From Bacteroidales bacterium (GTDB taxonomy: Bacteria > Bacteroidota > Bacteroidia > Bacteroidales > Tenuifilaceae): 64,000 nucleotides of DNA. The stretch covers positions 1-64,000 of the forward strand of contig JAFGDZ010000081.1 in the NCBI GenBank assembly GCA_016931855.1. Direction: 5' to 3'. Positions within the stretch are counted from its first letter, which is position 1; the number at the start of each line of letters is the position of its first letter. The notes under the pieces were generated by a model. It ran no database searches, was not told where the DNA came from, and saw only the letters and a program-made list of their open reading frames with translations. Position numbers and translations under genes: made by a program. Shown piece by piece: positions 1 to 64,000 of this stretch.

Positions 1-72
1 ATTGGCATTAAAGGGAAACGCAAGATTATCGGGTGGAATAACGACTATGTTTTTAAGGTTTTAAAAAATTAG
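1..72 (+). CDS. C-terminal end of an unidentified protein
   Basis: An open frame runs from the window edge to a TAG at 70-72 and gives 23 residues ending in VFKVLKN. It is rich in lysine and isoleucine and carries no motif I recognise. It is only the tail of a gene that starts outside the window. It could be non-coding, but the frame is open from base 1 and the following 268 bases look intergenic. Confidence 0.4.
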   Translation: MGIKGKRKIIGWNNDYVFKVLKN

Positions 73-340
73 ATGCGTTTGCCCTGTGTTAAAACTGATT
101 TGTTTGGCTAAACGTGAGCTGACATGTTTTTACGTAATGAGATACAGTGGCCAACACTTCCCACCAAGTTTTTGTTGCCTGTAATATGCCACTAAATATT
201 TCAACACTAATGGGTGTGCAACGCAACTTGTCATCAAGCAAATTTGTGCCAATTCGCTAAATCTGAATCATCAGTGTTCCATTTAGTATAGATAGATAAA
301 GGAAAATAGCTAACTTTGCGCTCAATTTGCAGAGGTAAAA
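73..340. other. Intergenic region upstream of prfA
   Basis: These 268 bases are AT-rich and hold no convincing open frame. The only signal I can support is the TAACTTTG promoter element near the end. No clear terminator hairpin for the upstream gene was found. Confidence 0.5.
311..318 (+). promoter_or_regulatory. Bacteroidota -7 promoter element for prfA
   Basis: TAACTTTG matches the Bacteroidota -7 consensus TAnnTTTG and lies 22 bases before the prfA ATG, giving a very short leader. No good -33 TTTG sits at the usual distance, so only half of the promoter is supported. Confidence 0.5.
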
Positions 341-1426
341 ATGGCAGAAAATAGCATTCTGCGTAGGCTTGAGGGCTTACGCCATAAGTTTGAAGAGATA
401 GGACAGCAGATTACCGACCCTGCTGTAATGGCCGACATGAAGAGGTTTGTGGCTCTTAATAAGGAGTACCGCGAGCTAGAGCCAATTGTTGAGGCCTACG
501 ATAAGTATAAAAATATTCTAAGCAATATCAATTCATCAAAGGAGATACTTGCTACCGAGAAGGATGAAGAGATGCGCGAGATGGCCAAAATTGAGGTTGA
601 CACCCTTGAGAATCAGCAATCTGAATTAGAGGAGGAGATCAAATTCCTATTAATTCCTGCCGACCCTCAGGATGGCAAGAATGCCGTACTAGAGATTCGT
701 GCTGGAACAGGTGGCGATGAGGCAAGTATCTTTGCTGGCGACCTCTACCGCATGTACACCAAGTTTATTGAGACAAAGGGTTGGAAGTATGATGTTAGCG
801 ATTTCTCCGAAGGAACAGCAGGCGGTTACAAGGAGGTTATCCTAAACGTTAAGGGTAACGGCGTTTATGGTGTGCTTAAGTACGAGTCTGGCGTGCACCG
901 CGTACAGCGCGTACCCCAAACCGAAACCCAGGGGCGTGTTCACACCTCTGCAGCAACCGTTGCAGTGCTTCCCGAAGCTGAGGAGTTTGATATTGACCTG
1001 CGAATGGAGGATATCCGGAAGGATACTTTCTGCGCATCGGGACCTGGCGGACAGAGCGTTAACACCACCTACTCTGCAATCCGCTTAACCCACATCCCAT
1101 CGGGTATTGTGGTGCAGTGTCAGGATCAGAAGTCGCAGCTAAAGAACTTTGATAAGGCCTTAGGCGAACTTCGTACCCGTTTGTACAACCTTGAATACCA
1201 GAAGTACCTAGACGAAATCTCGTCCAAACGTAAAACCATGGTTTCTACTGGCGACCGTTCGGCAAAGATTCGTACATATAACTACCCACAGGGACGCGTT
1301 ACCGACCACCGCATTAACCTTACCCTATACAACCTTTCGGCAGTAATGGATGGCGATATAGGCGAGATTATTGATAAGCTGCAAATGGCCGAGAACGCGG
1401 AACGATTAAGAGCAAGCGAAGAGTAA
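341..1426 (+). CDS. prfA: Peptide chain release factor 1
   Basis: This is the class I release factor that reads UAA and UAG and triggers peptidyl-tRNA hydrolysis on the ribosome. The 361 residues match the usual RF1 length. The stop-codon recognition tripeptide appears as PQT at 192-194 (RF1 has PxT, RF2 has SPF), and the GGQ motif that enters the peptidyl-transferase centre is at 236-238. The start ATG lies just after a TAnnTTTG element. Only 13 bases separate it from pyrF, so the two are probably co-transcribed. The prfA-pyrF pairing is familiar in Bacteroidota. Confidence 0.97.
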
Positions 1427-1439
1427 AATCTGCAACCAT

Positions 1440-2273
1440 ATGACTCCCGAACAACTATTTACCCAGATATGTCGCAAGAAGAGCTTTCTTTGTGTAGGGC
1501 TCGATAGCGATTTGAACAAGATTCCCGAGCATTTGCTTTCAAAGCCCGATCCGCTATTTGAGTTCAACAAGGGAATAGTTGATGCTACGGCCGATTTGGC
1601 TGTCTCATTCAAAGCTAACCTTGCTTTTTACGAGTTGCACGGGGCATCGGGATGGAATAGCCTTGTGAAAACCTTTAAGTACATTCGTAAGAACTACCCC
1701 GATATTTTCCTTATTGCCGATGCAAAGCGTGGCGATATAGCAAATACCGCTAGGATGTACGCAAAAACCTTTTTTCAAAGCCTAGATTGCGATGCGGTAA
1801 CCATATCGCCATACATGGGACAGGATACCGTAACCCCATTCCTCGATTTTGACAACAAATGGGTAATCCTTTTGGCGCTTACTTCAAACGATAGCTTCCA
1901 TGATTTCCAGATGATGGAGAATGCAGCAACTGGACGCAAGCTATTCGAGGAAGTTGTGCTAAAATCTATGCACTGGGGATCCGATAGCAACATGATGTAC
2001 GTTGTAGGGGCAACCCGAGCCGAGCAGTTTAGGGAGGTGCGCAAGTTGGCTCCAGACCATTTTCTTCTGGTTCCAGGAGTTGGCGAACAGGGTGGAAGCC
2101 TACGCGATGTGGCAAAGAACGGAATGAATTCCCGTTGCGGGTTACTTGTAAACTCATCGCGTGGAATTATTTATGCCGATATAACCGCTAAGTATGCCGA
2201 GGCTGCGCGCCATCGCGCACAAAAGCTACAACAGGAGATGGAAGTGCTACTTAAGGAGGCGGAACTAATTTAG
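1440..2273 (+). CDS. pyrF: Orotidine 5'-phosphate decarboxylase, type 2
   Basis: It catalyses the last step of UMP synthesis, decarboxylation of OMP. The sequence has the catalytic DAKRGDI motif at residues 94-100 (Asp94, Lys96, Asp99 of the Asp-Lys-Asp network), an N-terminal LCVGLDSD strand at 17-24 and a C-terminal phosphate-binding region around [10 protein letters not shown]. At 277 residues it is the longer subfamily 2 type rather than the roughly 230-residue E. coli type. It follows prfA by 13 bases and is closed by a strong hairpin at 2289-2330. Confidence 0.95.
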
Positions 2274-2288
2274 ACCCATCACAATAAC

Positions 2289-2330
2289 ATACGCAAAGGG
2301 GCTATCCATACGGGTAGCCCCTTTGCGTAT
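2289..2330 (+). terminator. Hairpin terminator after pyrF
   Basis: A perfect 16-bp stem (2289-2304 with 2315-2330) extends inward by a few more pairs to a four-base loop. It starts 16 bases after the pyrF stop. No long T-run follows, but the stem is exceptionally stable and near-palindromic, so it may work on both strands. Confidence 0.8.
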
Positions 2331-2350
2331 GTGTCTATTTGCAAACAAAG

Positions 2351-2422
2351 TAAGTGCTGTCACTTATAGTAAAATAGGTGAAATGAGCTATTCCCTAGGA
2401 TGTAAATTTACGGCAACTTTGC
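2351..2422 (+). promoter_or_regulatory. Promoter module, copy A
   Basis: A 72-base module begins with a perfect inverted repeat TAAGTG-N4-CACTTA (2351-2366), then has GCTATT at 2387-2392, and ends in a -7-like AACTTTGC (2415-2422). Hand alignment to copy C, exactly 500 bases downstream, gives 45 of 72 identities without gaps. Identity is concentrated in the inverted repeat, around GCTATT and at the 3' end, while the spacer between GCTATT and CAACTTTGC has diverged. The arrangement suggests an operator plus promoter that fires into the short unit at 2425-2501. Confidence 0.6.
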
Positions 2423-2424
2423 AT

Positions 2425-2501
2425 CATAGTTTTTGAGTATAGTAATTGAGGCTTGAGAACAACTGCTAAGAAGCTCCTGATGCTTGCATCAGGGGCTTTT
2501 T
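2425..2501 (+). ncRNA. Putative small RNA A (promoter module plus terminator)
   Basis: About 75 bases lie between promoter module A and a strong intrinsic terminator, with no plausible ORF. The 5' part holds AGTTTTTG and the 12-mer TAGTAATTGAGG (2440-2451). The same 12-mer appears at 2672-2683 in unit B at nearly the same distance from its promoter. The start of transcription is inferred from the TTTG at 2418-2421. It could be a free small RNA or a vestigial leader of a lost gene. Confidence 0.5.
2471..2501 (+). terminator. Intrinsic terminator of unit A
   Basis: The stem 2471-2482 pairs with 2487-2498 (one T-G wobble) around a CTTG loop, and is followed by a T-run at 2497-2501. No coding gene lies between the pyrF terminator and this one, so it ends a non-coding transcript. 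Confidence 0.75.
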
Positions 2502-2587
2502 GGCATTTATGGAGGATTTGCACCATCTTTAACAGCTATACTCTTGTTGGTATAAGCCCATTGCTTCTTGGTAGAATGGAACTAGTA

Positions 2588-2657
2588 TAAGTGCTAACCC
2601 CTATTAAAAATAGCCATTTCACGCTATTCCTAGCTTTACAAATTACTTACACCTTTG
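2588..2657 (+). promoter_or_regulatory. Promoter module, copy B
   Basis: This copy keeps TAAGTG (2588-2593), GCTATT (2623-2628) and CCTTTG ending at 2657, with spacing of 35 and 31 bases against 36 and 31 in copies A and C. The right half of the inverted repeat is lost (ACCCCTA instead of CACTTA), so an operator role may be weakened here. It faces unit B at 2661-2838. Confidence 0.5.
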
Positions 2658-2660
2658 TTC

Positions 2661-2838
2661 CGAGTTTTGGTTAGTAATTGAGGTGTATAAACCTCCTTGT
2701 AAAAAAAACGGCAAGAACAGGCGTAAAGAGTTGCTCTTGATTTCTGTAACGAGAACAGCAGTAATACCCTATTTGCTTGTAATTCAACACTGCTTAAGTA
2801 GCCGGAGTATCCATTGGATGCTCCGGCTACTTGTTTTT
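2661..2838 (+). ncRNA. Putative small RNA B, paralogue of unit A
   Basis: About 175 bases run from promoter module B to a very strong terminator, with no convincing ORF. The 5' end shares AGTTTTG and the 12-mer TAGTAATTGAGG (2672-2683) with unit A. A small hairpin GAGGT-GTATAA-ACCTC follows at 2680-2695, then an A-rich stretch (2700-2708). It looks like a longer sibling of unit A; both ends are inferred. Confidence 0.45.
2796..2838 (+). terminator. Intrinsic terminator of unit B
   Basis: A 17-bp stem (2796-2812 with 2816-2832, one wobble) with a three-base loop is followed by GTTTTT. It lies 13 bases before promoter module C, so the susC promoter is insulated from unit B. Confidence 0.85.
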
Positions 2839-2850
2839 ATAGGCCTCAAG

Positions 2851-2922
2851 TAAGTGTTGGCACTTAAATCAATATAGGCGAATAACGCTATTTCAGCCAT
2901 GGGTTATACTCTACAACTTTGC
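2851..2922 (+). promoter_or_regulatory. Promoter module, copy C (susC promoter)
   Basis: It has the perfect inverted repeat TAAGTG-N4-CACTTA at 2851-2866, GCTATT at 2887-2892 and TACAACTTTGC at 2912-2922, the same layout as copy A. It is the last promoter-like signal before the SusC gene and would give a leader of about 220 bases. Confidence 0.6.
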
Positions 2923-2924
2923 AA

Positions 2925-3150
2925 GAAGAGGAAAAATGTAGGTTTTATTCTCTGCCCTTCGTTTCGCAAACAAGGTTAACAAGCGTGAAAGTTGGTTAAA
3001 AAGTACTTGTAAGTTTTTGAAACGATGCGGCATTAGTAAAACATAACGAGATAGGGTTAAGCTCTCCCAGCCACCCCCTGTCCACGATGTAAATAGCGAA
3101 GTTGGATTTTTAGCCACTTCATAATTATTAACTTCTAAACCTAATTGTTT
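2925..3150 (+). other. Long 5' leader of susC
   Basis: About 225 untranslated bases lie between the inferred transcription start and the susC ATG. I see no terminator or known riboswitch pattern. The 12-mer shared by units A and B is absent here. The length leaves room for post-transcriptional control, for example pairing with a small RNA. Confidence 0.4.
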
Positions 3151-6100
3151 ATGAAAAGGACCTTTGTGTTCGTTGTTCTGTTTGCAATGTTGGGCTTGCA
3201 GCTGGCATTTGCACAAACAAAACAGATCACAGGTACCGTTACATCGGCTGACGATGGACTTGGTATCCCTGGCGTATCTGTAATTATTAAAGGAACTACA
3301 GTTGGTACAACTACCGACATTGATGGTAAGTATTCATTAAGTGTTCCTGGTAGTGATGCAATCATCGTTTATAGCTTTATTGGGCTAAAAACCGTTGAAA
3401 TGCCTGCAACACAGAGCGTAATTAACGTTGTAATGCAGTCTGACAGCCAAGAGCTTGATGAAGTAGTAGTTGTTGGTTATGGTGTTGTAAAGAAAAGTGA
3501 GCTTACTGGTTCTGTTGCTTCAGTAAAGCCAGAAGAGCTAACAGGAAAACCTGTGGCATCGGTTGCTCAAGCGCTACAAGGAAAAGTTGCTGGGGTACAG
3601 GTTGTAAGTACTAGCGGACGTTCTGGTGATATGACTGAGATAAGCATTCGTGGTAATGGTTCTCTTTCTGCATCAAACAGCGTATTGTACGTAATCGACG
3701 GTGTGCCACAAACTTCGATGGGAAGTATTTCTCCAAATGATATAGAGAGCGTAGAAGTGCTTAAAGATGCTGCTTCTGCTGCTATTTATGGATCTCGTGC
3801 ATCAAATGGTGTTGTGCTAATTCAAACAAAGAGAGGGAAGTATTCTGCAAAATCAACTATTGATGTAGTATCTTCTCTTGGAATTCAGACTTTAGTAAAA
3901 AAGCCAACCCTACTAAATGCATCTCAGTATAAGAGGGTTCATGATGTTGCTAGGGAAAATTTCATAAGTGATATAGCCGCTGGTATCGTTGGTCCTCCTA
4001 AGGATCCAAACGTTTTAACACCCATGGCTGAATCTCCTTATGATACTGATTGGATTGATCTAGTAACAAGGGACTTTGCTAAGGTGCAAAGCCATCAGGT
4101 AAGTTTTGGTGGAGGAAATGAGGATACTAGGTTCTATCTTTCTGGGTCAATCTTCGATCAGCAAGGAATAATCAAGATGGATCAGTACCGTAAATACAGA
4201 ACCAGGGCAAATGTTGATCACAAGTTTAACAAATACGTTAAAATTGGTGTTCAGTCTTATTTCTCTGTTTCAGAGTCGGTACCAATGGCTGATGATAACA
4301 ATATGTACCAACCATGGTCTGCTGCTCACAATGCGCACCCAAATGTTAGCCCTACCGACGATAACGGTAAGTTAACTCGTGGTTCTTTTGTTAACCCTCT
4401 AATGGCATTTGAGCGACAAATAACCGACAAATGGCAGGAATTAGGTGGTTCTTTCTATTTTGATGTAACCCCAATTTCTGGATTGGTATGGCATTCAGCA
4501 TATTCTGGTGATGTTGCTGTAAATAGATACAATAGATTTGATGCCCCAAATACCAAGCGTGGTGAGAATGGTGGTGGTGCTCCTACTGGTCACGGTTATT
4601 ACTCTACTGAGAATAATAGAAGTTTCCAAATTGAGAATACTATAACCTATTCAGGAAATCTGTTTGAACAGAAACTACGTTATTCTATCTTAGGAGGACA
4701 CTCTTTCCAAAAATCATTGTTTGAGGATTCATATGTTGCTGGAGAAAACTTCCCATCTAATGATTTATCGTGGTTAACTTCGGCTGGTTTAATTAACATG
4801 GGTAGAAGCTATACTTATAGCACCGCTCTTGAATCATATTTTTCTCGCGTACAGTTATCTTGGAATGAGCGTTATATGTTAATGTTCTCTATTCGTGGTG
4901 ATGGTTCGTCTAAATTCAATAAGGATAATAGATGGGGCTTCTTCCCTGCCGCTTCTATAGGTTGGAATGTGTCTAAGGAGGACTTTTTCCAGTCATCTTT
5001 AATTAGCAACCTTAAATTAAGGGCTTCTTATGGTTTAACTGGAAACCAGTCAGGCATTAGTTATGCTACAGGATTAAACCTACTTGGTTCTGGTTCAGAT
5101 TTCAATCACAACGGTAATCCAGGTTTAGGCACAACCGACCTATATAACCCAGATCTTCATTGGGAGAAGGGTTACTCAATGAATGCTGGGTTTGACTTAG
5201 GTATGTTTAACAATAGGTTAAACCTGATTGTTGACGTTTACAGCAAAACATCTAAGGATCTTCTGTATAGAACCAATGTGCCTCAAGAAAGTGGTTACCC
5301 CACAATGATGTCTAATGATGGTGGTGAGATCTCTAATAAAGGTATCGAGGTTACTGCCGACTTCAGCATTATAAAGACTAAAGAGCTAAGTTGGTCTATC
5401 AATGCTAACTTCTCATACAACCATAATGAGGTAGTGAAGTTAGGTGCAGCCAATGGTTATTATGTTACTAGCTTTGCATCTGTTGTTATGGAGGGAGAAA
5501 GCCTTGGTTCTTTCTACTTCCCAGAAGCAATTGGTGTAGCAAGCAAGCCTTATGAGTATAAAGACAAGGACGGTAACGTTGTTAGCACTGTTCAGCCAGG
5601 CGATATGATTTATGCCGACCTAAACGGTGATGGTTTAATTGATGACAAGGATCGTAAGGTGTTCTCTGGCGCCATTGCTCCAATTTATGGTGGCTTTGGT
5701 ACAAGAGTAGCTTATAAAGGATTTGATTTAGCAATAATCTCTCAGTACTCTATTGGGAAGAAGGTTTACGCTATGTATAAAGAAGATGCCTTAAACGGTG
5801 GAGCTGTAGGTAGTCCTTCTTTTGGTAATAACATGATTGATGATATGCTAGACTATTGGACTCCAACCAATACGAATGCCGCAAATCCAAGACCTCATCT
5901 AAGTTCAGAGATTTCTGCTTGGAACTTAAAACGTTCATCTCGTTTCTTAGAAGATGCCGATTATTTGAGAGTTTCTGAGATTACTCTTGGTTATACCTTT
6001 ACCTCTAACTTAAAGCTACCTTACGTTAAGAATTGCCGGTTATATGTTCAGGCACGTAACCCATTTACTTTTACTAAGTACAAAGGCCTAGACCCAGAGG

Positions 6101-6210
6101 TTCAGTACATTGATCCAGATCGTGAAGACAATAAGGTTTCTGCAGGGTACGATAATAACGGTATTCCTAATATGAAAACCTTCTCTGTTGGATTAAATCT
6201 TAACTTCTAA
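3151..6210 (+). CDS. SusC/RagA-family TonB-dependent outer membrane transporter
   Basis: It forms the outer membrane barrel that imports oligosaccharides or peptides captured by its SusD-like lid, powered by TonB. From the ATG at 3151 (an in-frame TTG at 3145 is less likely) it has 1019 residues: signal peptide 1-21 ending LAFA, a carboxypeptidase-regulatory-like domain at about 26-105, a TonB plug at about 110-225 with the typical VVVGYG and SNGVVLIQTKRG segments, then the barrel ending in aromatic-rich NLNF. It is followed after 12 bases by the SusD partner. The neighbourhood holds no glycoside hydrolases, so the substrate cannot be predicted. Confidence 0.95.
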   Translation: MKRTFVFVVLFAMLGLQLAFAQTKQITGTVTSADDGLGIPGVSVIIKGTTVGTTTDIDGKYSLSVPGSDAIIVYSFIGLKTVEMPATQSVINVVMQSDSQELDEVVVVGYGVVKKSELTGSVASVKPEELTGKPVASVAQALQGKVAGVQVVSTSGRSGDMTEISIRGNGSLSASNSVLYVIDGVPQTSMGSISPNDIESVEVLKDAASAAIYGSRASNGVVLIQTKRGKYSAKSTIDVVSSLGIQTLVKKPTLLNASQYKRVHDVARENFISDIAAGIVGPPKDPNVLTPMAESPYDTDWIDLVTRDFAKVQSHQVSFGGGNEDTRFYLSGSIFDQQGIIKMDQYRKYRTRANVDHKFNKYVKIGVQSYFSVSESVPMADDNNMYQPWSAAHNAHPNVSPTDDNGKLTRGSFVNPLMAFERQITDKWQELGGSFYFDVTPISGLVWHSAYSGDVAVNRYNRFDAPNTKRGENGGGAPTGHGYYSTENNRSFQIENTITYSGNLFEQKLRYSILGGHSFQKSLFEDSYVAGENFPSNDLSWLTSAGLINMGRSYTYSTALESYFSRVQLSWNERYMLMFSIRGDGSSKFNKDNRWGFFPAASIGWNVSKEDFFQSSLISNLKLRASYGLTGNQSGISYATGLNLLGSGSDFNHNGNPGLGTTDLYNPDLHWEKGYSMNAGFDLGMFNNRLNLIVDVYSKTSKDLLYRTNVPQESGYPTMMSNDGGEISNKGIEVTADFSIIKTKELSWSINANFSYNHNEVVKLGAANGYYVTSFASVVMEGESLGSFYFPEAIGVASKPYEYKDKDGNVVSTVQPGDMIYADLNGDGLIDDKDRKVFSGAIAPIYGGFGTRVAYKGFDLAIISQYSIGKKVYAMYKEDALNGGAVGSPSFGNNMIDDMLDYWTPTNTNAANPRPHLSSEISAWNLKRSSRFLEDADYLRVSEITLGYTFTSNLKLPYVKNCRLYVQARNPFTFTKYKGLDPEVQYIDPDREDNKVSAGYDNNGIPNMKTFSVGLNLNF

Positions 6211-6222
6211 ACTACAAATAGG

Positions 6223-7410
6223 ATGAAAACAAATAAAATACTTTGCCTCTTTTTGGGACTTTCTTTACTTGGCTTTTCTTCTTGCGAAGATGAGTTAAAT
6301 ATCAGGTCTGAGGCATCTCTTGATGCAACAACAACTCTATCTACAGAGGACGTGGACAAGTTGTTGACAGCTGTTTACAATCGGATGATGGAACCATCTA
6401 GTTATGCTTACTTTAACATTATGACCACTGAGATAATGTCTGATAACTATAGACCTATCAAGTTCCAGTGGTTTCAAGTGCAAAACCTATACGAGCATAA
6501 TGTTCCTGCTGATGATATTCTTTTGAGCTATGGCTACTTTGGATATTTCAGAGCCATTGAGCGTATTCATACAGTTATGAGAGTTCCTTCTGCGTCAACA
6601 GCTCAAATAGCTATGGCTAGGTATTGTAGAGCCCTAAGCTACTTGCGTTTATACGACAGTTTTGAAAGAGTACCATTAGTAGATGAGAATTACGATAATA
6701 AGCCAATTGCTCCCTCTTCAAAGGAGGATGTACTTGACTTTATTGTTAAAGATTTAGAGTTTGCTATGGCAAATAGCCCTGCTTTTAATGCTAAAAATGC
6801 AGAAGTTAGTCAGTGCACGCCAACACAGGAAGCTGCAAAGGCTTTACTTGCTAGGGTGTATAGGATACAAGGCGATCTACCTTCTGCTGGGGCACTTGCC
6901 GAAGAGTTAATTACTTCTGGTAAATTCTCTCTAGCGGTTAATCCTTCAGAGTATAGAGGGGAAACCATTATGCGTTTTGCAGGAAATAAAGGAGAAGAGA
7001 ACGGTAGTTGGGGATGGATTATGAGTCCTCAAGCTGCAACTTGGAACTGTTTTGCTGCAGCAGATGAACTAGTTGCTTTAGTTAAGGGTGATGATACCCG
7101 TGCTAGTTTATTTAGATACAACACTGAGCACGGAGCTTATTTCTCAACAAAGTATACCACTGACGATGATTCTGATTTATTAGTATCAAGAATTGCAGAG
7201 ATGTATTTGATTTCTGCTGAAGCGGGTAATGCCAATAGACTAACCGAGTTCCAATCAGTTAGAAAATCTGCGCTAGCTCTTGATCAGGAACGTCGTTTAG
7301 AACTGTCTTTTGAATGGGTGCGCTGGCAAGATATGAAACTAGCAGGAGAAACTTATGTTCTTCCTTACCCTCAACGAGCGGTTGACTCCAATCATCTTTT
7401 GAAAAATTAG
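6223..7410 (+). CDS. SusD/RagB-like nutrient-binding outer membrane lipoprotein
   Basis: This is the surface lipoprotein that caps the SusC channel and binds substrate. The signal peptide ends at lipobox Cys21 (GFSSC). The N-terminal SusD-like region starts with the helix LSTEDVDKLLTAVYNRM. The C-terminal part has the family signature ERRLELSFEWVRWQDMK. At 395 residues it is short for the family (usually about 450-600), with the middle substrate-binding insertions apparently trimmed. It is coupled to susC and ends at a strong terminator. Confidence 0.92.
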   Translation: MKTNKILCLFLGLSLLGFSSCEDELNIRSEASLDATTTLSTEDVDKLLTAVYNRMMEPSSYAYFNIMTTEIMSDNYRPIKFQWFQVQNLYEHNVPADDILLSYGYFGYFRAIERIHTVMRVPSASTAQIAMARYCRALSYLRLYDSFERVPLVDENYDNKPIAPSSKEDVLDFIVKDLEFAMANSPAFNAKNAEVSQCTPTQEAAKALLARVYRIQGDLPSAGALAEELITSGKFSLAVNPSEYRGETIMRFAGNKGEENGSWGWIMSPQAATWNCFAAADELVALVKGDDTRASLFRYNTEHGAYFSTKYTTDDDSDLLVSRIAEMYLISAEAGNANRLTEFQSVRKSALALDQERRLELSFEWVRWQDMKLAGETYVLPYPQRAVDSNHLLKN

Positions 7411-7427
7411 TCTTTTTTGATTAACGG

Positions 7428-7469
7428 AAAAGGAGCTGTCTTTTAGGCAGCTCCTTTTGTTTTTTTTTA
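7428..7469 (+). terminator. Terminator of the susCD operon
   Basis: An 11-bp stem (7428-7438 with 7448-7458) with a nine-base loop is followed by G and a run of nine T, 18 bases after the SusD stop codon. Confidence 0.9.
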
Positions 7470-7667
7470 TTCTGCTTGTCTAATTATGTTACTAACAGTA
7501 TGTTAATTTGCGCTCCTGATCTGTAATCCTTCTTTTAGACGGATACTTTGTAATCTATGTTATATAGCCTATTTATTGAATTAAACCTTCTTTAAATTTG
7601 TCGTCTTAAATACTAACAGAATATCTGTCAGTGTAGTTGATTCTGTGATGAATAAAGATATCTTAGT

Positions 7668-9479
7668 ATGTGTAAAATTAATTCTAGATCCAGTTATCTA
7701 ATTGTTTTTTTACTACTATTTGTTTTCTCTGGCAAACCTGCAAAAAGTACACCCTTTGATGTAAAGAATCCTCCTTTTGTCTTCCCTTTTGCACAAATGT
7801 CGCAAAGCGATTTGAGTGGGGGCGGTTACTCTGAACTGGATTCTACTAATCAGTTACAAATTATAAGAGAGCATTCCGTACTAAAGGCTATTGCTGACCT
7901 TAGGTATAACGATGCCCTTGCTTACTTATATACCTGCTTGGCTATTTCTGGTGACGAGAAGGATACATTGGGCTTACAGATGGCCTACTCTTATCTTTCA
8001 ATTGTAGCTCAGGTATCAGGGAATACAGATGAATCGCTCAGATTTGCTTTGATGTGTGACTCCCTTGAGAACACAAAGAGCAACAAAGAGTATCATGTTG
8101 CATTTAAGGCAATATTGGGTAGCGCCCTATACTTTACCGGAGATACTTCCAGAGCTTATGAACTCCTTTACCCAATATCTGAGGTGGTTCCTAAGGGGGC
8201 TGAACTTAGCTATATCCATATTTATGCGCTAAATACTTTAGGGCAGCTGTACCTTGCTGAGAAAGACTTAGACTCTGCCGAACTCGTATTTAAATTGGTT
8301 GCCGAGAGTGGGAACCGTATTGCAAAGGGAATACAGATTGATGCTAACTTTAGCATTGCCAAAATATACTTTAAAAGGCGGCAACCTAGGGTTGCTCATT
8401 CCTACCTTCAGGTAGCACACGACGATGCGGTAAAAACCTCCAACCACCATTTCCTGTCAAGAATATACACTTTAAAGGCGCGCTACCTTCTTACGGCTAA
8501 AAAGTACAAAGGATCTGCGCTTTACTTTGCTAAGGCCGATAGCGTTGTCACAATTGCAAATAGTAAGAATACTAGCGAGGGGGTTAAGTCGTTAATAGCC
8601 AATTATAAAGCGTCCAATAGGGAGCGCAAAATGATTATTGAGAAGCAACGAGCCGAGATTGATAATCTTAAGCTATCTAGAAAAGTAATGCGGTTGTCCT
8701 TTTACCTTCTTTCCCTTATTCTTCTTTTGAGCCTTGTTGCTATAGGCTTTATGATTTACGATAGGAGGAAGGTTAGCTTTATCAACTCACTACTAAAGGA
8801 AATTGCCGAGAAGAAGCAGGATCTGCTATCAAGTTTCGTTCGTGCACAGGAGTCTGAGCGTAAGCGGTTTGCCCGCGATTTGCACGATGGTATCGGAAGC
8901 ATGATTGCGCTGCTTAAAATGTCCCTTGCCTACAAAATATCTAAACAGGAGATGGTATCAATTGCGGAGCAGGAGGTTTTTCTTCGTCAAGTTGATGATA
9001 TCTACCTTAATCTACGCGACGTTGCCTTTAACCTTATGCCCATTGTACTTGTTAAGGAAGGGTTAAACGCTGCTTGCAGCGCTCTTGTAGAGAGGCTTAA
9101 TGTGGTAAACAATGTATTCTCCTTTAATGCCTTGACTTTGAGTTCGCGCTTGCCATCCGACATAGAGTATGCTCTATTTAGGGTTACACAGGAGATTACC
9201 ACAAATATTGTTAAGCATGCTAACGCCTCGTGGGCACTAGTAGAGTTTACAAATGATAGCTCTACTATTGGGCTTCAAATCTCCTATGAGGGCAAGGGTT
9301 TTAATCCCGAGGAACTTAAAACATCAACTGGTTATGGTTGGCGTAACATTAGGGTTAGGCTGGAGCAGGTTGGTGGTAGCATTGTTGTTGATTCGGCTCA
9401 AGGGGAATCCGTAACTACCTATATTATAGAGGTTCCATTTTCCGGTAGAAGAATAAGTTCTTATCTTGCTGTAAACTAA
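7668..9479 (+). CDS. TPR-containing sensor histidine kinase, NarX/HisKA_3 type
   Basis: This is the sensor of a two-component pair. An N-terminal hydrophobic segment (about 10-22) exports a sensor region of tetratricopeptide-like helices to about residue 320. A transmembrane segment follows at about 344-363, then a cytoplasmic HisKA_3 domain with phosphoacceptor His406 in RDLHDG, and a HATPase domain with an N-box-like EITTNIVKHAN and a G-box GYGWRNIRVRL. This architecture is common in Bacteroidota. The response regulator lies 61 bases downstream. The signal it senses is unknown; the adjacent susCD operon is a possible target. Confidence 0.92.
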   Translation: MCKINSRSSYLIVFLLLFVFSGKPAKSTPFDVKNPPFVFPFAQMSQSDLSGGGYSELDSTNQLQIIREHSVLKAIADLRYNDALAYLYTCLAISGDEKDTLGLQMAYSYLSIVAQVSGNTDESLRFALMCDSLENTKSNKEYHVAFKAILGSALYFTGDTSRAYELLYPISEVVPKGAELSYIHIYALNTLGQLYLAEKDLDSAELVFKLVAESGNRIAKGIQIDANFSIAKIYFKRRQPRVAHSYLQVAHDDAVKTSNHHFLSRIYTLKARYLLTAKKYKGSALYFAKADSVVTIANSKNTSEGVKSLIANYKASNRERKMIIEKQRAEIDNLKLSRKVMRLSFYLLSLILLLSLVAIGFMIYDRRKVSFINSLLKEIAEKKQDLLSSFVRAQESERKRFARDLHDGIGSMIALLKMSLAYKISKQEMVSIAEQEVFLRQVDDIYLNLRDVAFNLMPIVLVKEGLNAACSALVERLNVVNNVFSFNALTLSSRLPSDIEYALFRVTQEITTNIVKHANASWALVEFTNDSSTIGLQISYEGKGFNPEELKTSTGYGWRNIRVRLEQVGGSIVVDSAQGESVTTYIIEVPFSGRRISSYLAVN

Positions 9480-9540
9480 TTTATTATAGTTATACTTTTA
9501 GGCTGTTATTCAATAATACTTAAGTAAGAAAAAACATGCA

Positions 9541-10179
9541 ATGGAAAAGAAGCAGGTAAAAATAGCGCTGGTTGACGATCACGTCCTGTTTGCCCAGGGT
9601 TTACAGTCTATGCTCACCTCATGCGGATATGTGGTGGTTGGTGTAGGTGCTAACGTTGAGCAGGGTTATTGCTTGGTTAAAAACAATGCTGTTGATATTG
9701 TTTTTTGCGACGTGCAAATGCCCAAAGAGGGTGGTGGCATTCTGGTTGAAAGGCTTCGTGCGGAGTTTCCCCGGGTTCGCATTGCCATGCTAAGCATGTG
9801 CGAGGATGCTGCAACTATCCGCGAGATGTTAGACCTTGGCATTGATGCTTACCTTGTTAAATCATCAACAATAGATACTATCCAGCGGGCTATTGCTTAT
9901 ATACTTGAGGGTAAGCGTTATATATCAGAGGAGATTGCCTCTATTCTGATGGAAAAAACTGAGTCTAAATCCAGCAGAGCGCTTCTTACTGCTCGCGAAA
10001 AGGAGATTCTTAGGCTTATGCTAAATGAGCTGGCCAACAAGGAAATTGCCGATAAGCTGTTCATTAGTGAGCGTACCGTTGAGGCGCACCGTCGAAATAT
10101 TTACCGTAAAACCAATACCTCATCCATTATTGGGTTAATGAAGTGGTCCGTAGAGCATAATGTTATAGATTTGCACTAG
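9541..10179 (+). CDS. NarL/LuxR-family response regulator
   Basis: It has an N-terminal receiver domain with acidic residues Asp12-Asp13, phosphoacceptor Asp57 and conserved Lys107, then a LuxR-type helix-turn-helix at about 145-205 (LTAREKEILRLM, SERTVEAHRRNI). The 212-residue length is normal. It follows the kinase gene and is presumably its partner. Its targets are not shown by the sequence; the TAAGTG-N4-CACTTA palindromes near susC are one untested possibility. The gene converges on oxyR with 27 bases between them. Confidence 0.93.
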   Translation: MEKKQVKIALVDDHVLFAQGLQSMLTSCGYVVVGVGANVEQGYCLVKNNAVDIVFCDVQMPKEGGGILVERLRAEFPRVRIAMLSMCEDAATIREMLDLGIDAYLVKSSTIDTIQRAIAYILEGKRYISEEIASILMEKTESKSSRALLTAREKEILRLMLNELANKEIADKLFISERTVEAHRRNIYRKTNTSSIIGLMKWSVEHNVIDLH

Positions 10180-10206
10180 TTAACAACACATTTGGTATGA
10201 GTGGGG

Positions 10207-11139
10207 TTAAATATCAACAACATTGCCGCTTTTTCGCTCCTGTATTCTCTGTGGAACCGATTTAATAATCTCATCCGTTAAGCTGTCAATAAGCCTTTTC
10301 TTTACCTGTTCTCTATGGGTAACAACGCTTACCTCTCTAAGTGGTGCTGGGCCTGCAAAAGGGCGTACGTGTTGCTGCTGATTGGCTGTTAGCCCATCAA
10401 TGGCAAGTTCGGGTATAATGGTTACTCCTTGGCTCTGCTCCACCAGTCTAATGAGCGTTTCAATGCTTCCTGCCTCGTACTCAAAATTCGATGTGCCGCT
10501 CTCTTTCTTCAGCTCGCAAAGCTTTAGTATTTGGGAGCGGAAACAGTGCCCTTCCTCCAAAAGCCAGAGCCTATTGGGGTTTATATCGCCAGGCAGAATG
10601 TACTCCTTACTAAATATTTGCTCATCCTTTCCCACATAGGCGTAGAACTCTTCATAAAAAAGAGGGCGTTCTTTAAGTGAGTTATCGTAAAGGGGCGTTA
10701 CTAGTAGCCCCGCATCAATCTTGCCCCGCTTTAGCTCATCTACAATTTGGTCGGTTACCATCTCGGTTAGCTTTAGCGTAACGCCTGGGTACTTTGTGGT
10801 AAAGCTTTTTAGGAATAGCGGCAGCAGGTAGGGGGCTAGCGTTGGTATTATGCCCAGCCTAAGCGTACCGGCAATAACCCCTTTCTCCTCCATGGCCATT
10901 TGCTTTAGCTTCTCGGCTTCGGCAAGTATGCGGCGGGCTTGGGCAATCATGCACTCGCCAATGGGTGTAGGTACTACGGGCTGCTTGCTGCGGTCAAAAA
11001 GGCGAACCTCTAGCTCATCTTCCAGCTTTTGAATCATGGTGCTCAGCGTGGGCTGGGTAACAAAGCACGCCTCGGCCGCTTTGGCAAAATGCCTGTGATT
11101 CTCTACGGCAATAATGTACTCTAGCTGCTGTAAATTCAT
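10207..11139 (-). CDS. oxyR: Hydrogen peroxide-responsive LysR-type regulator OxyR
   Basis: The N-terminal winged helix-turn-helix (1-60) and the LysR substrate-binding fold are complete in 310 residues. The two redox cysteines sit at Cys199 and Cys208 in EGHCFRSQILKLC, the same numbers and spacing as in E. coli OxyR, so disulfide switching is expected. It is divergent from dps, with the 1-Cys peroxiredoxin next to it, both typical OxyR targets. A 12-bp palindrome lies in the divergent region. Confidence 0.93.
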   Translation of the reverse strand: MNLQQLEYIIAVENHRHFAKAAEACFVTQPTLSTMIQKLEDELEVRLFDRSKQPVVPTPIGECMIAQARRILAEAEKLKQMAMEEKGVIAGTLRLGIIPTLAPYLLPLFLKSFTTKYPGVTLKLTEMVTDQIVDELKRGKIDAGLLVTPLYDNSLKERPLFYEEFYAYVGKDEQIFSKEYILPGDINPNRLWLLEEGHCFRSQILKLCELKKESGTSNFEYEAGSIETLIRLVEQSQGVTIIPELAIDGLTANQQQHVRPFAGPAPLREVSVVTHREQVKKRLIDSLTDEIIKSVPQRIQERKSGNVVDI

Positions 11140-11181
11140 TTTTTGCTGATGATTTTTGGGGTTATTATCCTAATTCCTTGT

Positions 11182-11193
11182 TCAGAATTCTGA
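11182..11193. promoter_or_regulatory. Palindrome in the oxyR-dps divergent region
   Basis: TCAGAATTCTGA is a perfect 12-bp palindrome 43 bases upstream of the oxyR start. It may be an operator for OxyR autoregulation, but it does not clearly match the extended four-element OxyR site, and a chance EcoRI-type palindrome is possible. Confidence 0.3.
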
Positions 11194-11337
11194 CTGTTGT
11201 TGTATAAATACTTGAAATACAAATGTAATAGATTTTATAGATGATGTGATATAAAATATCAGTTTGATAAATATGTTAAGGTTAACCACCTTTGTATTGT
11301 TCAAAAATCACAGTAAAAACATTAAACTTTTATAGAT

Positions 11338-11814
11338 ATGAAAACCACATCACGAATTGGATTAAACGTTGAAAAATCGGCTCAACTTGCCGACAAGTTA
11401 AATGCTCTACTTGCAAACTACCAGCTGCTTTACATGAATGCCCGTGGGTACCACTGGAACATAAAGGGCGAGAAGTTTTTTGAGCTTCACCTAAAGTTCG
11501 AGGAGCTTTACACCGACCTTCAGGTTAAGATTGATGAGGTTGCCGAGCGTATTCTTACCCTTGCGCACTCGCCGCTACACAGCTACACCGATTACCTAAA
11601 GCGCTCTAGCGTTAAGGAGAACACTAATGTCTCCGATGGGAAGGTGGCTCTACAGAACATTCTCGACTCCTTTGAGGTGATTATCACTCTACAGCGCGAT
11701 ATTCTTGACCTCTCTGCCGATGCTAACGATGAGGGTACCAACGCCCTAATGAGCGACTATATCCGTGAGCAGGAGAAGCTTGTATGGATGTACTCTGCAT
11801 ACCTAGGTAAATAA
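11338..11814 (+). CDS. dps: Dps-family ferritin-like DNA-protecting protein
   Basis: Dps forms a 12-subunit shell that oxidises Fe(II) with hydrogen peroxide and stores iron. The intersubunit ferroxidase ligands are visible as His39, His51, Asp66 and Glu70, with the spacing of characterised Dps proteins (RGYHWNIKG, then KIDEVAER). The 158-residue length is standard. The N-terminus is short and has only modest basic charge, so DNA binding is uncertain. Divergent oxyR suggests peroxide induction; TTTG boxes at 11263-11266 and 11291-11294 may be its promoter. Confidence 0.95.
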   Translation: MKTTSRIGLNVEKSAQLADKLNALLANYQLLYMNARGYHWNIKGEKFFELHLKFEELYTDLQVKIDEVAERILTLAHSPLHSYTDYLKRSSVKENTNVSDGKVALQNILDSFEVIITLQRDILDLSADANDEGTNALMSDYIREQEKLVWMYSAYLGK

Positions 11815-11859
11815 TTAGAATTCAATGCAGATTGATTAAGGTGCTTTCCTCTGTAAAAC

Positions 11860-11888
11860 CACTGACAGGGTTAAAAACGCTGTCAGTG
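11860..11888 (+). terminator. Inverted repeat between dps and the peroxiredoxin gene
   Basis: A perfect 9-bp stem CACTGACAG/CTGTCAGTG surrounds an 11-base loop. No T-run follows, so it could be a weak terminator for dps or an operator for the peroxiredoxin gene. Confidence 0.4.
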
Positions 11889-11944
11889 ATTGGGAAACAA
11901 CCAAAACGAAAAAAATTGTAAAACGTTAAATAACATAACTAACC

Positions 11945-12595
11945 ATGGAAACACAAGAACTAACCGTAATGCCTCGTATTGGCGATATCGCCCCAGATTT
12001 TAGCGCTGTAACCACCAAAGGGAATATTAAGATGTCCGACTTTGCCAAGGACAAGTGGATTGTAATGTTCTCTCATCCTGCCGATTTCACGCCTGTTTGC
12101 ACCACCGAGATGAGCGGCTTTGCCCTTCGCAAGCAGGAGTTTACCGACCTAAACGCGGAGCTGCTTGGCCTTAGCATCGACAGCATACACGCTCACCTAG
12201 GATGGGTGGCCAACGTTAAGGAGAAAACTGGCGTTTACTTTGATTTCCCAATCATTGCCGACCTGGACATGAAGGTGTCTAAGCTTTACGGAATGCTTCA
12301 GCCAAACGAGAGCGAAACGGCTGCTGTACGTGCGGTGTTCTTTATCGACCCAAACAAAAAAATCCGCCTAATAATGTACTACCCATTAAATGTGGGGCGT
12401 AACATGGACGAGATTCTCCGCTCCCTTAAGGCGCTGCAAACTGCCGATAAGTTTAAAGTGGCGCTGCCGCTTGATTGGAAACCTGGCGAAAAGGTTATTC
12501 TCCCTGCTCCTAGAACCCTTGATGAGATGGAGGCTCGTATGGCCGACAATAGCCTAGAAAAGGTAGATTTTTACCTTGCTAAAAAGAGTTTATAG
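11945..12595 (+). CDS. 1-Cys peroxiredoxin (Prx6/AhpC-TSA family)
   Basis: This thiol peroxidase reduces hydrogen and alkyl peroxides. The peroxidatic cysteine is Cys52 in PADFTPVCTTEM, with the usual Pro and Thr neighbours. No other cysteine occurs in the 216 residues, so it is a 1-Cys enzyme that needs an external thiol. The length and the extended C-terminal region fit the Prx6 subfamily rather than classical AhpC. Its place beside oxyR and dps supports a peroxide-defence role. A terminator follows immediately. Confidence 0.93.
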   Translation: METQELTVMPRIGDIAPDFSAVTTKGNIKMSDFAKDKWIVMFSHPADFTPVCTTEMSGFALRKQEFTDLNAELLGLSIDSIHAHLGWVANVKEKTGVYFDFPIIADLDMKVSKLYGMLQPNESETAAVRAVFFIDPNKKIRLIMYYPLNVGRNMDEILRSLKALQTADKFKVALPLDWKPGEKVILPAPRTLDEMEARMADNSLEKVDFYLAKKSL

Positions 12596-12597
12596 AA

Positions 12598-12625
12598 AAA
12601 GGGGCGCAAGCCCCTTTCTCTTTTT
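12598..12625 (+). terminator. Terminator of the peroxiredoxin gene
   Basis: The stem AAAGGGGC/GCCCCTTT with a GCAA loop is followed by CTCTTTTT. It starts two bases after the stop codon. Confidence 0.85.
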
Positions 12626-12662
12626 GGTGCTTGGCAAAACCAAGCTATGTTAACTTAGGGTT

Positions 12663-13328
12663 TTACTGGTTGGCGGGTTCCTCCTCCGTTAAGTGGCTAA
12701 GCTGCGCTTTAAGCTTATCAACGTGCCTGCCATACATCTTTTTAACGTAGAATTTAACAAAGTACACGTAGGCTACAACAAAGGCTGCAACAAAAAGCAC
12801 ATTAAAAATCCACACCGCAGGATGAATGCTTGCAAGGTTTGCGCGGTTTAAAATGGCTGAATCTCCTGCTCCTATTTGGAATCCGTATATCATGGAGGGG
12901 ATAATAAGTATTAAACCTAGGTATAAATTTATATTGCGGTAAAAAACTATGAACCGTTCAGTTTTACTAATTAGCTCGGTAAGGCTTTCCTTAAGGTCGC
13001 TTCCAACTAGGTTAATGCTCCTAATTTTCTGGAACTTGATTAGGTAGTATGATACAAGCGTTAGGAAAAGTATCCCTAGAGATAGTAGAAAAATGGCGCC
13101 GTACACATTAGACCAATCGTATATTGCATAAGCAATAAGCAGCGGGGATATTATAAAGCCAGATATAATTTCAACGCAGAACGATTTTTTCAACTTTGTG
13201 AAAACTGTATTTGGCTCCTTACTCTTGGCAAGGGTTTTCTCAATCATTACAGCAAGATCTGCGTTTGCGCTGGAGTCCATTTTCCCCCAAGCATCACTCA
13301 GATTGTCAAATTCGTTATTACTGCTCAT
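12663..13328 (-). CDS. Four-helix membrane protein co-encoded with an ECF sigma factor
   Basis: The 221 residues have a soluble N-terminus and about four transmembrane segments (near 56-72, 76-92, 130-150 and 172-192), then a basic cytoplasmic tail ending EEEPANQ. I do not recognise the family. The start overlaps the end of the upstream sigma gene by 11 bases, so translation is coupled. The position is where an anti-sigma factor is expected, but no zinc-binding or typical anti-sigma motif is visible, so that role is only inferred from position. Confidence 0.75.
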   Translation of the reverse strand: MSSNNEFDNLSDAWGKMDSSANADLAVMIEKTLAKSKEPNTVFTKLKKSFCVEIISGFIISPLLIAYAIYDWSNVYGAIFLLSLGILFLTLVSYYLIKFQKIRSINLVGSDLKESLTELISKTERFIVFYRNINLYLGLILIIPSMIYGFQIGAGDSAILNRANLASIHPAVWIFNVLFVAAFVVAYVYFVKFYVKKMYGRHVDKLKAQLSHLTEEEPANQ

Positions 13329-13836
13329 GACTGTATATAGTTTGAAGTTTCTTCTTTATTCTGTGGATTTTCACTCCGGCATTAGATGTGCTAATACCAA
13401 TAATTTCGGCAATCTCCTCTGTGCTATGATTCTCTAGGTAGAGGGTGATTATTGCCTTCTCGGCATCGTCAAGCTGCGAAATTGCCCAGTGTAGGCGCTG
13501 TATCTGCTCATCGGTGTTTTCGCCATCGGGAGTGTAATCCTCCTTTTGGTACTGTGCCATGTTGCGCTGCCTACGGTCATCGTTCCTAAGCTGCGTACAT
13601 GCGGTGTTTAGGGCTACCTTATATATAAAAGTCGATGGCTTAGATTCGCCCCTAAAGTTTCCAAAGCTTCGCCAAAGCTGGTACAGAATCTCCTGAAAAA
13701 GATCCTGCCTGTCGGATTCATTACGCGTGTAAACCCTACATACTTTGTTTATTATGCGCTCGTGCTCCTTTACTAGCTGAGTAAACGCGAGCTTATCTGC
13801 TTCTGGCATGCTTCTGCTTAACTTTTCTACTTCCAT
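13318..13836 (-). CDS. ECF-type RNA polymerase sigma factor
   Basis: It has sigma region 2 at about 15-85 (DRQDLFQEILYQLWRSFGNF, then FIYKVALNTA) and region 4 at about 110-165 (LDDAEKAIITLYLENHSTEEIAEIIGIS), in the 172 residues typical of ECF sigmas. It directs a small regulon in response to an envelope or extracellular signal. It is the first gene of a two-gene unit with the overlapping membrane protein. The upstream 168 bases hold an unusual three-part inverted repeat. Confidence 0.93.
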   Translation of the reverse strand: MEVEKLSRSMPEADKLAFTQLVKEHERIINKVCRVYTRNESDRQDLFQEILYQLWRSFGNFRGESKPSTFIYKVALNTACTQLRNDDRRQRNMAQYQKEDYTPDGENTDEQIQRLHWAISQLDDAEKAIITLYLENHSTEEIAEIIGISTSNAGVKIHRIKKKLQTIYSHEQ

Positions 13837-13910
13837 TAGTATGGCTTGTTTCCGTTTTTTTACAGATTAAAGATTTTTTTCAATGATATTTTTGTAAGTA
13901 ACAGGATTAC

Positions 13911-13973
13911 AGTAAGGTGTGACTTTGGTTGGTTGCATTTTCTAATCACACCTTTATGGAAATCCGTAAGGTG
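13911..13973 (-). repeat. Three-segment inverted/direct repeat upstream of the ECF sigma gene
   Basis: GTAAGGTG occurs at 13912-13919 and again at 13966-13973. Between them lies the complementary TCACACCTT (13946-13954). The middle segment can pair with the left one (9 bp, 13914-13922 with 13946-13954) or with the right one (13949-13960 with 13963-13973, imperfect). It lies between the amidotransferase gene and the sigma gene on the transcribed minus strand. Confidence 0.6.
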
Positions 13974-14004
13974 CTGAACTATATAGCAAATAGGCTTAAA
14001 ACGA

Positions 14005-15093
14005 TTAGTACATACCCCCAATCCTTTTCCAGAAAGTGTTATGAAAATCTACACCCTGGATGTTTGGAAATCTATGAGCGTAGGAACTGTCTGTACTATT
14101 GGGCATTGCATGAATAGGAACGTTGGGCTTATAAATATCGGGAACCTCAGGGTGAAACTGCACGCCAACCACATTGGGGTATTCGGTGTGCGTAACGGCT
14201 TCTACTATTTTCCCATCCATTGATGTAGCAACAGGTATAAAACCTTTGCCCATGCGCTCAATGGCTTGGTGATGTGAGCTCCAAACCATAGGCGTTTCGT
14301 CGCTTTGCAAATCGTTAAGGTTTGATTCTTTGGTGAAGCGTATTCTATGAAAGCTGCCCCACGAGAGGTCTCCATCAACACCAAAGTTTGTGAAGTAGTT
14401 TCTGTGCTGATTATCCGCAGGTAGTTGTAGCACATCCTCTGCTGTTTGGCACTGGTACAGCTCGGTGGGGATATCCTGAACCATCGTTCCGCCGGTTGCC
14501 ACATTCATGCTCTGCATGCCTAGGCAAATGCCTAGAATTCGGTACTCTTTTTTCTGCTCAAGCAGCGGTGCAAATGTGGAATCCTGATATCCTCCTAAAA
14601 GGTGAAACAGAAACGATAGCTCCATGTAGTGTCTGTGCGCATCGGTAATAACGGTTAGCAAGTTAGTGGGCTCATTGTAGGTAGCAGGTGGCATATCTGG
14701 CCCGCCAAAAAAGATAATCCCTTCCGATTGTTTAAAGAGGCTTGTGAACTGCTCCGTGCAGCTGTTATGCTGGTAAAGCTGACTAGGATTTAGCACCTCG
14801 GTAATTGGCTGTAGCTCAACATTCAGAATTCCTTCGTTACGCAGAAAATCTGCCGTTTGCTGAAAGTTGTAGGCTTGCTTTGTGTGGTAAACTCCAATGG
14901 CCTTGTAGTGAGCGGGTAATGTAAATATCCCATTCTCCGTAAGGTATTTAAAGGTTTTGATGTTATTAACAGTTGGGTTCATTAAAACTATGTACCGCTG
15001 TTGGCTGCTATCATCGGGTTGTTTATCCTTGACTGGCTGGCTACAGGCAGTGAGCACAATAAGCGCAATGAGTAGGGTGGTTATCTTTTTCAT
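14005..15093 (-). CDS. Class I glutamine amidotransferase-like lipoprotein (peptidase C26 type)
   Basis: A signal peptide ends at lipobox Cys17 (LTAC), so the protein is a lipoprotein. The rest resembles gamma-glutamyl hydrolases of the class I amidotransferase fold. The nucleophile elbow GICLGMQ holds Cys190, the oxyanion-type loop is FFGGPDMPP (128-136), and the catalytic His314 and Glu316 lie in VQFHPE. At 362 residues it is longer than cytosolic PuuD-type enzymes. The substrate is unknown; an exported hydrolase of gamma-glutamyl bonds is the best guess. It stands alone between lrp and the sigma gene. Confidence 0.82.
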   Translation of the reverse strand: MKKITTLLIALIVLTACSQPVKDKQPDDSSQQRYIVLMNPTVNNIKTFKYLTENGIFTLPAHYKAIGVYHTKQAYNFQQTADFLRNEGILNVELQPITEVLNPSQLYQHNSCTEQFTSLFKQSEGIIFFGGPDMPPATYNEPTNLLTVITDAHRHYMELSFLFHLLGGYQDSTFAPLLEQKKEYRILGICLGMQSMNVATGGTMVQDIPTELYQCQTAEDVLQLPADNQHRNYFTNFGVDGDLSWGSFHRIRFTKESNLNDLQSDETPMVWSSHHQAIERMGKGFIPVATSMDGKIVEAVTHTEYPNVVGVQFHPEVPDIYKPNVPIHAMPNSTDSSYAHRFPNIQGVDFHNTFWKRIGGMY

Positions 15094-15129
15094 TGATTGG
15101 GTATAGTGGTGGGTTTATAATCCTTTAGC

Positions 15130-15606
15130 CTACTTTTTCAGGAGCCCCATATTTAAGTCGTATCCTCCTTTTTGGGCGCCAGAAATAACAAACACGCTTT
15201 GAAAATGGGTTATATGCTCAATACCAGCAAGTTTCTCCTCTAAAAATACCTTGAACTGGTCCATGTCGCTAACCATAACCTTAAGCAGCGAGTCGTAGTT
15301 TCCCGAAATGTAGTAAAACTCCATTACTTCGGGTAGCGATAGTACCGTTTTTTGAAACGATTCCACAACATCTTTGGAGTGGCTCTTAAGCGATACCATG
15401 AGGAATATGGTGAGCTTACGTTCAATTTTCTCAGCGTTTAGCACTGCCGAGTACTTCTCAATATACCCTTCTTTCTCCAGCTTCTTTACCCTTTCGTATG
15501 CCGGGGTAGTTGAAAGGTGAAGCCTTTCTGCTAGTTCCTTTGTGGTAATGCGGGCATCGTTCTGTAGAATAGAAAGAATCTTAATATCAGTGGCATCCAG
15601 TTTCAT
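15130..15606 (-). CDS. Lrp/AsnC-family transcriptional regulator
   Basis: The helix-turn-helix is at about 20-45 (DARITTKELAERLHLSTTPAYERVKKLE) and the C-terminal RAM ligand-binding domain at about 65-150. The 158 residues are typical of Lrp-like feast/famine regulators that bind amino acids. It is divergent from the 2-oxoacid:ferredoxin oxidoreductase operon, and two Lrp-like operator boxes lie between them. Control of that operon and of itself is a strong inference. Confidence 0.93.
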   Translation of the reverse strand: MKLDATDIKILSILQNDARITTKELAERLHLSTTPAYERVKKLEKEGYIEKYSAVLNAEKIERKLTIFLMVSLKSHSKDVVESFQKTVLSLPEVMEFYYISGNYDSLLKVMVSDMDQFKVFLEEKLAGIEHITHFQSVFVISGAQKGGYDLNMGLLKK

Positions 15607-15680
15607 TGCAGCAAATTTTTCTGTTTTAATTCCCTAAAGTCAGGCTTTTTCGAATAAATGGTAATAAAAAATCAAATCTG

Positions 15681-15695
15681 TAGAATAGAAATCTA
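15681..15695. promoter_or_regulatory. Lrp-like operator box 1
   Basis: The 15-mer with arms TAGAA and ATCTA fits the E. coli Lrp consensus YAGHAWATTWTDCTR at 12 of 15 positions by my count. Its centre lies about 62 bases, roughly six helical turns, from box 2. Confidence 0.5.
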
Positions 15696-15742
15696 AAAAT
15701 AAATCATATTAAAGAAAAAACAGCATAAAACGGCAATATTTG

Positions 15743-15757
15743 TAGAACATAATTCTA
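15743..15757. promoter_or_regulatory. Lrp-like operator box 2
   Basis: TAGAA-N5-TTCTA is a perfect inverted repeat that fits the Lrp consensus at 13 of 15 positions. It ends 28 bases before the oxidoreductase start codon, so it would overlap or flank that promoter. Confidence 0.6.
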
Positions 15758-15785
15758 TTAGTTCGGCACGAATAATCTAGCTTAT

Positions 15786-16331
15786 ATGAAAGAGATTCGA
15801 TGGCATGGTAGAGGAGGACAAGGTGGTTTTACTGTATCTCGCTTATTGGGCATTGCTGCTGCAATATTTGAGGGTAAACACGCTTTGGCATTCCCTGCGT
15901 TTGGCCCTGAGCGTAGAGGCGCTCCCGTTTTGGCCTTCACCAAAATATCTGATGAGAAAATTCGCGATAGAAGCGAAATCCAATCCTGCGATTACGTTGT
16001 GGTTATGGACGAAACGCTTATTAATGCTGGTATTACATCGCGCGTTAAGCCTTCGTGCACATTTGTGGTAAACACTACCGATGCTGCGCGTTACAAGGAA
16101 CTGGATGGGTTTAAGGTGGTTGCCGTTGATGCAACATCGCTAGCTCTTGAGGTGCTTAAGCGTCCAATTACCAACACGGCCATGTATGGTGCGCTGGTTG
16201 CGGCTTCGGGCTTTGTTAGCCTTGAGTCGGCTTTAAAGAGCATCGAGCACGAGATGAAACCAAGCCTTGTTGGTCCAAATCAGGAGATTGTTCGTCGAGT
16301 TTATGAACTAGTAAAATCGCAAGCCCTATGA
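15786..16331 (+). CDS. 2-oxoacid:ferredoxin oxidoreductase, gamma subunit
   Basis: This is the gamma subunit of a pyruvate- or ketoisovalerate-type ferredoxin oxidoreductase. The first residues hold the family motif HGRGGQGG and are followed by the FPAFGPERRGAPV segment. The 181 residues are normal for a separate gamma chain. The gene order gamma-delta-alpha-beta is that of four-subunit Por/Vor enzymes of the Thermotoga/archaeal type. The stop overlaps the delta start by four bases. Confidence 0.93.
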   Translation: MKEIRWHGRGGQGGFTVSRLLGIAAAIFEGKHALAFPAFGPERRGAPVLAFTKISDEKIRDRSEIQSCDYVVVMDETLINAGITSRVKPSCTFVVNTTDAARYKELDGFKVVAVDATSLALEVLKRPITNTAMYGALVAASGFVSLESALKSIEHEMKPSLVGPNQEIVRRVYELVKSQAL

Positions 16332-16627
16332 GTCGTCCTGTAAAGCAAAACTTTATTCGCCCAAGCCATATAGAGGGATTCCCTGTGGGCCCTCAGTTTA
16401 CCGCGGGTCATCTTGCCGATACCAATGCCGGTTGGCGAACTTTTAGGCCTGTGGTAAATCACGATACCTGCATTTACTGCCTCCGCTGTTACCTGGTTTG
16501 TCCCGATGGTACAATCTTTAAGGATAACGGCAAAATTGCGGTTGACTACGATTACTGCAAGGGATGTGGCGTTTGCGCCCACGAGTGCCCTAAGAATGCA
16601 ATTGAAATGGTTAAGGAACAGCTTTAA
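16328..16627 (+). CDS. 2-oxoacid:ferredoxin oxidoreductase, delta (ferredoxin) subunit
   Basis: This small protein carries two [4Fe-4S] clusters. The cysteines are at 48, 51, 54, 58 and 77, 80, 83, 87 (CxxCxxCxxxCP twice). The cluster set passes electrons from the TPP-containing beta subunit to external ferredoxin. The ATG overlaps the end of the gamma gene (ATGAG), and 13 bases separate its stop from the alpha start. Confidence 0.95.
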   Translation: MSRPVKQNFIRPSHIEGFPVGPQFTAGHLADTNAGWRTFRPVVNHDTCIYCLRCYLVCPDGTIFKDNGKIAVDYDYCKGCGVCAHECPKNAIEMVKEQL

Positions 16628-16640
16628 TGGAGGGCATAAA

Positions 16641-17831
16641 ATGAGCAAAAAAAGAGAATTTATTTCTGGTGATGAGGCTGTTGCCATTGGCGTAAAGCTA
16701 TCCAGACCTCATGTAATAGCAGCATATCCTATTACCCCGCAAACCATTACCGTTGAGCGACTATCGGAGATGGTTGAGCGCGGCGAGCTGAATGCCGAGT
16801 ACATGCACGTTGAGTCGGAGCACTCGGCTATATCCGCAGCCATGGGAGCAAGCGCAGTTGGCGCGCGTACCTTTACCGCATCATCATCGCAAGGTTTGCT
16901 GTACATGACCGAGGGGCTACACTACGCCAGCGGTGGCCGTTTCCCTGTGGTTATGATGAATGCTAACCGTTCCGTTGCGCTCCCTTGGAGCATCTATGGC
17001 GACCAGCGCGACTCGCTTTCGCTACTTGATTCTGGCTGGATTCAGGTTTACGTTGAGGATGCGCAGGAGGCTTTGGATATGATGATTCAGGCCTTTCGTA
17101 TTGCCGAGCATCCCGATGTGCTAACCCCAATGATGGTTAACCTTGATGGGTTTATCCTTACCCACACCTACGAGATTGTGGAGATACCAGAGCAGAGCCA
17201 AGTTGATGCCTTCTTGCCTCCGTTCCAAACCCCAAATAAAATGTGCTTCAACAATCCCAAGAACATGGGATTCAGCTCGCAGCCAAACGATAATACCGAG
17301 TTTAAGTATCAGCAAAACCTAGCGGTACTTAACGCGGTTAAGGTTCTTGAGCAGGCCGATACCGATTTTGCCACCATGTTTGGCCGTAAGTACAACGGTA
17401 TGGTTGATGAGTACCAAAGTGCCGATGCCGAGGTGCTGCTAGTTACCCTAGGTAGCGTAACGGGTACCGTTCGCGATGTGGTTGACGAGATGCGCGCCGA
17501 AGGACATAAAGTGGGCGTTATTAAAATTCGCTACATGCGTCCTTTCCCCGAGGAGCAACTTCAAAGCCTAACCGCTAAAGCTAAGGCCATTGGCGTGCTA
17601 GAAAAGGATATCTCCTTTGGATATGAGGGTACCGTTTATACCAACGTAAACAGCGCGCTAGCAAAGGTTGGGAACACCGTACCAAAGCTGAACTTTGTGG
17701 GCGGTTTGGGCGGTCGTGATATCTCTAAAGCCGATATCCGCAACATGTTCCTTAAGCTACAACGCGTTGCTGCAGGCGAAGCCTATAAAACCGTAGATTT
17801 CTTTAACCTTAACGTTGAAACCAATGAGTAG
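16641..17831 (+). CDS. 2-oxoacid:ferredoxin oxidoreductase, alpha subunit
   Basis: The alpha chain supplies the pyrimidine-binding domain and transketolase C-terminal-like domain of the enzyme. From the ATG at 16641 it has 396 residues starting MSKKREFISGDEAVAIG. A longer frame reaching back to 16506 would overlap the delta gene and is not credible. YPITPQT and SEHSAISAAMGASAVGART are typical. Its end overlaps the beta start by eight bases. Sequence alone does not separate pyruvate from branched-chain 2-oxoacid specificity. Confidence 0.93.
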   Translation: MSKKREFISGDEAVAIGVKLSRPHVIAAYPITPQTITVERLSEMVERGELNAEYMHVESEHSAISAAMGASAVGARTFTASSSQGLLYMTEGLHYASGGRFPVVMMNANRSVALPWSIYGDQRDSLSLLDSGWIQVYVEDAQEALDMMIQAFRIAEHPDVLTPMMVNLDGFILTHTYEIVEIPEQSQVDAFLPPFQTPNKMCFNNPKNMGFSSQPNDNTEFKYQQNLAVLNAVKVLEQADTDFATMFGRKYNGMVDEYQSADAEVLLVTLGSVTGTVRDVVDEMRAEGHKVGVIKIRYMRPFPEEQLQSLTAKAKAIGVLEKDISFGYEGTVYTNVNSALAKVGNTVPKLNFVGGLGGRDISKADIRNMFLKLQRVAAGEAYKTVDFFNLNVETNE

Positions 17832-18738
17832 CGCAAATACACTTACAAGGATAACCCCAAAGAATATCACCGATCAGGAGTTCTTCTACGGACACAAGGC
17901 GTGTGCTGGTTGCGGCGGAAGTCTTGCGGTAAGGCTAGCCCTTAAGGTGCTGGGCGAGCGCACATATGCTGCATTCCCTGCAGGTTGTATGGCTGCTGTT
18001 GGATTTATCTATCCACAAATGGCCTTTACAAACAACGCCATAATTACCACTTTTCCTGGGGTTGCAAGCATGGCCTCTGGTATTGCGGTTGGCGCAAAGG
18101 CCTTGGGCATTCAGAACTTTAAAACGGTTGCCTTTGCAGGCGATGGCGGCACAGCCGATATTGGGCTTCAGGCTCTTTCGGGCATGATTGACCGTGGCGA
18201 CGATGTGCTATACATCTGCTACGATAACGAGGCCTACATGAACACGGGTATCCAAAAGAGCGGGCTAACCCCATTTGGAACCCAAACCACAACCACACCT
18301 GCGGGAAAGAATATCCACGGCTCCAAAACTCAAAAGAAGAACCTTTTTGAGATTATTGCTGCGCACGATATCCCTTATGCAGCAACGGCAAGCATTGGAT
18401 ATCCTCAGGATTATATCGATAAGGTACAAAAAGCCGCACAGGTAAAGGGGCCAGCGTTTATTCACGTTTACGCATCGTGCCCAACGGGCTGGGGAACCCC
18501 CACCGAAACCTCGGTTGAGATTGCGAAGGAAGCCGTTGATTGCGGTCTGTTCTTCCTTGCCGAGTACGAGAATGGCGATTATAGGCTAACCCGCAATCCA
18601 AAGCAGTTTGCGTCGGTTGCCGATTATCTTAAAAAACAAGGCCGATTTAAGCATCTTAGCGATGCTGATATTGCCTCCATCGAGGCTCATCGCGACCATA
18701 AGTGGGAGCGCATGCGCCGCATGTGGAATCATCAGTAA
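17824..18738 (+). CDS. 2-oxoacid:ferredoxin oxidoreductase, beta subunit
   Basis: This subunit binds thiamine diphosphate and the proximal [4Fe-4S] cluster. The TPP motif runs from GDGGTADIG to the NEAYMNTG segment, the N-terminal ACAGCGG supplies cluster cysteines, and CPTGWGTPTE is typical of Por/Vor beta chains. The ATG at 17824 is chosen over an in-frame TTG nine bases earlier; it gives 304 residues and an ATGAGTAG overlap with alpha. It is the last gene of the operon, closed by a hairpin at 18780-18810. Confidence 0.93.
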   Translation: MSSANTLTRITPKNITDQEFFYGHKACAGCGGSLAVRLALKVLGERTYAAFPAGCMAAVGFIYPQMAFTNNAIITTFPGVASMASGIAVGAKALGIQNFKTVAFAGDGGTADIGLQALSGMIDRGDDVLYICYDNEAYMNTGIQKSGLTPFGTQTTTTPAGKNIHGSKTQKKNLFEIIAAHDIPYAATASIGYPQDYIDKVQKAAQVKGPAFIHVYASCPTGWGTPTETSVEIAKEAVDCGLFFLAEYENGDYRLTRNPKQFASVADYLKKQGRFKHLSDADIASIEAHRDHKWERMRRMWNHQ

Positions 18739-18779
18739 ACACTTGCCTTTCGAAAAACAATAAACGGATCAATTGGTAG

Positions 18780-18811
18780 AAGGGGCTGGAACTTAGGTTC
18801 TGGCCTCTTTG
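18780..18811 (+). terminator. Terminator of the oxidoreductase operon
   Basis: A stem of about 13 pairs including GU wobbles (18780-18792 with 18797-18809) is followed by a TTTGTTTT tract. Confidence 0.7.
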
Positions 18812-18830
18812 TTTTAGGGAAAGAGGCTTG

Positions 18831-18905
18831 TCGGGGTGGCGGGATTCGAACTCGCGACCTCGTCGTCCCGAACGACGCGCGCTAACCGGACTGCGCTACA
18901 CCCCG
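18831..18905 (-). tRNA. tRNA-Pro, anticodon CGG
   Basis: The reverse strand folds as a cloverleaf. The acceptor stem is CGGGGTG/CACCCCG, the D arm contains the GTCCGGTTAG loop, and the anticodon stem CGTCG/CGACG encloses loop TTCGGGA with anticodon CGG. The T arm carries GTTCGAATC. The discriminator is A and CCA is not encoded. It decodes CCG. Confidence 0.96.
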
Positions 18906-19064
18906 ATGCTCACTTTTTATTGGAATAGCTCCTGCTAGGAACACCCAAAATTATCACTTTTTTGCTGTCGCTATTCTCCATCACCATATGTTTTTTTAAC
19001 TTGGGGTTTGTTGGTTACCAAACCAACGTAAAGCATGTAAAAAGCAATTAAATAACTATACCCC
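18906..19064. other. Spacer between tRNA-Pro and the DUF2851 gene
   Basis: These bases should contain promoters for both the tRNA (minus) and the DUF2851 gene (plus), but I could not identify convincing -33/-7 pairs. Nothing else is visible. Confidence 0.4.
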
Positions 19065-20333
19065 ATGTCCGAAGAGCTTGTTCACTTTTACTGGCAATAC
19101 GCTCATCATAACCTAAATGGGTTAGCCACGCAATCGGGGCAAACCGTAAAGGTTGTTCACCCAGGTGAGCACAACGTAAACTCTGGTCCCGATTTTTTTA
19201 ATGCAAAGGTTGATATTGGCGGAACGCTATGGGCTGGTAACGTGGAGATTCACGTTAAGGGTTCCGACTGGTATAGGCACTCTCACCATCTGGATTCGGC
19301 CTACGATAGCGTAATACTTCACCTTGTGGTGGAGGATGATGAGATGGCTCGCAATACGCATGGACATGCGGTTGAAACGCTTGTAATTCCATTTCCTGAG
19401 CGTATGCAGGGCATTTACGATAGTTTAATTCAGTCAACACAGTGGATTCCCTGTGGCGAGCAGCTTATGCTGGCCGATGAGTTTTTTACGCAGTTCTGGT
19501 TATCGAATCTTGTTACAGAAAGGCTAAGTGTAAAAAGTGAGGGCGTGCTAACTTTGGTAAAGCAAGAAAATGGAAGTTGGGAAGAGGCTTTTTACCAATC
19601 GGTATGTCGCAGCATAGGTCTAAAAATAAACGCGTTACCCTTTGAGTTGCTTGCTAAGGCTACCCCGTTAAAGTATTTGGCAAAGCACAAATCAAGTTTA
19701 TTCCAGCTGGAATCCATGCTGTTTGGTCAATCGGGCTTGCTAGCCAAGTGCGAGGCCGATCCATATGTTGATGCCATGCGCAAGGAGTACACTCACCTTG
19801 CACAAAAGTTCGGGCTAAAACCAATCGATGTAAATCTTTGGAAGTTCCTACGCTTAAGGCCATCATCGTTCCCAACCGTGCGCATAGCACAATTAGCAAG
19901 GTTAATTCATGGCTCATCGGGTCTGTTCTCAAAGGCAATGGAGCTAACGCCCAGCTCTAAGTTCAGCACTTTGTTCAGCGTTTCGGGCTCTGAGTATTGG
20001 AAAACGCATTACGTACTAGGAAAAGAAGCTGCCGAGAGTGAGAAGCGGCTAGGAAAAGCGGCCATAAACAACATCCTCATAAACTCTGTTATCCCTTTCA
20101 TGTTTGCATACGGGCAGCATACGGGACAGCAGCAGCTAAAGGATAATGCGGTTGGCTTGCTAGAGCACCTACCCTCCGAAGAGAACTCCGTAACTAAGGG
20201 TTTTGAGCAGCTAAACGTTAAATCGGAGAATGCGTTCTTTTCGCAAGCGCTTATTCATCTTAAAGGAAGCTACTGCGACCAGAAGAAGTGTCTTTACTGC
20301 CGTTTTGGAGCAAGAATTCTGTTAAAAAGTTAA
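19065..20333 (+). CDS. DUF2851 family protein
   Basis: The 422 residues match the Bacteroidota-specific DUF2851 family by the N-terminal pattern FYWQYAHHNL, VVHPGEHNVNSGPDFFNA and AGNVEIHVKGSDWYRHSH. The C-terminus has a CDQKKCLYCRFG cysteine group that could bind a metal. The conserved Asn, Glu, His and Asp cluster in the first 90 residues suggests an enzyme, possibly nuclease-like, but no function is established. It is a single-gene unit. Confidence 0.85.
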   Translation: MSEELVHFYWQYAHHNLNGLATQSGQTVKVVHPGEHNVNSGPDFFNAKVDIGGTLWAGNVEIHVKGSDWYRHSHHLDSAYDSVILHLVVEDDEMARNTHGHAVETLVIPFPERMQGIYDSLIQSTQWIPCGEQLMLADEFFTQFWLSNLVTERLSVKSEGVLTLVKQENGSWEEAFYQSVCRSIGLKINALPFELLAKATPLKYLAKHKSSLFQLESMLFGQSGLLAKCEADPYVDAMRKEYTHLAQKFGLKPIDVNLWKFLRLRPSSFPTVRIAQLARLIHGSSGLFSKAMELTPSSKFSTLFSVSGSEYWKTHYVLGKEAAESEKRLGKAAINNILINSVIPFMFAYGQHTGQQQLKDNAVGLLEHLPSEENSVTKGFEQLNVKSENAFFSQALIHLKGSYCDQKKCLYCRFGARILLKS

Positions 20334-20545
20334 TTTTTTTATGATTCCGTTCCTAAAGGGTTGCATCCATTATCATTAAGGTAAAAAATGGGATAGGGTT
20401 GGGCTTTATGCCATCCCGTTAGTGCAGCTCTTACTAAAGGAGTAACTGGAATAGTATAATTATTATTAACAGCATAAGGCTCATTAAATCAGTTGTATGT
20501 CCAATAAAGTAAGTCATTGAGTGCTAAAAAAAGTAGGGTATAGGC

Positions 20546-20574
20546 TTTGATTTTCAAAAAAGGTGTTAACTTTG
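20546..20574 (+). promoter_or_regulatory. rpsO promoter
   Basis: TTTG at 20546-20549, a 17-base spacer and TAACTTTG at 20567-20574 form the best match in this window to the Bacteroidota housekeeping promoter. The inferred leader is about 30 bases. Confidence 0.75.
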
Positions 20575-20608
20575 CCGCCTAAATATAGACCCACTAATTA
20601 TCAGTGCT

Positions 20609-20881
20609 ATGAATTATCTTACAGCTGAGAAGAAAGAAGAACTTTTTAAGGAGTACGGAAAGTCTAATATCGACACTGGTTCTCCAGAAGGCCAGGTTGC
20701 GTTATTTTCCTACCGTATTAACCACCTAACCGAGCATTTAAAAACGCACAGAAAGGACTATGGAACACAACGTTCCCTTCTGAAGTTGGTGGGTAAGCGG
20801 AGGCGTTTGCTCGATTATCTAAAAGATAGGGATATTGAAAGATATCGTGCTATTGTAAAAGCGCTAAACCTAAGAAAGTAA
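20609..20881 (+). CDS. rpsO: 30S ribosomal protein S15
   Basis: The 90 residues match S15 closely in length and motif ([28 protein letters not shown], then RRRLLDYLK). S15 binds 16S rRNA at the central domain junction. It has its own consensus promoter and a strong terminator, so it is a short unit next to pnp. The rpsO-pnp order is conserved widely in bacteria. Confidence 0.98.
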
Positions 20882-20887
20882 CCACAC

Positions 20888-20919
20888 AAAAAAGGCAATT
20901 CTTACAATTGCCTTTTTTT
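20888..20919 (+). terminator. Terminator of rpsO
   Basis: The 13-bp stem AAAAAAGGCAATT (20888-20900) pairs with 20906-20918 around a five-base loop and ends in a T-run. Confidence 0.9.
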
Positions 20920-21024
20920 GTAATTTTATAGCGGTATATTATCAGAGGAGAGTTCCGGGCTTCCTCTGATTTGCTGTTTCACCCCGACAAGATTTTATGC
21001 TTATTCACCTTATAAGTTAAGTTT

Positions 21025-23148
21025 ATGTTTAATGTTGTTCAAAAAACAATTGACCTTGGCGATGGACGTACCATTACCATTGAGACTGGCAAGCTAGCCA
21101 GACAGGCTGATGGGGCAGTTGTTATCCGTATGGGGAAAACCATGCTCCTTGCAACCGTTGTTAGCGCAAAGGATGCTAAAGAGGACGTGGATTTTATGCC
21201 CCTAAGCGTTGATTACAAAGAGAAGTTTGCCGCAAGCGGCCGTTTTCCCGGTGGATTCATGAAAAGGGAGGCAAGGCCTTCAGATTACGAAGTTCTTGTT
21301 GCTCGTTTGGTTGACCGCGCGTTACGTCCTCTTTTTCCTGAGGACTACCATGCAGATACCTTCGTTTCTATTAATCTTATTTCTGCAGAAAAAGATATTA
21401 TGCCAGATGCTCTTGCAGGTTTGGCGGCATCAGCAGCAATTGCTGTTTCAGACATACCTTTCCATGGCCCAATATCAGAGGTTCGCGTTGCACGTATTGG
21501 TGGCAAACTGATGATTAACCCAACCTTTGATCAGGTTGCTGAGGCTGACCTTGAGCTTGTTGTTGGTGCTACATATGACAATATTCTTATGGTTGAGGGT
21601 GAGATGAACGAGGTTTCTGAGGCAGAAATGCTTGAGGCCATTAAGTTTGCTCACGAAGCTATTAAAAAACAGTGCCTTGTTCAGGTTGAACTGGCAAAGG
21701 AATTGGGTATTGTTAAACGTACCTATTGCCACGAAACAAATAATGAGGAGCTTAAGAAAAGAGTTTGGGACTTCTGCTACGATAAGGTTTACGAAGTAGC
21801 TAAGTCAATGCTTTCTAAGCATGAGCGCTCTGCTGCATTCGATGCCATTAAGGAACAGTTTGTTGAAACGCTAACTGAGGAGGAGCGCGCTTCTATGGGA
21901 ACCCTTGTTGGTCGCTACTACCATGCAGTTGAGAAAGAGGCCATGCGTAAGATGATTCTTAACGAAGGCGTTCGTCTTGACGGTCGTAAAACCAACCAGA
22001 TTCGCCCAATTACTTGCGAGATTGATTTCCTTCCAATGGCTCACGGTTCAGCGCTATTCACCCGTGGCGAAACCCAGTCGCTAACCACTGTTACTCTAGG
22101 TACAAAACTAGACGAGAAGGTTATTGACGAGGTGCTAGTTCGTGGAACAGAAAAATTTGTATTGCACTATAATTTCCCCCCATTCTCAACTGGCGACGCT
22201 AGACCATCGCGTGGTGTTAGCCGTCGTGAGATTGGTCACGGAAACCTTGCACACCGTGCGCTTAAGCGCATGGTTCCTAGCGGACAAGAAAATCCTTATG
22301 CAGTTCGTGTTGTTAGCGATATCCTTGAGTCAAACGGATCATCGTCTATGGCAACCGTTTGCGCAGGCACACTTGCCCTTATGGATGCCGGTATCCCAAT
22401 CCGCAAACCTGTTTCAGGTATTGCCATGGGACTAATTACTGAGGCTGGTGCTCAGCGTTTCGCTGTTCTTTCCGATATTCTTGGCGACGAGGATCACCTT
22501 GGCGACATGGACTTTAAGGTTACAGGAACCCGCGATGGTATTACCGCAACCCAAATGGACATTAAGGTTGATGGACTATCGTATGAGGTTCTTGCAAAGG
22601 CTCTTGATCAAGCTCGTGAGGGTCGTATGCACATCCTTAATATTATGACATCTACCATTGCCGAGCCACGTACCGATCTGAAACCTCATGCACCACGCAT
22701 TGAGCAGTTTAATATCCCACGCGATTCTATTGGTGCTGTTATTGGCCCTGGTGGAAAAGTAATACAGGAAATCCAGCGCGAAACCGGCGCTACCATTAAC
22801 ATCGAAGAGGTTAACAACCAAGGAATAGTTAGCGTGTTTGCCGATAACGGTGAGGCTCGTGATGCCGCTGTTAAATGGGTTAGAAGCATTGTTGCAATTC
22901 CTGAGGTAGGCGAAATTTACAAGGGTAAAGTAAAATCAATTGTGGCATTTGGTGCCTTTGTTGAGATTCTGCCTGGTAAAGATGCCCTTCTTCATATTTC
23001 TGAGATTTCATGGGAGCGCGTTGCAAAAGTTGAGGACGTTCTTAAGGAAGGCGATATTATTGAAGTTAAGCTTATCGAGGTTGATAAGAAAACGGGTAAG
23101 TATAAACTTTCAAGAAGAGTCCTGCTGCCTAAGCCTGCAAAGGAGTAG
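21025..23148 (+). CDS. pnp: Polyribonucleotide nucleotidyltransferase
   Basis: This is the phosphorolytic 3'-5' exoribonuclease of mRNA decay, a trimer. The 707 residues contain two RNase PH domains (about 1-230 and 310-545) joined by a helical linker, a KH domain at about 552-610 ([21 protein letters not shown]) and an S1 domain at about 620-690 ([20 protein letters not shown]). The order and length are those of bacterial PNPase. It is separated from rpsO by a terminator and 105 bases. Confidence 0.97.
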
Positions 23149-23172
23149 TAGCTACACAAAACAATACCATTC

Positions 23173-23212
23173 AAAACGAGCGTTCAGCAACTGGACGCTC
23201 GTTTTCTTGTTT
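23173..23212 (+). terminator. Terminator of pnp
   Basis: A 15-bp stem (23173-23187 with 23191-23205, one wobble) with loop CAA is followed by a T-rich tract. Confidence 0.9.
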
Positions 23213-23376
23213 CATCAATAAGCCAGAATTGCACTTTTTTATAAAAACTATAACTATTTATTCTAAAAGCCGTATCTTCCATATTGCAAATACAAGCCGC
23301 TTGGCTGTTCCATAATTAAAAACAATATTGTATTTTTGTTGGTGGTCTATACTGTAACCCAGAAAATCCGAACTCT

Positions 23377-25491
23377 ATGAAAAAGCTAATCCCTGTGCTC
23401 ATGGGTGCTGTGCTAATAGTTTTTGCATCTTGCAATAGAAGTGGTGTAAACTATCCAGAAACAAAAAAAGTTGATGTTGTTGACAACTACTTTGGTGTCA
23501 AGGTTAGCGATCCATACCGTTGGTTAGAAGATGACACTGCCCCTGAAGTTGCAGAGTGGGTAAAGGCTCAAAATACCGTAACAAATGAGTACTTAGCAGC
23601 AATCCCGTTTCGTGATAAAGTAAAGAATCGCCTATCGGAGATATGGAACTACAATAGTATGGGCGTTCCGTTCTCAGAGGGAGGCAAGTACTTCTTCTTT
23701 AAAAAGGAAGGCCTTCAAAATCAGAGTGTATTGTACTATCAGAATACACTGGAAGATGAACCAAAGGTTCTGTTAGATCCAAACACCCTTTCGGCTGATG
23801 GTACCGTCTCCTTGGGCGGTTTGGCTGTTTCAACGGAAGGGCAATACCTAGCCTATGCATTAGCCGATGGCGGCTCGGACTGGCGCACAATAAAGGTAAA
23901 GAACATTAACTCTGGCGAAAACCTAACCGACGAGTTGCGCTGGGTTAAGTTCTCCTCAATAAGCTGGCATAAAAACGGGTTCTTCTATAGTCGCTACGAT
24001 GCCCCAAAGCAGGGGAAAGCCCTGTCGAATATCAATGAGTATCACAAGGTTTACTACCATATTCTTGGTACTCCACAGGATCAAGATAAACTTATTTTCG
24101 AGAATAAGGAGTATCCTTTGCGGAACTACTCTGCGCAGGTTACCCGCGATGGGAAGTTCCTTATTGTTTACGAAACCGAATCAACTCAAGGAAATTCCCT
24201 GTATATACGCAACTTGAATGAAAACAATGCTTTTATTCAGCTAACTACAAGCTTCGACTATACATACCAAGTTATTGATCATATTGATGGGAACCTTATA
24301 GTTCACACAAACTACAAGGCTCCAAAGTACAAACTTGTAAAAATAAATGTTAATACTCTTGATATTGGGAATTGGCGCGATATTATCCCTGAAAAGAAAG
24401 ATGTTCTTGAGTCATGTGAAATAGTTGGGGGAAAGATTGTTGCCAGTTACATTGTTGACGCTAAAAGTAAGGTTGAGGTTTACGACCTTCAGGGCGAAAA
24501 AGTTCATCAAATAGAGTTCCCAACTATAGGAACCATGTCTGGTTTGGGTGGAAATCCTAATGATAGCATTGCATTCTATTCATTTACTTCATTTACTGTG
24601 CCCTCAGTAGTTTTTAAGTATAATATTAACACCAACGTTTCTACTGAATTCTTTAGACCTGCCATTGATTTTGATTTTGATGCTTACGAGACCAAGCAGG
24701 TTTTCTACAAGAGCAAAGATGGTACCGATGTACCCATGTTTATTGTACACAAAAAAGGCATTGAGCTTAACGGAGAGAACCCTACATTACTATATGGATA
24801 TGGCGGATTTAATATTAGCCTAACCCCAACATTTAGCACCAGCCGCTTAGTCTGGTTGGAGAATGGCGGAGTGTTTGCTTTGGCAAATATCAGAGGCGGC
24901 GGCGAGTACGGTGAAAATTGGTACAGGTCTGGAACAAAGCTAAATAAACAGAATGTGTTTGATGATTTTATTGCTGCGGCCGAGTATCTAATTGCCAAAA
25001 AATACACCTCGTCTAAAAAACTAGCAGTACAGGGCGGTTCAAACGGAGGTTTGCTTGTTGGTGCGGTAGTTAATCAGCGTCCAGACTTATTCCGAGTTGC
25101 AATACCTCAGGTTGGCGTAATGGACATGCTACGTTTCCATAAGTTTACCATTGGCTGGGCTTGGGTTAACGATTATGGCTCTAGTGAAGACTCAATACAT
25201 TTTGAGAATCTATATAGCTATTCCCCTTTGCACAACGTTAGGTCTGGGGTTCGTTACCCTGCAGTTATGGTTACAACTGCCGACCACGACGACAGAGTGG
25301 TTCCAGCGCACTCATTTAAGTACATTGCTACCTTGCAGGAAAAAAATAGAAACGGCCGTTACCCCGCCCTAATTCGGATTCAAACACGGGCAGGTCACGG
25401 TGCAGGTACTCCTACTGCGGTTGTAATAGAGGAATACACTGATATCTATTCCTTCATTATGAAAAATATGGAGGTTGAACCCGCATACTAA
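23377..25491 (+). CDS. S9A prolyl oligopeptidase family lipoprotein
   Basis: A signal peptide ends at lipobox Cys19 (FASC), so this serine peptidase is exported and lipid-anchored. It has the N-terminal beta-propeller (about 75-420) and C-terminal alpha/beta-hydrolase domain of prolyl oligopeptidases. The nucleophile is Ser555 in GGSNGG, the acid lies in DHDDR (about 636-640), and the base is His674 in RAGHGAG. It would cleave short peptides after proline in the periplasm. It is a single-gene unit closed by a long hairpin. Confidence 0.95.
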   Translation: MKKLIPVLMGAVLIVFASCNRSGVNYPETKKVDVVDNYFGVKVSDPYRWLEDDTAPEVAEWVKAQNTVTNEYLAAIPFRDKVKNRLSEIWNYNSMGVPFSEGGKYFFFKKEGLQNQSVLYYQNTLEDEPKVLLDPNTLSADGTVSLGGLAVSTEGQYLAYALADGGSDWRTIKVKNINSGENLTDELRWVKFSSISWHKNGFFYSRYDAPKQGKALSNINEYHKVYYHILGTPQDQDKLIFENKEYPLRNYSAQVTRDGKFLIVYETESTQGNSLYIRNLNENNAFIQLTTSFDYTYQVIDHIDGNLIVHTNYKAPKYKLVKINVNTLDIGNWRDIIPEKKDVLESCEIVGGKIVASYIVDAKSKVEVYDLQGEKVHQIEFPTIGTMSGLGGNPNDSIAFYSFTSFTVPSVVFKYNINTNVSTEFFRPAIDFDFDAYETKQVFYKSKDGTDVPMFIVHKKGIELNGENPTLLYGYGGFNISLTPTFSTSRLVWLENGGVFALANIRGGGEYGENWYRSGTKLNKQNVFDDFIAAAEYLIAKKYTSSKKLAVQGGSNGGLLVGAVVNQRPDLFRVAIPQVGVMDMLRFHKFTIGWAWVNDYGSSEDSIHFENLYSYSPLHNVRSGVRYPAVMVTTADHDDRVVPAHSFKYIATLQEKNRNGRYPALIRIQTRAGHGAGTPTAVVIEEYTDIYSFIMKNMEVEPAY

Positions 25492-25534
25492 TCATAATTT
25501 GATGCTGGTTTTATAGCAATATACTGCCCTTAAA

Positions 25535-25571
25535 ATACCCAATAGGTTGCTGTAACCTATTGGGTATCTTT
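25535..25571 (+). terminator. Terminator of the prolyl oligopeptidase gene
   Basis: A perfect 14-bp stem (25535-25548 with 25554-25567) with a five-base loop is followed by CTTTT. Confidence 0.9.
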
Positions 25572-25619
25572 TAATAAATGCCTTGTAGGGCTGTTTTGGT
25601 TTATAGTTTTATAAAATTG

Positions 25620-25653
25620 AAAGGAGTTGGGAGATTGCTAACTCCTTTTTTAT
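25620..25653 (+). terminator. Terminator-like hairpin just before the deoxynucleoside kinase gene
   Basis: AAAGGAGTT (25620-25628) pairs with AACTCCTTT (25640-25648) and is followed by a T-run. It ends about 11-16 bases before the downstream ATG. A separate terminator already closes the upstream gene, so this one may act as an attenuator in the kinase leader. Confidence 0.6.
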
Positions 25654-25663
25654 TCTTTTAGCA

Positions 25664-26299
25664 ATGGCACTTAGGTACTTGGTTATTGAAGGGAATATTG
25701 GGGCGGGAAAAACCACTCTTTCCCGCATGTTGGCGGAGAAGTTTAATGCAAAACTTGTTTTAGAACAATTTGCCGACAATCCATTCCTGCCAAAGTTTTA
25801 TAAAAATCAGGAACGTTATAGCTTCCCCCTCGAGCTCTCGTTCTTAGCCGAGCGATACAAGCAACTTAATCAGGAGTTACGTTCAGGATCTCTTTTTCAG
25901 CCATTAATTATAGCCGATTACTTTTTTATGAAATCGCTAATCTTTGCGCGTAACACCCTTGCTGAGGATGAGTACCACCTATACCGGCAAATTTTTGAAA
26001 TAATTTACCAGTCTATACCTAAGCCCGACTTATATGTTTACCTACACCTGCCTGTAGATAAACTTATTGGTAATATTAAGCAGCGCGGTAGAGATTATGA
26101 GCAAACAATCTCTGCCAGTTATTTAGATAACATCCAACGAGGTTATTTTGATTTCTTTAAACAGCATCCAGAGTATGCATTTCTAGTGCTGGATACATCA
26201 AACTTGGACTTTGTTGCAAATCCCTCCGATTTTAATAAAATAGCGGAAGCTATTTTTAATCAGCACTATAAAAAAGGGATAAACCGTTTGTCTTTTTAG
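25664..26299 (+). CDS. Deoxynucleoside kinase (dGK/dCK/dAK family)
   Basis: It phosphorylates deoxynucleosides for nucleotide salvage. The P-loop GNIGAGKTT is at residues 10-18, the ERY-type segment is AERYKQ around 64-69, and the LID arginines lie in IKQRGRDYEQ near 143-152. The 211 residues are typical. The ATG at 25664 is preceded by a terminator-like hairpin within 44 bases, an unusual position. Base specificity cannot be read from the sequence. Confidence 0.92.
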   Translation: MALRYLVIEGNIGAGKTTLSRMLAEKFNAKLVLEQFADNPFLPKFYKNQERYSFPLELSFLAERYKQLNQELRSGSLFQPLIIADYFFMKSLIFARNTLAEDEYHLYRQIFEIIYQSIPKPDLYVYLHLPVDKLIGNIKQRGRDYEQTISASYLDNIQRGYFDFFKQHPEYAFLVLDTSNLDFVANPSDFNKIAEAIFNQHYKKGINRLSF

Positions 26300-26349
26300 G
26301 TAAACGCATTATTTTTGATGGTAAACTTTTTCTTTTGAGAAAAGAATAG

Positions 26350-26357
26350 TAAGTTTG
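26350..26357 (+). promoter_or_regulatory. -7 promoter element of the OmpA/TPR lipoprotein gene
   Basis: TAAGTTTG matches TAnnTTTG 50 bases before the start codon. A TTTG at 26334-26337 is closer than the usual -33 distance, so only the -7 element is well supported. Confidence 0.5.
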
Positions 26358-26407
26358 TAACTTGTTAACGCAAAGCGTGAAAAACCAAATTAAATACTAA
26401 GCGAACT

Positions 26408-28126
26408 ATGAAAAAACTCAGGTTACACTTTTTGGCAGTTGTTTCTGTTGCCGCATTAATCCTAAGCGGTTGCGGTGGCGCCGACAAGATGAAGGAATTA
26501 CCACAGGGAACAAGTTTTACCCTTACTCCAAATCCTCTTGAGGTACATGGTAATAAGGTAAAAGGTACTATTGAAGGTACTTTCCCTGCGAAATATTTCA
26601 ACAAAAAAGCCACCCTTGAAATAACTCCAGTTGTTGTTTATGAAGGTGGCGAGTTTGCTCTTCCTGTTAAAGTTCTTCAAGGACAAGACGTAGAGGCAAA
26701 CAACCAGGTTATTAGCTACGATGCAGGAGGATCTTTCAAACAAGAGTTTGAGTTTGACTACAAAGATGAGATGCTAAAATCTGAAGTTGAACTTCGTATG
26801 GTTATTTCTTATAAAGACAAGAAAATACCTTTCGATGTAGCTCAAAAGATTGGTGCGGGTGTTATTGCAACATCTAAGCTAGTTAATTTTGATCCTAAGC
26901 CAGTGATGATGAAGGACAAGTTCCAGCGCGTTATTACTGAGAACCAAGAGGCTCAAATTAACTTCGTAATTCAGCGTTCTGATATCCGTCGCTCTGAACT
27001 TACTAAGGAAGAGGTTACAATGATGGAGAAGTTTATTGCTGAGGTTGTTAAGGCTGAAAACAAAGAACTTAAAGGTGTTGCTGTTTCTGCTTACGCATCT
27101 CCAGATGGCCCTGAGACTCTTAACGACAAACTTTCAAAAGAACGTGGTAAGAACACAGAGAACTGGTTAGGTGGCGTTTTCAAAAAAGCTAAAGCCGAAG
27201 GAAAACCTGCTGATTACGTTTCTTCTGAGGTTATTACCGAAGACTGGGATGGTTTCAAAAAACTAGTTGAAGCTTCTTCTATTGAAGACAAGGAGCTAAT
27301 TCTTCGCGTTCTTTCAATGCATTCTGATCCAGTTGTACGTGAGCGTGAGATTAAGAACCTAAGCAAAGTTTACACCGTTCTTGCTGAGAAAATTCTTCCT
27401 GAACTTCGTCGTTCTAAGCTAATTGCAAAGGTTGACAAAATTGGTTTAAGCGATGAGCAACTTATTGAGGCCGTTAATTCAAATTCTTACGATAGCCTTA
27501 ATGTTGAAGAGATGCTATATGCAGCAACTCTAATCAGCGATAATGCTAAGAAGATTGAGGTTTACAACAAGGCTGGTGAGAAGTTTAACTGCGCTCGTGG
27601 TTATAACAACGCTGCGGCTCTTTACATTAAAGCTAATGACCTAAGTGCTGCTAAGGCTGCTCTTGATAAAGCAGATGCAGCTATGGCTAACATTCCTGCA
27701 GTTATTAACAACCGTGGTTGTGTTGCCCTAATGGAAGGTAACCTTGAAGAGGCTGAAGGGTTGTTTACCCGTGCAGCTGATGCAGGTCCAGAAGTTAAGT
27801 ACAACCTTGGTATCATTAGCATTGTTAAAGGTCTTTACCCTGCTGCTGTTGAGTATCTTGGTGGTACCGACACCTTTAACCAAGGACTAGCTCTTCTTCT
27901 TGCTGGTAAAACTGATGCTGCTAAGAATACCTTCCAAAAGGTTGACGAGGCTAAAGCTTCTTACGGTCTAGCTATTATTGGCGCTCGTATGCAAGACGAA
28001 ACCCTTCTATTTAATAGCCTTCGTACCGCTATTGGTAAAGATGAGTCGCTTAAAGCTCGTGCTCTAAAAGATATGGAGTTCCGTAACTATCTAGCAAACG
28101 CAGCTTTTAAAGCTATTGTTGAGTAG
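26408..28126 (+). CDS. Outer membrane lipoprotein with OmpA-like and tetratricopeptide regions
   Basis: A signal peptide ends at lipobox Cys22 (LSGC). After a beta-rich N-terminal half, residues about 175-310 resemble an OmpA-type peptidoglycan-binding region (SAYASPDGPETLNDKLSKERGKN). From about 375 to the end there are alanine-rich helical TPR-like repeats. The 572 residues would link the outer membrane, the cell wall and a protein partner. Codon use is even and pyrimidine-ending, suggesting high expression. It is conserved in Bacteroidales, but its exact role is not known to me. Confidence 0.8.
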   Translation: MKKLRLHFLAVVSVAALILSGCGGADKMKELPQGTSFTLTPNPLEVHGNKVKGTIEGTFPAKYFNKKATLEITPVVVYEGGEFALPVKVLQGQDVEANNQVISYDAGGSFKQEFEFDYKDEMLKSEVELRMVISYKDKKIPFDVAQKIGAGVIATSKLVNFDPKPVMMKDKFQRVITENQEAQINFVIQRSDIRRSELTKEEVTMMEKFIAEVVKAENKELKGVAVSAYASPDGPETLNDKLSKERGKNTENWLGGVFKKAKAEGKPADYVSSEVITEDWDGFKKLVEASSIEDKELILRVLSMHSDPVVREREIKNLSKVYTVLAEKILPELRRSKLIAKVDKIGLSDEQLIEAVNSNSYDSLNVEEMLYAATLISDNAKKIEVYNKAGEKFNCARGYNNAAALYIKANDLSAAKAALDKADAAMANIPAVINNRGCVALMEGNLEEAEGLFTRAADAGPEVKYNLGIISIVKGLYPAAVEYLGGTDTFNQGLALLLAGKTDAAKNTFQKVDEAKASYGLAIIGARMQDETLLFNSLRTAIGKDESLKARALKDMEFRNYLANAAFKAIVE

Positions 28127-28145
28127 TTTAAATATTGTTAAGTAG

Positions 28146-28173
28146 AAAGGGCGGTTTTTACCGCCCTTTTTTT
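28146..28173 (+). terminator. Terminator between convergent genes
   Basis: AAAGGGCGG (28146-28154) pairs with CCGCCCTTT (28161-28169) and a run of T follows on the plus strand. It ends the lipoprotein gene and may also serve the converging methyltransferase gene. Confidence 0.85.
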
Positions 28174-28185
28174 GTGCCCTATGGG

Positions 28186-28725
28186 TTAGGGTCTTATTTT
28201 GCTAAAGAAGTCCCATAGTACTATGGCGGCAGTAACGCTAATGTTGAATGAGTGCTTTGTGCCAAACTGAGGAATCTCAATGCACTCATTGGATAGGTTA
28301 ACCACTTCTTGGCTCACTCCTTTAACCTCATTGCCAAAAACCAATGCGTACTTTTTGCTATTGGCTGGGGCATAATCAATTAAATTAATACTTTTCTCCG
28401 TTTGCTCTAACGATATAACCGTATATCCATTTGCCGCTAAATGCCTAATAGCATCTGCTGTATGCTCAAAGTATTGCCAGGGTACAGCATCCTCTGCTCC
28501 AAGAGCCGTTTTGTGAATATCTCTGTGAGGAGGAGTTCCAGATATTCCACATAAGTAAATTCTCTCTACGCCAAGAGCATCGGAAGTTCTAAAAACCGAA
28601 CCAATATTATTTAGGCTTCTAATATTATCAAGCACAACAGCAACAGGTAGTTTGGAGGTTTGCTTGTACTCTTCAGGCGTAAGCCTATTAAGCTCATCGT
28701 TAGCTAATTTTCTGTTTTCAGTCAT
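28186..28725 (-). CDS. SPOUT-fold RNA 2'-O-methyltransferase (TrmH/SpoU family)
   Basis: The 179 residues carry the SpoU motifs: motif 1 around LDNIRSLNNIGSVFRTSDALG, motif 2 around YALVFGNEVKGVS and motif 3 around IEIPQFGTKHSFNISVTAAI, which form the trefoil knot binding S-adenosylmethionine. It modifies tRNA or rRNA ribose. It lacks a long N-terminal substrate-binding domain, so it is a minimal family member. It is divergent from sucC. Confidence 0.92.
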   Translation of the reverse strand: MTENRKLANDELNRLTPEEYKQTSKLPVAVVLDNIRSLNNIGSVFRTSDALGVERIYLCGISGTPPHRDIHKTALGAEDAVPWQYFEHTADAIRHLAANGYTVISLEQTEKSINLIDYAPANSKKYALVFGNEVKGVSQEVVNLSNECIEIPQFGTKHSFNISVTAAIVLWDFFSKIRP

Positions 28726-28800
28726 TGCTTATTGTTCTTATACCCTATTTCGTTCCATTTTTTTTGTAAATTGGATGCAAACCTAACCAAAATTTTAGAA

Positions 28801-29985
28801 ATGAACATTCACGAGTATCAGGCAAAATCCATATTACGCGAAGCAGGTGTACCAGTGCCTGCTGGTGATGTTGCATTTACAGTTGAAGAGGCCGTTGGCT
28901 GCGCAATGCGTATTATGAGCGAAACGGGAACGGATACCATTGCAGTAAAAGCACAGATACATGCGGGAGGACGAGGGAAAGGTGGTGGTGTAAAAATAGC
29001 CAAAAGTATTGAGGAGGTTGCTGTATTTGCAGAGCAGATACTCGGCATGAACCTAATTACACATCAAACTGGACCCAAAGGCAAACTTGTTAGAAAGCTA
29101 TTAGTTGAGCAGGGAATATACCAAAAAGGGGTTTCTGAGGTAAAGGAGTTTTATATGAGTATTCTTTTGAATAGGGCATCAGGGACAAATATGATTATGT
29201 ACTCTCCGCAAGGCGGAATGGACATTGAAGCGGTTGCTGCTAATACCCCCGAACTTATTTTTAAAGAGGAGATAGACCCACTTGGTATTCAGTCCTTTCA
29301 GGCACGCCGTATTGCTTTTAACCTTGGGCTTAGCGGAAAGGCATTCTCGCAAATGGTGAAGTTTGTTATAGCGCTCTATGGCGCCTACTTAAAGGCCGAT
29401 GCATCGCTGTTTGAGATTAACCCTGTTGTAAAAAACTCTAGTGATGATATTTTTGCAGCCGATGCTAAGGTTAACGTTGATGATAATGCGCTTTTTCGCC
29501 ACTCTATTATTGAGGCGATGCGCGATCGGGATGAGGAAGATCCGGCTGAACTTGAAGCATCAGATAATAACTTGAACTTTGTAAAGCTAGATGGGAATGT
29601 GGGGTGTATGGTAAATGGAGCAGGGCTAGCAATGGCTACTATGGATATTATTAAGCTATCGGGTGGAGATCCTGCTAACTTCTTGGATGTTGGAGGTGGA
29701 GCAAATGCCAAAACGGTTGCGGCTGGATTTAGAATTATTCTTAAGGATCCCAATGTAAAGGCCATTCTTGTAAATATTTTTGGAGGCATAGTTAGGTGCG
29801 ATAGGGTTGCTCAAGGCATAGTTGATGCCTATAAAGAGGTTGGGAACATATCCGTTCCGGTAATTGTACGCCTACAGGGAACCAATGCCAATGAGGGGAA
29901 AGAGCTTATAGATGGCTCTGGTTTAAAGGTATCTACCGCAACAACCCTGCAGGAGGCCGCCCATTTAGTTAAAAGTGTTGTATAG
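28801..29985 (+). CDS. sucC: Succinyl-CoA synthetase (ADP-forming) beta subunit
   Basis: This is the nucleotide-binding ATP-grasp subunit of succinyl-CoA synthetase. The ATG at 28801 gives [20 protein letters not shown] and 394 residues, the family standard; an upstream in-frame ATG at 28732 would add an unusual hydrophobic leader and is rejected. The ATP-grasp region and the C-terminal [13 protein letters not shown] and [10 protein letters not shown] segments are intact. No sucD follows: a terminator lies directly downstream. The alpha subunit must be encoded elsewhere. Confidence 0.95.
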
Positions 29986-30007
29986 ATTTGAGCAGATGTT
30001 GAAAACA

Positions 30008-30038
30008 CAAAAGCCCACCAGTAAAGTGGGCTTTTGCG
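30008..30038. terminator. Bidirectional terminator after sucC
   Basis: A perfect 11-bp stem (30008-30018 with 30026-30036) lies between sucC and the convergent small gene, with A and T tracts inside the stem on both sides. Confidence 0.8.
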
Positions 30039-30055
30039 CTATTTTAAGGTTGCTC

Positions 30056-30253
30056 TTAAGGCTTTTCTTTGGTTGAGCAGGTACTTGCTCCGCAAGCCGT
30101 GTAAAGCCCACAAAAGCCTAAGAATGCTGTTGCGAATGGAATTATTGCTAGCAAGCCCCACCAGCTTTGGTAAACAATACCAAGAACGGCGATAATAGCA
30201 CCAATGGCAATTCGAATTATCTTATCCGTTTTACCAACATTTTTTTTTAGCAT
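30056..30253 (-). CDS. DUF2892 (YgaP-like) small membrane protein
   Basis: The 65 residues start MLKKNVGKTDKIIRIAIGA and hold two transmembrane segments (about 14-28 and 32-52) with a GFCGLYTACG turn, the pattern of the DUF2892 inner membrane domain. A CTACGASTC cysteine cluster near the C-terminus resembles YgaP-type relatives linked to sulfur metabolism. No rhodanese partner is adjacent. Confidence 0.8.
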   Translation of the reverse strand: MLKKNVGKTDKIIRIAIGAIIAVLGIVYQSWWGLLAIIPFATAFLGFCGLYTACGASTCSTKEKP

Positions 30254-30363
30254 ATTAACAGGATTAGCGGTTACTTAAACTAATAGCACATGAAGTTTTG
30301 CAAATAGGTGCTATTGTACTGATAAAGAGTAACGTTAAATTCCGCTAATTGTTCAATGCGCTT

Positions 30364-31629
30364 CTACCAGCTAACGCTTTTACGCGAAACGGGCATGGTC
30401 ATGCATCGGGCGCCACCGCCTCCGCGGGGAAGCTCGCTACCATCAATGGTTACAACGTACTTGCTGTAGCTATTTAGATCGATACGGTTATTTAGAACAT
30501 CTTTGGCTCTAATAATTTCATAGCCATGCTTGTTCATCTCCTCCATGGTGTGGATATTGCGGGCATAGCCAATAACCTTACCAGGGGCAATGGCTACAAA
30601 ATTTGCCCCGCTGTGCCATTGTTCACGTTCCTGTGTCCATTGATCCTTGGTTCCGCCACAGAAAATAGGTTGTAAATCCATGCCTAACGCTTTAAGGGCT
30701 ACAAGCATGTTGTCAACCGTTTTAATTTCGAGTACTTTGCCGTTTTCAATGGTAATTTGTACCGTTTGGAAACGGTTAGGCAGCAGCATTACAGGATCAA
30801 AAACCATACACTGATTTTTATCCAGCAGCGTGAAAACCATATCAAGATGTATGAATGATTCGGGAGAATCGGGTAGCTCCTGAACAATAATATGGCGTTT
30901 CTTCTTCTCCTGTTGAGCCATTAACCGACTTGTAATAAAGTCGATTCCATGCGTTGTGGTGCGAGTTCCATTGCCAATAAGTAAAATGTCGTCGCGGGCA
31001 ATAAGTACATCCCCCCCCTCTATGGAAACGTTCCCATTTAGGTTAAACGAGTGTGGGTTAACGGTGTTAGCGCTTACAAGGCTTGAGTGGTTAAAGATGG
31101 CCTCCATTATTAGCGATTCCCTGTCGCGCACCCTATTGGCCATTGGGGCTATTAGCACCTCATCGAGCATTGATACCGAGGCGTCTCTGGTAAAGTAAAA
31201 GTTGTATAGGGGGCGTAGTGAGAATCTTTCGTGGCTAAGAAAGTTGGTTAGATTGTTACGCTTTAGTGGTACTCCCTCAATTAGTTGCCTTGCTAGTTCC
31301 TTTGCTGGGAGCTCAAGGAGCTCATCAACTAGGTACATCACGTTTTCATTCCGGCAAATAGTTGTAACCATTTCATCTTTGGCATGATCTTTCTCCAGTA
31401 CACTGGTTAGTAGATCCATTACCTGAAATGTTTTTGTTACTTTTGATAGTACGCCGCTTAGCTGTGCGTACTCCTTTTTGGCTACAGCAAGGTTTAGAAT
31501 ATCACTGTAAAGAGCCCTTTGCGCATTTTGAGGGGTCATGTTTTCTACTTCCGCTCCTGGGGTGTGTAGAATTACTCCTTCAAGTTCTCCAATCTCTGAA
31601 CGAACGTTCACTTCCATTTTTGTTTCCAT
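30364..31629 (-). CDS. arcA: Arginine deiminase
   Basis: It hydrolyses arginine to citrulline and ammonia. The 421 residues have the guanidino-group-modifying enzyme fold. FTRDASV and SIEGGDVL supply substrate-binding acids, HLDMVFT holds the catalytic His, and the nucleophile is Cys409 in GGGGARCMTMP near the C-terminus. No carbamate kinase, ornithine transcarbamylase or antiporter gene is adjacent, so the usual ADI operon is split. A TATCTTTG promoter element precedes it. Confidence 0.95.
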   Translation of the reverse strand: METKMEVNVRSEIGELEGVILHTPGAEVENMTPQNAQRALYSDILNLAVAKKEYAQLSGVLSKVTKTFQVMDLLTSVLEKDHAKDEMVTTICRNENVMYLVDELLELPAKELARQLIEGVPLKRNNLTNFLSHERFSLRPLYNFYFTRDASVSMLDEVLIAPMANRVRDRESLIMEAIFNHSSLVSANTVNPHSFNLNGNVSIEGGDVLIARDDILLIGNGTRTTTHGIDFITSRLMAQQEKKKRHIIVQELPDSPESFIHLDMVFTLLDKNQCMVFDPVMLLPNRFQTVQITIENGKVLEIKTVDNMLVALKALGMDLQPIFCGGTKDQWTQEREQWHSGANFVAIAPGKVIGYARNIHTMEEMNKHGYEIIRAKDVLNNRIDLNSYSKYVVTIDGSELPRGGGGARCMTMPVSRKSVSW

Positions 31630-31972
31630 ACGATTTTGGCTAGATTTTGTCTAGAATTCCAAATTTGGGCTCAAAGATACTGCTTTTAAAGAATTCGTTA
31701 GGTGTTGTTTTTATGTTTAATGAAATGCTTTTAGGTATTGCAGCGTTGCTGTATTTTACTATTATAGGTATGCTTTAGTATATTTTGGCTGGTTTGCCGC
31801 TGCTTTTTGGTTGATTTGCTTGGCCGTTTGGGTGTGCAAATTTGTTAGATTACAACATGGTGCCGTTCGCCACGCTATTAGCGGTGCTTGTCAAAAGTAA
31901 AGTAGTGGTATTGAAATCCTTTTTATATTTGGTCAAGCAGTTTATAGCTTAATGATCTCCGGTGGTTAACAA
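31630..31972. other. Intergenic region upstream of arcA
   Basis: This AT-rich stretch holds the arcA -7 element (31672-31679), a small inverted repeat CTAGA-N5-TCTAG at 31650-31664 in the arcA leader, and otherwise nothing I can support. No ORF longer than a few tens of codons looks real. Confidence 0.45.
31672..31679 (-). promoter_or_regulatory. -7 promoter element of arcA
   Basis: On the minus strand this reads TATCTTTG, matching TAnnTTTG, 42 bases before the arcA ATG. No good -33 box was found. Confidence 0.45.
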
Positions 31973-32005
31973 AAAGAGCGGCTCGATTCTATCGGGTCGC
32001 TCTTT
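31971..32005 (-). terminator. Terminator of the sigma/barrel operon
   Basis: A 15-base stem (31973-31987 with 31991-32005, with wobbles and one C-C mismatch) ends in a minus-strand T-run at 31971-31975, downstream of the gene ending at 32027. Confidence 0.8.
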
Positions 32006-32026
32006 CTTATATGGGGGTGCGGTGGT

Positions 32027-33274
32027 CTAAAATAGGGAGTACTTAACTGTAAGTCCTCCATTGCCCATATACATGTTGTTGCTGGTTACAGTACCAATAG
32101 GGAGCTGAATAAAGGGCTCAATGGTTATTGCATTTTTTCTGAACGGGATTTCGTATCCAACCGAAAGGTTTACCAGCTTAAACAGGTCTATTCTTTTAAA
32201 GGCTCCATACTCCTCGCTAACATTGTAGCTCCTATTAAGGGTTACTTGTTCCCATGAGCTGTTTAGCTCATTATAAACATTTTCATTCCGTTGGATACTG
32301 TAGCTCTGCTCAAAGGTTTGCTGTATATATGCCAACGAGGAAAAACCAGTTGATATAGATAGTTTATGCTTTCTACTTTGAAATAGGGTAAACGTTACGT
32401 TAAGAGGTATCTCTAGAGAGACCACTTTGATTCTTCCCTGGGTACTGGTAATGTTTGTGGCAGCATCGCCGGTTGTAATATCGCCCGCAAGGTAATCGGC
32501 ATTGCTGTTCTGAGGGATGGATGGAAGGTTAAAGTCCTGTACATTTATTTTCATGCCTGGGCTTAGGGCAATTTTCCTGTTGATTTTATGATGGGAGAAC
32601 ACACCAACGGATATCCCTGGTGAGTTGGCTTTAACATCCTCCATAATGGTTAGCATTGACGATATTCCAACCTCTAGTCCATTCTTTCTCGACGCCTCGC
32701 TAGGCTGAGCCATCTCGGTAACGTCTGCAAAGAATCCATTAGCCTTTTGTGTTTCTATACTAGGCAGCATTTGTAGGTGTTGCTTAGTTGTATCGCTGCT
32801 TTCATCTGTTCGTTTTTTATTGGGTAGCTGTTGCAGTGTGGCTGTATCCATATCAGCAATAGGAGCATTGTTTGTGAGTGCAACCAGTTCCAAGGAGCTA
32901 TTGCTGTAGCGGTTACTTGCTACCAGAGGTGAGGGGTGTTTCACCTTAGTTGGTTGGCTTGGCGTAACGGTGCGCTTAATGGGGGTACTGGTTTTGGGTG
33001 ATTCAGATTTGCTACGTATGGTTACATTGGAGAACCGTAGCTTGGAGTGCTCTATTAGCTCCTGGTTGATTACCCACCCCAAGCCCAGCAATAGAGCTAC
33101 TGACGCAGCCTTTGCGTAGAAGGGAAGTGCTACCATAAGCATCCCTTTTTTGGATTTAGCTTGGTTTAGCCTTGGTTTAAGAGCATGCAATCCCTCGTTG
33201 GCCAAGCTGTCGTTGTTTAGCTCGCCAAAAACGGAGTTTATCCTTTCTACTAATTTCTGGTTAAACGGCTTCAT
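32027..33274 (-). CDS. Single-pass protein with C-terminal outer-membrane-barrel-like domain, encoded with an ECF sigma factor
   Basis: From the ATG at 33274 the protein has 415 residues. About 45 charged N-terminal residues are followed by one transmembrane helix (about 50-66, FYAKAASVALLLGLGWVI). Then comes a Ser/Thr/Pro-rich spacer of about 120 residues and a C-terminal region resembling outer membrane beta-barrel proteins, ending in YSLF. There is no cleavable signal peptide. It overlaps the upstream ECF sigma gene by 14 bases. Cytoplasmic N-terminus, helix and position suggest an anti-sigma-type sensor; the barrel is unexpected. Confidence 0.7.
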   Translation of the reverse strand: MKPFNQKLVERINSVFGELNNDSLANEGLHALKPRLNQAKSKKGMLMVALPFYAKAASVALLLGLGWVINQELIEHSKLRFSNVTIRSKSESPKTSTPIKRTVTPSQPTKVKHPSPLVASNRYSNSSLELVALTNNAPIADMDTATLQQLPNKKRTDESSDTTKQHLQMLPSIETQKANGFFADVTEMAQPSEASRKNGLEVGISSMLTIMEDVKANSPGISVGVFSHHKINRKIALSPGMKINVQDFNLPSIPQNSNADYLAGDITTGDAATNITSTQGRIKVVSLEIPLNVTFTLFQSRKHKLSISTGFSSLAYIQQTFEQSYSIQRNENVYNELNSSWEQVTLNRSYNVSEEYGAFKRIDLFKLVNLSVGYEIPFRKNAITIEPFIQLPIGTVTSNNMYMGNGGLTVKYSLF

Positions 33275-33848
33275 AGCAACTCTTTGTATTGTTGATCGTG
33301 GCAAAGTATAGTTCTTTAAGCATCTTTTTGGCTCTAGTTAAATTTGCTCTTGATGTTGATGTGGCTATACCCAGCATTTCCCCAATTTCTTCGTGCGAGT
33401 AGCCCTCAACCTCGTATAGATTAAAGGTTACCCGGTATGGGGCAGGGAGCTGGTTAAATAGCTGCAAAATATCCTCTGCATCAATATTTACAAGCACATC
33501 GGGTTCGTCGCCCTCCGTGTCGGGGATGGTATCAATGGGTATCACCGATTGGTGCTTGTTGTTTCGCCGGTAGTTATCAACGGCGGTGTTGATTATAATT
33601 CTGCGCAGCCACCCCTTAAATGGCCTGTAGGTATCGTAATCGGATATGCTGTTAAAGGCCTTAAGGAAGCTGTCGTTTACCACCTCCATAGCATCTTCTC
33701 GTGTGGTAGTATATCTGAGCCCTATGGCCATCGCAAACGAGAAATAGCGCTTGTATAGCATCTCCTGATGCTTGGGGTTGCCTTGCGAGCAGCCCAGCGC
33801 CAAATCGGCATCGGTTAGAGTGCTATTTTTTAGGCTTAAAAACCGCAT
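33261..33848 (-). CDS. ECF-type RNA polymerase sigma factor
   Basis: The 195 residues contain sigma region 2 (about 25-95, YTTTREDAMEVVNDSFLKAF and FKGWLRRIIINTAVDNYRR) and region 4 (about 125-180, LPAPYRVTFNLYEVEGYSHEEIGEMLGIA). It is translationally coupled to the downstream single-pass barrel protein. A TAAATTTG element just upstream (33868-33875) could drive the pair separately from the LVIVD genes. Confidence 0.93.
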   Translation of the reverse strand: MRFLSLKNSTLTDADLALGCSQGNPKHQEMLYKRYFSFAMAIGLRYTTTREDAMEVVNDSFLKAFNSISDYDTYRPFKGWLRRIIINTAVDNYRRNNKHQSVIPIDTIPDTEGDEPDVLVNIDAEDILQLFNQLPAPYRVTFNLYEVEGYSHEEIGEMLGIATSTSRANLTRAKKMLKELYFATINNTKSCYEAV

Positions 33849-33867
33849 TGTATGTTATATGGTGGTG

Positions 33868-33875
33868 CAAATTTA
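33868..33875 (-). promoter_or_regulatory. -7 promoter element of the ECF sigma gene
   Basis: The minus strand reads TAAATTTG, a TAnnTTTG match, 20 bases before the sigma start and within the 46-base gap to the upstream gene. Confidence 0.45.
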
Positions 33876-33894
33876 GACTAAAGAATGCGTTGTG

Positions 33895-34626
33895 TTATTT
33901 AAAAAGAAAGCCAAACTGCACTTCCATCCTGTTAAAATTGTGCGAGAGCTCCCTGTAAGCCTTTTGGTTTTGGGTTGCTCCCCAAATGGTGTATGTTTCG
34001 TTAGTTACCGCGTGCTGATACTGATAGCCTACACTTACCGTTAGTGCCGATTTTTTGAAAACAAAGCTAGCTAGCCCAACCGATGCGCTAAGCATTACTC
34101 CACCCCTTGTGTTGGTGCTTGTGGGCCTTCCGTAGTAGTAAGGAACGCTATGGGTTACCTCCGAGTTGCTAAGGGAGAAGCCGTAACCTGCCCGGAGCAA
34201 AACGTAGGGACTTAGCTTTGTGTTGAGCGGGAAGTACTGTAGAGTTGCAAATATGGGGAGCAGAGTTGGGCCAAGGTTCTCAATGCCAACACCAACCCCG
34301 TAGCTTACTCCGCTGCTTGTTTGGTACGCGTTAACAACCTTAAGGCTAACGCCATCGTTGCTAATGCTGTTCTCTTTGCCCGAGAGAATGCTAAGCGATA
34401 TACTTGTGAACATCCCTTTATCCTTGGGCCGCTTTGTTACCACAAGTTGATTATTGGGTAGCGGCTCAGCAGCAATTACTTGTAGGCTATCTGCTGTTTG
34501 GGAAACGATGGTTCCGTGTATGTAGGAACCATCGTTAAGCCTAACAACTACGCTCTTTCCTGTTTGTGAAAACCCAACTAAAACTGTGAACAGGAAACCG
34601 ATTGTGGCCGATAGGTATTTGTTCAT
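33895..34626 (-). CDS. Exported beta-rich protein, probably outer membrane barrel
   Basis: A signal peptide ends near VGFSQTG (about residue 21). The next 60 residues include VVVRLNDGSYIHGTIVSQT, a short beta motif like those in SH3-like domains. The remainder alternates hydrophobic and polar residues with an aromatic C-terminus (QFGFLFK) typical of outer membrane barrels. The family is not recognised. It starts directly after the LVIVD lipoprotein gene, with one base between them. Confidence 0.7.
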   Translation of the reverse strand: MNKYLSATIGFLFTVLVGFSQTGKSVVVRLNDGSYIHGTIVSQTADSLQVIAAEPLPNNQLVVTKRPKDKGMFTSISLSILSGKENSISNDGVSLKVVNAYQTSSGVSYGVGVGIENLGPTLLPIFATLQYFPLNTKLSPYVLLRAGYGFSLSNSEVTHSVPYYYGRPTSTNTRGGVMLSASVGLASFVFKKSALTVSVGYQYQHAVTNETYTIWGATQNQKAYRELSHNFNRMEVQFGFLFK

Positions 34627-34627
34627 C

Positions 34628-35902
34628 CTACTTTTTTTGGGTTGATATGGGTATTGTGCTTAGTAGCTTAATATCCTGCGGATTGCTATAGTCGTACTGG
34701 TAAATTCCACCAGTTCCAATAAGCATTAGCACTCCGTTGTAAGGGATAACGTCAAATGTGTTGATATTGGTAAAGTGCGCTAGCTGGTTTTGGATTATGG
34801 CCAATGGATCTTCCCGGTTGTAAACCTTTAATCCCGCATCGCCATCGCAAATAAACAGCAGGTCTTCGTCAATCCCAAGTCCATGTGGGTTAAACATGGG
34901 GTACTGCTTAACAAGGAATGGCGTTGTTATGCTGGATATGTCTATCACCTCAAGTACATTGGCTGCGTTGTTACACTGGTTCCCGCTGCGCAGGGTAACG
35001 TAGGCGTACTGTCCGTCAACAACAACGGGGTCGCAGGCGGTAACGTGGTTATACTCCGATACTAGCTCTGGTTTACTAGCGGTACCGATGCTGTAAATAA
35101 GCAAGCCGTTATTGGTGCCAACAAACAGATGGCTCTGGTGCTTAAAAAGCGTTTCCATAAAGCGGGATGTACCAATGCTATCTACCCTAACTGGCGTTGA
35201 TGGGGTTGATATCTCAAATGTTTCTAACGAGTAGGGGGTTGCAATGGTGTACAGGTGGTTTTCGCTTAGCATAAACCTAGCCATTGACCCAGCAATGCCG
35301 GTGCCGCCAGATAGTGCCCCGTTTGCCGTTACAACGGTAAAGTCAAGTTCGTCCCTCCACCAAGGGGTGTAATTAACGGTGTACTCATCGGTAATGCTTT
35401 TGGTTTCCCAATCAACAACAATCCCTTTTGCTTTATCTACTTGTACACAGGGAAAGTAGAAATCGCCAATGGGAACAACTTCTGGGAAAACGTTCTCCAC
35501 TCTACCTATTTCAATAGGATTTTGTACGTCGCTAATATCAAAAACAACAAGGTCTATAAAGCTATCGGCAAAGAGCTTATCCCCTTTAATGGCCATATCA
35601 ACATTCCCAATGATATTGTAGAATGCAATTTTAATGGGGGATGCTGGGTTGCTGTTATCAATTACGTGAATGCCTTTTTCCCTCTCGTTTACAAATAGGT
35701 AGTTGTCCTTAAAGTAGATTTTCCCTGGGGTTACCATTTCCTGAGGCTCCGATACTTTAAAGCTGCTCCGGAACTCGTTGTACGACATGTACACGGGAAC
35801 ATTAGCATTGTACGTAATGGTTTCTGTAGTGGTATCGGTGCAGGAGGCTATTCCAATAGCAGCAATTATGAGTAGTAGTGGTTTAAACATCAACCTTATC
35901 AT
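34628..35902 (-). CDS. LVIVD-repeat lipoprotein
   Basis: A signal peptide leads to a lipobox (GIASC; Cys21 from the ATG at 35902, or Cys17 from the in-frame ATG at 35890). The body carries LVIVD-type repeats (LFVNEREKGIHVIDNSNPASP, FADSFIDLVVFDISDVQNP, LFVGTNNGLLIYSIG and later copies), which form a beta-propeller. Such surface lipoproteins are common in Bacteroidota and have no fixed function. It forms a pair with the downstream barrel-like protein. Confidence 0.85.
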   Translation of the reverse strand: MIRLMFKPLLLIIAAIGIASCTDTTTETITYNANVPVYMSYNEFRSSFKVSEPQEMVTPGKIYFKDNYLFVNEREKGIHVIDNSNPASPIKIAFYNIIGNVDMAIKGDKLFADSFIDLVVFDISDVQNPIEIGRVENVFPEVVPIGDFYFPCVQVDKAKGIVVDWETKSITDEYTVNYTPWWRDELDFTVVTANGALSGGTGIAGSMARFMLSENHLYTIATPYSLETFEISTPSTPVRVDSIGTSRFMETLFKHQSHLFVGTNNGLLIYSIGTASKPELVSEYNHVTACDPVVVDGQYAYVTLRSGNQCNNAANVLEVIDISSITTPFLVKQYPMFNPHGLGIDEDLLFICDGDAGLKVYNREDPLAIIQNQLAHFTNINTFDVIPYNGVLMLIGTGGIYQYDYSNPQDIKLLSTIPISTQKK

Positions 35903-36016
35903 GGCTTATGGGTTTAGTTTTAGGTTACGTGATTCCTTTTTTTGAATGCATTCATATACCCATTACGCAGCTTGTTTGTAAAACGCTGCATGCCTTTTTG
36001 TTTTTTGTTTAGGGGC

Positions 36017-36046
36017 AAAAAAAAGAGGCTCCCAAGGGAACCTCTT
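36017..36046 (-). terminator. Terminator of gcvP
   Basis: An 11-base stem with one mismatch (36023-36033 with 36036-36046) is followed on the minus strand by eight T (36017-36024). It lies 24 bases after the gcvP stop. Confidence 0.8.
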
Positions 36047-36069
36047 CTCTGTTTTATTTACGTTAGCGG

Positions 36070-38937
36070 CTATAGGTACTCCTCAATTGGAGCACATGTG
36101 CACACTAGGTTTCTATCGCCGTAGCCTGAGTCAATTTTACCAACTGCAGGCCAGAACTTGTTTCCAGCAATCCATGGAAGAGGGAAGGCTGCCTTCTGGC
36201 GGCTGTATGCGTGGTTCCACTCATCGGCAGTAACCTCTGCTGCGGTGTGTGGTGCATTCTTAAGCACGTTATCAACCTTATCGGCTTTTCCGTTCTTAAT
36301 ATCCTCAAGCTCGTTCTTAATAGCAATCATGGTATCGCAGAAACGGTCAAGTTCTTGTAAGGATTCGCTCTCGGTAGGCTCAACCATAAGGGTTTCGTGA
36401 ACTGGGAACGAAAGGGTAGGAGCATGGAACCCAAAGTCCATTAAGCGGCGTGCAATATCGCCAGTCTCAACGTCGTAGCATTGCTTAAAGTGACGACAGT
36501 CAAGAATCATCTCGTGAGCTACACGGCCAGTTTCGCCGGTGTAAAGCACCTCGTAGTAGCCTTTTAGCTTAGCGGCCATGTAGTTGGCGTTAAGAATGGC
36601 CATCTCGGTAGAGCGCTTTAGCCCCTCAAAGCCTAGCATTCTGATATAGCCATAGGTAATGGGTAGTACGCTTGCGCTTCCGTATGGAGCTGCAGCAACT
36701 GCGGTTATAGCTTTATCTCCACCAGTTTTTACAACTGGGTGCGAAGGTAGAAGCTCTGCAAGATGCTTAGCAACGCAAATTGGACCAACGCCAGGGCCAC
36801 CACCACCATGAGGTATTGCAAAGGTTTTGTGTAGGTTAAGGTGGCAAACATCGGCGCCAATGGTGCCAGGGTTGGTTAGCCCAACCTGTGCGTTCATGTT
36901 AGCCCCGTCCATGTAAACCTGTCCGCCATACTGGTGAATAATATCCATCATCTCCTTAATACGATACTCAAATACACCGTGAGTTGATGGGTAGGTTACC
37001 ATAAATGCCGATAGGTTATCCTTGTGCTGTTCTGCTTTTGCGCGAAGGTCGTCAATGTTGATGTTTCCCTTTTCGTCGCAGGCAACAATAACAATCTCCA
37101 TTCCCGCCATAGCGGCACTTGCAGGGTTGGTTCCGTGTGCCGACGATGGAATAAGCACCACGTTACGGTGAGCCTCGCCACGGTTAATGTGGTACTGGCG
37201 AATAACCATTAAGCCTGCATACTCCCCAGCAGCGCCAGAGTTTGGCTGAAGCGAGGTGGCTGCAAAACCTGTTATTACAGCAAGATCCTGCTCAAGCTCG
37301 TGTATTAGCTCAAGGTATCCTTGTGCTTGGTTGGCTGGTACAAATGGGTGAATGTTTCCAAATTCCATCCAGCTAAGTGGAAGCATTTCGGCAGCTGCGT
37401 TAAGCTTCATGGTGCAGCTTCCTAGCGAAATCATGCTGTGGGTTAAGGAGATATCCTTACGCTCTAGCTTCTTAATGTAGCGCATCATTTCCGACTCCGA
37501 GTGGAACATGTTGAATACCTTCTCGGTTAGGAACGCTGATTTACGCTGTAGCTCTGCAGGGATTTTGTTCTCGCAAGCAATTTCCTTTACGCAAGGGGCG
37601 GCTTTGCCTGCTGCCTCGGCAAACGCTGCAAGTAGGTTATTGATATCGTTAGTAGAGGTAACCTCGTCAAAGCTTAGTCCAACCTTACCATTCTCCTTGT
37701 AGTTAACGTTGATTCCTTTGGCAAGTAACTTAGCCTTTAAGTCGGCAACCTTAACGTTTGAAGGAAGCTCAACCTCTATGGTATCGAAGAAATTCTCAAC
37801 GGTTTGCTTGTAACCCAGTTTGGTTAGCTCGTTAGCAACGGCAACGGCAGCGCTGTGTGCGTGTTTGGCAATACGTTTAATGCCTTCTGGTCCGTGGTAA
37901 ACGGCAAACATACCTGCCATGGTAGCAAGAAGAGCCTGAGCGGTACATATGTTAGAGGTTGCGCGTTCGCGTTTAATGTGCTGCTCGCGGGTTTGCAGAG
38001 CCATGCGTAAGGCTTTATTGCCGTGGCGGTCAACAGAAACGCCAATAATACGGCCAGGCATGTTGCGCTTGTACTCATCTTTGGTTGCAAAGAAACCAGC
38101 GTGTGGGCCACCAAATCCCATTGGAACTCCAAAGCGCTGGGTTGAGCCAGCAACAATATCGGCACCCCACTCACCTGGAGGGGTTATAAGGGCTAGCGAT
38201 AGCAAATCGGCAACGGCAGTAACCAGTACCCCAGCCTCGTGAGCTTTTGCGGTGAAAGCGCTGTAGTTGCGAACGGTACCCTTTGCGCTTGGGTATTGAA
38301 CAACTGCACCAAACTCTTTACCGGTAAACTGGTACTCCTTGTAGCAACCAGTAACAACCTCAATGCCCATAGGTACGGCACGGGTTTTAATAACCTCAAG
38401 GTTTTGGGCAAAGATATCGGAATCAACAAAAACTACGTTTTTACCTTCCTTTACGGCTTGGCGGCTGCGTAGGCTAAACATCATAAGCATGGCTTCCGAT
38501 GCAGCGGTTGACTCGTCGAGCAGCGATGCGTTGGCAATTTCCATCCCAGTTAAATTCATAACCACGGTTTGGAAGTTTAGCAGCGCCTCAAGACGACCCT
38601 GACTAATCTCTGCTTGGTATGGGGTGTATGATGTGTACCAGCTTGGGTTCTCAAAAATGTTACGAATAATTACCGCTGGGGAATAGGTGCCATAGTAGCC
38701 CGAACCTATAAATGAACGGTAAACCTTATTTTTTGAAGCAATTTCACGAATCCGGCCTAGGTACTCAAACTCCGTTAGAGGCTCAGGGAGGTTAAGCGGC
38801 TTCTGTAAATGGATTGATGAAGGTACTGTTTGGTTGATTAGCTCATCGAGTGACGATACCCCGATTGTTTTAAGCATTTCGTCAATCTCTTGATCGCGAG
38901 GACCAATGTGACGAGTAACAAATTTATCGGCTGCCAT
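36070..38937 (-). CDS. gcvP: Glycine dehydrogenase (decarboxylating), P protein
   Basis: This is the PLP enzyme of the glycine cleavage system; it decarboxylates glycine and passes the aminomethyl group to the H protein. The single 955-residue chain is the fused alpha-beta form. The PLP lysine is Lys704 in HLNLHKTF, followed by the glycine loop PHGGGGPGVGP. No gcvT or gcvH is adjacent. It is a single-gene unit. Confidence 0.97.
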   Translation of the reverse strand: MAADKFVTRHIGPRDQEIDEMLKTIGVSSLDELINQTVPSSIHLQKPLNLPEPLTEFEYLGRIREIASKNKVYRSFIGSGYYGTYSPAVIIRNIFENPSWYTSYTPYQAEISQGRLEALLNFQTVVMNLTGMEIANASLLDESTAASEAMLMMFSLRSRQAVKEGKNVVFVDSDIFAQNLEVIKTRAVPMGIEVVTGCYKEYQFTGKEFGAVVQYPSAKGTVRNYSAFTAKAHEAGVLVTAVADLLSLALITPPGEWGADIVAGSTQRFGVPMGFGGPHAGFFATKDEYKRNMPGRIIGVSVDRHGNKALRMALQTREQHIKRERATSNICTAQALLATMAGMFAVYHGPEGIKRIAKHAHSAAVAVANELTKLGYKQTVENFFDTIEVELPSNVKVADLKAKLLAKGINVNYKENGKVGLSFDEVTSTNDINNLLAAFAEAAGKAAPCVKEIACENKIPAELQRKSAFLTEKVFNMFHSESEMMRYIKKLERKDISLTHSMISLGSCTMKLNAAAEMLPLSWMEFGNIHPFVPANQAQGYLELIHELEQDLAVITGFAATSLQPNSGAAGEYAGLMVIRQYHINRGEAHRNVVLIPSSAHGTNPASAAMAGMEIVIVACDEKGNINIDDLRAKAEQHKDNLSAFMVTYPSTHGVFEYRIKEMMDIIHQYGGQVYMDGANMNAQVGLTNPGTIGADVCHLNLHKTFAIPHGGGGPGVGPICVAKHLAELLPSHPVVKTGGDKAITAVAAAPYGSASVLPITYGYIRMLGFEGLKRSTEMAILNANYMAAKLKGYYEVLYTGETGRVAHEMILDCRHFKQCYDVETGDIARRLMDFGFHAPTLSFPVHETLMVEPTESESLQELDRFCDTMIAIKNELEDIKNGKADKVDNVLKNAPHTAAEVTADEWNHAYSRQKAAFPLPWIAGNKFWPAVGKIDSGYGDRNLVCTCAPIEEYL

Positions 38938-39063
38938 TATGAAACGTATTTTTTGTTTGTACTTGGTACTTAATATTAAAAGATGGTGTAAAAGTAAGGA
39001 ATTAACAAATTAGATATTCAGCTAAACGAAAGCTTAATGCCCTATTTTACAACATTAAATTAC

Positions 39064-39708
39064 CTAAATATTTGCAAGAAACGGATTCTTTGTCTTCTCA
39101 AAGCCAATGGTTGACGAGTCGCCGTGGCCAGAGTACACGGTAACATCATCGGGAAGCACAAGCAGGCGTTGGGCAATACTCTCAATTATGGTATCAAAAT
39201 CGCCCCCGGGTAGGTCGGTACGGCCAATAGAACTCTTAAAAAGCGTATCGCCAGCAAACAGCACTTTTTGCTGGGCGTGGTAAAAGCATATGCCGCCCAA
39301 GGAGTGACCAGGCGTGTGAATTACCTGTAGGGTGCTATTGCCAAAGGTTATGGTATCGCCATGCTCAACCGTTGTGTCGATGCTTGGTGCCGACTCAAGC
39401 GCAAGGCCAAATGCCATAGCGTGCTGAACGGCTGTTTGCAAAAGAAGCTGATCTTCGGCGTGCGCAATACTCTCGGCACCAAAGGTCTCCTTAGCAAAAT
39501 CAATCCCAAGGATATGGTCAATGTGGCAATGCGTATTAAGGGTATATTTAACCTTTAGCCCATTCTCCCTAACGAAGTTGGTAAGGGCGTTCTGCTCGTT
39601 TACCGAGTAGCACCCAGGGTCAATAATAACAGCCTCTTTGGTCTCATCAAAGAGAATAAATGTGTTCTCCTGAAACGGATTGAAAACGAATTGGTTAATT
39701 GATATCAT
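39064..39708 (-). CDS. MBL-fold metal-dependent hydrolase (glyoxalase II-like)
   Basis: The metallo-beta-lactamase metal motif THCHIDH is near residues 59-65, with further ligands in HTPGHSLGG and FAGDTLF. The SSIGRTDLPGG segment is typical of the YcbL/glyoxalase II-like group. The 214 residues cover only the catalytic domain. It follows pcm by 14 bases and is probably co-transcribed. A role in thioester hydrolysis is inferred from the family. Confidence 0.9.
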   Translation of the reverse strand: MISINQFVFNPFQENTFILFDETKEAVIIDPGCYSVNEQNALTNFVRENGLKVKYTLNTHCHIDHILGIDFAKETFGAESIAHAEDQLLLQTAVQHAMAFGLALESAPSIDTTVEHGDTITFGNSTLQVIHTPGHSLGGICFYHAQQKVLFAGDTLFKSSIGRTDLPGGDFDTIIESIAQRLLVLPDDVTVYSGHGDSSTIGFEKTKNPFLANI

Positions 39709-39722
39709 AGCGCAAATATTTT

Positions 39723-40367
39723 CTACTGATTGGTACCCTTAAGCATAGGAACAAAACTAAAGCTTCCATGGTAGGTTACCTCCACGTTTTTTTCGTTAAT
39801 TTTTTCTACAAGGCTCATGGTTTGGCTGTTGCTATCGCCTACAGGTATTACCATTTTACCGCCAATGGCTAGCTGCTCAACCAGTTTAGCCGGAATTTCG
39901 GGGGCGCCAGCCGTTACAATAATTTTATTGTAGGGGCCGTAGCTGGGCATTCCGGCATAGCCATCGCCATAAAAAAAGTGGGGATGGTAGCCCATGCGCT
40001 CAAGCAGCGCTTTGGATTTTAGGAACAGCTCCCGTTGCCGCTCAATGGTAAAAACCTTTGCGCCCATTTCCAGTAACACGGCGGTTTGGTAGCCCGATCC
40101 TGTTCCAACCTCAAGCACCTTATCCATGGGCTGTATGCAAAGCAGCTGGCTCTGAAAGGCTACTGTGTAGGGTTGCGATATGGTTTGCCCTGCGCCAATG
40201 GGGAAGGCGGAGTCCTTGTAGGCAAAGTTGATAAAGCTGCTTTCCATAAAAAGGTGGCGCGGAACCTTACCAATGGCATTTAGCACCCGTTGGTCGGTTA
40301 TTCCCTTGCCCTTAATCTCCTCAACAAGTTTTTGCCGTAACCCTTTATGGCGAAATGTATCCTGCAT
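39723..40367 (-). CDS. pcm: Protein-L-isoaspartate O-methyltransferase
   Basis: It methylates isoaspartyl residues in damaged proteins to begin their repair. The 214 residues contain the family signature around FPIGAGQTISQPYTVAFQ and the SAM-binding motif VLEVGTGSGYQTAVL near residues 80-94. It is the first gene of a two-gene unit with the MBL hydrolase. Confidence 0.95.
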   Translation of the reverse strand: MQDTFRHKGLRQKLVEEIKGKGITDQRVLNAIGKVPRHLFMESSFINFAYKDSAFPIGAGQTISQPYTVAFQSQLLCIQPMDKVLEVGTGSGYQTAVLLEMGAKVFTIERQRELFLKSKALLERMGYHPHFFYGDGYAGMPSYGPYNKIIVTAGAPEIPAKLVEQLAIGGKMVIPVGDSNSQTMSLVEKINEKNVEVTYHGSFSFVPMLKGTNQ

Positions 40368-40468
40368 GATAAGATGCTAGATGTTAAGTTTAGGTTGTTA
40401 GATATGCGTTGTTGTGTATCGGTTTAAGCCTACTGTAGTACTGATTATGCTGTCACACTACTCACATA

Positions 40469-40476
40469 CAAAGATA
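40469..40476 (-). promoter_or_regulatory. -7 promoter element of pcm
   Basis: The minus strand reads TATCTTTG, a TAnnTTTG match, about 100 bases upstream of the pcm start. Confidence 0.4.
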
Positions 40477-40557
40477 GCACGAGTTAACCAATAAATGAAG
40501 CGGAATGGGCTGTTAGGGTTTTCAACAACAATCGTTGATAAAAACAACGAGTATAAC

Positions 40558-40589
40558 TTGTGCCGTACATGTAAATGGTGGTAATTTTG
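40558..40589 (+). promoter_or_regulatory. Promoter of the degenerate oxidoreductase gene
   Basis: TTG at 40558-40560, a 21-base spacer and TAATTTTG at 40582-40589 match the Bacteroidota promoter pattern and give a leader of about 35 bases. Confidence 0.5.
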
Positions 40590-40629
40590 CCAATAATAAG
40601 CACCACCTTACTTAAACTGCACTAGAGCT

Positions 40630-41484
40630 ATGCGCATAGGTTTCTTTTTAGACTCAGAACAGGATGTGCCCTTCTTTAACGCTGCGTGTACCGAGATGGG
40701 GGTTACTATGGCTGGGCATACATTTCATGGTGCTGGTTCAGATGCTGGTTTCGATGGGTTTACTGTTGCCACCGAGCTGCTGGGGAACTTAGATGTTGCT
40801 GTGGTTTCTGTTGGCTCTGGCTGTGGCATTGATACCGCAACAAGGTTGCTCCGCAAAGGGATTGACCTTTTTATTACCGATATAAGCGCCTGCTCTGCAT
40901 ACGATTTGGCTCTGCTACGCGATTTGGCTCAGGAAATTGGTTGCTTGGTTGGGGTAAACCGACCATTGGGCTTGGCAAGGGGGCTGGTTGTGCCTCTGGG
41001 TAAAATGTTTCCGCTAGTTGCCGATGTGCGGCGTGAGATAATGTGGATACCCAATGAGCGGGTGTTCCAAGAGGTTCTTCTCTCCGACCTTTCGGCTGCG
41101 CTGCTGCTAAATCAGGGCGGCATTAAGAAGCTTCGCGTTGCAGGAATGCCCTACCAGAGCAAAACCCCCGTACAGCTAAACCTCTGGGTTGAGTTTGAGA
41201 ATGCTAGCACAATGGTTTACTCGTTGGCGCACTCCTGTGTGCAGGAAAAACTGGGAATACGCATAACCTTTGCCGATGGAACCGTGGCAAGTGCCGATGC
41301 CAACCACCCATTCTTCTCGGTTTCTGTTGATGATGATTATCGTAAAGCGGTTTGCAAGCAAAACCTTAGCGCTTTTGTTTCCCATGTAGAAACAGGTAAA
41401 GGAGCCATTTTCGACCTCGACAAAGGAATAGAAACCCTTTCCCTTGCAGAACAGGTTGTTAATAAACTGGTATCGGTACTCTAA
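40630..41484 (+). CDS. Degenerate Gfo/Idh/MocA-like oxidoreductase
   Basis: The 284 residues follow the Gfo/Idh/MocA layout: a Rossmann-like segment DVAVVSVGSGCGIDTATRLLRKGIDLFITD, helix and VGVNRPL, then a beta-sheet domain. The usual GxGxxG nucleotide loop and the EKP motif are missing, and the order appears compressed. NAD(P) binding is therefore doubtful. The gene lies 100 bases before a polyprenyl glycosylphosphotransferase, so a role in surface polysaccharide is possible. The family assignment is tentative. Confidence 0.6.
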   Translation: MRIGFFLDSEQDVPFFNAACTEMGVTMAGHTFHGAGSDAGFDGFTVATELLGNLDVAVVSVGSGCGIDTATRLLRKGIDLFITDISACSAYDLALLRDLAQEIGCLVGVNRPLGLARGLVVPLGKMFPLVADVRREIMWIPNERVFQEVLLSDLSAALLLNQGGIKKLRVAGMPYQSKTPVQLNLWVEFENASTMVYSLAHSCVQEKLGIRITFADGTVASADANHPFFSVSVDDDYRKAVCKQNLSAFVSHVETGKGAIFDLDKGIETLSLAEQVVNKLVSVL

Positions 41485-41584
41485 CAAAAAAACGTTCAAT
41501 TTTAGTTGGGATTAGCAATAAGCGCTCAAGTATTGGGTTATTTGCTTAAATTCGCTCCCCTTACTAATTTTTATTCAGCTAATA

Positions 41585-43003
41585 GTGAATAATCGCTCGC
41601 AGATTGCGCTATACCTTACTGCCGATGTGCTAGGATCGGCTCTTGCTTGGATAGCCTTTAACATATACCGTAAGTGGATTATTGAGCCACAGCTTTTTGG
41701 CGAGAAGCTACCACTTGAACTCGATCTCCGCTTTGTTGTTGGATTAATTTTCGTTGTAGCTTTCTGGTTCATGCTTTTTAGCGTAGCAGGTTTTTACAAG
41801 GATGTTTTTCGTCGCTCGCGGCTAAAGGAGCTGGGAGCATCAATAGGCATAACCATTATAGGTGTTGTGCTTATCTTTTTCCTTCTACTGCTTGATGATT
41901 ACATTGCCACATACCGGAACTATTACCAGCTGCTAGGCTCCCTATTTGTGCTGCAGTTTAGCCTCACCTATTTCCCCCGATTAGCTGTAACCTCGCGTAC
42001 CATACGCCGAATTCATCAGCGTAAATTCTGGTTCCCAACGCTTATTGTAGGCAATGGTACCCGGGCTCAAAAGCTGTATCAGGAGCTGGAGGCGCAGGAA
42101 AAATCGCAGGGGAACAGAATCGTTGGCTACCTAACGGTTAATGGCAATGCAGCGCATAATCCGTTTGGGGGTAAGGTGCCCTACCTAGGCGATGCTAAGC
42201 AGTTCCCTTCTATTATATCAACCGTTAAAATTGATGAGGTTATTGTTGCGTTGGAAGACACAGAGCCCAAGGAACTTATTCGGGTTATTAATGATTTGCT
42301 TGCCTTTGATGTTGCCGTAAAAGCCATTCCAAGCCTTTACGACCACCTTACGGGGAGAGTTAAAATGTCATCGATATTTGGGACTCCGCTGTTCCAAATA
42401 TCATATGAGCTTATTCCGCTTTGGCAATGCGTTGTTAAGCAAACAATGGACTATGTGTTTTCATTTCTTGCACTGGTAACGCTATCGCCGTTAATACTTT
42501 TCCTTGCCGCTTTAATCAAGCTAACCACAAAAGGGCCAATAATTCACTTTCAGGAGCGGGTTGGCAAGCACGGCAAACCCTTTATGCTTTACAAGTTTAG
42601 GTCGATGTATGTTGATGCTGAAAGCGCAGGGCCAGCACTTTCCAGTAAGCGCGATCCGCGCGTAACCAAGCTAGGACGCTTTATGCGTAAAACCCGACTC
42701 GATGAGCTTCCTAACTTTGTAAATGTACTACTTGGCGATATGTCGTTGGTTGGCCCACGACCCGAGCGGCAGTTCTTTATCAATCAGATAGTAGAAAAAG
42801 CCCCGCACTACATTCACCTTCAAAAGGTAAAACCGGGCATAACCTCTTGGGGGCAAGTAAAGTATGGCTATGCCGAGAATGTGGACCAAATGGTGGAGCG
42901 CCTAAACTACGATTTGCTGTACCTTGAGAACATGTCGCTTTTTGTCGATCTTAAAATCATAATCTATACTCTTATCACCGTATTTAGGGGACGGGGCGTT
43001 TAG
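41585..43003 (+). CDS. Polyprenyl glycosylphosphotransferase (WbaP/WcaJ type)
   Basis: It starts surface polysaccharide assembly by moving a sugar-1-phosphate onto undecaprenyl phosphate. It begins with GTG at 41585. Four N-terminal transmembrane segments are followed by a CoA-binding-like Rossmann domain (about 155-275), a further membrane helix (about 290-310) and the bacterial sugar transferase domain with FRSMYVDAE, TRLDELPNFVNVL and MSLVGPRPE. All 472 residues appear intact. No other polysaccharide genes follow, so this is a solitary initiating enzyme. Confidence 0.93.
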   Translation: MNNRSQIALYLTADVLGSALAWIAFNIYRKWIIEPQLFGEKLPLELDLRFVVGLIFVVAFWFMLFSVAGFYKDVFRRSRLKELGASIGITIIGVVLIFFLLLLDDYIATYRNYYQLLGSLFVLQFSLTYFPRLAVTSRTIRRIHQRKFWFPTLIVGNGTRAQKLYQELEAQEKSQGNRIVGYLTVNGNAAHNPFGGKVPYLGDAKQFPSIISTVKIDEVIVALEDTEPKELIRVINDLLAFDVAVKAIPSLYDHLTGRVKMSSIFGTPLFQISYELIPLWQCVVKQTMDYVFSFLALVTLSPLILFLAALIKLTTKGPIIHFQERVGKHGKPFMLYKFRSMYVDAESAGPALSSKRDPRVTKLGRFMRKTRLDELPNFVNVLLGDMSLVGPRPERQFFINQIVEKAPHYIHLQKVKPGITSWGQVKYGYAENVDQMVERLNYDLLYLENMSLFVDLKIIIYTLITVFRGRGV

Positions 43004-43578
43004 AACGCACCCTTCTTGTTGCCTAGCAAGGGGATGTTCCATAGTGGTTTGTATATGGATCCATTGGGCGTTAGCGTGCTCTGGTACATAGCAAGTCCTG
43101 TAACTTTGTGGGTTAGGAATTGTACGCATTCTACCCTATTCATAAAGAGCGAAAGCGCAGCAGGATTAGCCAGCTTAGTAACCCTACCCAACGTAATGTG
43201 AGGATTAAAGCCCCGCTGGTCTCGCTGGAAACCAAAGGTTTCGACCACGGTGCTTACCGCCTCATGGAGAGCCAAAAGAGGCTCGCACCTCTCAACACCA
43301 ATCCAAATAACCTTAGGGTTGAATGCGGCACCAAAGGTTCCCATCCCTTTAATGCTTACGGGGAACGATGTTGCTACCGATATTTTCTGCGTTAGAGCCA
43401 ATTTTAGTTCCCCAACCTGCTCCTCTGGTGTTGCGCCAAGGAAAAAAAGCGTAATATGCAGGGTTTGATCGTTTACCCAACGTATGCGATCGTCTTTTAG
43501 CAGCATCTTTAAATCGGCCCAGCTGTTGCGTAGGCCTATGCTAACAGGGATCTCAATGGCTATAAAAGTGCGAAGCAT
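43000..43578 (-). CDS. thpR: RNA 2',3'-cyclic phosphodiesterase (2H family)
   Basis: It opens 2',3'-cyclic phosphates at RNA ends. The two catalytic HxT motifs are LHITLFFLG and PHITLGRV. The ATG at 43578 gives MLRTFIAIEIP and 192 residues, the family length; an in-frame ATG at 43680 would add 34 residues with no family match. Its stop codon overlaps that of the convergent glycosylphosphotransferase gene by three bases. Confidence 0.9.
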   Translation of the reverse strand: MLRTFIAIEIPVSIGLRNSWADLKMLLKDDRIRWVNDQTLHITLFFLGATPEEQVGELKLALTQKISVATSFPVSIKGMGTFGAAFNPKVIWIGVERCEPLLALHEAVSTVVETFGFQRDQRGFNPHITLGRVTKLANPAALSLFMNRVECVQFLTHKVTGLAMYQSTLTPNGSIYKPLWNIPLLGNKKGAF

Positions 43579-43740
43579 GCTCATTATGTGTGTTTTGTAG
43601 TGCACAAATCTAAATAATACGTTGTATAAATCCATTGCAAAACCAGTAGTGCGCATTGAATATTGCCTGTAGCAGTTCATTTTTTTATCTTTATGGATGA
43701 GTAATTGCTACGATTTAAACAAAAATCAATTTTAAAATAG

Positions 43741-44400
43741 ATGACTATGAGCAAGAAACGTTTTGCAGTTGTGCTTTCGGGATGTGGCGTTTACGATGGC
43801 GCCGAGATTCACGAGGCCACCATGGCGCTGTACGCCATAGCCCGTAACGGAGGCGTTTACCATGTGTTTGCACCCGATATGGAGCAGCACCATGTAATTA
43901 ATCACCTTACTGGCGCGGAGATGCCCGAGAAACGCAACGTGCTAGTAGAGGCGGCTCGCATTGCTCGTGGAAACGCCAAGCCATTATCGGAATTACGGGC
44001 AGAGGAGTTTGATGCCTTGCTTTTTCCTGGGGGCTTTGGTGCAGCCAAAAATCTATCCACATGGGCTTTTGATGGCCCATCAGCAAGAATTAATCCCGAT
44101 GTTGAGCGTGTTATTGCCGATATGCACAACGCTAAAAAGCCCATAGGGGCGCTTTGCATAGCACCAGTACTCTTGGCTAGGCTGATTAAAGGCGCTACGG
44201 TTACCATTGGCTCCGACCCAGGAACGGCACAGGCCATTGAGCAGGTAGGGGCAAAGCACTCGGTTACCTCGCATGGGCAGGTTACCGTTGATATGGACAA
44301 CATGCTGTTTACCACCCCTTGCTACATGCTTGATGCAACCATTGTAGATATTGCCAACGGCGCCGATGCTGTGGTTACTGAGATGATGCGCTACATTTAG
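43741..44400 (+). CDS. elbB: ElbB/EllB-type glyoxalase of the DJ-1/PfpI family
   Basis: The 219 residues match ElbB: AVVLSGCGVYDGAEIHEA at the N-terminus, LFPGGFGAAKNLSTWA and the nucleophile elbow ALCIAPVLLA with the reactive cysteine. The family shows weak glyoxalase activity and its physiological role remains open. The start could be either of two ATGs (43741 or 43747). It has its own terminator. Confidence 0.93.
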   Translation: MTMSKKRFAVVLSGCGVYDGAEIHEATMALYAIARNGGVYHVFAPDMEQHHVINHLTGAEMPEKRNVLVEAARIARGNAKPLSELRAEEFDALLFPGGFGAAKNLSTWAFDGPSARINPDVERVIADMHNAKKPIGALCIAPVLLARLIKGATVTIGSDPGTAQAIEQVGAKHSVTSHGQVTVDMDNMLFTTPCYMLDATIVDIANGADAVVTEMMRYI

Positions 44401-44460
44401 GTTGAGAGCTGACCCTTAATCCGCATAGGGCTCAGGTTTAGCTGATGAATACAAATTTGA

Positions 44461-44509
44461 ATAGCTGGTTACAGGCTAATTAGCTGCAGGCCTGTCCAGC
44501 TATTTTTTT
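44461..44509 (+). terminator. Terminator of elbB
   Basis: ATAGCTGG (44461-44468) pairs with CCAGCTAT (44496-44503), with an inner stem ACAGGC/GCCTGT, followed by a run of seven T. Confidence 0.85.
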
Positions 44510-44551
44510 AGAACGAAATGCTATTTAGGTGATGTTTACCGTAACGTGGAA

Positions 44552-45163
44552 TTACAGCTGGCCGTGCTCATAGAGAACAATAAGCTCGTTAAGCATCTTA
44601 TCTTCGCCTTCGGTATCGAACTCCGACTTGAGGTTTGACCCAAACACCCGGGCTACGGTTTGCCAGAAGAACGCAGGGGCGCTACCCTTTAGCTCCCTAA
44701 GTACTTGGTACGTTGTTTTGCCCGCTTGCCTATCAATTAGCTTAATAAGCAATCGTCCCTGCGAAATGGTTAGCTTAACCAGCTTGGGTTCAAACTCGGC
44801 ACGCAGCTCTTTTTCGGCCTTGTTAATGTAATCCTTCCGTTCCTTTTCTGTTTTAAGCGTTTTTAGATGGGCATCCATATCGCTGAGCTTTTGCTGCGCC
44901 AACTTGGCATATGGGTAAACAATTTTTAGGTTTCTAATCATTCGCTGGTACTGCCTGTACTCCCTGTTGCTCCTAAATATGCGCTTAGGGAATACCGCTA
45001 CCTCTTGAATTAGAACATTGGGTAGCGTGTCGCCATTTAGAATGGTAACCGGGAGTACTGTGTAGCCATCTACAGTTATGTGCGATTGCCCTTTTGCCCC
45101 ATTAATATTAGTAATGGAGATAAGCAGAAGCAGAAGAACTGGTATGTAATACCTTTTAATCAT
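44552..45163 (-). CDS. DUF4294 domain exported protein
   Basis: From the ATG at 45163 (MIKRYYIPV) the protein has 203 residues with a signal peptide ending near NGAKG. The core matches DUF4294: IVYPYAKLAQQKL, KERKDYINKAEKELRAEFEPKLVKLTISQGRLLIKLIDRQ and an aromatic end before VFGSNLKSEFD. The family is Bacteroidota-specific with no known function. A longer start at 45214 is possible but would precede the hydrophobic segment with charged residues. Confidence 0.85.
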   Translation of the reverse strand: MIKRYYIPVLLLLLISITNINGAKGQSHITVDGYTVLPVTILNGDTLPNVLIQEVAVFPKRIFRSNREYRQYQRMIRNLKIVYPYAKLAQQKLSDMDAHLKTLKTEKERKDYINKAEKELRAEFEPKLVKLTISQGRLLIKLIDRQAGKTTYQVLRELKGSAPAFFWQTVARVFGSNLKSEFDTEGEDKMLNELIVLYEHGQL

Positions 45164-45314
45164 GTACTTTTTGGCATGTATGTAATAGCTGCTGTTACCC
45201 AACTTTTGTTCCAAAATTAAACAGAGATTGTGTCTTTTTTTCTAATTGTACGTAAATCTCTTTGAATTGGGCTTTATTTTTTAGAATTTAACATCGAAAT
45301 AAAATGATACTACT

Positions 45315-45812
45315 ATGGAACAAGTGAACACCGAAGTAAGGTATGCTGGTTTTTGGCTTCGCTTTGCGGCATACCTAATAGACAGCTTAGTGATGTCTGC
45401 AGGAGGATTGATAATAGCAATCCCATTAATTTTTGGAATTGTAGGCTTTGCTGTAGGGTTAGATGATATAGATCGTCCCGAAGATTTTCTTGAGAGCGGC
45501 AAGTGGATGTACTTAGGTGGTATTATAGGGTTAATCCTTTTGGCTTCGCTTTTGGGCTTGGTTATGGGATGGTTGTACTATGCGCTGATGGAGTCATCTA
45601 AGCATGGTGGTACCTTAGGGAAAATTGCAGTAGGCATTAAGGTTGTTGATATGAACGGCAACAGGGTGTCTTTTGGCAAGGCTACAGGGCGGTATTTCTC
45701 TAGAATTGTTACCAATATGACCTTTTTGGTTGGTTTCATTATGGCTGGGTTTACCGATAAAAAACAAGCGTTGCATGATATAATAGCAAGCTGCCTAGTG
45801 GTTATTCGTTAA
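45315..45812 (+). CDS. RDD family membrane protein
   Basis: The 165 residues begin with YAGFWLRFAAYLIDSLVM, which carries the Arg and Asp of the RDD signature, and have three or four transmembrane segments (about 20-48, 68-95 and 132-150). The segment GGTLGKIAVGIKVVDMNG is characteristic. The family function is unclear, with transport proposed for some members. Two CDGSH iron-sulfur genes follow. Confidence 0.9.
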   Translation: MEQVNTEVRYAGFWLRFAAYLIDSLVMSAGGLIIAIPLIFGIVGFAVGLDDIDRPEDFLESGKWMYLGGIIGLILLASLLGLVMGWLYYALMESSKHGGTLGKIAVGIKVVDMNGNRVSFGKATGRYFSRIVTNMTFLVGFIMAGFTDKKQALHDIIASCLVVIR

Positions 45813-45896
45813 CCTGTTAATACTTTTCTGCCTTTACGGTCAACATTTGGGAAATGCTAGCGTTTCTCAAGTTAAATCCCCTTTTACTTGTTGTCG

Positions 45897-46391
45897 ATGG
45901 AGAAGAACAACCGAAGCTATTCAAATAACGATATTACAGTATTTTGGCGCCCAGGAGAGTGTGTGCATGCAACTACTTGTTACACAAAACTTATTCAGGT
46001 TTTTAATCCACGCAACAGGCCTTGGATTAATATGGATGGTGCTCCAACCGATAGAATAATAGACATTGTGAATCAGTGTCCTACAAGAGCGTTAACGTTT
46101 AAGTGGAATGATCCGGCAAGGAATGAGCAGGAGCAATCGCAGAAAGTTGAGCGCGAAGTAGATATTGATACAAGTACTGTTGATGCGTTTGGCAGCGAGC
46201 CCATTAAGGTTCAGGTGATGAAGAATGGGCCGCTACTAATATCGGGTAAGTTTAAGGTTATTGATACCGATGGGCAGGAAATGCGCTCTGTGCAGATTGC
46301 CTCGTTTTGCCGATGTGGCCAATCGAACAACATGCCCCACTGCGATGGAACCCATTTTAAAGTAGGCTTTAACGATTCGGAGGAACTTTAG
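45897..46391 (+). CDS. Fusion of Fer4_19 (divergent 4Fe-4S) and CDGSH iron-sulfur domains
   Basis: From the ATG at 45897 it has 164 residues. The N-terminal half has the Fer4_19-type pattern ([16 protein letters not shown], then [11 protein letters not shown]). The C-terminal half has the CDGSH zinc-finger-like motif [17 protein letters not shown], which binds a [2Fe-2S] cluster through three Cys and one His. It ends one base before the second CDGSH gene, so the two are co-expressed. Electron transfer or cluster delivery is inferred. Confidence 0.9.
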
Positions 46392-46392
46392 C

Positions 46393-46605
46393 ATGAGCGA
46401 GAAAAATAGTATTTCGGCAGAGATTAAGCTGGTTAAGGGTGGCCCAATTAAAATTACGGGGAATATTATTCTAACAAAGTCCGATGGGACACCCATTCCT
46501 GCACCCGCGGGGGATGTTTATATTTGCGCTTGTGGCCGTTCTAAGCAAAAGCCATTTTGCGATGGATCGCATAAGCAGGTTGTAATGGGACGCCCCTTGC
46601 TATAA
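46393..46605 (+). CDS. Small CDGSH-type [2Fe-2S] protein
   Basis: The 70 residues contain the CDGSH motif CACGRSKQKPFCDGSH near residues 45-60 after the beta-strands KLVKGGPIKITGNI, also present in its upstream neighbour. It looks like a stand-alone copy of the C-terminal domain of that neighbour, so a duplication is likely. It is the last gene before a bidirectional terminator. Confidence 0.92.
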   Translation: MSEKNSISAEIKLVKGGPIKITGNIILTKSDGTPIPAPAGDVYICACGRSKQKPFCDGSHKQVVMGRPLL

Positions 46606-46606
46606 C

Positions 46607-46637
46607 AAAAAATGCTGCCACAAGGGCAGCATTTTTT
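46607..46637. terminator. Bidirectional terminator between CDGSH and porP genes
   Basis: A perfect 13-bp stem (46607-46619 with 46625-46637) with A-run and T-run flanks sits between convergent genes. Confidence 0.9.
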
Positions 46638-46642
46638 GTATG

Positions 46643-47632
46643 CTATATTTCGGGGCAGGGAATTGCTCTAAACTTCTTCTTTCGGGCATGCCTTTTACTA
46701 TTATCAATGTTATAGTTAATGCTTATCTCGTGGCTACCCCCTGTATTTGCTATTAGGTTACCAAGGGTCATATCGTAGCTGTAGCTAAAGGTAAAACGGT
46801 TATACTTTACCCCAAGTAAGTAGATTAGAGCATCGCTGTTAGAGTAGGTATTGCCAATGGGCATACCTCTGTACCAGAGCCCAACCATTACGGGAGCCTT
46901 AAAGTAGTAACCCCCAATATCGAGCTGGTTAATTTTGGACTCGCTTCGGAAGTTGAACGCTAGGTGTATTGTTTCGTTGTTTCTATTCCGGAATCGGCGC
47001 TTTGTAACAATCTTAACTCCTCCAAAAAGTGAGACTCGTAAATCGGGGTACTTAAAATCGGAGTTGAGTACGGGCGATAGGGACATTAGATGATCTACAT
47101 TAACGCCAAACCACACATTCTCTGTGTAGCCCATTGCCGATACGGCAAAGTCAAAATGATTAACCCCTTGTTCTGGCAGTATTTCCGATGTTGTGCCAAG
47201 GAACTCATTCCCAAAAAACTGGTCGGCAAAGTTTATCTTACTATAGTTTGTTCTTCTGCTATAGTAGTATGCCGATAGCCCTGGTTGGATGTAGAGCTCG
47301 CTGGTTGCCCTAATTTTATAGCTGTACTGGTAGCCAATGTTCATGGTGGTCATTTTGCCCGATCCGGCATCATCTATTAGCACAAATAGCCCCATACCAC
47401 TCTTGATGCCAGGGAAATAGTGATCGGCCGAGAATGACGATGAGATGTAGCTGCCCGGTAAGCTGGCCCACTGATCCCTATAGTTTAAAACAAATCGTGT
47501 GCCCAGCGTACTTCCTGCAAACGAGGGGGCTAGGTACAGCGGATTTGAGTAGAACTGGGAGAAATGAGGACTCTGGGCGCTACTTGTTAGCTGTGCCGAT
47601 ATAAAGAGTAGTATGATTAAAAGCCTTTTCAT
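46643..47632 (-). CDS. PorP/SprF-family type IX secretion membrane protein
   Basis: This outer membrane barrel is needed for surface attachment of type B T9SS adhesins. From the ATG at 47632 it has 329 residues with a signal peptide ending SSAQ and the family hallmark SPHFSQFYSNPLYLAPSFAGS. It follows the giant adhesin gene by only seven bases. This is the common sprB-sprF-like arrangement, in which the SprF-type protein serves its own upstream adhesin. Confidence 0.95.
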   Translation of the reverse strand: MKRLLIILLFISAQLTSSAQSPHFSQFYSNPLYLAPSFAGSTLGTRFVLNYRDQWASLPGSYISSSFSADHYFPGIKSGMGLFVLIDDAGSGKMTTMNIGYQYSYKIRATSELYIQPGLSAYYYSRRTNYSKINFADQFFGNEFLGTTSEILPEQGVNHFDFAVSAMGYTENVWFGVNVDHLMSLSPVLNSDFKYPDLRVSLFGGVKIVTKRRFRNRNNETIHLAFNFRSESKINQLDIGGYYFKAPVMVGLWYRGMPIGNTYSNSDALIYLLGVKYNRFTFSYSYDMTLGNLIANTGGSHEISINYNIDNSKRHARKKKFRAIPCPEI

Positions 47633-47639
47633 TGTACGG

Positions 47640-50600
47640 TTAGTTATCAATACGAAGTAGTAGTACATTTCCTACTTTTTGGAACTTATCGCCGCTGTTG
47701 TACCTTCCGGTTACTTTGTATATATATACGTCCTGAGGCAGTAACTTGTTCTTATAATATCCGTCCCAGCCAATTAAAATGTCGTTGGTTTCAAATATTA
47801 GAACTCCTGCTCTGTTGTATATTCTCATCTCAAATTCGGAGAGGGTGCCATTAATAACAATTGGGTAGAACACGTCGTTGGATCTATCTAGTGGGTCATA
47901 AACACCGCTACTCGACCCATTAGGATTAGGTGTAAACGCTTCGGGGAAGAAGAAGTCGCTACGCTTAATTACATGTACTGCGTTGGTAATGGTCATTGAA
48001 TCGGTACATCCGTAGGTGTTTTTAACCGTTAGCGTAATGTTAAACCATCCCGTATCGGCATAGGTGTACGTAGGAGCAAACTTTTTAACCAGCGCGTTCC
48101 CGTCGCCAAAGTTCCAGAAGCTGGAGTCGGCATGGGTTGAGTAGTTGTAGCAGCTTATGTGCTGTCCTGGGGAGTACACCTCTTTTGGCGCTATGTCGAA
48201 GCTGGCAATTGGGTGACCGTGAACCGTAATCTTTTTCTCCTTAACCACGGTGTTGCCTAGCGGTGCAGTAGCAGTTAACCTTACGGTATAAACACCTGGG
48301 TCTTGGAAGGTATGTATAACGTTTGGTTGGGTTGATGTTCCGCCATCGCCAAAGTCCCAGCTGTATGGTTCTCCGCCAATTGAGGTATTCACAAAGTTTA
48401 CTTCCAGCGGAGAGCAGCCAACGTAGGTTGACGGCTCAAAATCGGCCGTAGGCCAAACAATGTAGTTCACTGTAACAAGGTCTGTTGCTACGCAACCATT
48501 GTACTCAATGCTCCACTCAAAAACATTGGCGCCAGAACCTAATCCATTAATCCAAGTCTCAAAGTTACTGGGGTTATCAATGGTTGCTTGCCCTGCCGAT
48601 AAGCGCCACGTACCTGTCCCAACAGCAGGTTTATTCCCAATTAGCTGAGCCGATGGGGTGTTTACCTCAAAGTCGGCACCGGCATTTACAAAGGCGTAGT
48701 TGCTGGTTATTACCACATCATCGGTCATGGTGCAGTTTAGGTTTGTTACAGTCCATCGGAATGTGTTTGCCCCAAACTTAATGTTACGAACCTGGGTTTG
48801 GTTTTGCGTTGGAGAAATAATGTTTGCATCGCCGCTAACTATGCTCCAAATTCCTGTTCCAATTGATGGGGGATCGGCAAATAGGCGGATAGAGTCGCCG
48901 CAAACATCTCTATCGTAACCAGCAAAAGGTGTGCTTGGTAGGTTGTTGGTTATTCTAACCTCGGAGGTCGATTGGCAACCGTCTTTATCAATAGTCCATG
49001 CAAGAATGTTAAGGCCTCTTGCTATTCCCGTAATCTCGGTATTGGGTAAGTTTCTGTTGGTAAAGGTTACAGAACCACTAACTATGGCCCAGGAGCCAAT
49101 TCCTTCTAGCGGGGTGTTTCCGCCAAGTACTGTTGTTTCTGAGCATAGTATTTGATCGGCTCCTGCAATGGCTCTAGTAGGAATACTGCTTCTAATGATT
49201 ACAGTGTCAGAAACATGACAATCGGAACTGGATACCGTCCATTTAAACGTGTTATCGCCTTTTCCTAGGTTTCTAACGGTTGTGTTGTACAGGTACCTAT
49301 TATCAAATGTGCCAGTTCCTGTAATTATCGACCACTGTCCGGCTCCTAACGACGGTGGATTGGCCGATAGCGTTACTGTGTCGGAGCAGGCAATTTGGTC
49401 GTTGCCAGCAAATACATTTTCAGGTAGATTGCTGGTAATAACCACCTCGTCAAATGAAACGCAGCTTCCTTGGGTTATTGTCCACCTTAGGATGTTACGT
49501 CCCCCAGCAAGGTTTCTAACAGTGGTTCGGTAGTTGGTTGCATCGTCAAAGGTTGCCGAGCCGCTCATGGCGCTCCATGCACCAACTCCAAATAGCGGCT
49601 GGTTGGCCTGTAGGCTTGCTACTTTACCGCATATTGACTGATCCTCGCCAGCTAGTGCTTGGGTTGGCTGGTTGTTGGTAATAATTACATCGTCGAACGA
49701 TACGCAGCCTCCGTTTTCAACTGTCCAACGGAATGTATTAGATCCTTTTGATAGGGTTCTAACCATGGTGTTGGGGCTGTTTCTATCGTCGAAGGTTGCT
49801 GAGCTGGCCGCAAGAATGCTCCATGTACCAATACCCGGTGTAGGATTAGATGCTAGAAGCTGGGTGTAGTCCTGACATAAGGTTTGGTCTGTACCTGCAG
49901 TGGCAAGCACAAAGTTATTGGAGATAATAACCTCATCGTGCTCAACGCATCCGTTCTTCTCAATTGTCCAACGAAAAATGTTGTCGCCTTGAGCAAGGTT
50001 TGTAACTGCGGAGGTATTAGAGTTAATGTCGGCAAATACTCCAGAGCCGTTCCTGATGGTCCAAGTACCAATTCCCTCAATGGCAGTGTTAGCGTTTAGC
50101 ACAACATTGTTAACGCAAATGCTTTGGTCGTAACCTGCATCTGGGGTAGTTGGTTTATTGTTGATGATATTAACCCTATCGGTTGAGGTACAAGTTCCGT
50201 TGGTAATTGTATAAAGGAACGTATTGGTACCCGGTGCAAGTTGGGTTACGTAGTTTCCATCAAAGAGGCCTCGTCCTGCTTCAACGCTCCAAGTTCCTAC
50301 ACCGTAGGTTGGGGTGTTGGGAAGCAGTAGCGTGGAGTCAAAACAAATGGTTTGATCTTCACCAGCATAGGCAACCGTTGGGGTGTTGTTGGTAACAACA
50401 ACAAAGTCCTCAGATATGCATCCGTTGTAATCAATAGTCCACTTTAGGTCATTTTTGCCTGGGCCTAGGTTTGTAATTAACGATGTGTTACTGTTTACGT
50501 TGGCAATATCCCCTGCGCCGCTATTCAGAGTCCATGTACCTATGCCATAAGCTGGAATATTTGCCGAAAGGTTTATTTGGTTGGTGCATAGCACCATATC

Positions 50601-53600
50601 GGCACCGGCATTTGCCTGTGTAGGCATGTTGTTGGTTATGGTTACCTCGTCGAATGACACCCCAAGAATAGAGGTTCTAACAGTCCATCTAAGGGTATTT
50701 ACATCTGGCCCTAGGTTGGTTACCTTAGCATTGGGTTTGTACTTATCGTCGAATGTAGCCTGTCCCTGCACCACGCTCCACTCACCAACACCCACAGGAG
50801 GCTTAGAGGCATTAAGTGTGGTGTAGTTTACGCATAGCGTTTGGTCGGTTCCTGCGTTTGCAGCCTCAACAAGGATATTCTCAACAATAATGGTGTCGGT
50901 TAACGTACAGTTACCTCGGCTAACAGTCCAAACAACGATGTTTGTTCCAGGCATTAGGTCAACAATGCGCGTTTTGGGGTTTGTTGCATCAACAAACAAG
51001 CCGCCGCCGCTTATAACAGTCCAAAGTCCAGTAGTTCCAAGTTCTGGAATGTTTGCATCAAGATCTGTTTCATCAAAAGCAATAACTTGGTCTGGTCCAG
51101 CCTCGGGCTGAAGGGGGGCGCTGTTGGTAATGGTTACCTCGTCGAACGATATGCAACCCGCGTTATTTACCTGCCATGCAAACACGTTGCTTCCCTGGTT
51201 TAGCCCTGTTACCAAGCTAGTGGGTGAGTTGGGCTCTGCTATTGTTCCATAGCCATTTACAACTCTCCATGACGCTCCTGTTTGAGGTAGAAGCGCACTA
51301 AAGTTTGCTTCTTTTGAGCACACAACCTGATCGGTTCCTGCATTAACGCTAACCTTAAGGTTTACTATGTTCACCTCATCGTAGGCGGTGCATCCATTTT
51401 GTGTAACAGTCCACCTAAAGGTATTTAGCCCCGAAAGCAGATTGTTTACCTGTGTGTTGTACTGGTTTACATTTGATATTACTGCATCGCCCGATATTAT
51501 GGTCCAGGTACCGCCAGCAACATCATTCCCTTCAAGTAGGGTGGAGTAGCTGCATATATTCTGGTCAACACCTGCGTAAGCCACTGGCATAGCATTAACT
51601 GTTATGGCAAGAGGTATGGAGGTAGTGCCGTTACCACAGCTGTTCTGTCCGTAAACGGTAATAGTTCCAGAAAGTGCATCGGCAGCATAATCAACCTGAA
51701 TAGTCCTGGTTCCTTGCCCACCAACAATGGTTGCACCGTAAGGTACATCCCAAACATAGGTTTGGGCATTAGCAATTTCAGGAACAACATAAAGAACGCT
51801 TTGCGCACCTTGGCACACAGTGGTTAACCCTGTTATTGTAGCTGCTGCAGCTGGTGCTGGATTTACGGTTAGGGTCGATGGATTTGATATTTCATCGTTA
51901 CATCCACCTGTAATTAAGCATCGGTAAATACCTTGATCTGCCGTAACGGCATTGTTTATAACCAGAACCGAGGTGGTTGTGCCTTCCTGTTTGCCTAATA
52001 TATCACCAATATTAGCACCATCTTTTTGCCATTGGTAAGTAAGCCCATTTGGTGATGCCTCGACTTCGAAGAAAGCTACGCCACCTTCGCAAATAGTCAT
52101 GTTTACTGGCTGTTTGGTAATTGATGTGGCGCTGTTTACAGTAAGGGTGGCCACAACGCTATTATCGTAGGTACAGTTATCGGTTACTCGGCAGGAATAG
52201 TTCCCTGCATCGGCTAGTTCAATGCTGTTTATGGTAAGGTTAGCCGAAGTTGCACCGCTTATTCTTGCTGTGTTGCTAATGGGCACTCCATTCTTATACC
52301 ATTGGTAGCTAACTGCCGATAGGTTTACCTGCACCGAGAAGTACGCCGTTTGCGTTTCGCAACGGGTTAGGCTGATTGGCTCCGTGGTAATGGTAACCAC
52401 TGGGTTTATTGTTACTACCGCAGGGTTACTTGTTATTGATGTGCATACGTTAGTTACAACGCACTGGAACGAGCCAGCATCGGCATTGGTAACATTGGTA
52501 ATAACTAACTTGTTATCGGTTATACCGCTAATTCTAGGATCGCCAACAGGTATATTTACCCCATTCTTTTGCCATTGGTACGATGTGCCGTTGGCAACAA
52601 CCTCAAGCACCAGAATATCGCCATTGCACTTGCTTTGCGTTAGTGGGTGCGATGTAATGGAAACGGCATCGTTTACTGTTAGCTGTGCTGTATTGCTATT
52701 GGCCACATTATTTGTACCTGTTACAACACACGAGTATATACCCGAGTGGCTAGTTGCTGCCGAAGCAATGACTAGGTTTGCTGTTTGTGCGCCAGTAATA
52801 CCAGATCCATCAACTATATTGGCACCGTTAAACTGCCATTGGTAGCCCGTTACTGAGCCTGTTGTGGTAACAGAGAACGATACGGTTTCTCCTGCACATG
52901 CAGTTTGATCTGCAAGAGTATTGGTTATTGCTACGGGCTCATTTACGGCCAGTATGGCCATATTTGATGTTACATTTCCGCAGCTACCTGTTACAATGCA
53001 GCGGTACTGACCAACATCAGAAACTTGAACGCTAGCAATGCTATATGTGCTTGATATTGCCCCTGCTATATCCACGTTATCCTTTTGCCATTGATACGCT
53101 AGACCCGAACCCGTTGCTGCTACACTAAAGAATGCGGTTGCTCCCTGTAGCAAGGTTTGACTAGCGGGGTGCGCTGTAATTTTAGTGGAATCGGTAACGG
53201 CAAGAGTAACCGAGTTGCTTTCGGTGCTGCCGCAGGTGCTAAGTATTTCGCACTTGTAAATGCCCTCATCGGCATTGGTGGCAAAGTTTACCCTTAGCTC
53301 ATTGGTTGTAGCACCAGTAATACGCCCATCGTTAGCAAGGTAGGTGTTGTTGTACATCCACTTGTATGTAAGGCTGGTTCCTGTTGCTAGAACAGAAATA
53401 ATAGCCGTATTATCCTCGCAAACCGTTGTGTTTACTGGTTGATTGGATATGCTGATTCTTGGGTTAACAGTAAGGTTAGCCGGATTGCTTGTTGCTACTC
53501 CGCAGGTTGAACCTCCCGTTACGATGCATGTGTATGCCCCAGCATCGGTTGTTGCAACACCATTTATTGTTAGCGTGCTGTTTGTTGCGCCAGCAATGTT

Positions 53601-56600
53601 AACGTTGTTAAGCTGCCACTGATAGGTGATTGGTGCTACGCCTGTGGCGCTAACCATAAACTGTACGTTATCGCCTTCGCAAAGCGTTGTGCCTACGGGG
53701 TGCTGTGTTATTGTGGTTGTTGGGTTAACCCTTAGCTCTGCACTTTGTGTTGAGGCTATATTGCAGGTGCCCGTTATTTCGCACGAGTAGAACCCTGCAT
53801 CGGTTAGCGCTGCGTTGGAAATTACCAACTTGCTGCTGTTTACTCCTGATATATTTCCGCCAGCAGTTAGGTTTGTCCCGTTCTTCTTCCACTGATATGT
53901 AACAACCGTTCCGCTAGTTGCAACATTTATTTCTGTTGATGTCCCCTCACAAATGGTTGTTAGAGCGGGTGGTTGAGTGGTTATAGCCACCAACCCGTTA
54001 ACCGTTAGCACGGCTGGTGTTGTGCTTATGGTGCCACAGGTTCCTGTTACAACGCAGGTGTATGAGCCTGCATCGGCAGCGGTTAGCCCTGTAATGCGAA
54101 GTATATTGGTTGTGGCTCCCGATGCTATGGCGCCAGAACCCTGAGCACCATCGGTTATGTTTACTCCTGTTGCATCGCCAAGTTTCCATTGGTAGGTTAA
54201 GCCTGTACCTGTTGCTTGTACTGCAAAGGTAACCTCATCGCCAGAGCACTTGGTATCGCTTAGTGGCTGGGTGGTAATAACGGTTGTTGGGTTAACCGTA
54301 ATGGTGGCGTTGTTACTTGTTAGCGATAGTCCACATGCATCGGTTACTGTACAGGTGTAGATTCCTGCATCGGATACCAGCGCGTTGGATATCACCAGCT
54401 GGCTGGATGTTACTCCCGTTATGTTTGCGCCTGTAATAGGTGCGCCATTCTTTAGCCATTGGTAGGTTAGCCCATCGCCAGAGGCATTCACCGTAATGGT
54501 GGTTGAGCCGTTTTGGCAAACAGGATTGGCCGATATTGTTGGTGCTGCACCAAGCGTTACAGGGATGTTTACGGTTAGTATGGCTGGGTCGCTGGTTAGC
54601 ACTCCGCAATCGCCGCTAACAACGCAGGTGTAAGTACCCTCGTGGGTGGCCTTTACCAGCGGATTAAGTGTTAGGGTAGGAGTGGTTACCCCAATGCTAA
54701 CACCGTTCCGTTGCCAGTCGTAGGTTAGGGTTGAGCCCGTTGCTGCAACGGTGAACACAACGCCATCGCCCTCGCACTTAGTTGCCGCAATGGGCTGGGT
54801 GGTGATAACGGTTGTTGGCCTAACCGTAAGCGTTGCCATGTTGCTGGTAATAGCTCCGCCGCATGCACTGGTAACGGTACAGGTGTAGGTTCCTGAGTTT
54901 GATGGAACTCCCGTTGATACTAGCAAGTCCTTTGTGGTTACTCCCGATATGTTGGGGTCGGTTATGGGTTGCCCATTCTTTTTCCAAAGGAATGATAGTC
55001 CTGTTCCCGTTACATCAAAGGTAAGCGTTGTTGTTTCTGTTTGGCAAATGGTTGTGGTGGCAGCGGGTTGCCCGTTTACAACGGTTGCTGCGTTTACACT
55101 TAGGGTTGCCCCGCTACTTGTGGCAATGCCACAGGTTCCGGTTACAACGCAGTGGTATGTTCCGTTATCGGCAGCAGTAATTGGACTTATAGTATAGCTG
55201 CTGCTAGTTGCTGCTGCAATAGGTGCGCTATTCTTAAACCATTGGTAGGTTAGTCCATTGCCCGTAGCAGTAACAGCAAAGGTATGGGTGTCGCCTTCGC
55301 ACTTTGTACCCCCAACAGGGTTGGTTGCAACTATTGTGGTTGGGTTTACCGTTACTATTGATGCGGCGCTAATCTCAACGCCGTTAACAACGCAGGTGTA
55401 TGCTCCGCTATGGCTTGGTTGCGCCGTGTTTATTGTTAGCGATGCGGTTTGTGCTCCGCTAATTCCCGAGCCGTTGGTAAGGTCGGTTGCATCCTGGCGC
55501 CATTGGTATGTATGTCCAGCACCCGATGTCTCAATAAAAATGGTGAACGACTCGTTCTGGCAAATGGTTACAGGGGTTACCGGTTGTGTGGTTATTACTG
55601 TTGATGTTAGAACGGTAAGGGTAGCTGTTTTGCTCTCCACATTGCCGCAGCTGCCAGTGATAACGCATTTGTAAATACCAGCATCATCGAGTTGGGCGTT
55701 AAGCACGCTAAGGTTTGGCGTATCAACACCAGCATAATCGGCTCCATTGGCAAGGGCCGTTGTGCCCTTGTACCACTGGTAGGTTAATCCGCTTCCCGAT
55801 GCTGCAACGGTGAACACAGCCGTATTACCCACTAGCACCGATGTTGAAACGGGCTCAACATCAACCGCAGTATTTTCCTGTACGGTTAGAATAGCCGTAT
55901 TATCATTATCGAACCCGCAGGTTCCCGATACGTTGCAATGGTATGCTCCATCATCGCTTAGCTGTAGCCCATTTATTGTGAGGCTAGCCGATTGGCTTCC
56001 GCCAATGCGCACATCATTGGTAAGCATTGTTGCACCCTTGTACCACTGGTAGGTTAGCCCTGTTCCTGCGGATGTAACTGCTAGGTTGGCATTGCCATTC
56101 TCGCAGGCGGTTACATCGCCTACAATGGCTGCGGTGGTGGTTACTCCGGCTGTAACGGTTGCCACATCGGACACAACGGTTTCGCAAATATTGGTTAGCT
56201 CACAGGTGTAGCTGCCTGCATCGGCTGCGTTAAATGGCGATATGGTGAGCGTTGGGCTGTTGGTACCAACGGGAGCCCCATTGTGTAGCCATTGGTATGT
56301 GGTTACTGTTCCTGTGGCAATAATGCTTAGGTTAAGCGTCCCGGCAGGACAAACGGTTATGCTCTGTGGCTGCTGGGTAATACCAATCCTCTCGTGTACC
56401 GTTAGGGTTGCTGCATTGGTAACCGTATTGCCACAAGTGCTTTGTACTTGTAGCCAGTAATCGCCAGCATCGGCGCTGGTTATGTTTCCTATTGATAGGG
56501 ATTGAAGGGTTGCCCCGTTAATCCTTGCGCTGTTGCTTATGGGAGTTACCCCTTTAAACCACTGTAGCGCCATTGTTGAAGGGCCGCTTACGTTGGCTGT

Positions 56601-59600
56601 AAAGGTTACGGTGCTTCCCTCGCAGCTGGTTACTGCTGATGGTTGTGTGTTAACTACCACGTTATCATCAACAATAAGTTCTGCTGATGTGCTGGTAACA
56701 AAGCCGCACGAGTTGGTTACTATGCAACGGTATATTCCCTCATTTGCATCAGTAACAGCAACAAGATTAAGCGTTGGATTGGTTGCACCACCAATGTTTA
56801 CCGTGTTTCGCTGCCATTGGTAGGTTAGCGCATCGCCAGTGGCCACAACGCTAAATGAAACATCGGTTCCATCGCAAACGGTTTGTGGGTCGGGACCAGC
56901 AGTTATTACTGGTTTTGCGGTTATATCCAGATACGCTCCTGTTGATGTTGCAGGTAATCCGCAGCTTCCGGTAACCACAACGTTGTAAGTTCCCTCATCG
57001 GAGAGCACGGTGTTGGCAATGGAAAGTGATATTGTGGTAGCGCCTGTAATGCGCCCGTCATCGGTAATTGGAATGTCGTTCTTTCTCCACTCGTAGCTAA
57101 GGTTAGAGCCTGTTGCTGTTATGCTGAATGTGGCATCGGTTCCCTCGCAGATGGAAATATCGGTTGGGTTGGTTATTGATGTTACCACACCTTGCGTAAT
57201 GTTTGCATTGCTAGATTGTATTGAGCCGCAACCATTGGATACTATGCAGTAGTACGTGCCCACATCGCCAGCAGCAAAGGCTGCAATATTGTAGGCTGCC
57301 GCCGTTGCACCTGCGCCTAGCGATACGCCATTCTTATACCATTGGTACGATAGGTTTGTGCCCGTGGCCACGGTGTTAAGCGTTAGCGGTTCGCCTAGGC
57401 AAACGGCTTCGCTTTGGGGCTGTTGGGTTATTGCTACCGATGTTGATACGGATAGCGTACCCGCGTTGCTAACCTGACTGCCGCACTCGTTGGTAAGCAA
57501 GCAGCTGTACTGCGCGCCATTATCGGCAGCAGCAACGTTATTTAGCACCAGCGATGCCGAGGTTGCGCCAGCAATATCAACCCCATTCCGCCTCCATTGG
57601 TAGGTAACAGGCTGGTTGGCAGCAACGGTAAAAGTAGCGGTTGCTCCCTCGCAAACATTTGTGTTTGAGGGTTGGGTGGTAATGGTAAAGTTCTGAACCA
57701 ATGCTAGGCTTGCGGTTTGGCTAAAGAAGGTTCCGCAACCATTGGTTATGGTCACTCGGTAGTCGCCTTGATTGGCAGCGCCAAACACAGGAATATCGTG
57801 AATAGGGCTATTAATTCCCACGGCTACAGAGCCTCCACCATTATCAAAGTACCATTGGTAAACCGGATTGGTTCCCGATGATAAGCTTACCGTTAGCTGC
57901 GTTGCGCTATTCTCACAAACGTTTTTACTTTGAGGATGAACCGATATAACAGGTGTAGTATCAATGGTAAGAATTCCCTGGTCGCTGGTTATTGTGCCTC
58001 CGCACGCACTGGTTACCTCGCAGGTGTAGCTGGCAGCGTCGGCAGCGGTTATGTTTGTTAGGGTTAGGGTTGATGTGGTTGCACCAGCACCCATGCTTAC
58101 CCCGTTTTTATACCATTGGTAGGTTAGTCCGCTACCTGTTGCCGTTACCGAGAATGATACTGTGCTACCAACACACGCATGCTTTGCCGCTTCGGGTTGG
58201 GTGGTTATGGCGGTAGCTGGTGTTACGGTTAGCGTTGCTTCGTTGCTATAAACATTTCCGCAGTTGGTTGTGTTAACAAGGCAACGGTAGTTCCCATCAT
58301 CGCCTGTAGTGGCAGTACTAAGGGTGTAGCTGGCATTAGTTGCTCCTGCAATGGGTACAAAGCCAGCGCCAATATCGCGTTGCCATTGGTAGCCTGTAAT
58401 ATCACCAGTAATTGCTACGCTAAAGGTTGCATCGCTACCAGCGCAAACGGCAGTGCTTGTGGGTTGGGTGGTAAATACAACTGGCTCATCAACAATAACT
58501 ACAGCAGCAGGAGCGCTAATCACGGTTCCGCAAGTTCCAATAACCCTTACTGTGTAGTTTCCTTGGTAAGCGTTGGTTATCCCGTTTAGTAGCAAGTTGG
58601 CTGTGGTTGCGTTATTTACTATGGCTCCGTTGTTTAGCAAAACGCCACCTAGGTACCATTCGTACTGAAGCGCTGTACCTGAGGCCGCAACTGTTAGGTT
58701 AATGCTACTGCCCTCGCAAACAATACCTCCCGTTGGAGGGGTAGTAATTTGTGTTTGTGCTAGGATGGATAGGGTAACGGAGTTGGTTGTTGCTGTTGCC
58801 CCACATGGGCTGCTTATAACACAGTAGTATGTCCCAACATTTGCTGCGGCTACACCATTTACTGGCTGACTAGATGCCGTGCCAAGTGCTACCGGAACAA
58901 TGGGGCCTGCACCATCCTGATCAAAGTACCACTGGTACGCTAAGTTTGTGCCTGTTGCCGTTGTGCTAAACGATACGTTACTACCCAAACAGGTTGTAAT
59001 AGAAGTGGGTTGGGCGGTAATTACAATAGGCGCATCAACTACTAGCGTTGCCTGATTGCTCTGAACGGGCATCCCGCAATCGCCCGTAACAACACATGAG
59101 TAAAGGCCTGCATCGGCCGTAGTTAGGTTTTGAATGGTTAGTGTTGATGTGGTGCTTCCGGATACTTTTCCAGCAATATCAACAACATCGGCCGCGCCAA
59201 TTTTCCATTGGTAGGTTCTGTTTAGACCTATTGATGCTACAGTAAATGTAACAGATTGGCCTGCGCACATCTCCTCATCAACGGGGTGGGTTGTGATTTG
59301 GGTTAGCGGGTTAACGTATAGTGTGGCCTCTGTTGTTACAAGAGGGCCACCGCAGGTTCCACTTGTTACGGTACAGTAAACCTTATGCCCATTGTCGGTG
59401 AGTGGAACATTGTTAAGAACCAGTACGTTATTGTCAATTCCAATGTTTACCCCGTTTTTTGTCCATTGGTAGTGAAGGTCGTCGCCTGTTGCTTCAACGG
59501 TGAACGTAGCAGAGCCGTTTTCGCAAATGGTGGTATTAGCTGGATGTGTGGTTATGTTTACAGTAGGAATAACAATTATTGTGGCGCTTCCTGCCATTGT

Positions 59601-61157
59601 TTGCGAACAGCCCGTAGTTGTATTTGTACCAATTGCCGTGTAAACCCCATTGTTTAGCTGATTCCCAAACGCTATGGCTACACCAGTATTCCCTGGTTGC
59701 ACATTGGCGGGAACTACAGGGTTGCCATTTCGGTAAAGGGTGTAATCTATTCCAGTTGTTGAGTTGGCCAGCCCAATGGGTAAACCACCTGTTCCTTCGC
59801 AGAATGTTCCACCGCCGGAAACATTGTACTGAGTGGGCAACGGAAGTATTTCAACTGTTTTGGTCTCGGAATCAACACATCCCGATGAGTTTGTAAAGGT
59901 ATAGGTTATGCTATAGGTTCCCACCAGTAGCGATGATGGGCTAAACGTTGCAGTGCCATTTCCATGGTCTGTTATTCCATCGCCAGAAAAAGTTCCTGCT
60001 GGTTCGTAATTTCCTGCTAGTGTAACGTTAGGTGCTCCAAAACAATATGCCAGATCGTTATTTAATCCAGAAAAATTGGCTACAGGGGTAGTGTTTACCT
60101 GCACAATTTGAGTTACAACGTTTGTACAGGTTATAAATGCATCAATGGCATCAACAAAGGTGTAGGTTATGGTGTGGGTTCCAACGCCTGCAGCAGCAGG
60201 ATCAAACGTGGCTGTCCCATCTAGATTATCGGTAATCCCAGGGCCTGTGACCCTATTAATTGGATCTGCTGCAGCATCGTCGGGTCTATATGTGAAGTTA
60301 TCAACTGGTGAGTTTAAACAGAATGCGGATGCGAGATCTTCAATAAAAATCTCTGTACCAACGCGTACTGTCTGGGTAATTGTTGCGGTACAGCTGTTGG
60401 CATCGGTATAGGTGTAGGTGATATCGTGGTAGCCTAGGTCTGCATAAATTGGGCTAAAAATGGCGGTACCATCGCCGTTATCTGTAATTCCAGGGCCTGT
60501 AAAAGTTCCGCTTGTATAAAAGGCCATTGTTACAGGATCTTGGGCTCGTATGGTATAATCGGGTTCCGTTTGGCACTGATTTATTTGGAGGCCATTTAGA
60601 GTAACCGATGGGGATGCTTGAACAATTAGGTTTGCTGAAGCGCTATTAGACTCTCCGTTGAGTGTGTAGGTTGCCGTAATGGAGTGGGTTCCTATCCCTG
60701 CCACAGCAGGATAAAATGTGCCCGATATAACCCCAGGCCCCGAAAATGTAAACGTTCCTCCTGCGGGGGTGCCCACATAGCCATCTATGGCAAAATTATT
60801 TCCTCCAACACAAAATGTTGTTTGCGATGGTGCAAAGGTTACCGCTGGGATTACGTGTACTGTAATAAATACATCATAGGCTCCTCCACCTGTTTTTATG
60901 TAGTGAATTTCATGTGTGCCAACGCCAGCAACACTTGGATTAAAAGTACCGCTGCCTCCACCCAAATCTATTACTCCAGGACCAGAGAAGGCTCCGCTTG
61001 CAGGGGTTGCCGTTAGAGCAACACTTGTTACAGTATGAATAAAAGAAGAGTTATTAGCGGGACTTGTAATGGATTGTCCGTTTACTATGCTCGAAATAAA
61101 AGAGAAAAGAGCAGTTATTAGAACAAAGAGTATGACCAATTTATTTTCTGATCTCAT
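47640..61157 (-). CDS. Giant T9SS-exported Ig-like/PKD repeat adhesin (4505 residues)
   Basis: A signal peptide (about 1-27) is followed by five repeats with FSGPGV and GTHxITYT cores (to about 430) and a linker. Then come 29 Ig-like domains (about 533-3095), each with ITTQP, CEG, YQWxKNG and DAGxYxCxV cores. A PKD-like domain follows (about 3096-3185), then 13 repeats of about 80 residues starting AGxDQxxC with WTI and FRWTV cores (to about 4230), two PKD domains with DFGDG and NFGDG, and a gliding-motility-type (type B) C-terminal sorting domain ending VGNVLLLRIDN. The counts are by eye. The protein is probably cell-surface and works with the adjacent PorP. Confidence 0.93.
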   Translation of the reverse strand: MRSENKLVILFVLITALFSFISSIVNGQSITSPANNSSFIHTVTSVALTATPASGAFSGPGVIDLGGGSGTFNPSVAGVGTHEIHYIKTGGGAYDVFITVHVIPAVTFAPSQTTFCVGGNNFAIDGYVGTPAGGTFTFSGPGVISGTFYPAVAGIGTHSITATYTLNGESNSASANLIVQASPSVTLNGLQINQCQTEPDYTIRAQDPVTMAFYTSGTFTGPGITDNGDGTAIFSPIYADLGYHDITYTYTDANSCTATITQTVRVGTEIFIEDLASAFCLNSPVDNFTYRPDDAAADPINRVTGPGITDNLDGTATFDPAAAGVGTHTITYTFVDAIDAFITCTNVVTQIVQVNTTPVANFSGLNNDLAYCFGAPNVTLAGNYEPAGTFSGDGITDHGNGTATFSPSSLLVGTYSITYTFTNSSGCVDSETKTVEILPLPTQYNVSGGGTFCEGTGGLPIGLANSTTGIDYTLYRNGNPVVPANVQPGNTGVAIAFGNQLNNGVYTAIGTNTTTGCSQTMAGSATIIVIPTVNITTHPANTTICENGSATFTVEATGDDLHYQWTKNGVNIGIDNNVLVLNNVPLTDNGHKVYCTVTSGTCGGPLVTTEATLYVNPLTQITTHPVDEEMCAGQSVTFTVASIGLNRTYQWKIGAADVVDIAGKVSGSTTSTLTIQNLTTADAGLYSCVVTGDCGMPVQSNQATLVVDAPIVITAQPTSITTCLGSNVSFSTTATGTNLAYQWYFDQDGAGPIVPVALGTASSQPVNGVAAANVGTYYCVISSPCGATATTNSVTLSILAQTQITTPPTGGIVCEGSSINLTVAASGTALQYEWYLGGVLLNNGAIVNNATTANLLLNGITNAYQGNYTVRVIGTCGTVISAPAAVVIVDEPVVFTTQPTSTAVCAGSDATFSVAITGDITGYQWQRDIGAGFVPIAGATNASYTLSTATTGDDGNYRCLVNTTNCGNVYSNEATLTVTPATAITTQPEAAKHACVGSTVSFSVTATGSGLTYQWYKNGVSMGAGATTSTLTLTNITAADAASYTCEVTSACGGTITSDQGILTIDTTPVISVHPQSKNVCENSATQLTVSLSSGTNPVYQWYFDNGGGSVAVGINSPIHDIPVFGAANQGDYRVTITNGCGTFFSQTASLALVQNFTITTQPSNTNVCEGATATFTVAANQPVTYQWRRNGVDIAGATSASLVLNNVAAADNGAQYSCLLTNECGSQVSNAGTLSVSTSVAITQQPQSEAVCLGEPLTLNTVATGTNLSYQWYKNGVSLGAGATAAAYNIAAFAAGDVGTYYCIVSNGCGSIQSSNANITQGVVTSITNPTDISICEGTDATFSITATGSNLSYEWRKNDIPITDDGRITGATTISLSIANTVLSDEGTYNVVVTGSCGLPATSTGAYLDITAKPVITAGPDPQTVCDGTDVSFSVVATGDALTYQWQRNTVNIGGATNPTLNLVAVTDANEGIYRCIVTNSCGFVTSTSAELIVDDNVVVNTQPSAVTSCEGSTVTFTANVSGPSTMALQWFKGVTPISNSARINGATLQSLSIGNITSADAGDYWLQVQSTCGNTVTNAATLTVHERIGITQQPQSITVCPAGTLNLSIIATGTVTTYQWLHNGAPVGTNSPTLTISPFNAADAGSYTCELTNICETVVSDVATVTAGVTTTAAIVGDVTACENGNANLAVTSAGTGLTYQWYKGATMLTNDVRIGGSQSASLTINGLQLSDDGAYHCNVSGTCGFDNDNTAILTVQENTAVDVEPVSTSVLVGNTAVFTVAASGSGLTYQWYKGTTALANGADYAGVDTPNLSVLNAQLDDAGIYKCVITGSCGNVESKTATLTVLTSTVITTQPVTPVTICQNESFTIFIETSGAGHTYQWRQDATDLTNGSGISGAQTASLTINTAQPSHSGAYTCVVNGVEISAASIVTVNPTTIVATNPVGGTKCEGDTHTFAVTATGNGLTYQWFKNSAPIAAATSSSYTISPITAADNGTYHCVVTGTCGIATSSGATLSVNAATVVNGQPAATTTICQTETTTLTFDVTGTGLSFLWKKNGQPITDPNISGVTTKDLLVSTGVPSNSGTYTCTVTSACGGAITSNMATLTVRPTTVITTQPIAATKCEGDGVVFTVAATGSTLTYDWQRNGVSIGVTTPTLTLNPLVKATHEGTYTCVVSGDCGVLTSDPAILTVNIPVTLGAAPTISANPVCQNGSTTITVNASGDGLTYQWLKNGAPITGANITGVTSSQLVISNALVSDAGIYTCTVTDACGLSLTSNNATITVNPTTVITTQPLSDTKCSGDEVTFAVQATGTGLTYQWKLGDATGVNITDGAQGSGAIASGATTNILRITGLTAADAGSYTCVVTGTCGTISTTPAVLTVNGLVAITTQPPALTTICEGTSTEINVATSGTVVTYQWKKNGTNLTAGGNISGVNSSKLVISNAALTDAGFYSCEITGTCNIASTQSAELRVNPTTTITQHPVGTTLCEGDNVQFMVSATGVAPITYQWQLNNVNIAGATNSTLTINGVATTDAGAYTCIVTGGSTCGVATSNPANLTVNPRISISNQPVNTTVCEDNTAIISVLATGTSLTYKWMYNNTYLANDGRITGATTNELRVNFATNADEGIYKCEILSTCGSTESNSVTLAVTDSTKITAHPASQTLLQGATAFFSVAATGSGLAYQWQKDNVDIAGAISSTYSIASVQVSDVGQYRCIVTGSCGNVTSNMAILAVNEPVAITNTLADQTACAGETVSFSVTTTGSVTGYQWQFNGANIVDGSGITGAQTANLVIASAATSHSGIYSCVVTGTNNVANSNTAQLTVNDAVSITSHPLTQSKCNGDILVLEVVANGTSYQWQKNGVNIPVGDPRISGITDNKLVITNVTNADAGSFQCVVTNVCTSITSNPAVVTINPVVTITTEPISLTRCETQTAYFSVQVNLSAVSYQWYKNGVPISNTARISGATSANLTINSIELADAGNYSCRVTDNCTYDNSVVATLTVNSATSITKQPVNMTICEGGVAFFEVEASPNGLTYQWQKDGANIGDILGKQEGTTTSVLVINNAVTADQGIYRCLITGGCNDEISNPSTLTVNPAPAAAATITGLTTVCQGAQSVLYVVPEIANAQTYVWDVPYGATIVGGQGTRTIQVDYAADALSGTITVYGQNSCGNGTTSIPLAITVNAMPVAYAGVDQNICSYSTLLEGNDVAGGTWTIISGDAVISNVNQYNTQVNNLLSGLNTFRWTVTQNGCTAYDEVNIVNLKVSVNAGTDQVVCSKEANFSALLPQTGASWRVVNGYGTIAEPNSPTSLVTGLNQGSNVFAWQVNNAGCISFDEVTITNSAPLQPEAGPDQVIAFDETDLDANIPELGTTGLWTVISGGGLFVDATNPKTRIVDLMPGTNIVVWTVSRGNCTLTDTIIVENILVEAANAGTDQTLCVNYTTLNASKPPVGVGEWSVVQGQATFDDKYKPNAKVTNLGPDVNTLRWTVRTSILGVSFDEVTITNNMPTQANAGADMVLCTNQINLSANIPAYGIGTWTLNSGAGDIANVNSNTSLITNLGPGKNDLKWTIDYNGCISEDFVVVTNNTPTVAYAGEDQTICFDSTLLLPNTPTYGVGTWSVEAGRGLFDGNYVTQLAPGTNTFLYTITNGTCTSTDRVNIINNKPTTPDAGYDQSICVNNVVLNANTAIEGIGTWTIRNGSGVFADINSNTSAVTNLAQGDNIFRWTIEKNGCVEHDEVIISNNFVLATAGTDQTLCQDYTQLLASNPTPGIGTWSILAASSATFDDRNSPNTMVRTLSKGSNTFRWTVENGGCVSFDDVIITNNQPTQALAGEDQSICGKVASLQANQPLFGVGAWSAMSGSATFDDATNYRTTVRNLAGGRNILRWTITQGSCVSFDEVVITSNLPENVFAGNDQIACSDTVTLSANPPSLGAGQWSIITGTGTFDNRYLYNTTVRNLGKGDNTFKWTVSSSDCHVSDTVIIRSSIPTRAIAGADQILCSETTVLGGNTPLEGIGSWAIVSGSVTFTNRNLPNTEITGIARGLNILAWTIDKDGCQSTSEVRITNNLPSTPFAGYDRDVCGDSIRLFADPPSIGTGIWSIVSGDANIISPTQNQTQVRNIKFGANTFRWTVTNLNCTMTDDVVITSNYAFVNAGADFEVNTPSAQLIGNKPAVGTGTWRLSAGQATIDNPSNFETWINGLGSGANVFEWSIEYNGCVATDLVTVNYIVWPTADFEPSTYVGCSPLEVNFVNTSIGGEPYSWDFGDGGTSTQPNVIHTFQDPGVYTVRLTATAPLGNTVVKEKKITVHGHPIASFDIAPKEVYSPGQHISCYNYSTHADSSFWNFGDGNALVKKFAPTYTYADTGWFNITLTVKNTYGCTDSMTITNAVHVIKRSDFFFPEAFTPNPNGSSSGVYDPLDRSNDVFYPIVINGTLSEFEMRIYNRAGVLIFETNDILIGWDGYYKNKLLPQDVYIYKVTGRYNSGDKFQKVGNVLLLRIDN
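48470..51600 (-). repeat. Array of 13 coding repeats of about 80 residues
   Basis: Within the giant gene, units of about 240 bases encode AGxDQxxC, LxANxPxxGxGxW, TxVxxLxxGxNxFxW and CxxxDxVxITNN. Copies are clearly related but not identical at DNA level. The last unit lacks the cysteines. Confidence 0.8.
51870..59560 (-). repeat. Array of 29 Ig-like coding repeats
   Basis: Units of about 265 bases encode Ig-like domains. Most keep two cysteines that would form an Ig disulfide (CEG and YxCxV). Two domains (the 15th and 25th, with VLVGN and LLQGA) lack the first cysteine. Several neighbouring units are more alike, such as those opening with ITTQP and closing with ATLTVNP, suggesting local duplications. 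Confidence 0.8.
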
Positions 61158-61484
61158 GGCGTTCTGGTTTAGCGACTAGGTAAAAGCAAGGTGGTTTAAC
61201 AGAAAATGCTCCTTAGGGAATAGGATGCAATAAGAGTAATGACGGAGACCTTATAAACTAACGGTAAACATAACAGAAAGTTAAGCCTTATTGGAATGAA
61301 TTCCCTATAAATTGGGTTGATATTTATCACCAACTCAAACCTGTTACTGGTATTTATAAAATACGAGTAACAGGTATGCATTTATTCTTTAACGTAAGTT
61401 GATATAACTAGTCTTATAAAATAGATACAGATACCATCTTTCCTAGCTTTTATAAGTTTAATTGTAGTACTATCGGTGTTAAAT
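61158..61484. other. Intergenic region upstream of the giant adhesin gene
   Basis: The region is AT-rich and holds a near-perfect 17-bp inverted repeat (61339-61375). I found no clear TAnnTTTG promoter for the giant gene on the minus strand. Confidence 0.45.
61339..61375. repeat. 17-bp inverted repeat upstream of the giant gene
   Basis: ACCTGTTACT-G-GTATTT (61339-61355) pairs with 61359-61375 with one G-G mismatch and a three-base loop. There is no T-run on either side. It lies about 182 bases upstream of the adhesin start, after the ddl terminator. Confidence 0.7.
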
Positions 61485-61513
61485 AAAAAAGCTGCCTATT
61501 TTTATAGACAGCC
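61485..61513 (-). terminator. Terminator of ddl
   Basis: An eight-base stem (61491-61498 with 61505-61512, one wobble) is followed on the minus strand by a T-run (61485-61490), 28 bases after the ddl stop. Confidence 0.75.
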
Positions 61514-61540
61514 CTTTGTTTATTATTGGAAATCGGTTTA

Positions 61541-62530
61541 CTATCTCCCCATTGCATCCTCTAGTACCATGCTCCAAACCTCGGTCATGGTTATTCCGTG
61601 GGCTGCCACTTGCTGGGGAACAATGCTTGCGTGGCTCATGCCTGGAACGGTGTTTATTTCAAGAAAGTAAATGTCGTTATCGCGTACAATGTAGTCAACG
61701 CGGGCAATACCATTGCAATCCAATGTGTTGTAAATTACCGATGATAGGTGCTGTATCCTTTTGGTTAGCTCGGGGCTAATGTGGGCGGGAGTAATCTCCT
61801 CGCTTTGGTTTAGGTACTTTGCTTCGTAATCAAAAAACTCGTTTTTGGTTATAATCTCGGTAACGGGAAGCACAATCTCCTGTTGCTTAGTTTTTATAAC
61901 GCCACAGGTAAGCTCACGTCCACCAATAAACTCCTCTATTATAACCTGCCTATCCTCGGCAAAGGCGCTCTGTATGGCTACTTCAAGGTCTTCAACCTTT
62001 TTAACTTTACTAATGCCGTAGCTGCTACCGCTTTCGGCTGGTTTTACAAATAGCGGTAGCCCCAGCTTTGCAGCAATAGTCTCAACGTTGTAGGGTTGCC
62101 CCTTTTTTATAAAAACAGCTTTGGCTAGGTTTACCTGGGTCTCCTGTACCATTTGCTTGCAAAGCACCTTGTTGAATGTTGCGGCAGAGCTAAGCACGCC
62201 TCCTGTTGTGTAGGGAACGCCAACTAGCTCTAGGTATGCTTGCAGAATTCCATTCTCGCCAGGCGTACCGTGAATGGCTATTAGCGCGCAATCAAATGTT
62301 TGCTTTTCCCCATTAAGGGTAACCGAAAAATCGTTCTTATCAACAGGAATATCTCCCAATTGTGGGTGTTTTAGAGTCCAGCTTACGCCTTTAACCAGAA
62401 TGGTAAAAGGCGTGTATTTGGCAGTATCTATCCACGTTGCAATTTGGGCTGCGCTTTTAAGCGATATTCCCTCTTCCGATGAGTTTCCACCAGCCAGTAT
62501 GGCTATGCTTTTAATGGTATTTGTGCTCAT
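61541..62530 (-). CDS. ddl: D-alanine--D-alanine ligase
   Basis: This ATP-grasp enzyme makes the D-Ala-D-Ala dipeptide of peptidoglycan. The 329 residues contain the N-terminal AILAGGNSSEEGISLKSA, the central VKPAESGSSYGISKVK and the C-terminal DYIVRDNDIYFLEINTVPGMSHASIVPQ, including the Mg-binding Glu and Asn. The length is normal for the family. Confidence 0.96.
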   Translation of the reverse strand: MSTNTIKSIAILAGGNSSEEGISLKSAAQIATWIDTAKYTPFTILVKGVSWTLKHPQLGDIPVDKNDFSVTLNGEKQTFDCALIAIHGTPGENGILQAYLELVGVPYTTGGVLSSAATFNKVLCKQMVQETQVNLAKAVFIKKGQPYNVETIAAKLGLPLFVKPAESGSSYGISKVKKVEDLEVAIQSAFAEDRQVIIEEFIGGRELTCGVIKTKQQEIVLPVTEIITKNEFFDYEAKYLNQSEEITPAHISPELTKRIQHLSSVIYNTLDCNGIARVDYIVRDNDIYFLEINTVPGMSHASIVPQQVAAHGITMTEVWSMVLEDAMGR

Positions 62531-62623
62531 AAAATAGCAATTTGTGTGGCAAAGATAAGCACTGGCTAAATACCTTATTCTGCGCTTATGCTTTTTGTTT
62601 TAGGGTAATGGGATTTTATGGTT

Positions 62624-63697
62624 TTACTCCTCAATCTCCCTTGAGCCTACGTAAATACGCCACTTCTCAATTAGCTGTTGCATATCTGCGGGTATCTCCG
62701 AGTCAAAAAACATCTCTTTCCCAGTTGTGGGGTGTGTAAACCCTAGCGATTTGGCGTGTAGCGCATGGCGTGGGCAAATGGTAAAGCAGTTATGTACAAA
62801 CTGCTTGTACTTGGTAAAGGTTGTGCCTTTTACTATGAGGTTACCCCCGTAGCGGTCGTCGTTAAAAAGTGGGTGACCAATATGCTCAAAGTGCGCTCTA
62901 ATTTGGTGGGTTCTGCCCGTTTCTAGCTTGCACTCAACAAGGTTTACGTAGCCAAGGGGCTCTATTACCTTCCAGTGGGTTATGGCGTGCTTGCCTTGGT
63001 CGCCATCGGGGAATACCTGCATCTTTTTACGGTCGCGGATACTGCGGCCAATGTGCCCGGTAATGGTTCCGTTAGGCTCATCCATATTGCCCCAAACCAT
63101 CGCAACGTACTTGCGCGATGTGGTGCGGTCGAAAAACTGCTTGGCAAGTCGGTTGGTGGCAATCTCGCTTTTGCCAATTACCATTATTCCCGAGGTGTTC
63201 TTATCTATTCGGTGCACTAAGCCTGGCCTAACCTCGCCGCTGCTAAATAGGGGTACATCCTTAAGGTGGTACATCAGCGCGTTAACCAGTGTGCCGCTAA
63301 AGTTACCATGCCCTGGGTGTACTACCATGCCGGGCTCCTTGTTTATTACCACAACGTCGTTATCCTCGTAAACAATATTTAGCGGGATATTCTCTGGCAG
63401 TATTTCAACATCTCGGGGGGGGTAGGCCATTACTATGGAGATTGAGTCTCCTGGCTTTACCTTGTACGACGATTTTACGGCTTTGCCGTTAACTAGAATC
63501 GTTCCGGCATCGGCGGCATTTTGCACGCGGTTGCGCGATGCGTTTTGTATTTTGTTAACTAGGAACTTATCAATACGGAGTAGCGTTTGCCCTTTATCAA
63601 CATCAAAATGAAAATGTTCAAATAGTTCCGATTGTTCGTCCGATGACTCCTCGTCTAGTTCATCATTGGCTGGGTAGCCTTCATTTAAATCTTTCAT
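62624..63697 (-). CDS. rluD: Ribosomal large subunit pseudouridine synthase, RluD family
   Basis: The 357 residues have an S4 RNA-binding domain (about 34-100: RIDKFLVNKIQNASRNRVQNA) and the RluA-family catalytic domain, with the active-site Asp in HRIDKNTSGIMV. RluD-type enzymes modify helix 69 of 23S rRNA. Its start codon overlaps the stop of the upstream T9SS-exported gene (ATGA), so translation may be coupled. The first 30 residues are acidic and outside the domain. Confidence 0.95.
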   Translation of the reverse strand: MKDLNEGYPANDELDEESSDEQSELFEHFHFDVDKGQTLLRIDKFLVNKIQNASRNRVQNAADAGTILVNGKAVKSSYKVKPGDSISIVMAYPPRDVEILPENIPLNIVYEDNDVVVINKEPGMVVHPGHGNFSGTLVNALMYHLKDVPLFSSGEVRPGLVHRIDKNTSGIMVIGKSEIATNRLAKQFFDRTTSRKYVAMVWGNMDEPNGTITGHIGRSIRDRKKMQVFPDGDQGKHAITHWKVIEPLGYVNLVECKLETGRTHQIRAHFEHIGHPLFNDDRYGGNLIVKGTTFTKYKQFVHNCFTICPRHALHAKSLGFTHPTTGKEMFFDSEIPADMQQLIEKWRIYVGSREIEE

Positions 63698-64000
63698 CGT
63701 AGAATAACAAGCTTTGCTGTTTTGGGGTGCCCACTCCGCATTAGGGCTTGAAGTATGTAGGTGCCTTGGCTTAGATGCTCAACGTTAACTTCTCCATTGT
63801 GTATTTGCTGTTCAAGTACTACCTGTCCCGATAGGTTGAATATGCGAATGAGATTAATGCTATTCGTAAAATCGCCAGCAATTTTTACTACTGTTGATGC
63901 GGGGTTAGGGTAAATAGATAGCTTTGTGTCCCTAACATCATCAATGGTTGTGGGGCTTTCGGTAAGCTCGCCAAACACAGGCCTAACCATTAGCGCTCCA
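63694..64000 (-). CDS. C-terminal part of a T9SS-exported protein (type A sorting domain)
   Basis: The frame stays open to the window edge, so the gene starts beyond 64000. The last 80 residues form a type A T9SS C-terminal sorting domain: KLSIYPNPAST, IRIFNLSGQVVLEQ, LSQGTYILQ and a final KLVILR. The protein is therefore secreted through the T9SS; its main domain is outside the window. Its TGA overlaps the rluD ATG. Confidence 0.9.
   Translation of the reverse strand, partial: GALMVRPVFGELTESPTTIDDVRDTKLSIYPNPASTVVKIAGDFTNSINLIRIFNLSGQVVLEQQIHNGEVNVEHLSQGTYILQALMRSGHPKTAKLVILR

Follow-up and report, generated by a model that had tools for sequence, protein, structure and literature searches.

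Two putative small RNA units sharing a promoter module with a susCD operon in a Tenuifilaceae genome and their predicted pairing with a second susC

Described small RNAs acting on outer-membrane importers

Bacteroidota possess many SusCD importers and set their nutrient preferences by changing from one to another. Post-transcriptional shutdown between such loci is a largely open subject, of which FopS is the main worked example that we found. The FopS/GibS small RNAs of Bacteroides thetaiotaomicron are paralogs, each with a targeting region at the 5' end and a terminator hairpin (PMC11697453, PMC7366714); FopS has a conserved seed sequence, R1, in common with GibS. FopS is present in 14 copies with canonical promoters and responds to bile salts (PMC11697453, PMC7366714), and the 5' end of FopS-10 pairs with the translation initiation region of a susC gene, blocking its translation (PMC11697453). 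DonS and other PUL antisense RNAs are small RNAs located beside a susC operon that repress a susC operon (PMC11697453, PMC10994844). OmrA and OmrB of Escherichia coli are a duplicated pair encoded side by side, alike at the 5' end and different in the middle; they are switched on by a two-component system and hit mRNAs of outer-membrane receptors, including fecA and fepA (PMC12692685).

The DNA analysed here, referred to as the window, is a stretch of 64,000 nucleotides (positions 1 to 64,000 of contig JAFGDZ010000081.1, assembly GCA_016931855.1) from a Bacteroidales bacterium of the Tenuifilaceae. It contains two putative small RNA units, A and B (Table 1). Like the FopS/GibS RNAs, they appear to be paralogs in which the targeting region is at the 5' end and a terminator hairpin is present, and, as in FopS, the 5' region is complementary to the translation initiation region of a susC gene. 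Unlike FopS, they are two tandem copies that share their promoter with a susCD operon and have one dominant predicted target, and their targeting regions are partly paired in the predicted folds. A Bacteroides genome contains 12-15 FopS paralogs, whereas the element is carried here by A and B only. With this many-copy feature absent, we would not file A and B as FopS; the likeness is one of proposed function. A cmscan search of positions 2275-3170 at E up to 10 listed no FopS or GibS entry, although the library may lack that model.

The arrangement of A and B, adjacent and apparently duplicated with a common 5' end and different remaining parts, recalls OmrA/OmrB, and control by a two-component system with action on importer mRNAs would be the counterpart proposed here. 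However, the two pairs are unrelated in sequence and belong to different phyla, and the Omr RNAs, which use Hfq and act on many targets, are alike at the 3' end as well. The Omr activator is of the OmpR type, whereas the putative activator of A and B is of the LuxR type. No Rfam match to OmrA/OmrB exceeded the gathering score, and none so named was listed at E up to 10. DonS differs in lying opposite its own target, while A and B have the orientation of the neighbouring operon, and the susC that they match lies on a different contig.

Organization of the intergenic region and its promoter modules

Units A and B are situated between pyrF and the susC gene of the window, in a region with three homologous promoter modules in tandem. 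The module common to A, B and susC comprises TAAGTGnnnnCACTTA, an AATAG...CTATT repeat, exactly 25 bases and TTTG. With up to three mismatches allowed, a genome-wide search recovers only the copies before A and before the window susC, the copy of B being more degenerate. These units and their shared promoter can be read directly from the DNA.

Table 1. Features of the intergenic region and of the adjacent susCD and two-component system genes (window positions)
Feature	Position	Strand	Remarks
Hairpin terminator 3' of pyrF	2287..2332	+	strong; upstream boundary
Promoter module of A	2351..2392	+	TAAGTGCTGTCACTTA and AATAG...CTATT inverted repeats, 25 bases 5' of TTTG
-7 element of A, TTTG	2418..2421	+	from sequence
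Putative small RNA A, ~80 nt	2425..2508	+	ends predicted from promoter and hairpin
Targeting region of A, AGTTTTTGAGTATAGTAATTGAGG	2428..2451	+	near-perfect antisense of positions -30 to -8 of the contig 57 susC
Terminator-like hairpin of A	2464..2505	+	
Promoter module of B	2588..2628	+	degenerate, internally one base shorter; 25-base distance to TTTG kept
-7 element of B, TTTG	2654..2657	+	from sequence
Putative small RNA B, ~175 nt	2660..2838	+	ends predicted
Targeting region of B, AGTTTTGGTTAGTAATTGAGGT	2663..2684	+	15-nt unbroken match to the contig 57 susC leader
Terminator of B	2795..2838	+	
Promoter module of the window susC	2851..2892	+	layout as at A and B
Window susC	3151..6210	+	1019 aa from ATG; co-controlled, not the main predicted target
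Short susD-like gene	6223..7410	+	395 aa; weak SusD domain scores
TPR sensor histidine kinase	7668..9479	+	HisKA_3, HATPase_c; proposed sensor
LuxR/NarL-type response regulator	9541..10179	+	proposed activator of the module

Each unit begins 6-7 bases past TTTG with AGTTTT (2428-2433 in A, 2663-2668 in B), runs on to the 12-mer TAGTAATTGAGG (2440-2451 and 2672-2683, with no further exact copy in the window) and closes in a terminator-like hairpin. An earlier, sequence-only reading of this DNA had placed the 12-mer 18-22 bases from TTTG, preceded by AGTTTT, and had recognized a promoter module before each unit. Both statements hold: the start-to-start distances are 22 (A) and 18 (B) bases with AGTTTT preceding in both, and the two units lie downstream of copies of the module also present before susC. 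Since the exact 12-mer is rare, chance is implausible as the source of two copies 232 bases apart in an equal place after related promoters.

In the predicted fold of A, the loop of a 5' hairpin holds the greater part of the seed, and there is a long hairpin with an internal U-run (z -6.4), while B ends with an 18-bp hairpin and a T-run (z -6.1 for the whole unit). The earlier reading had attributed a strong intrinsic terminator to both units; the terminator-like hairpin of A was not flagged by a simple terminator scan. The mean unpaired probability of the seed is 0.76 in A and 0.55 in B, the remaining targeting region being partly paired. Transcription of both units is probable from these elements. 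They were also correctly described as devoid of ORFs, in that the + strand of A and B contains no ATG-started ORF of at least 20 aa; the only + strand frames, of 20, 23, 45 and 56 codons, start with TTG or GTG. No Rfam family reached the gathering score over A and B, and weak matches to microRNA families were rejected as hairpin artefacts.

A DNA search did not find unit A in 59 other genomes, and the A/B pair was found in no relative; nor was a relative found in which protein genes replace the units, as would be expected if these were eroded genes. The core idea of the earlier reading, a duplicated regulatory RNA pair with a common functional 5' end and distinct 3' parts, is supported. On the - strand of the window at 2395-2451, opposite the start of A, a leader-like sequence precedes ATGATGCAAAG and a frame of some ten codons, which is probably a chance occurrence.

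The synteny of the region 3' of pyrF is not kept in most family members. Among the 27 family genomes, the module occurs in one other, designated G021, and at no more than one mismatch it was found in none of the other 392 genomes of the order-wide sample. One of the G021 copies is located directly 3' of pyrF, as in the window, on a contig that ends about 130 bases further on (G021:C11; L208/L214). Another lies 5' of a susC, and a third, with three mismatches and the 25-base distance kept, is 5' of the next susC in the cluster.

The only close full-length relative of the window kinase among the family genomes is also encoded in G021 (E 9e-73; 2e-37 in the next genome). It is located on the contig and strand of the module-susC cluster, which contains both susC genes preceded by the module, and the next gene encodes a response regulator with 52% identity to that of the window. 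No kinase relative was found at E 1e-60 in 148 other genomes of the order. Because the kinase and regulator genes (7668-10179) occur together with the module both in the window genome and in G021, their products are likely to control it, presumably through binding of the regulator. Such a pair of a kinase and a LuxR-type regulator is thus found together with the long two-repeat promoter module in two genera, in the vicinity of susCD genes. The G021 region concerned (L229, G021:C10) also contains genes for S58 and M3 peptidases, with a GH20 hexosaminidase gene nearby; the peptidases hint at peptides.

Predicted pairing with a susC gene on contig 57

Exact search of the whole 4.08-Mb genome revealed four copies of TAGTAATTGAGG: those in A and B, one in a coding sequence (C22:38550, in a gene that reads like thymidylate kinase) and one on the antisense strand of the start of a susC gene on contig 57 (C57). 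The bipartite element AGTTTT-N0-8-TAGTAATTGAGG has three sites in 393 genomes of the order, all of them in this genome: A, B and, in antisense orientation, C57:52102-52124, which corresponds to positions -30 to -8 relative to the start codon of the C57 susC. Of 41 near matches to the 12-mer elsewhere, 30 were read in context; most are within coding sequences and none resembles a promoter-terminator unit.

Possible targets were ranked among 1330 candidate start regions of 900 genes, covering ~1.26 Mb of 4.08 Mb (~30% of the genome). The C57 susC is ranked first of 900 for both A (-28.0 kcal/mol) and B (-27.4), with runners-up at -23.6 and -23.8, respectively. In each of the two predicted folds, part of the targeting region is paired, and its opening costs 8-10 kcal/mol; with the opening cost of both RNAs subtracted, this gene still ranks first, at -15.0 (A) and -12.9 (B). 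The C57 site itself is mostly unpaired in the predicted fold of the mRNA, except for the last six positions, which are mostly paired. The core of the A duplex comprises 12 pairs, a one-base bulge, 4 pairs, a mismatch and 7 pairs, and the B duplex an unbroken run of 15 pairs and about 6 more.

The pairing of the flanks beyond the 12-mer was equalled by 7 of 5000 shuffles for A and 178 of 5000 for B, and the 15-nt run of B was reached by 13 of 3000 intergenic controls. Since its flanks also pair, the evidence for A goes beyond the shared 12-mer alone. Shuffled sequences had an equally good partner among the sampled starts in 1 of 80 cases for A and in 5 of 60 for B; duplex energy by itself is a reason for caution and not decisive. 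Caution is likewise called for in that the target search was made post hoc, and the common target of A and B does not amount to two independent observations, because the 12-mer is shared. The strongest argument is the joint one, namely that a rare element of two co-promoted units beside one susC matches the start of another susC. This antisense match and the identity of the matched gene are evident from the sequence, which in this respect points to a distant nutrient-uptake gene, one of the two targets suggested earlier. The other, the leader of the neighbouring susC, is a weak candidate, ranked 226th of 900 for A and 57th (-18.3) for B. For either RNA, the remaining susC genes in the sample are placed 188th or lower.

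The operon on C57, in which susC is the leading gene, codes for SusC, SusD-like, BT_2262-like and lipid-binding proteins. The closest solved relatives of its products are BT_2264 (the best for SusC), BT_2263 and BT_2261, which are described as holding oligopeptide ligands (PMC7782687). The C57 SusC is peptide-importer-like, its operon resembling that of the oligopeptide importer BT_2264-2261. The gene lacks the module and has its own promoter of the -7 type, TATTTTTG, 108 bases 5' of the start codon, which looks like an ordinary -7 promoter. The C57 and window SusC proteins are paralogs, very similar in the N-terminal part and 29% identical overall. A close relative of the C57 target is present in only one other family genome, where its start is lost at a contig end.

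In a search over 1.26 Mb for other RNAs antisense to other susC leaders, no promoter-terminator layout was recognised. Matches near C57:45460 were rejected as antisense RNA, being a sense-strand copy of a leader motif 5' of mutS. This motif, AAACCTAAAATTT (C57 ~45460-45510; L190 5459-5510), is also located just before several susC-like start codons and may be a translation-enhancing leader.

Proposed mechanism and alternative explanations

We propose, with moderate confidence, that A and B are trans-acting small RNAs controlled together with the window susCD by the two-component system, and that they block translation of the C57 susC, resulting in an importer swap. Through its sensor kinase and LuxR-type response regulator, this system would bind at both inverted repeats of the module and so switch on A, B and susCD, three transcripts in all. 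The 5' end that the two RNAs have in common would then pair with nucleotides -30 to -8 of the C57 susC mRNA, and the duplex, extending over the ribosome landing site, would block translation. The presumed purpose of this activation and repression is the exchange of one outer-membrane importer for another.

Units A and B could instead be duplication remnants of the susC promoter region, giving short terminated transcripts without function. Three homologous tandem modules, the degenerate state of the B module and the absence of A from 59 other genomes would agree with such an origin; we nevertheless consider it unlikely, as the shared sequence matches a distant susC start and not the neighbouring leader, the match of A reaches past the shared part, and a terminator hairpin is kept in each unit. 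About as unlikely is a role in feedback or general repression, in which A and B would be directed chiefly at the leader of the neighbouring susC or at a broad range of susC leaders. The ranks of the window susC for A and of the other sampled susC genes for both RNAs speak against this, although B pairs moderately with the neighbouring leader and FopS RNAs of B. thetaiotaomicron bind several susC starts (PMC11697453).

The occurrence of one bipartite sequence at three places might also reflect a protein-binding site in DNA, one that follows the promoters of A and B and precedes the C57 susC in inverted orientation. This explanation seems very improbable: the element stands at the transcript start in A and B, but in C57 it is inverted and lies deep within the leader, immediately 5' of the start codon, a geometry which antisense pairing explains without further assumptions. 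It is more improbable still that the RNAs pair with the C57 leader yet activate it, for example by opening structure. The leader does have some predicted structure, involving the last six positions of the site, but most of the site is predicted to be open, and a duplex at -30 to -8 would lie over the area where the ribosome lands, the situation in FopS targets that are repressed. As for very short peptides, the TTG- and GTG-started frames could in principle encode them; with no ATG start, and with the 45- and 56-codon frames traversing the terminator hairpins, this is barely credible.

If the proposed repression by A and B is true, one signal would turn an importer on and a rival off via two small RNAs, outside Bacteroides and with a single dominant predicted target, and the short pairing would be testable by compensatory mutation. 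The layout of OmrA/OmrB, duplicated and apparently two-component-controlled RNAs acting on TonB-dependent importers, would then occur in another phylum. More tentatively, the locus may be a case of a SusCD system with its own twin trans-acting RNAs, which under the same signal-dependent promoter shut off a rival SusC, so that importers are exchanged within one regulon, an arrangement that would have arisen independently of OmrA/OmrB and FopS.

A second candidate target of the two RNAs is located at G000:C25:23430 (L200 3430-4342), where the leader sequence immediately 5' of a start codon, CCAAACCTCATTTACTAAGCTTATG, matches the seed at all but one position. Two RRM_1 proteins, encoded at C21:38271-38483 and C22:42975-43184, are candidate RNA-binding partners similar to RbpB, the RRM-1 protein that binds FopS.
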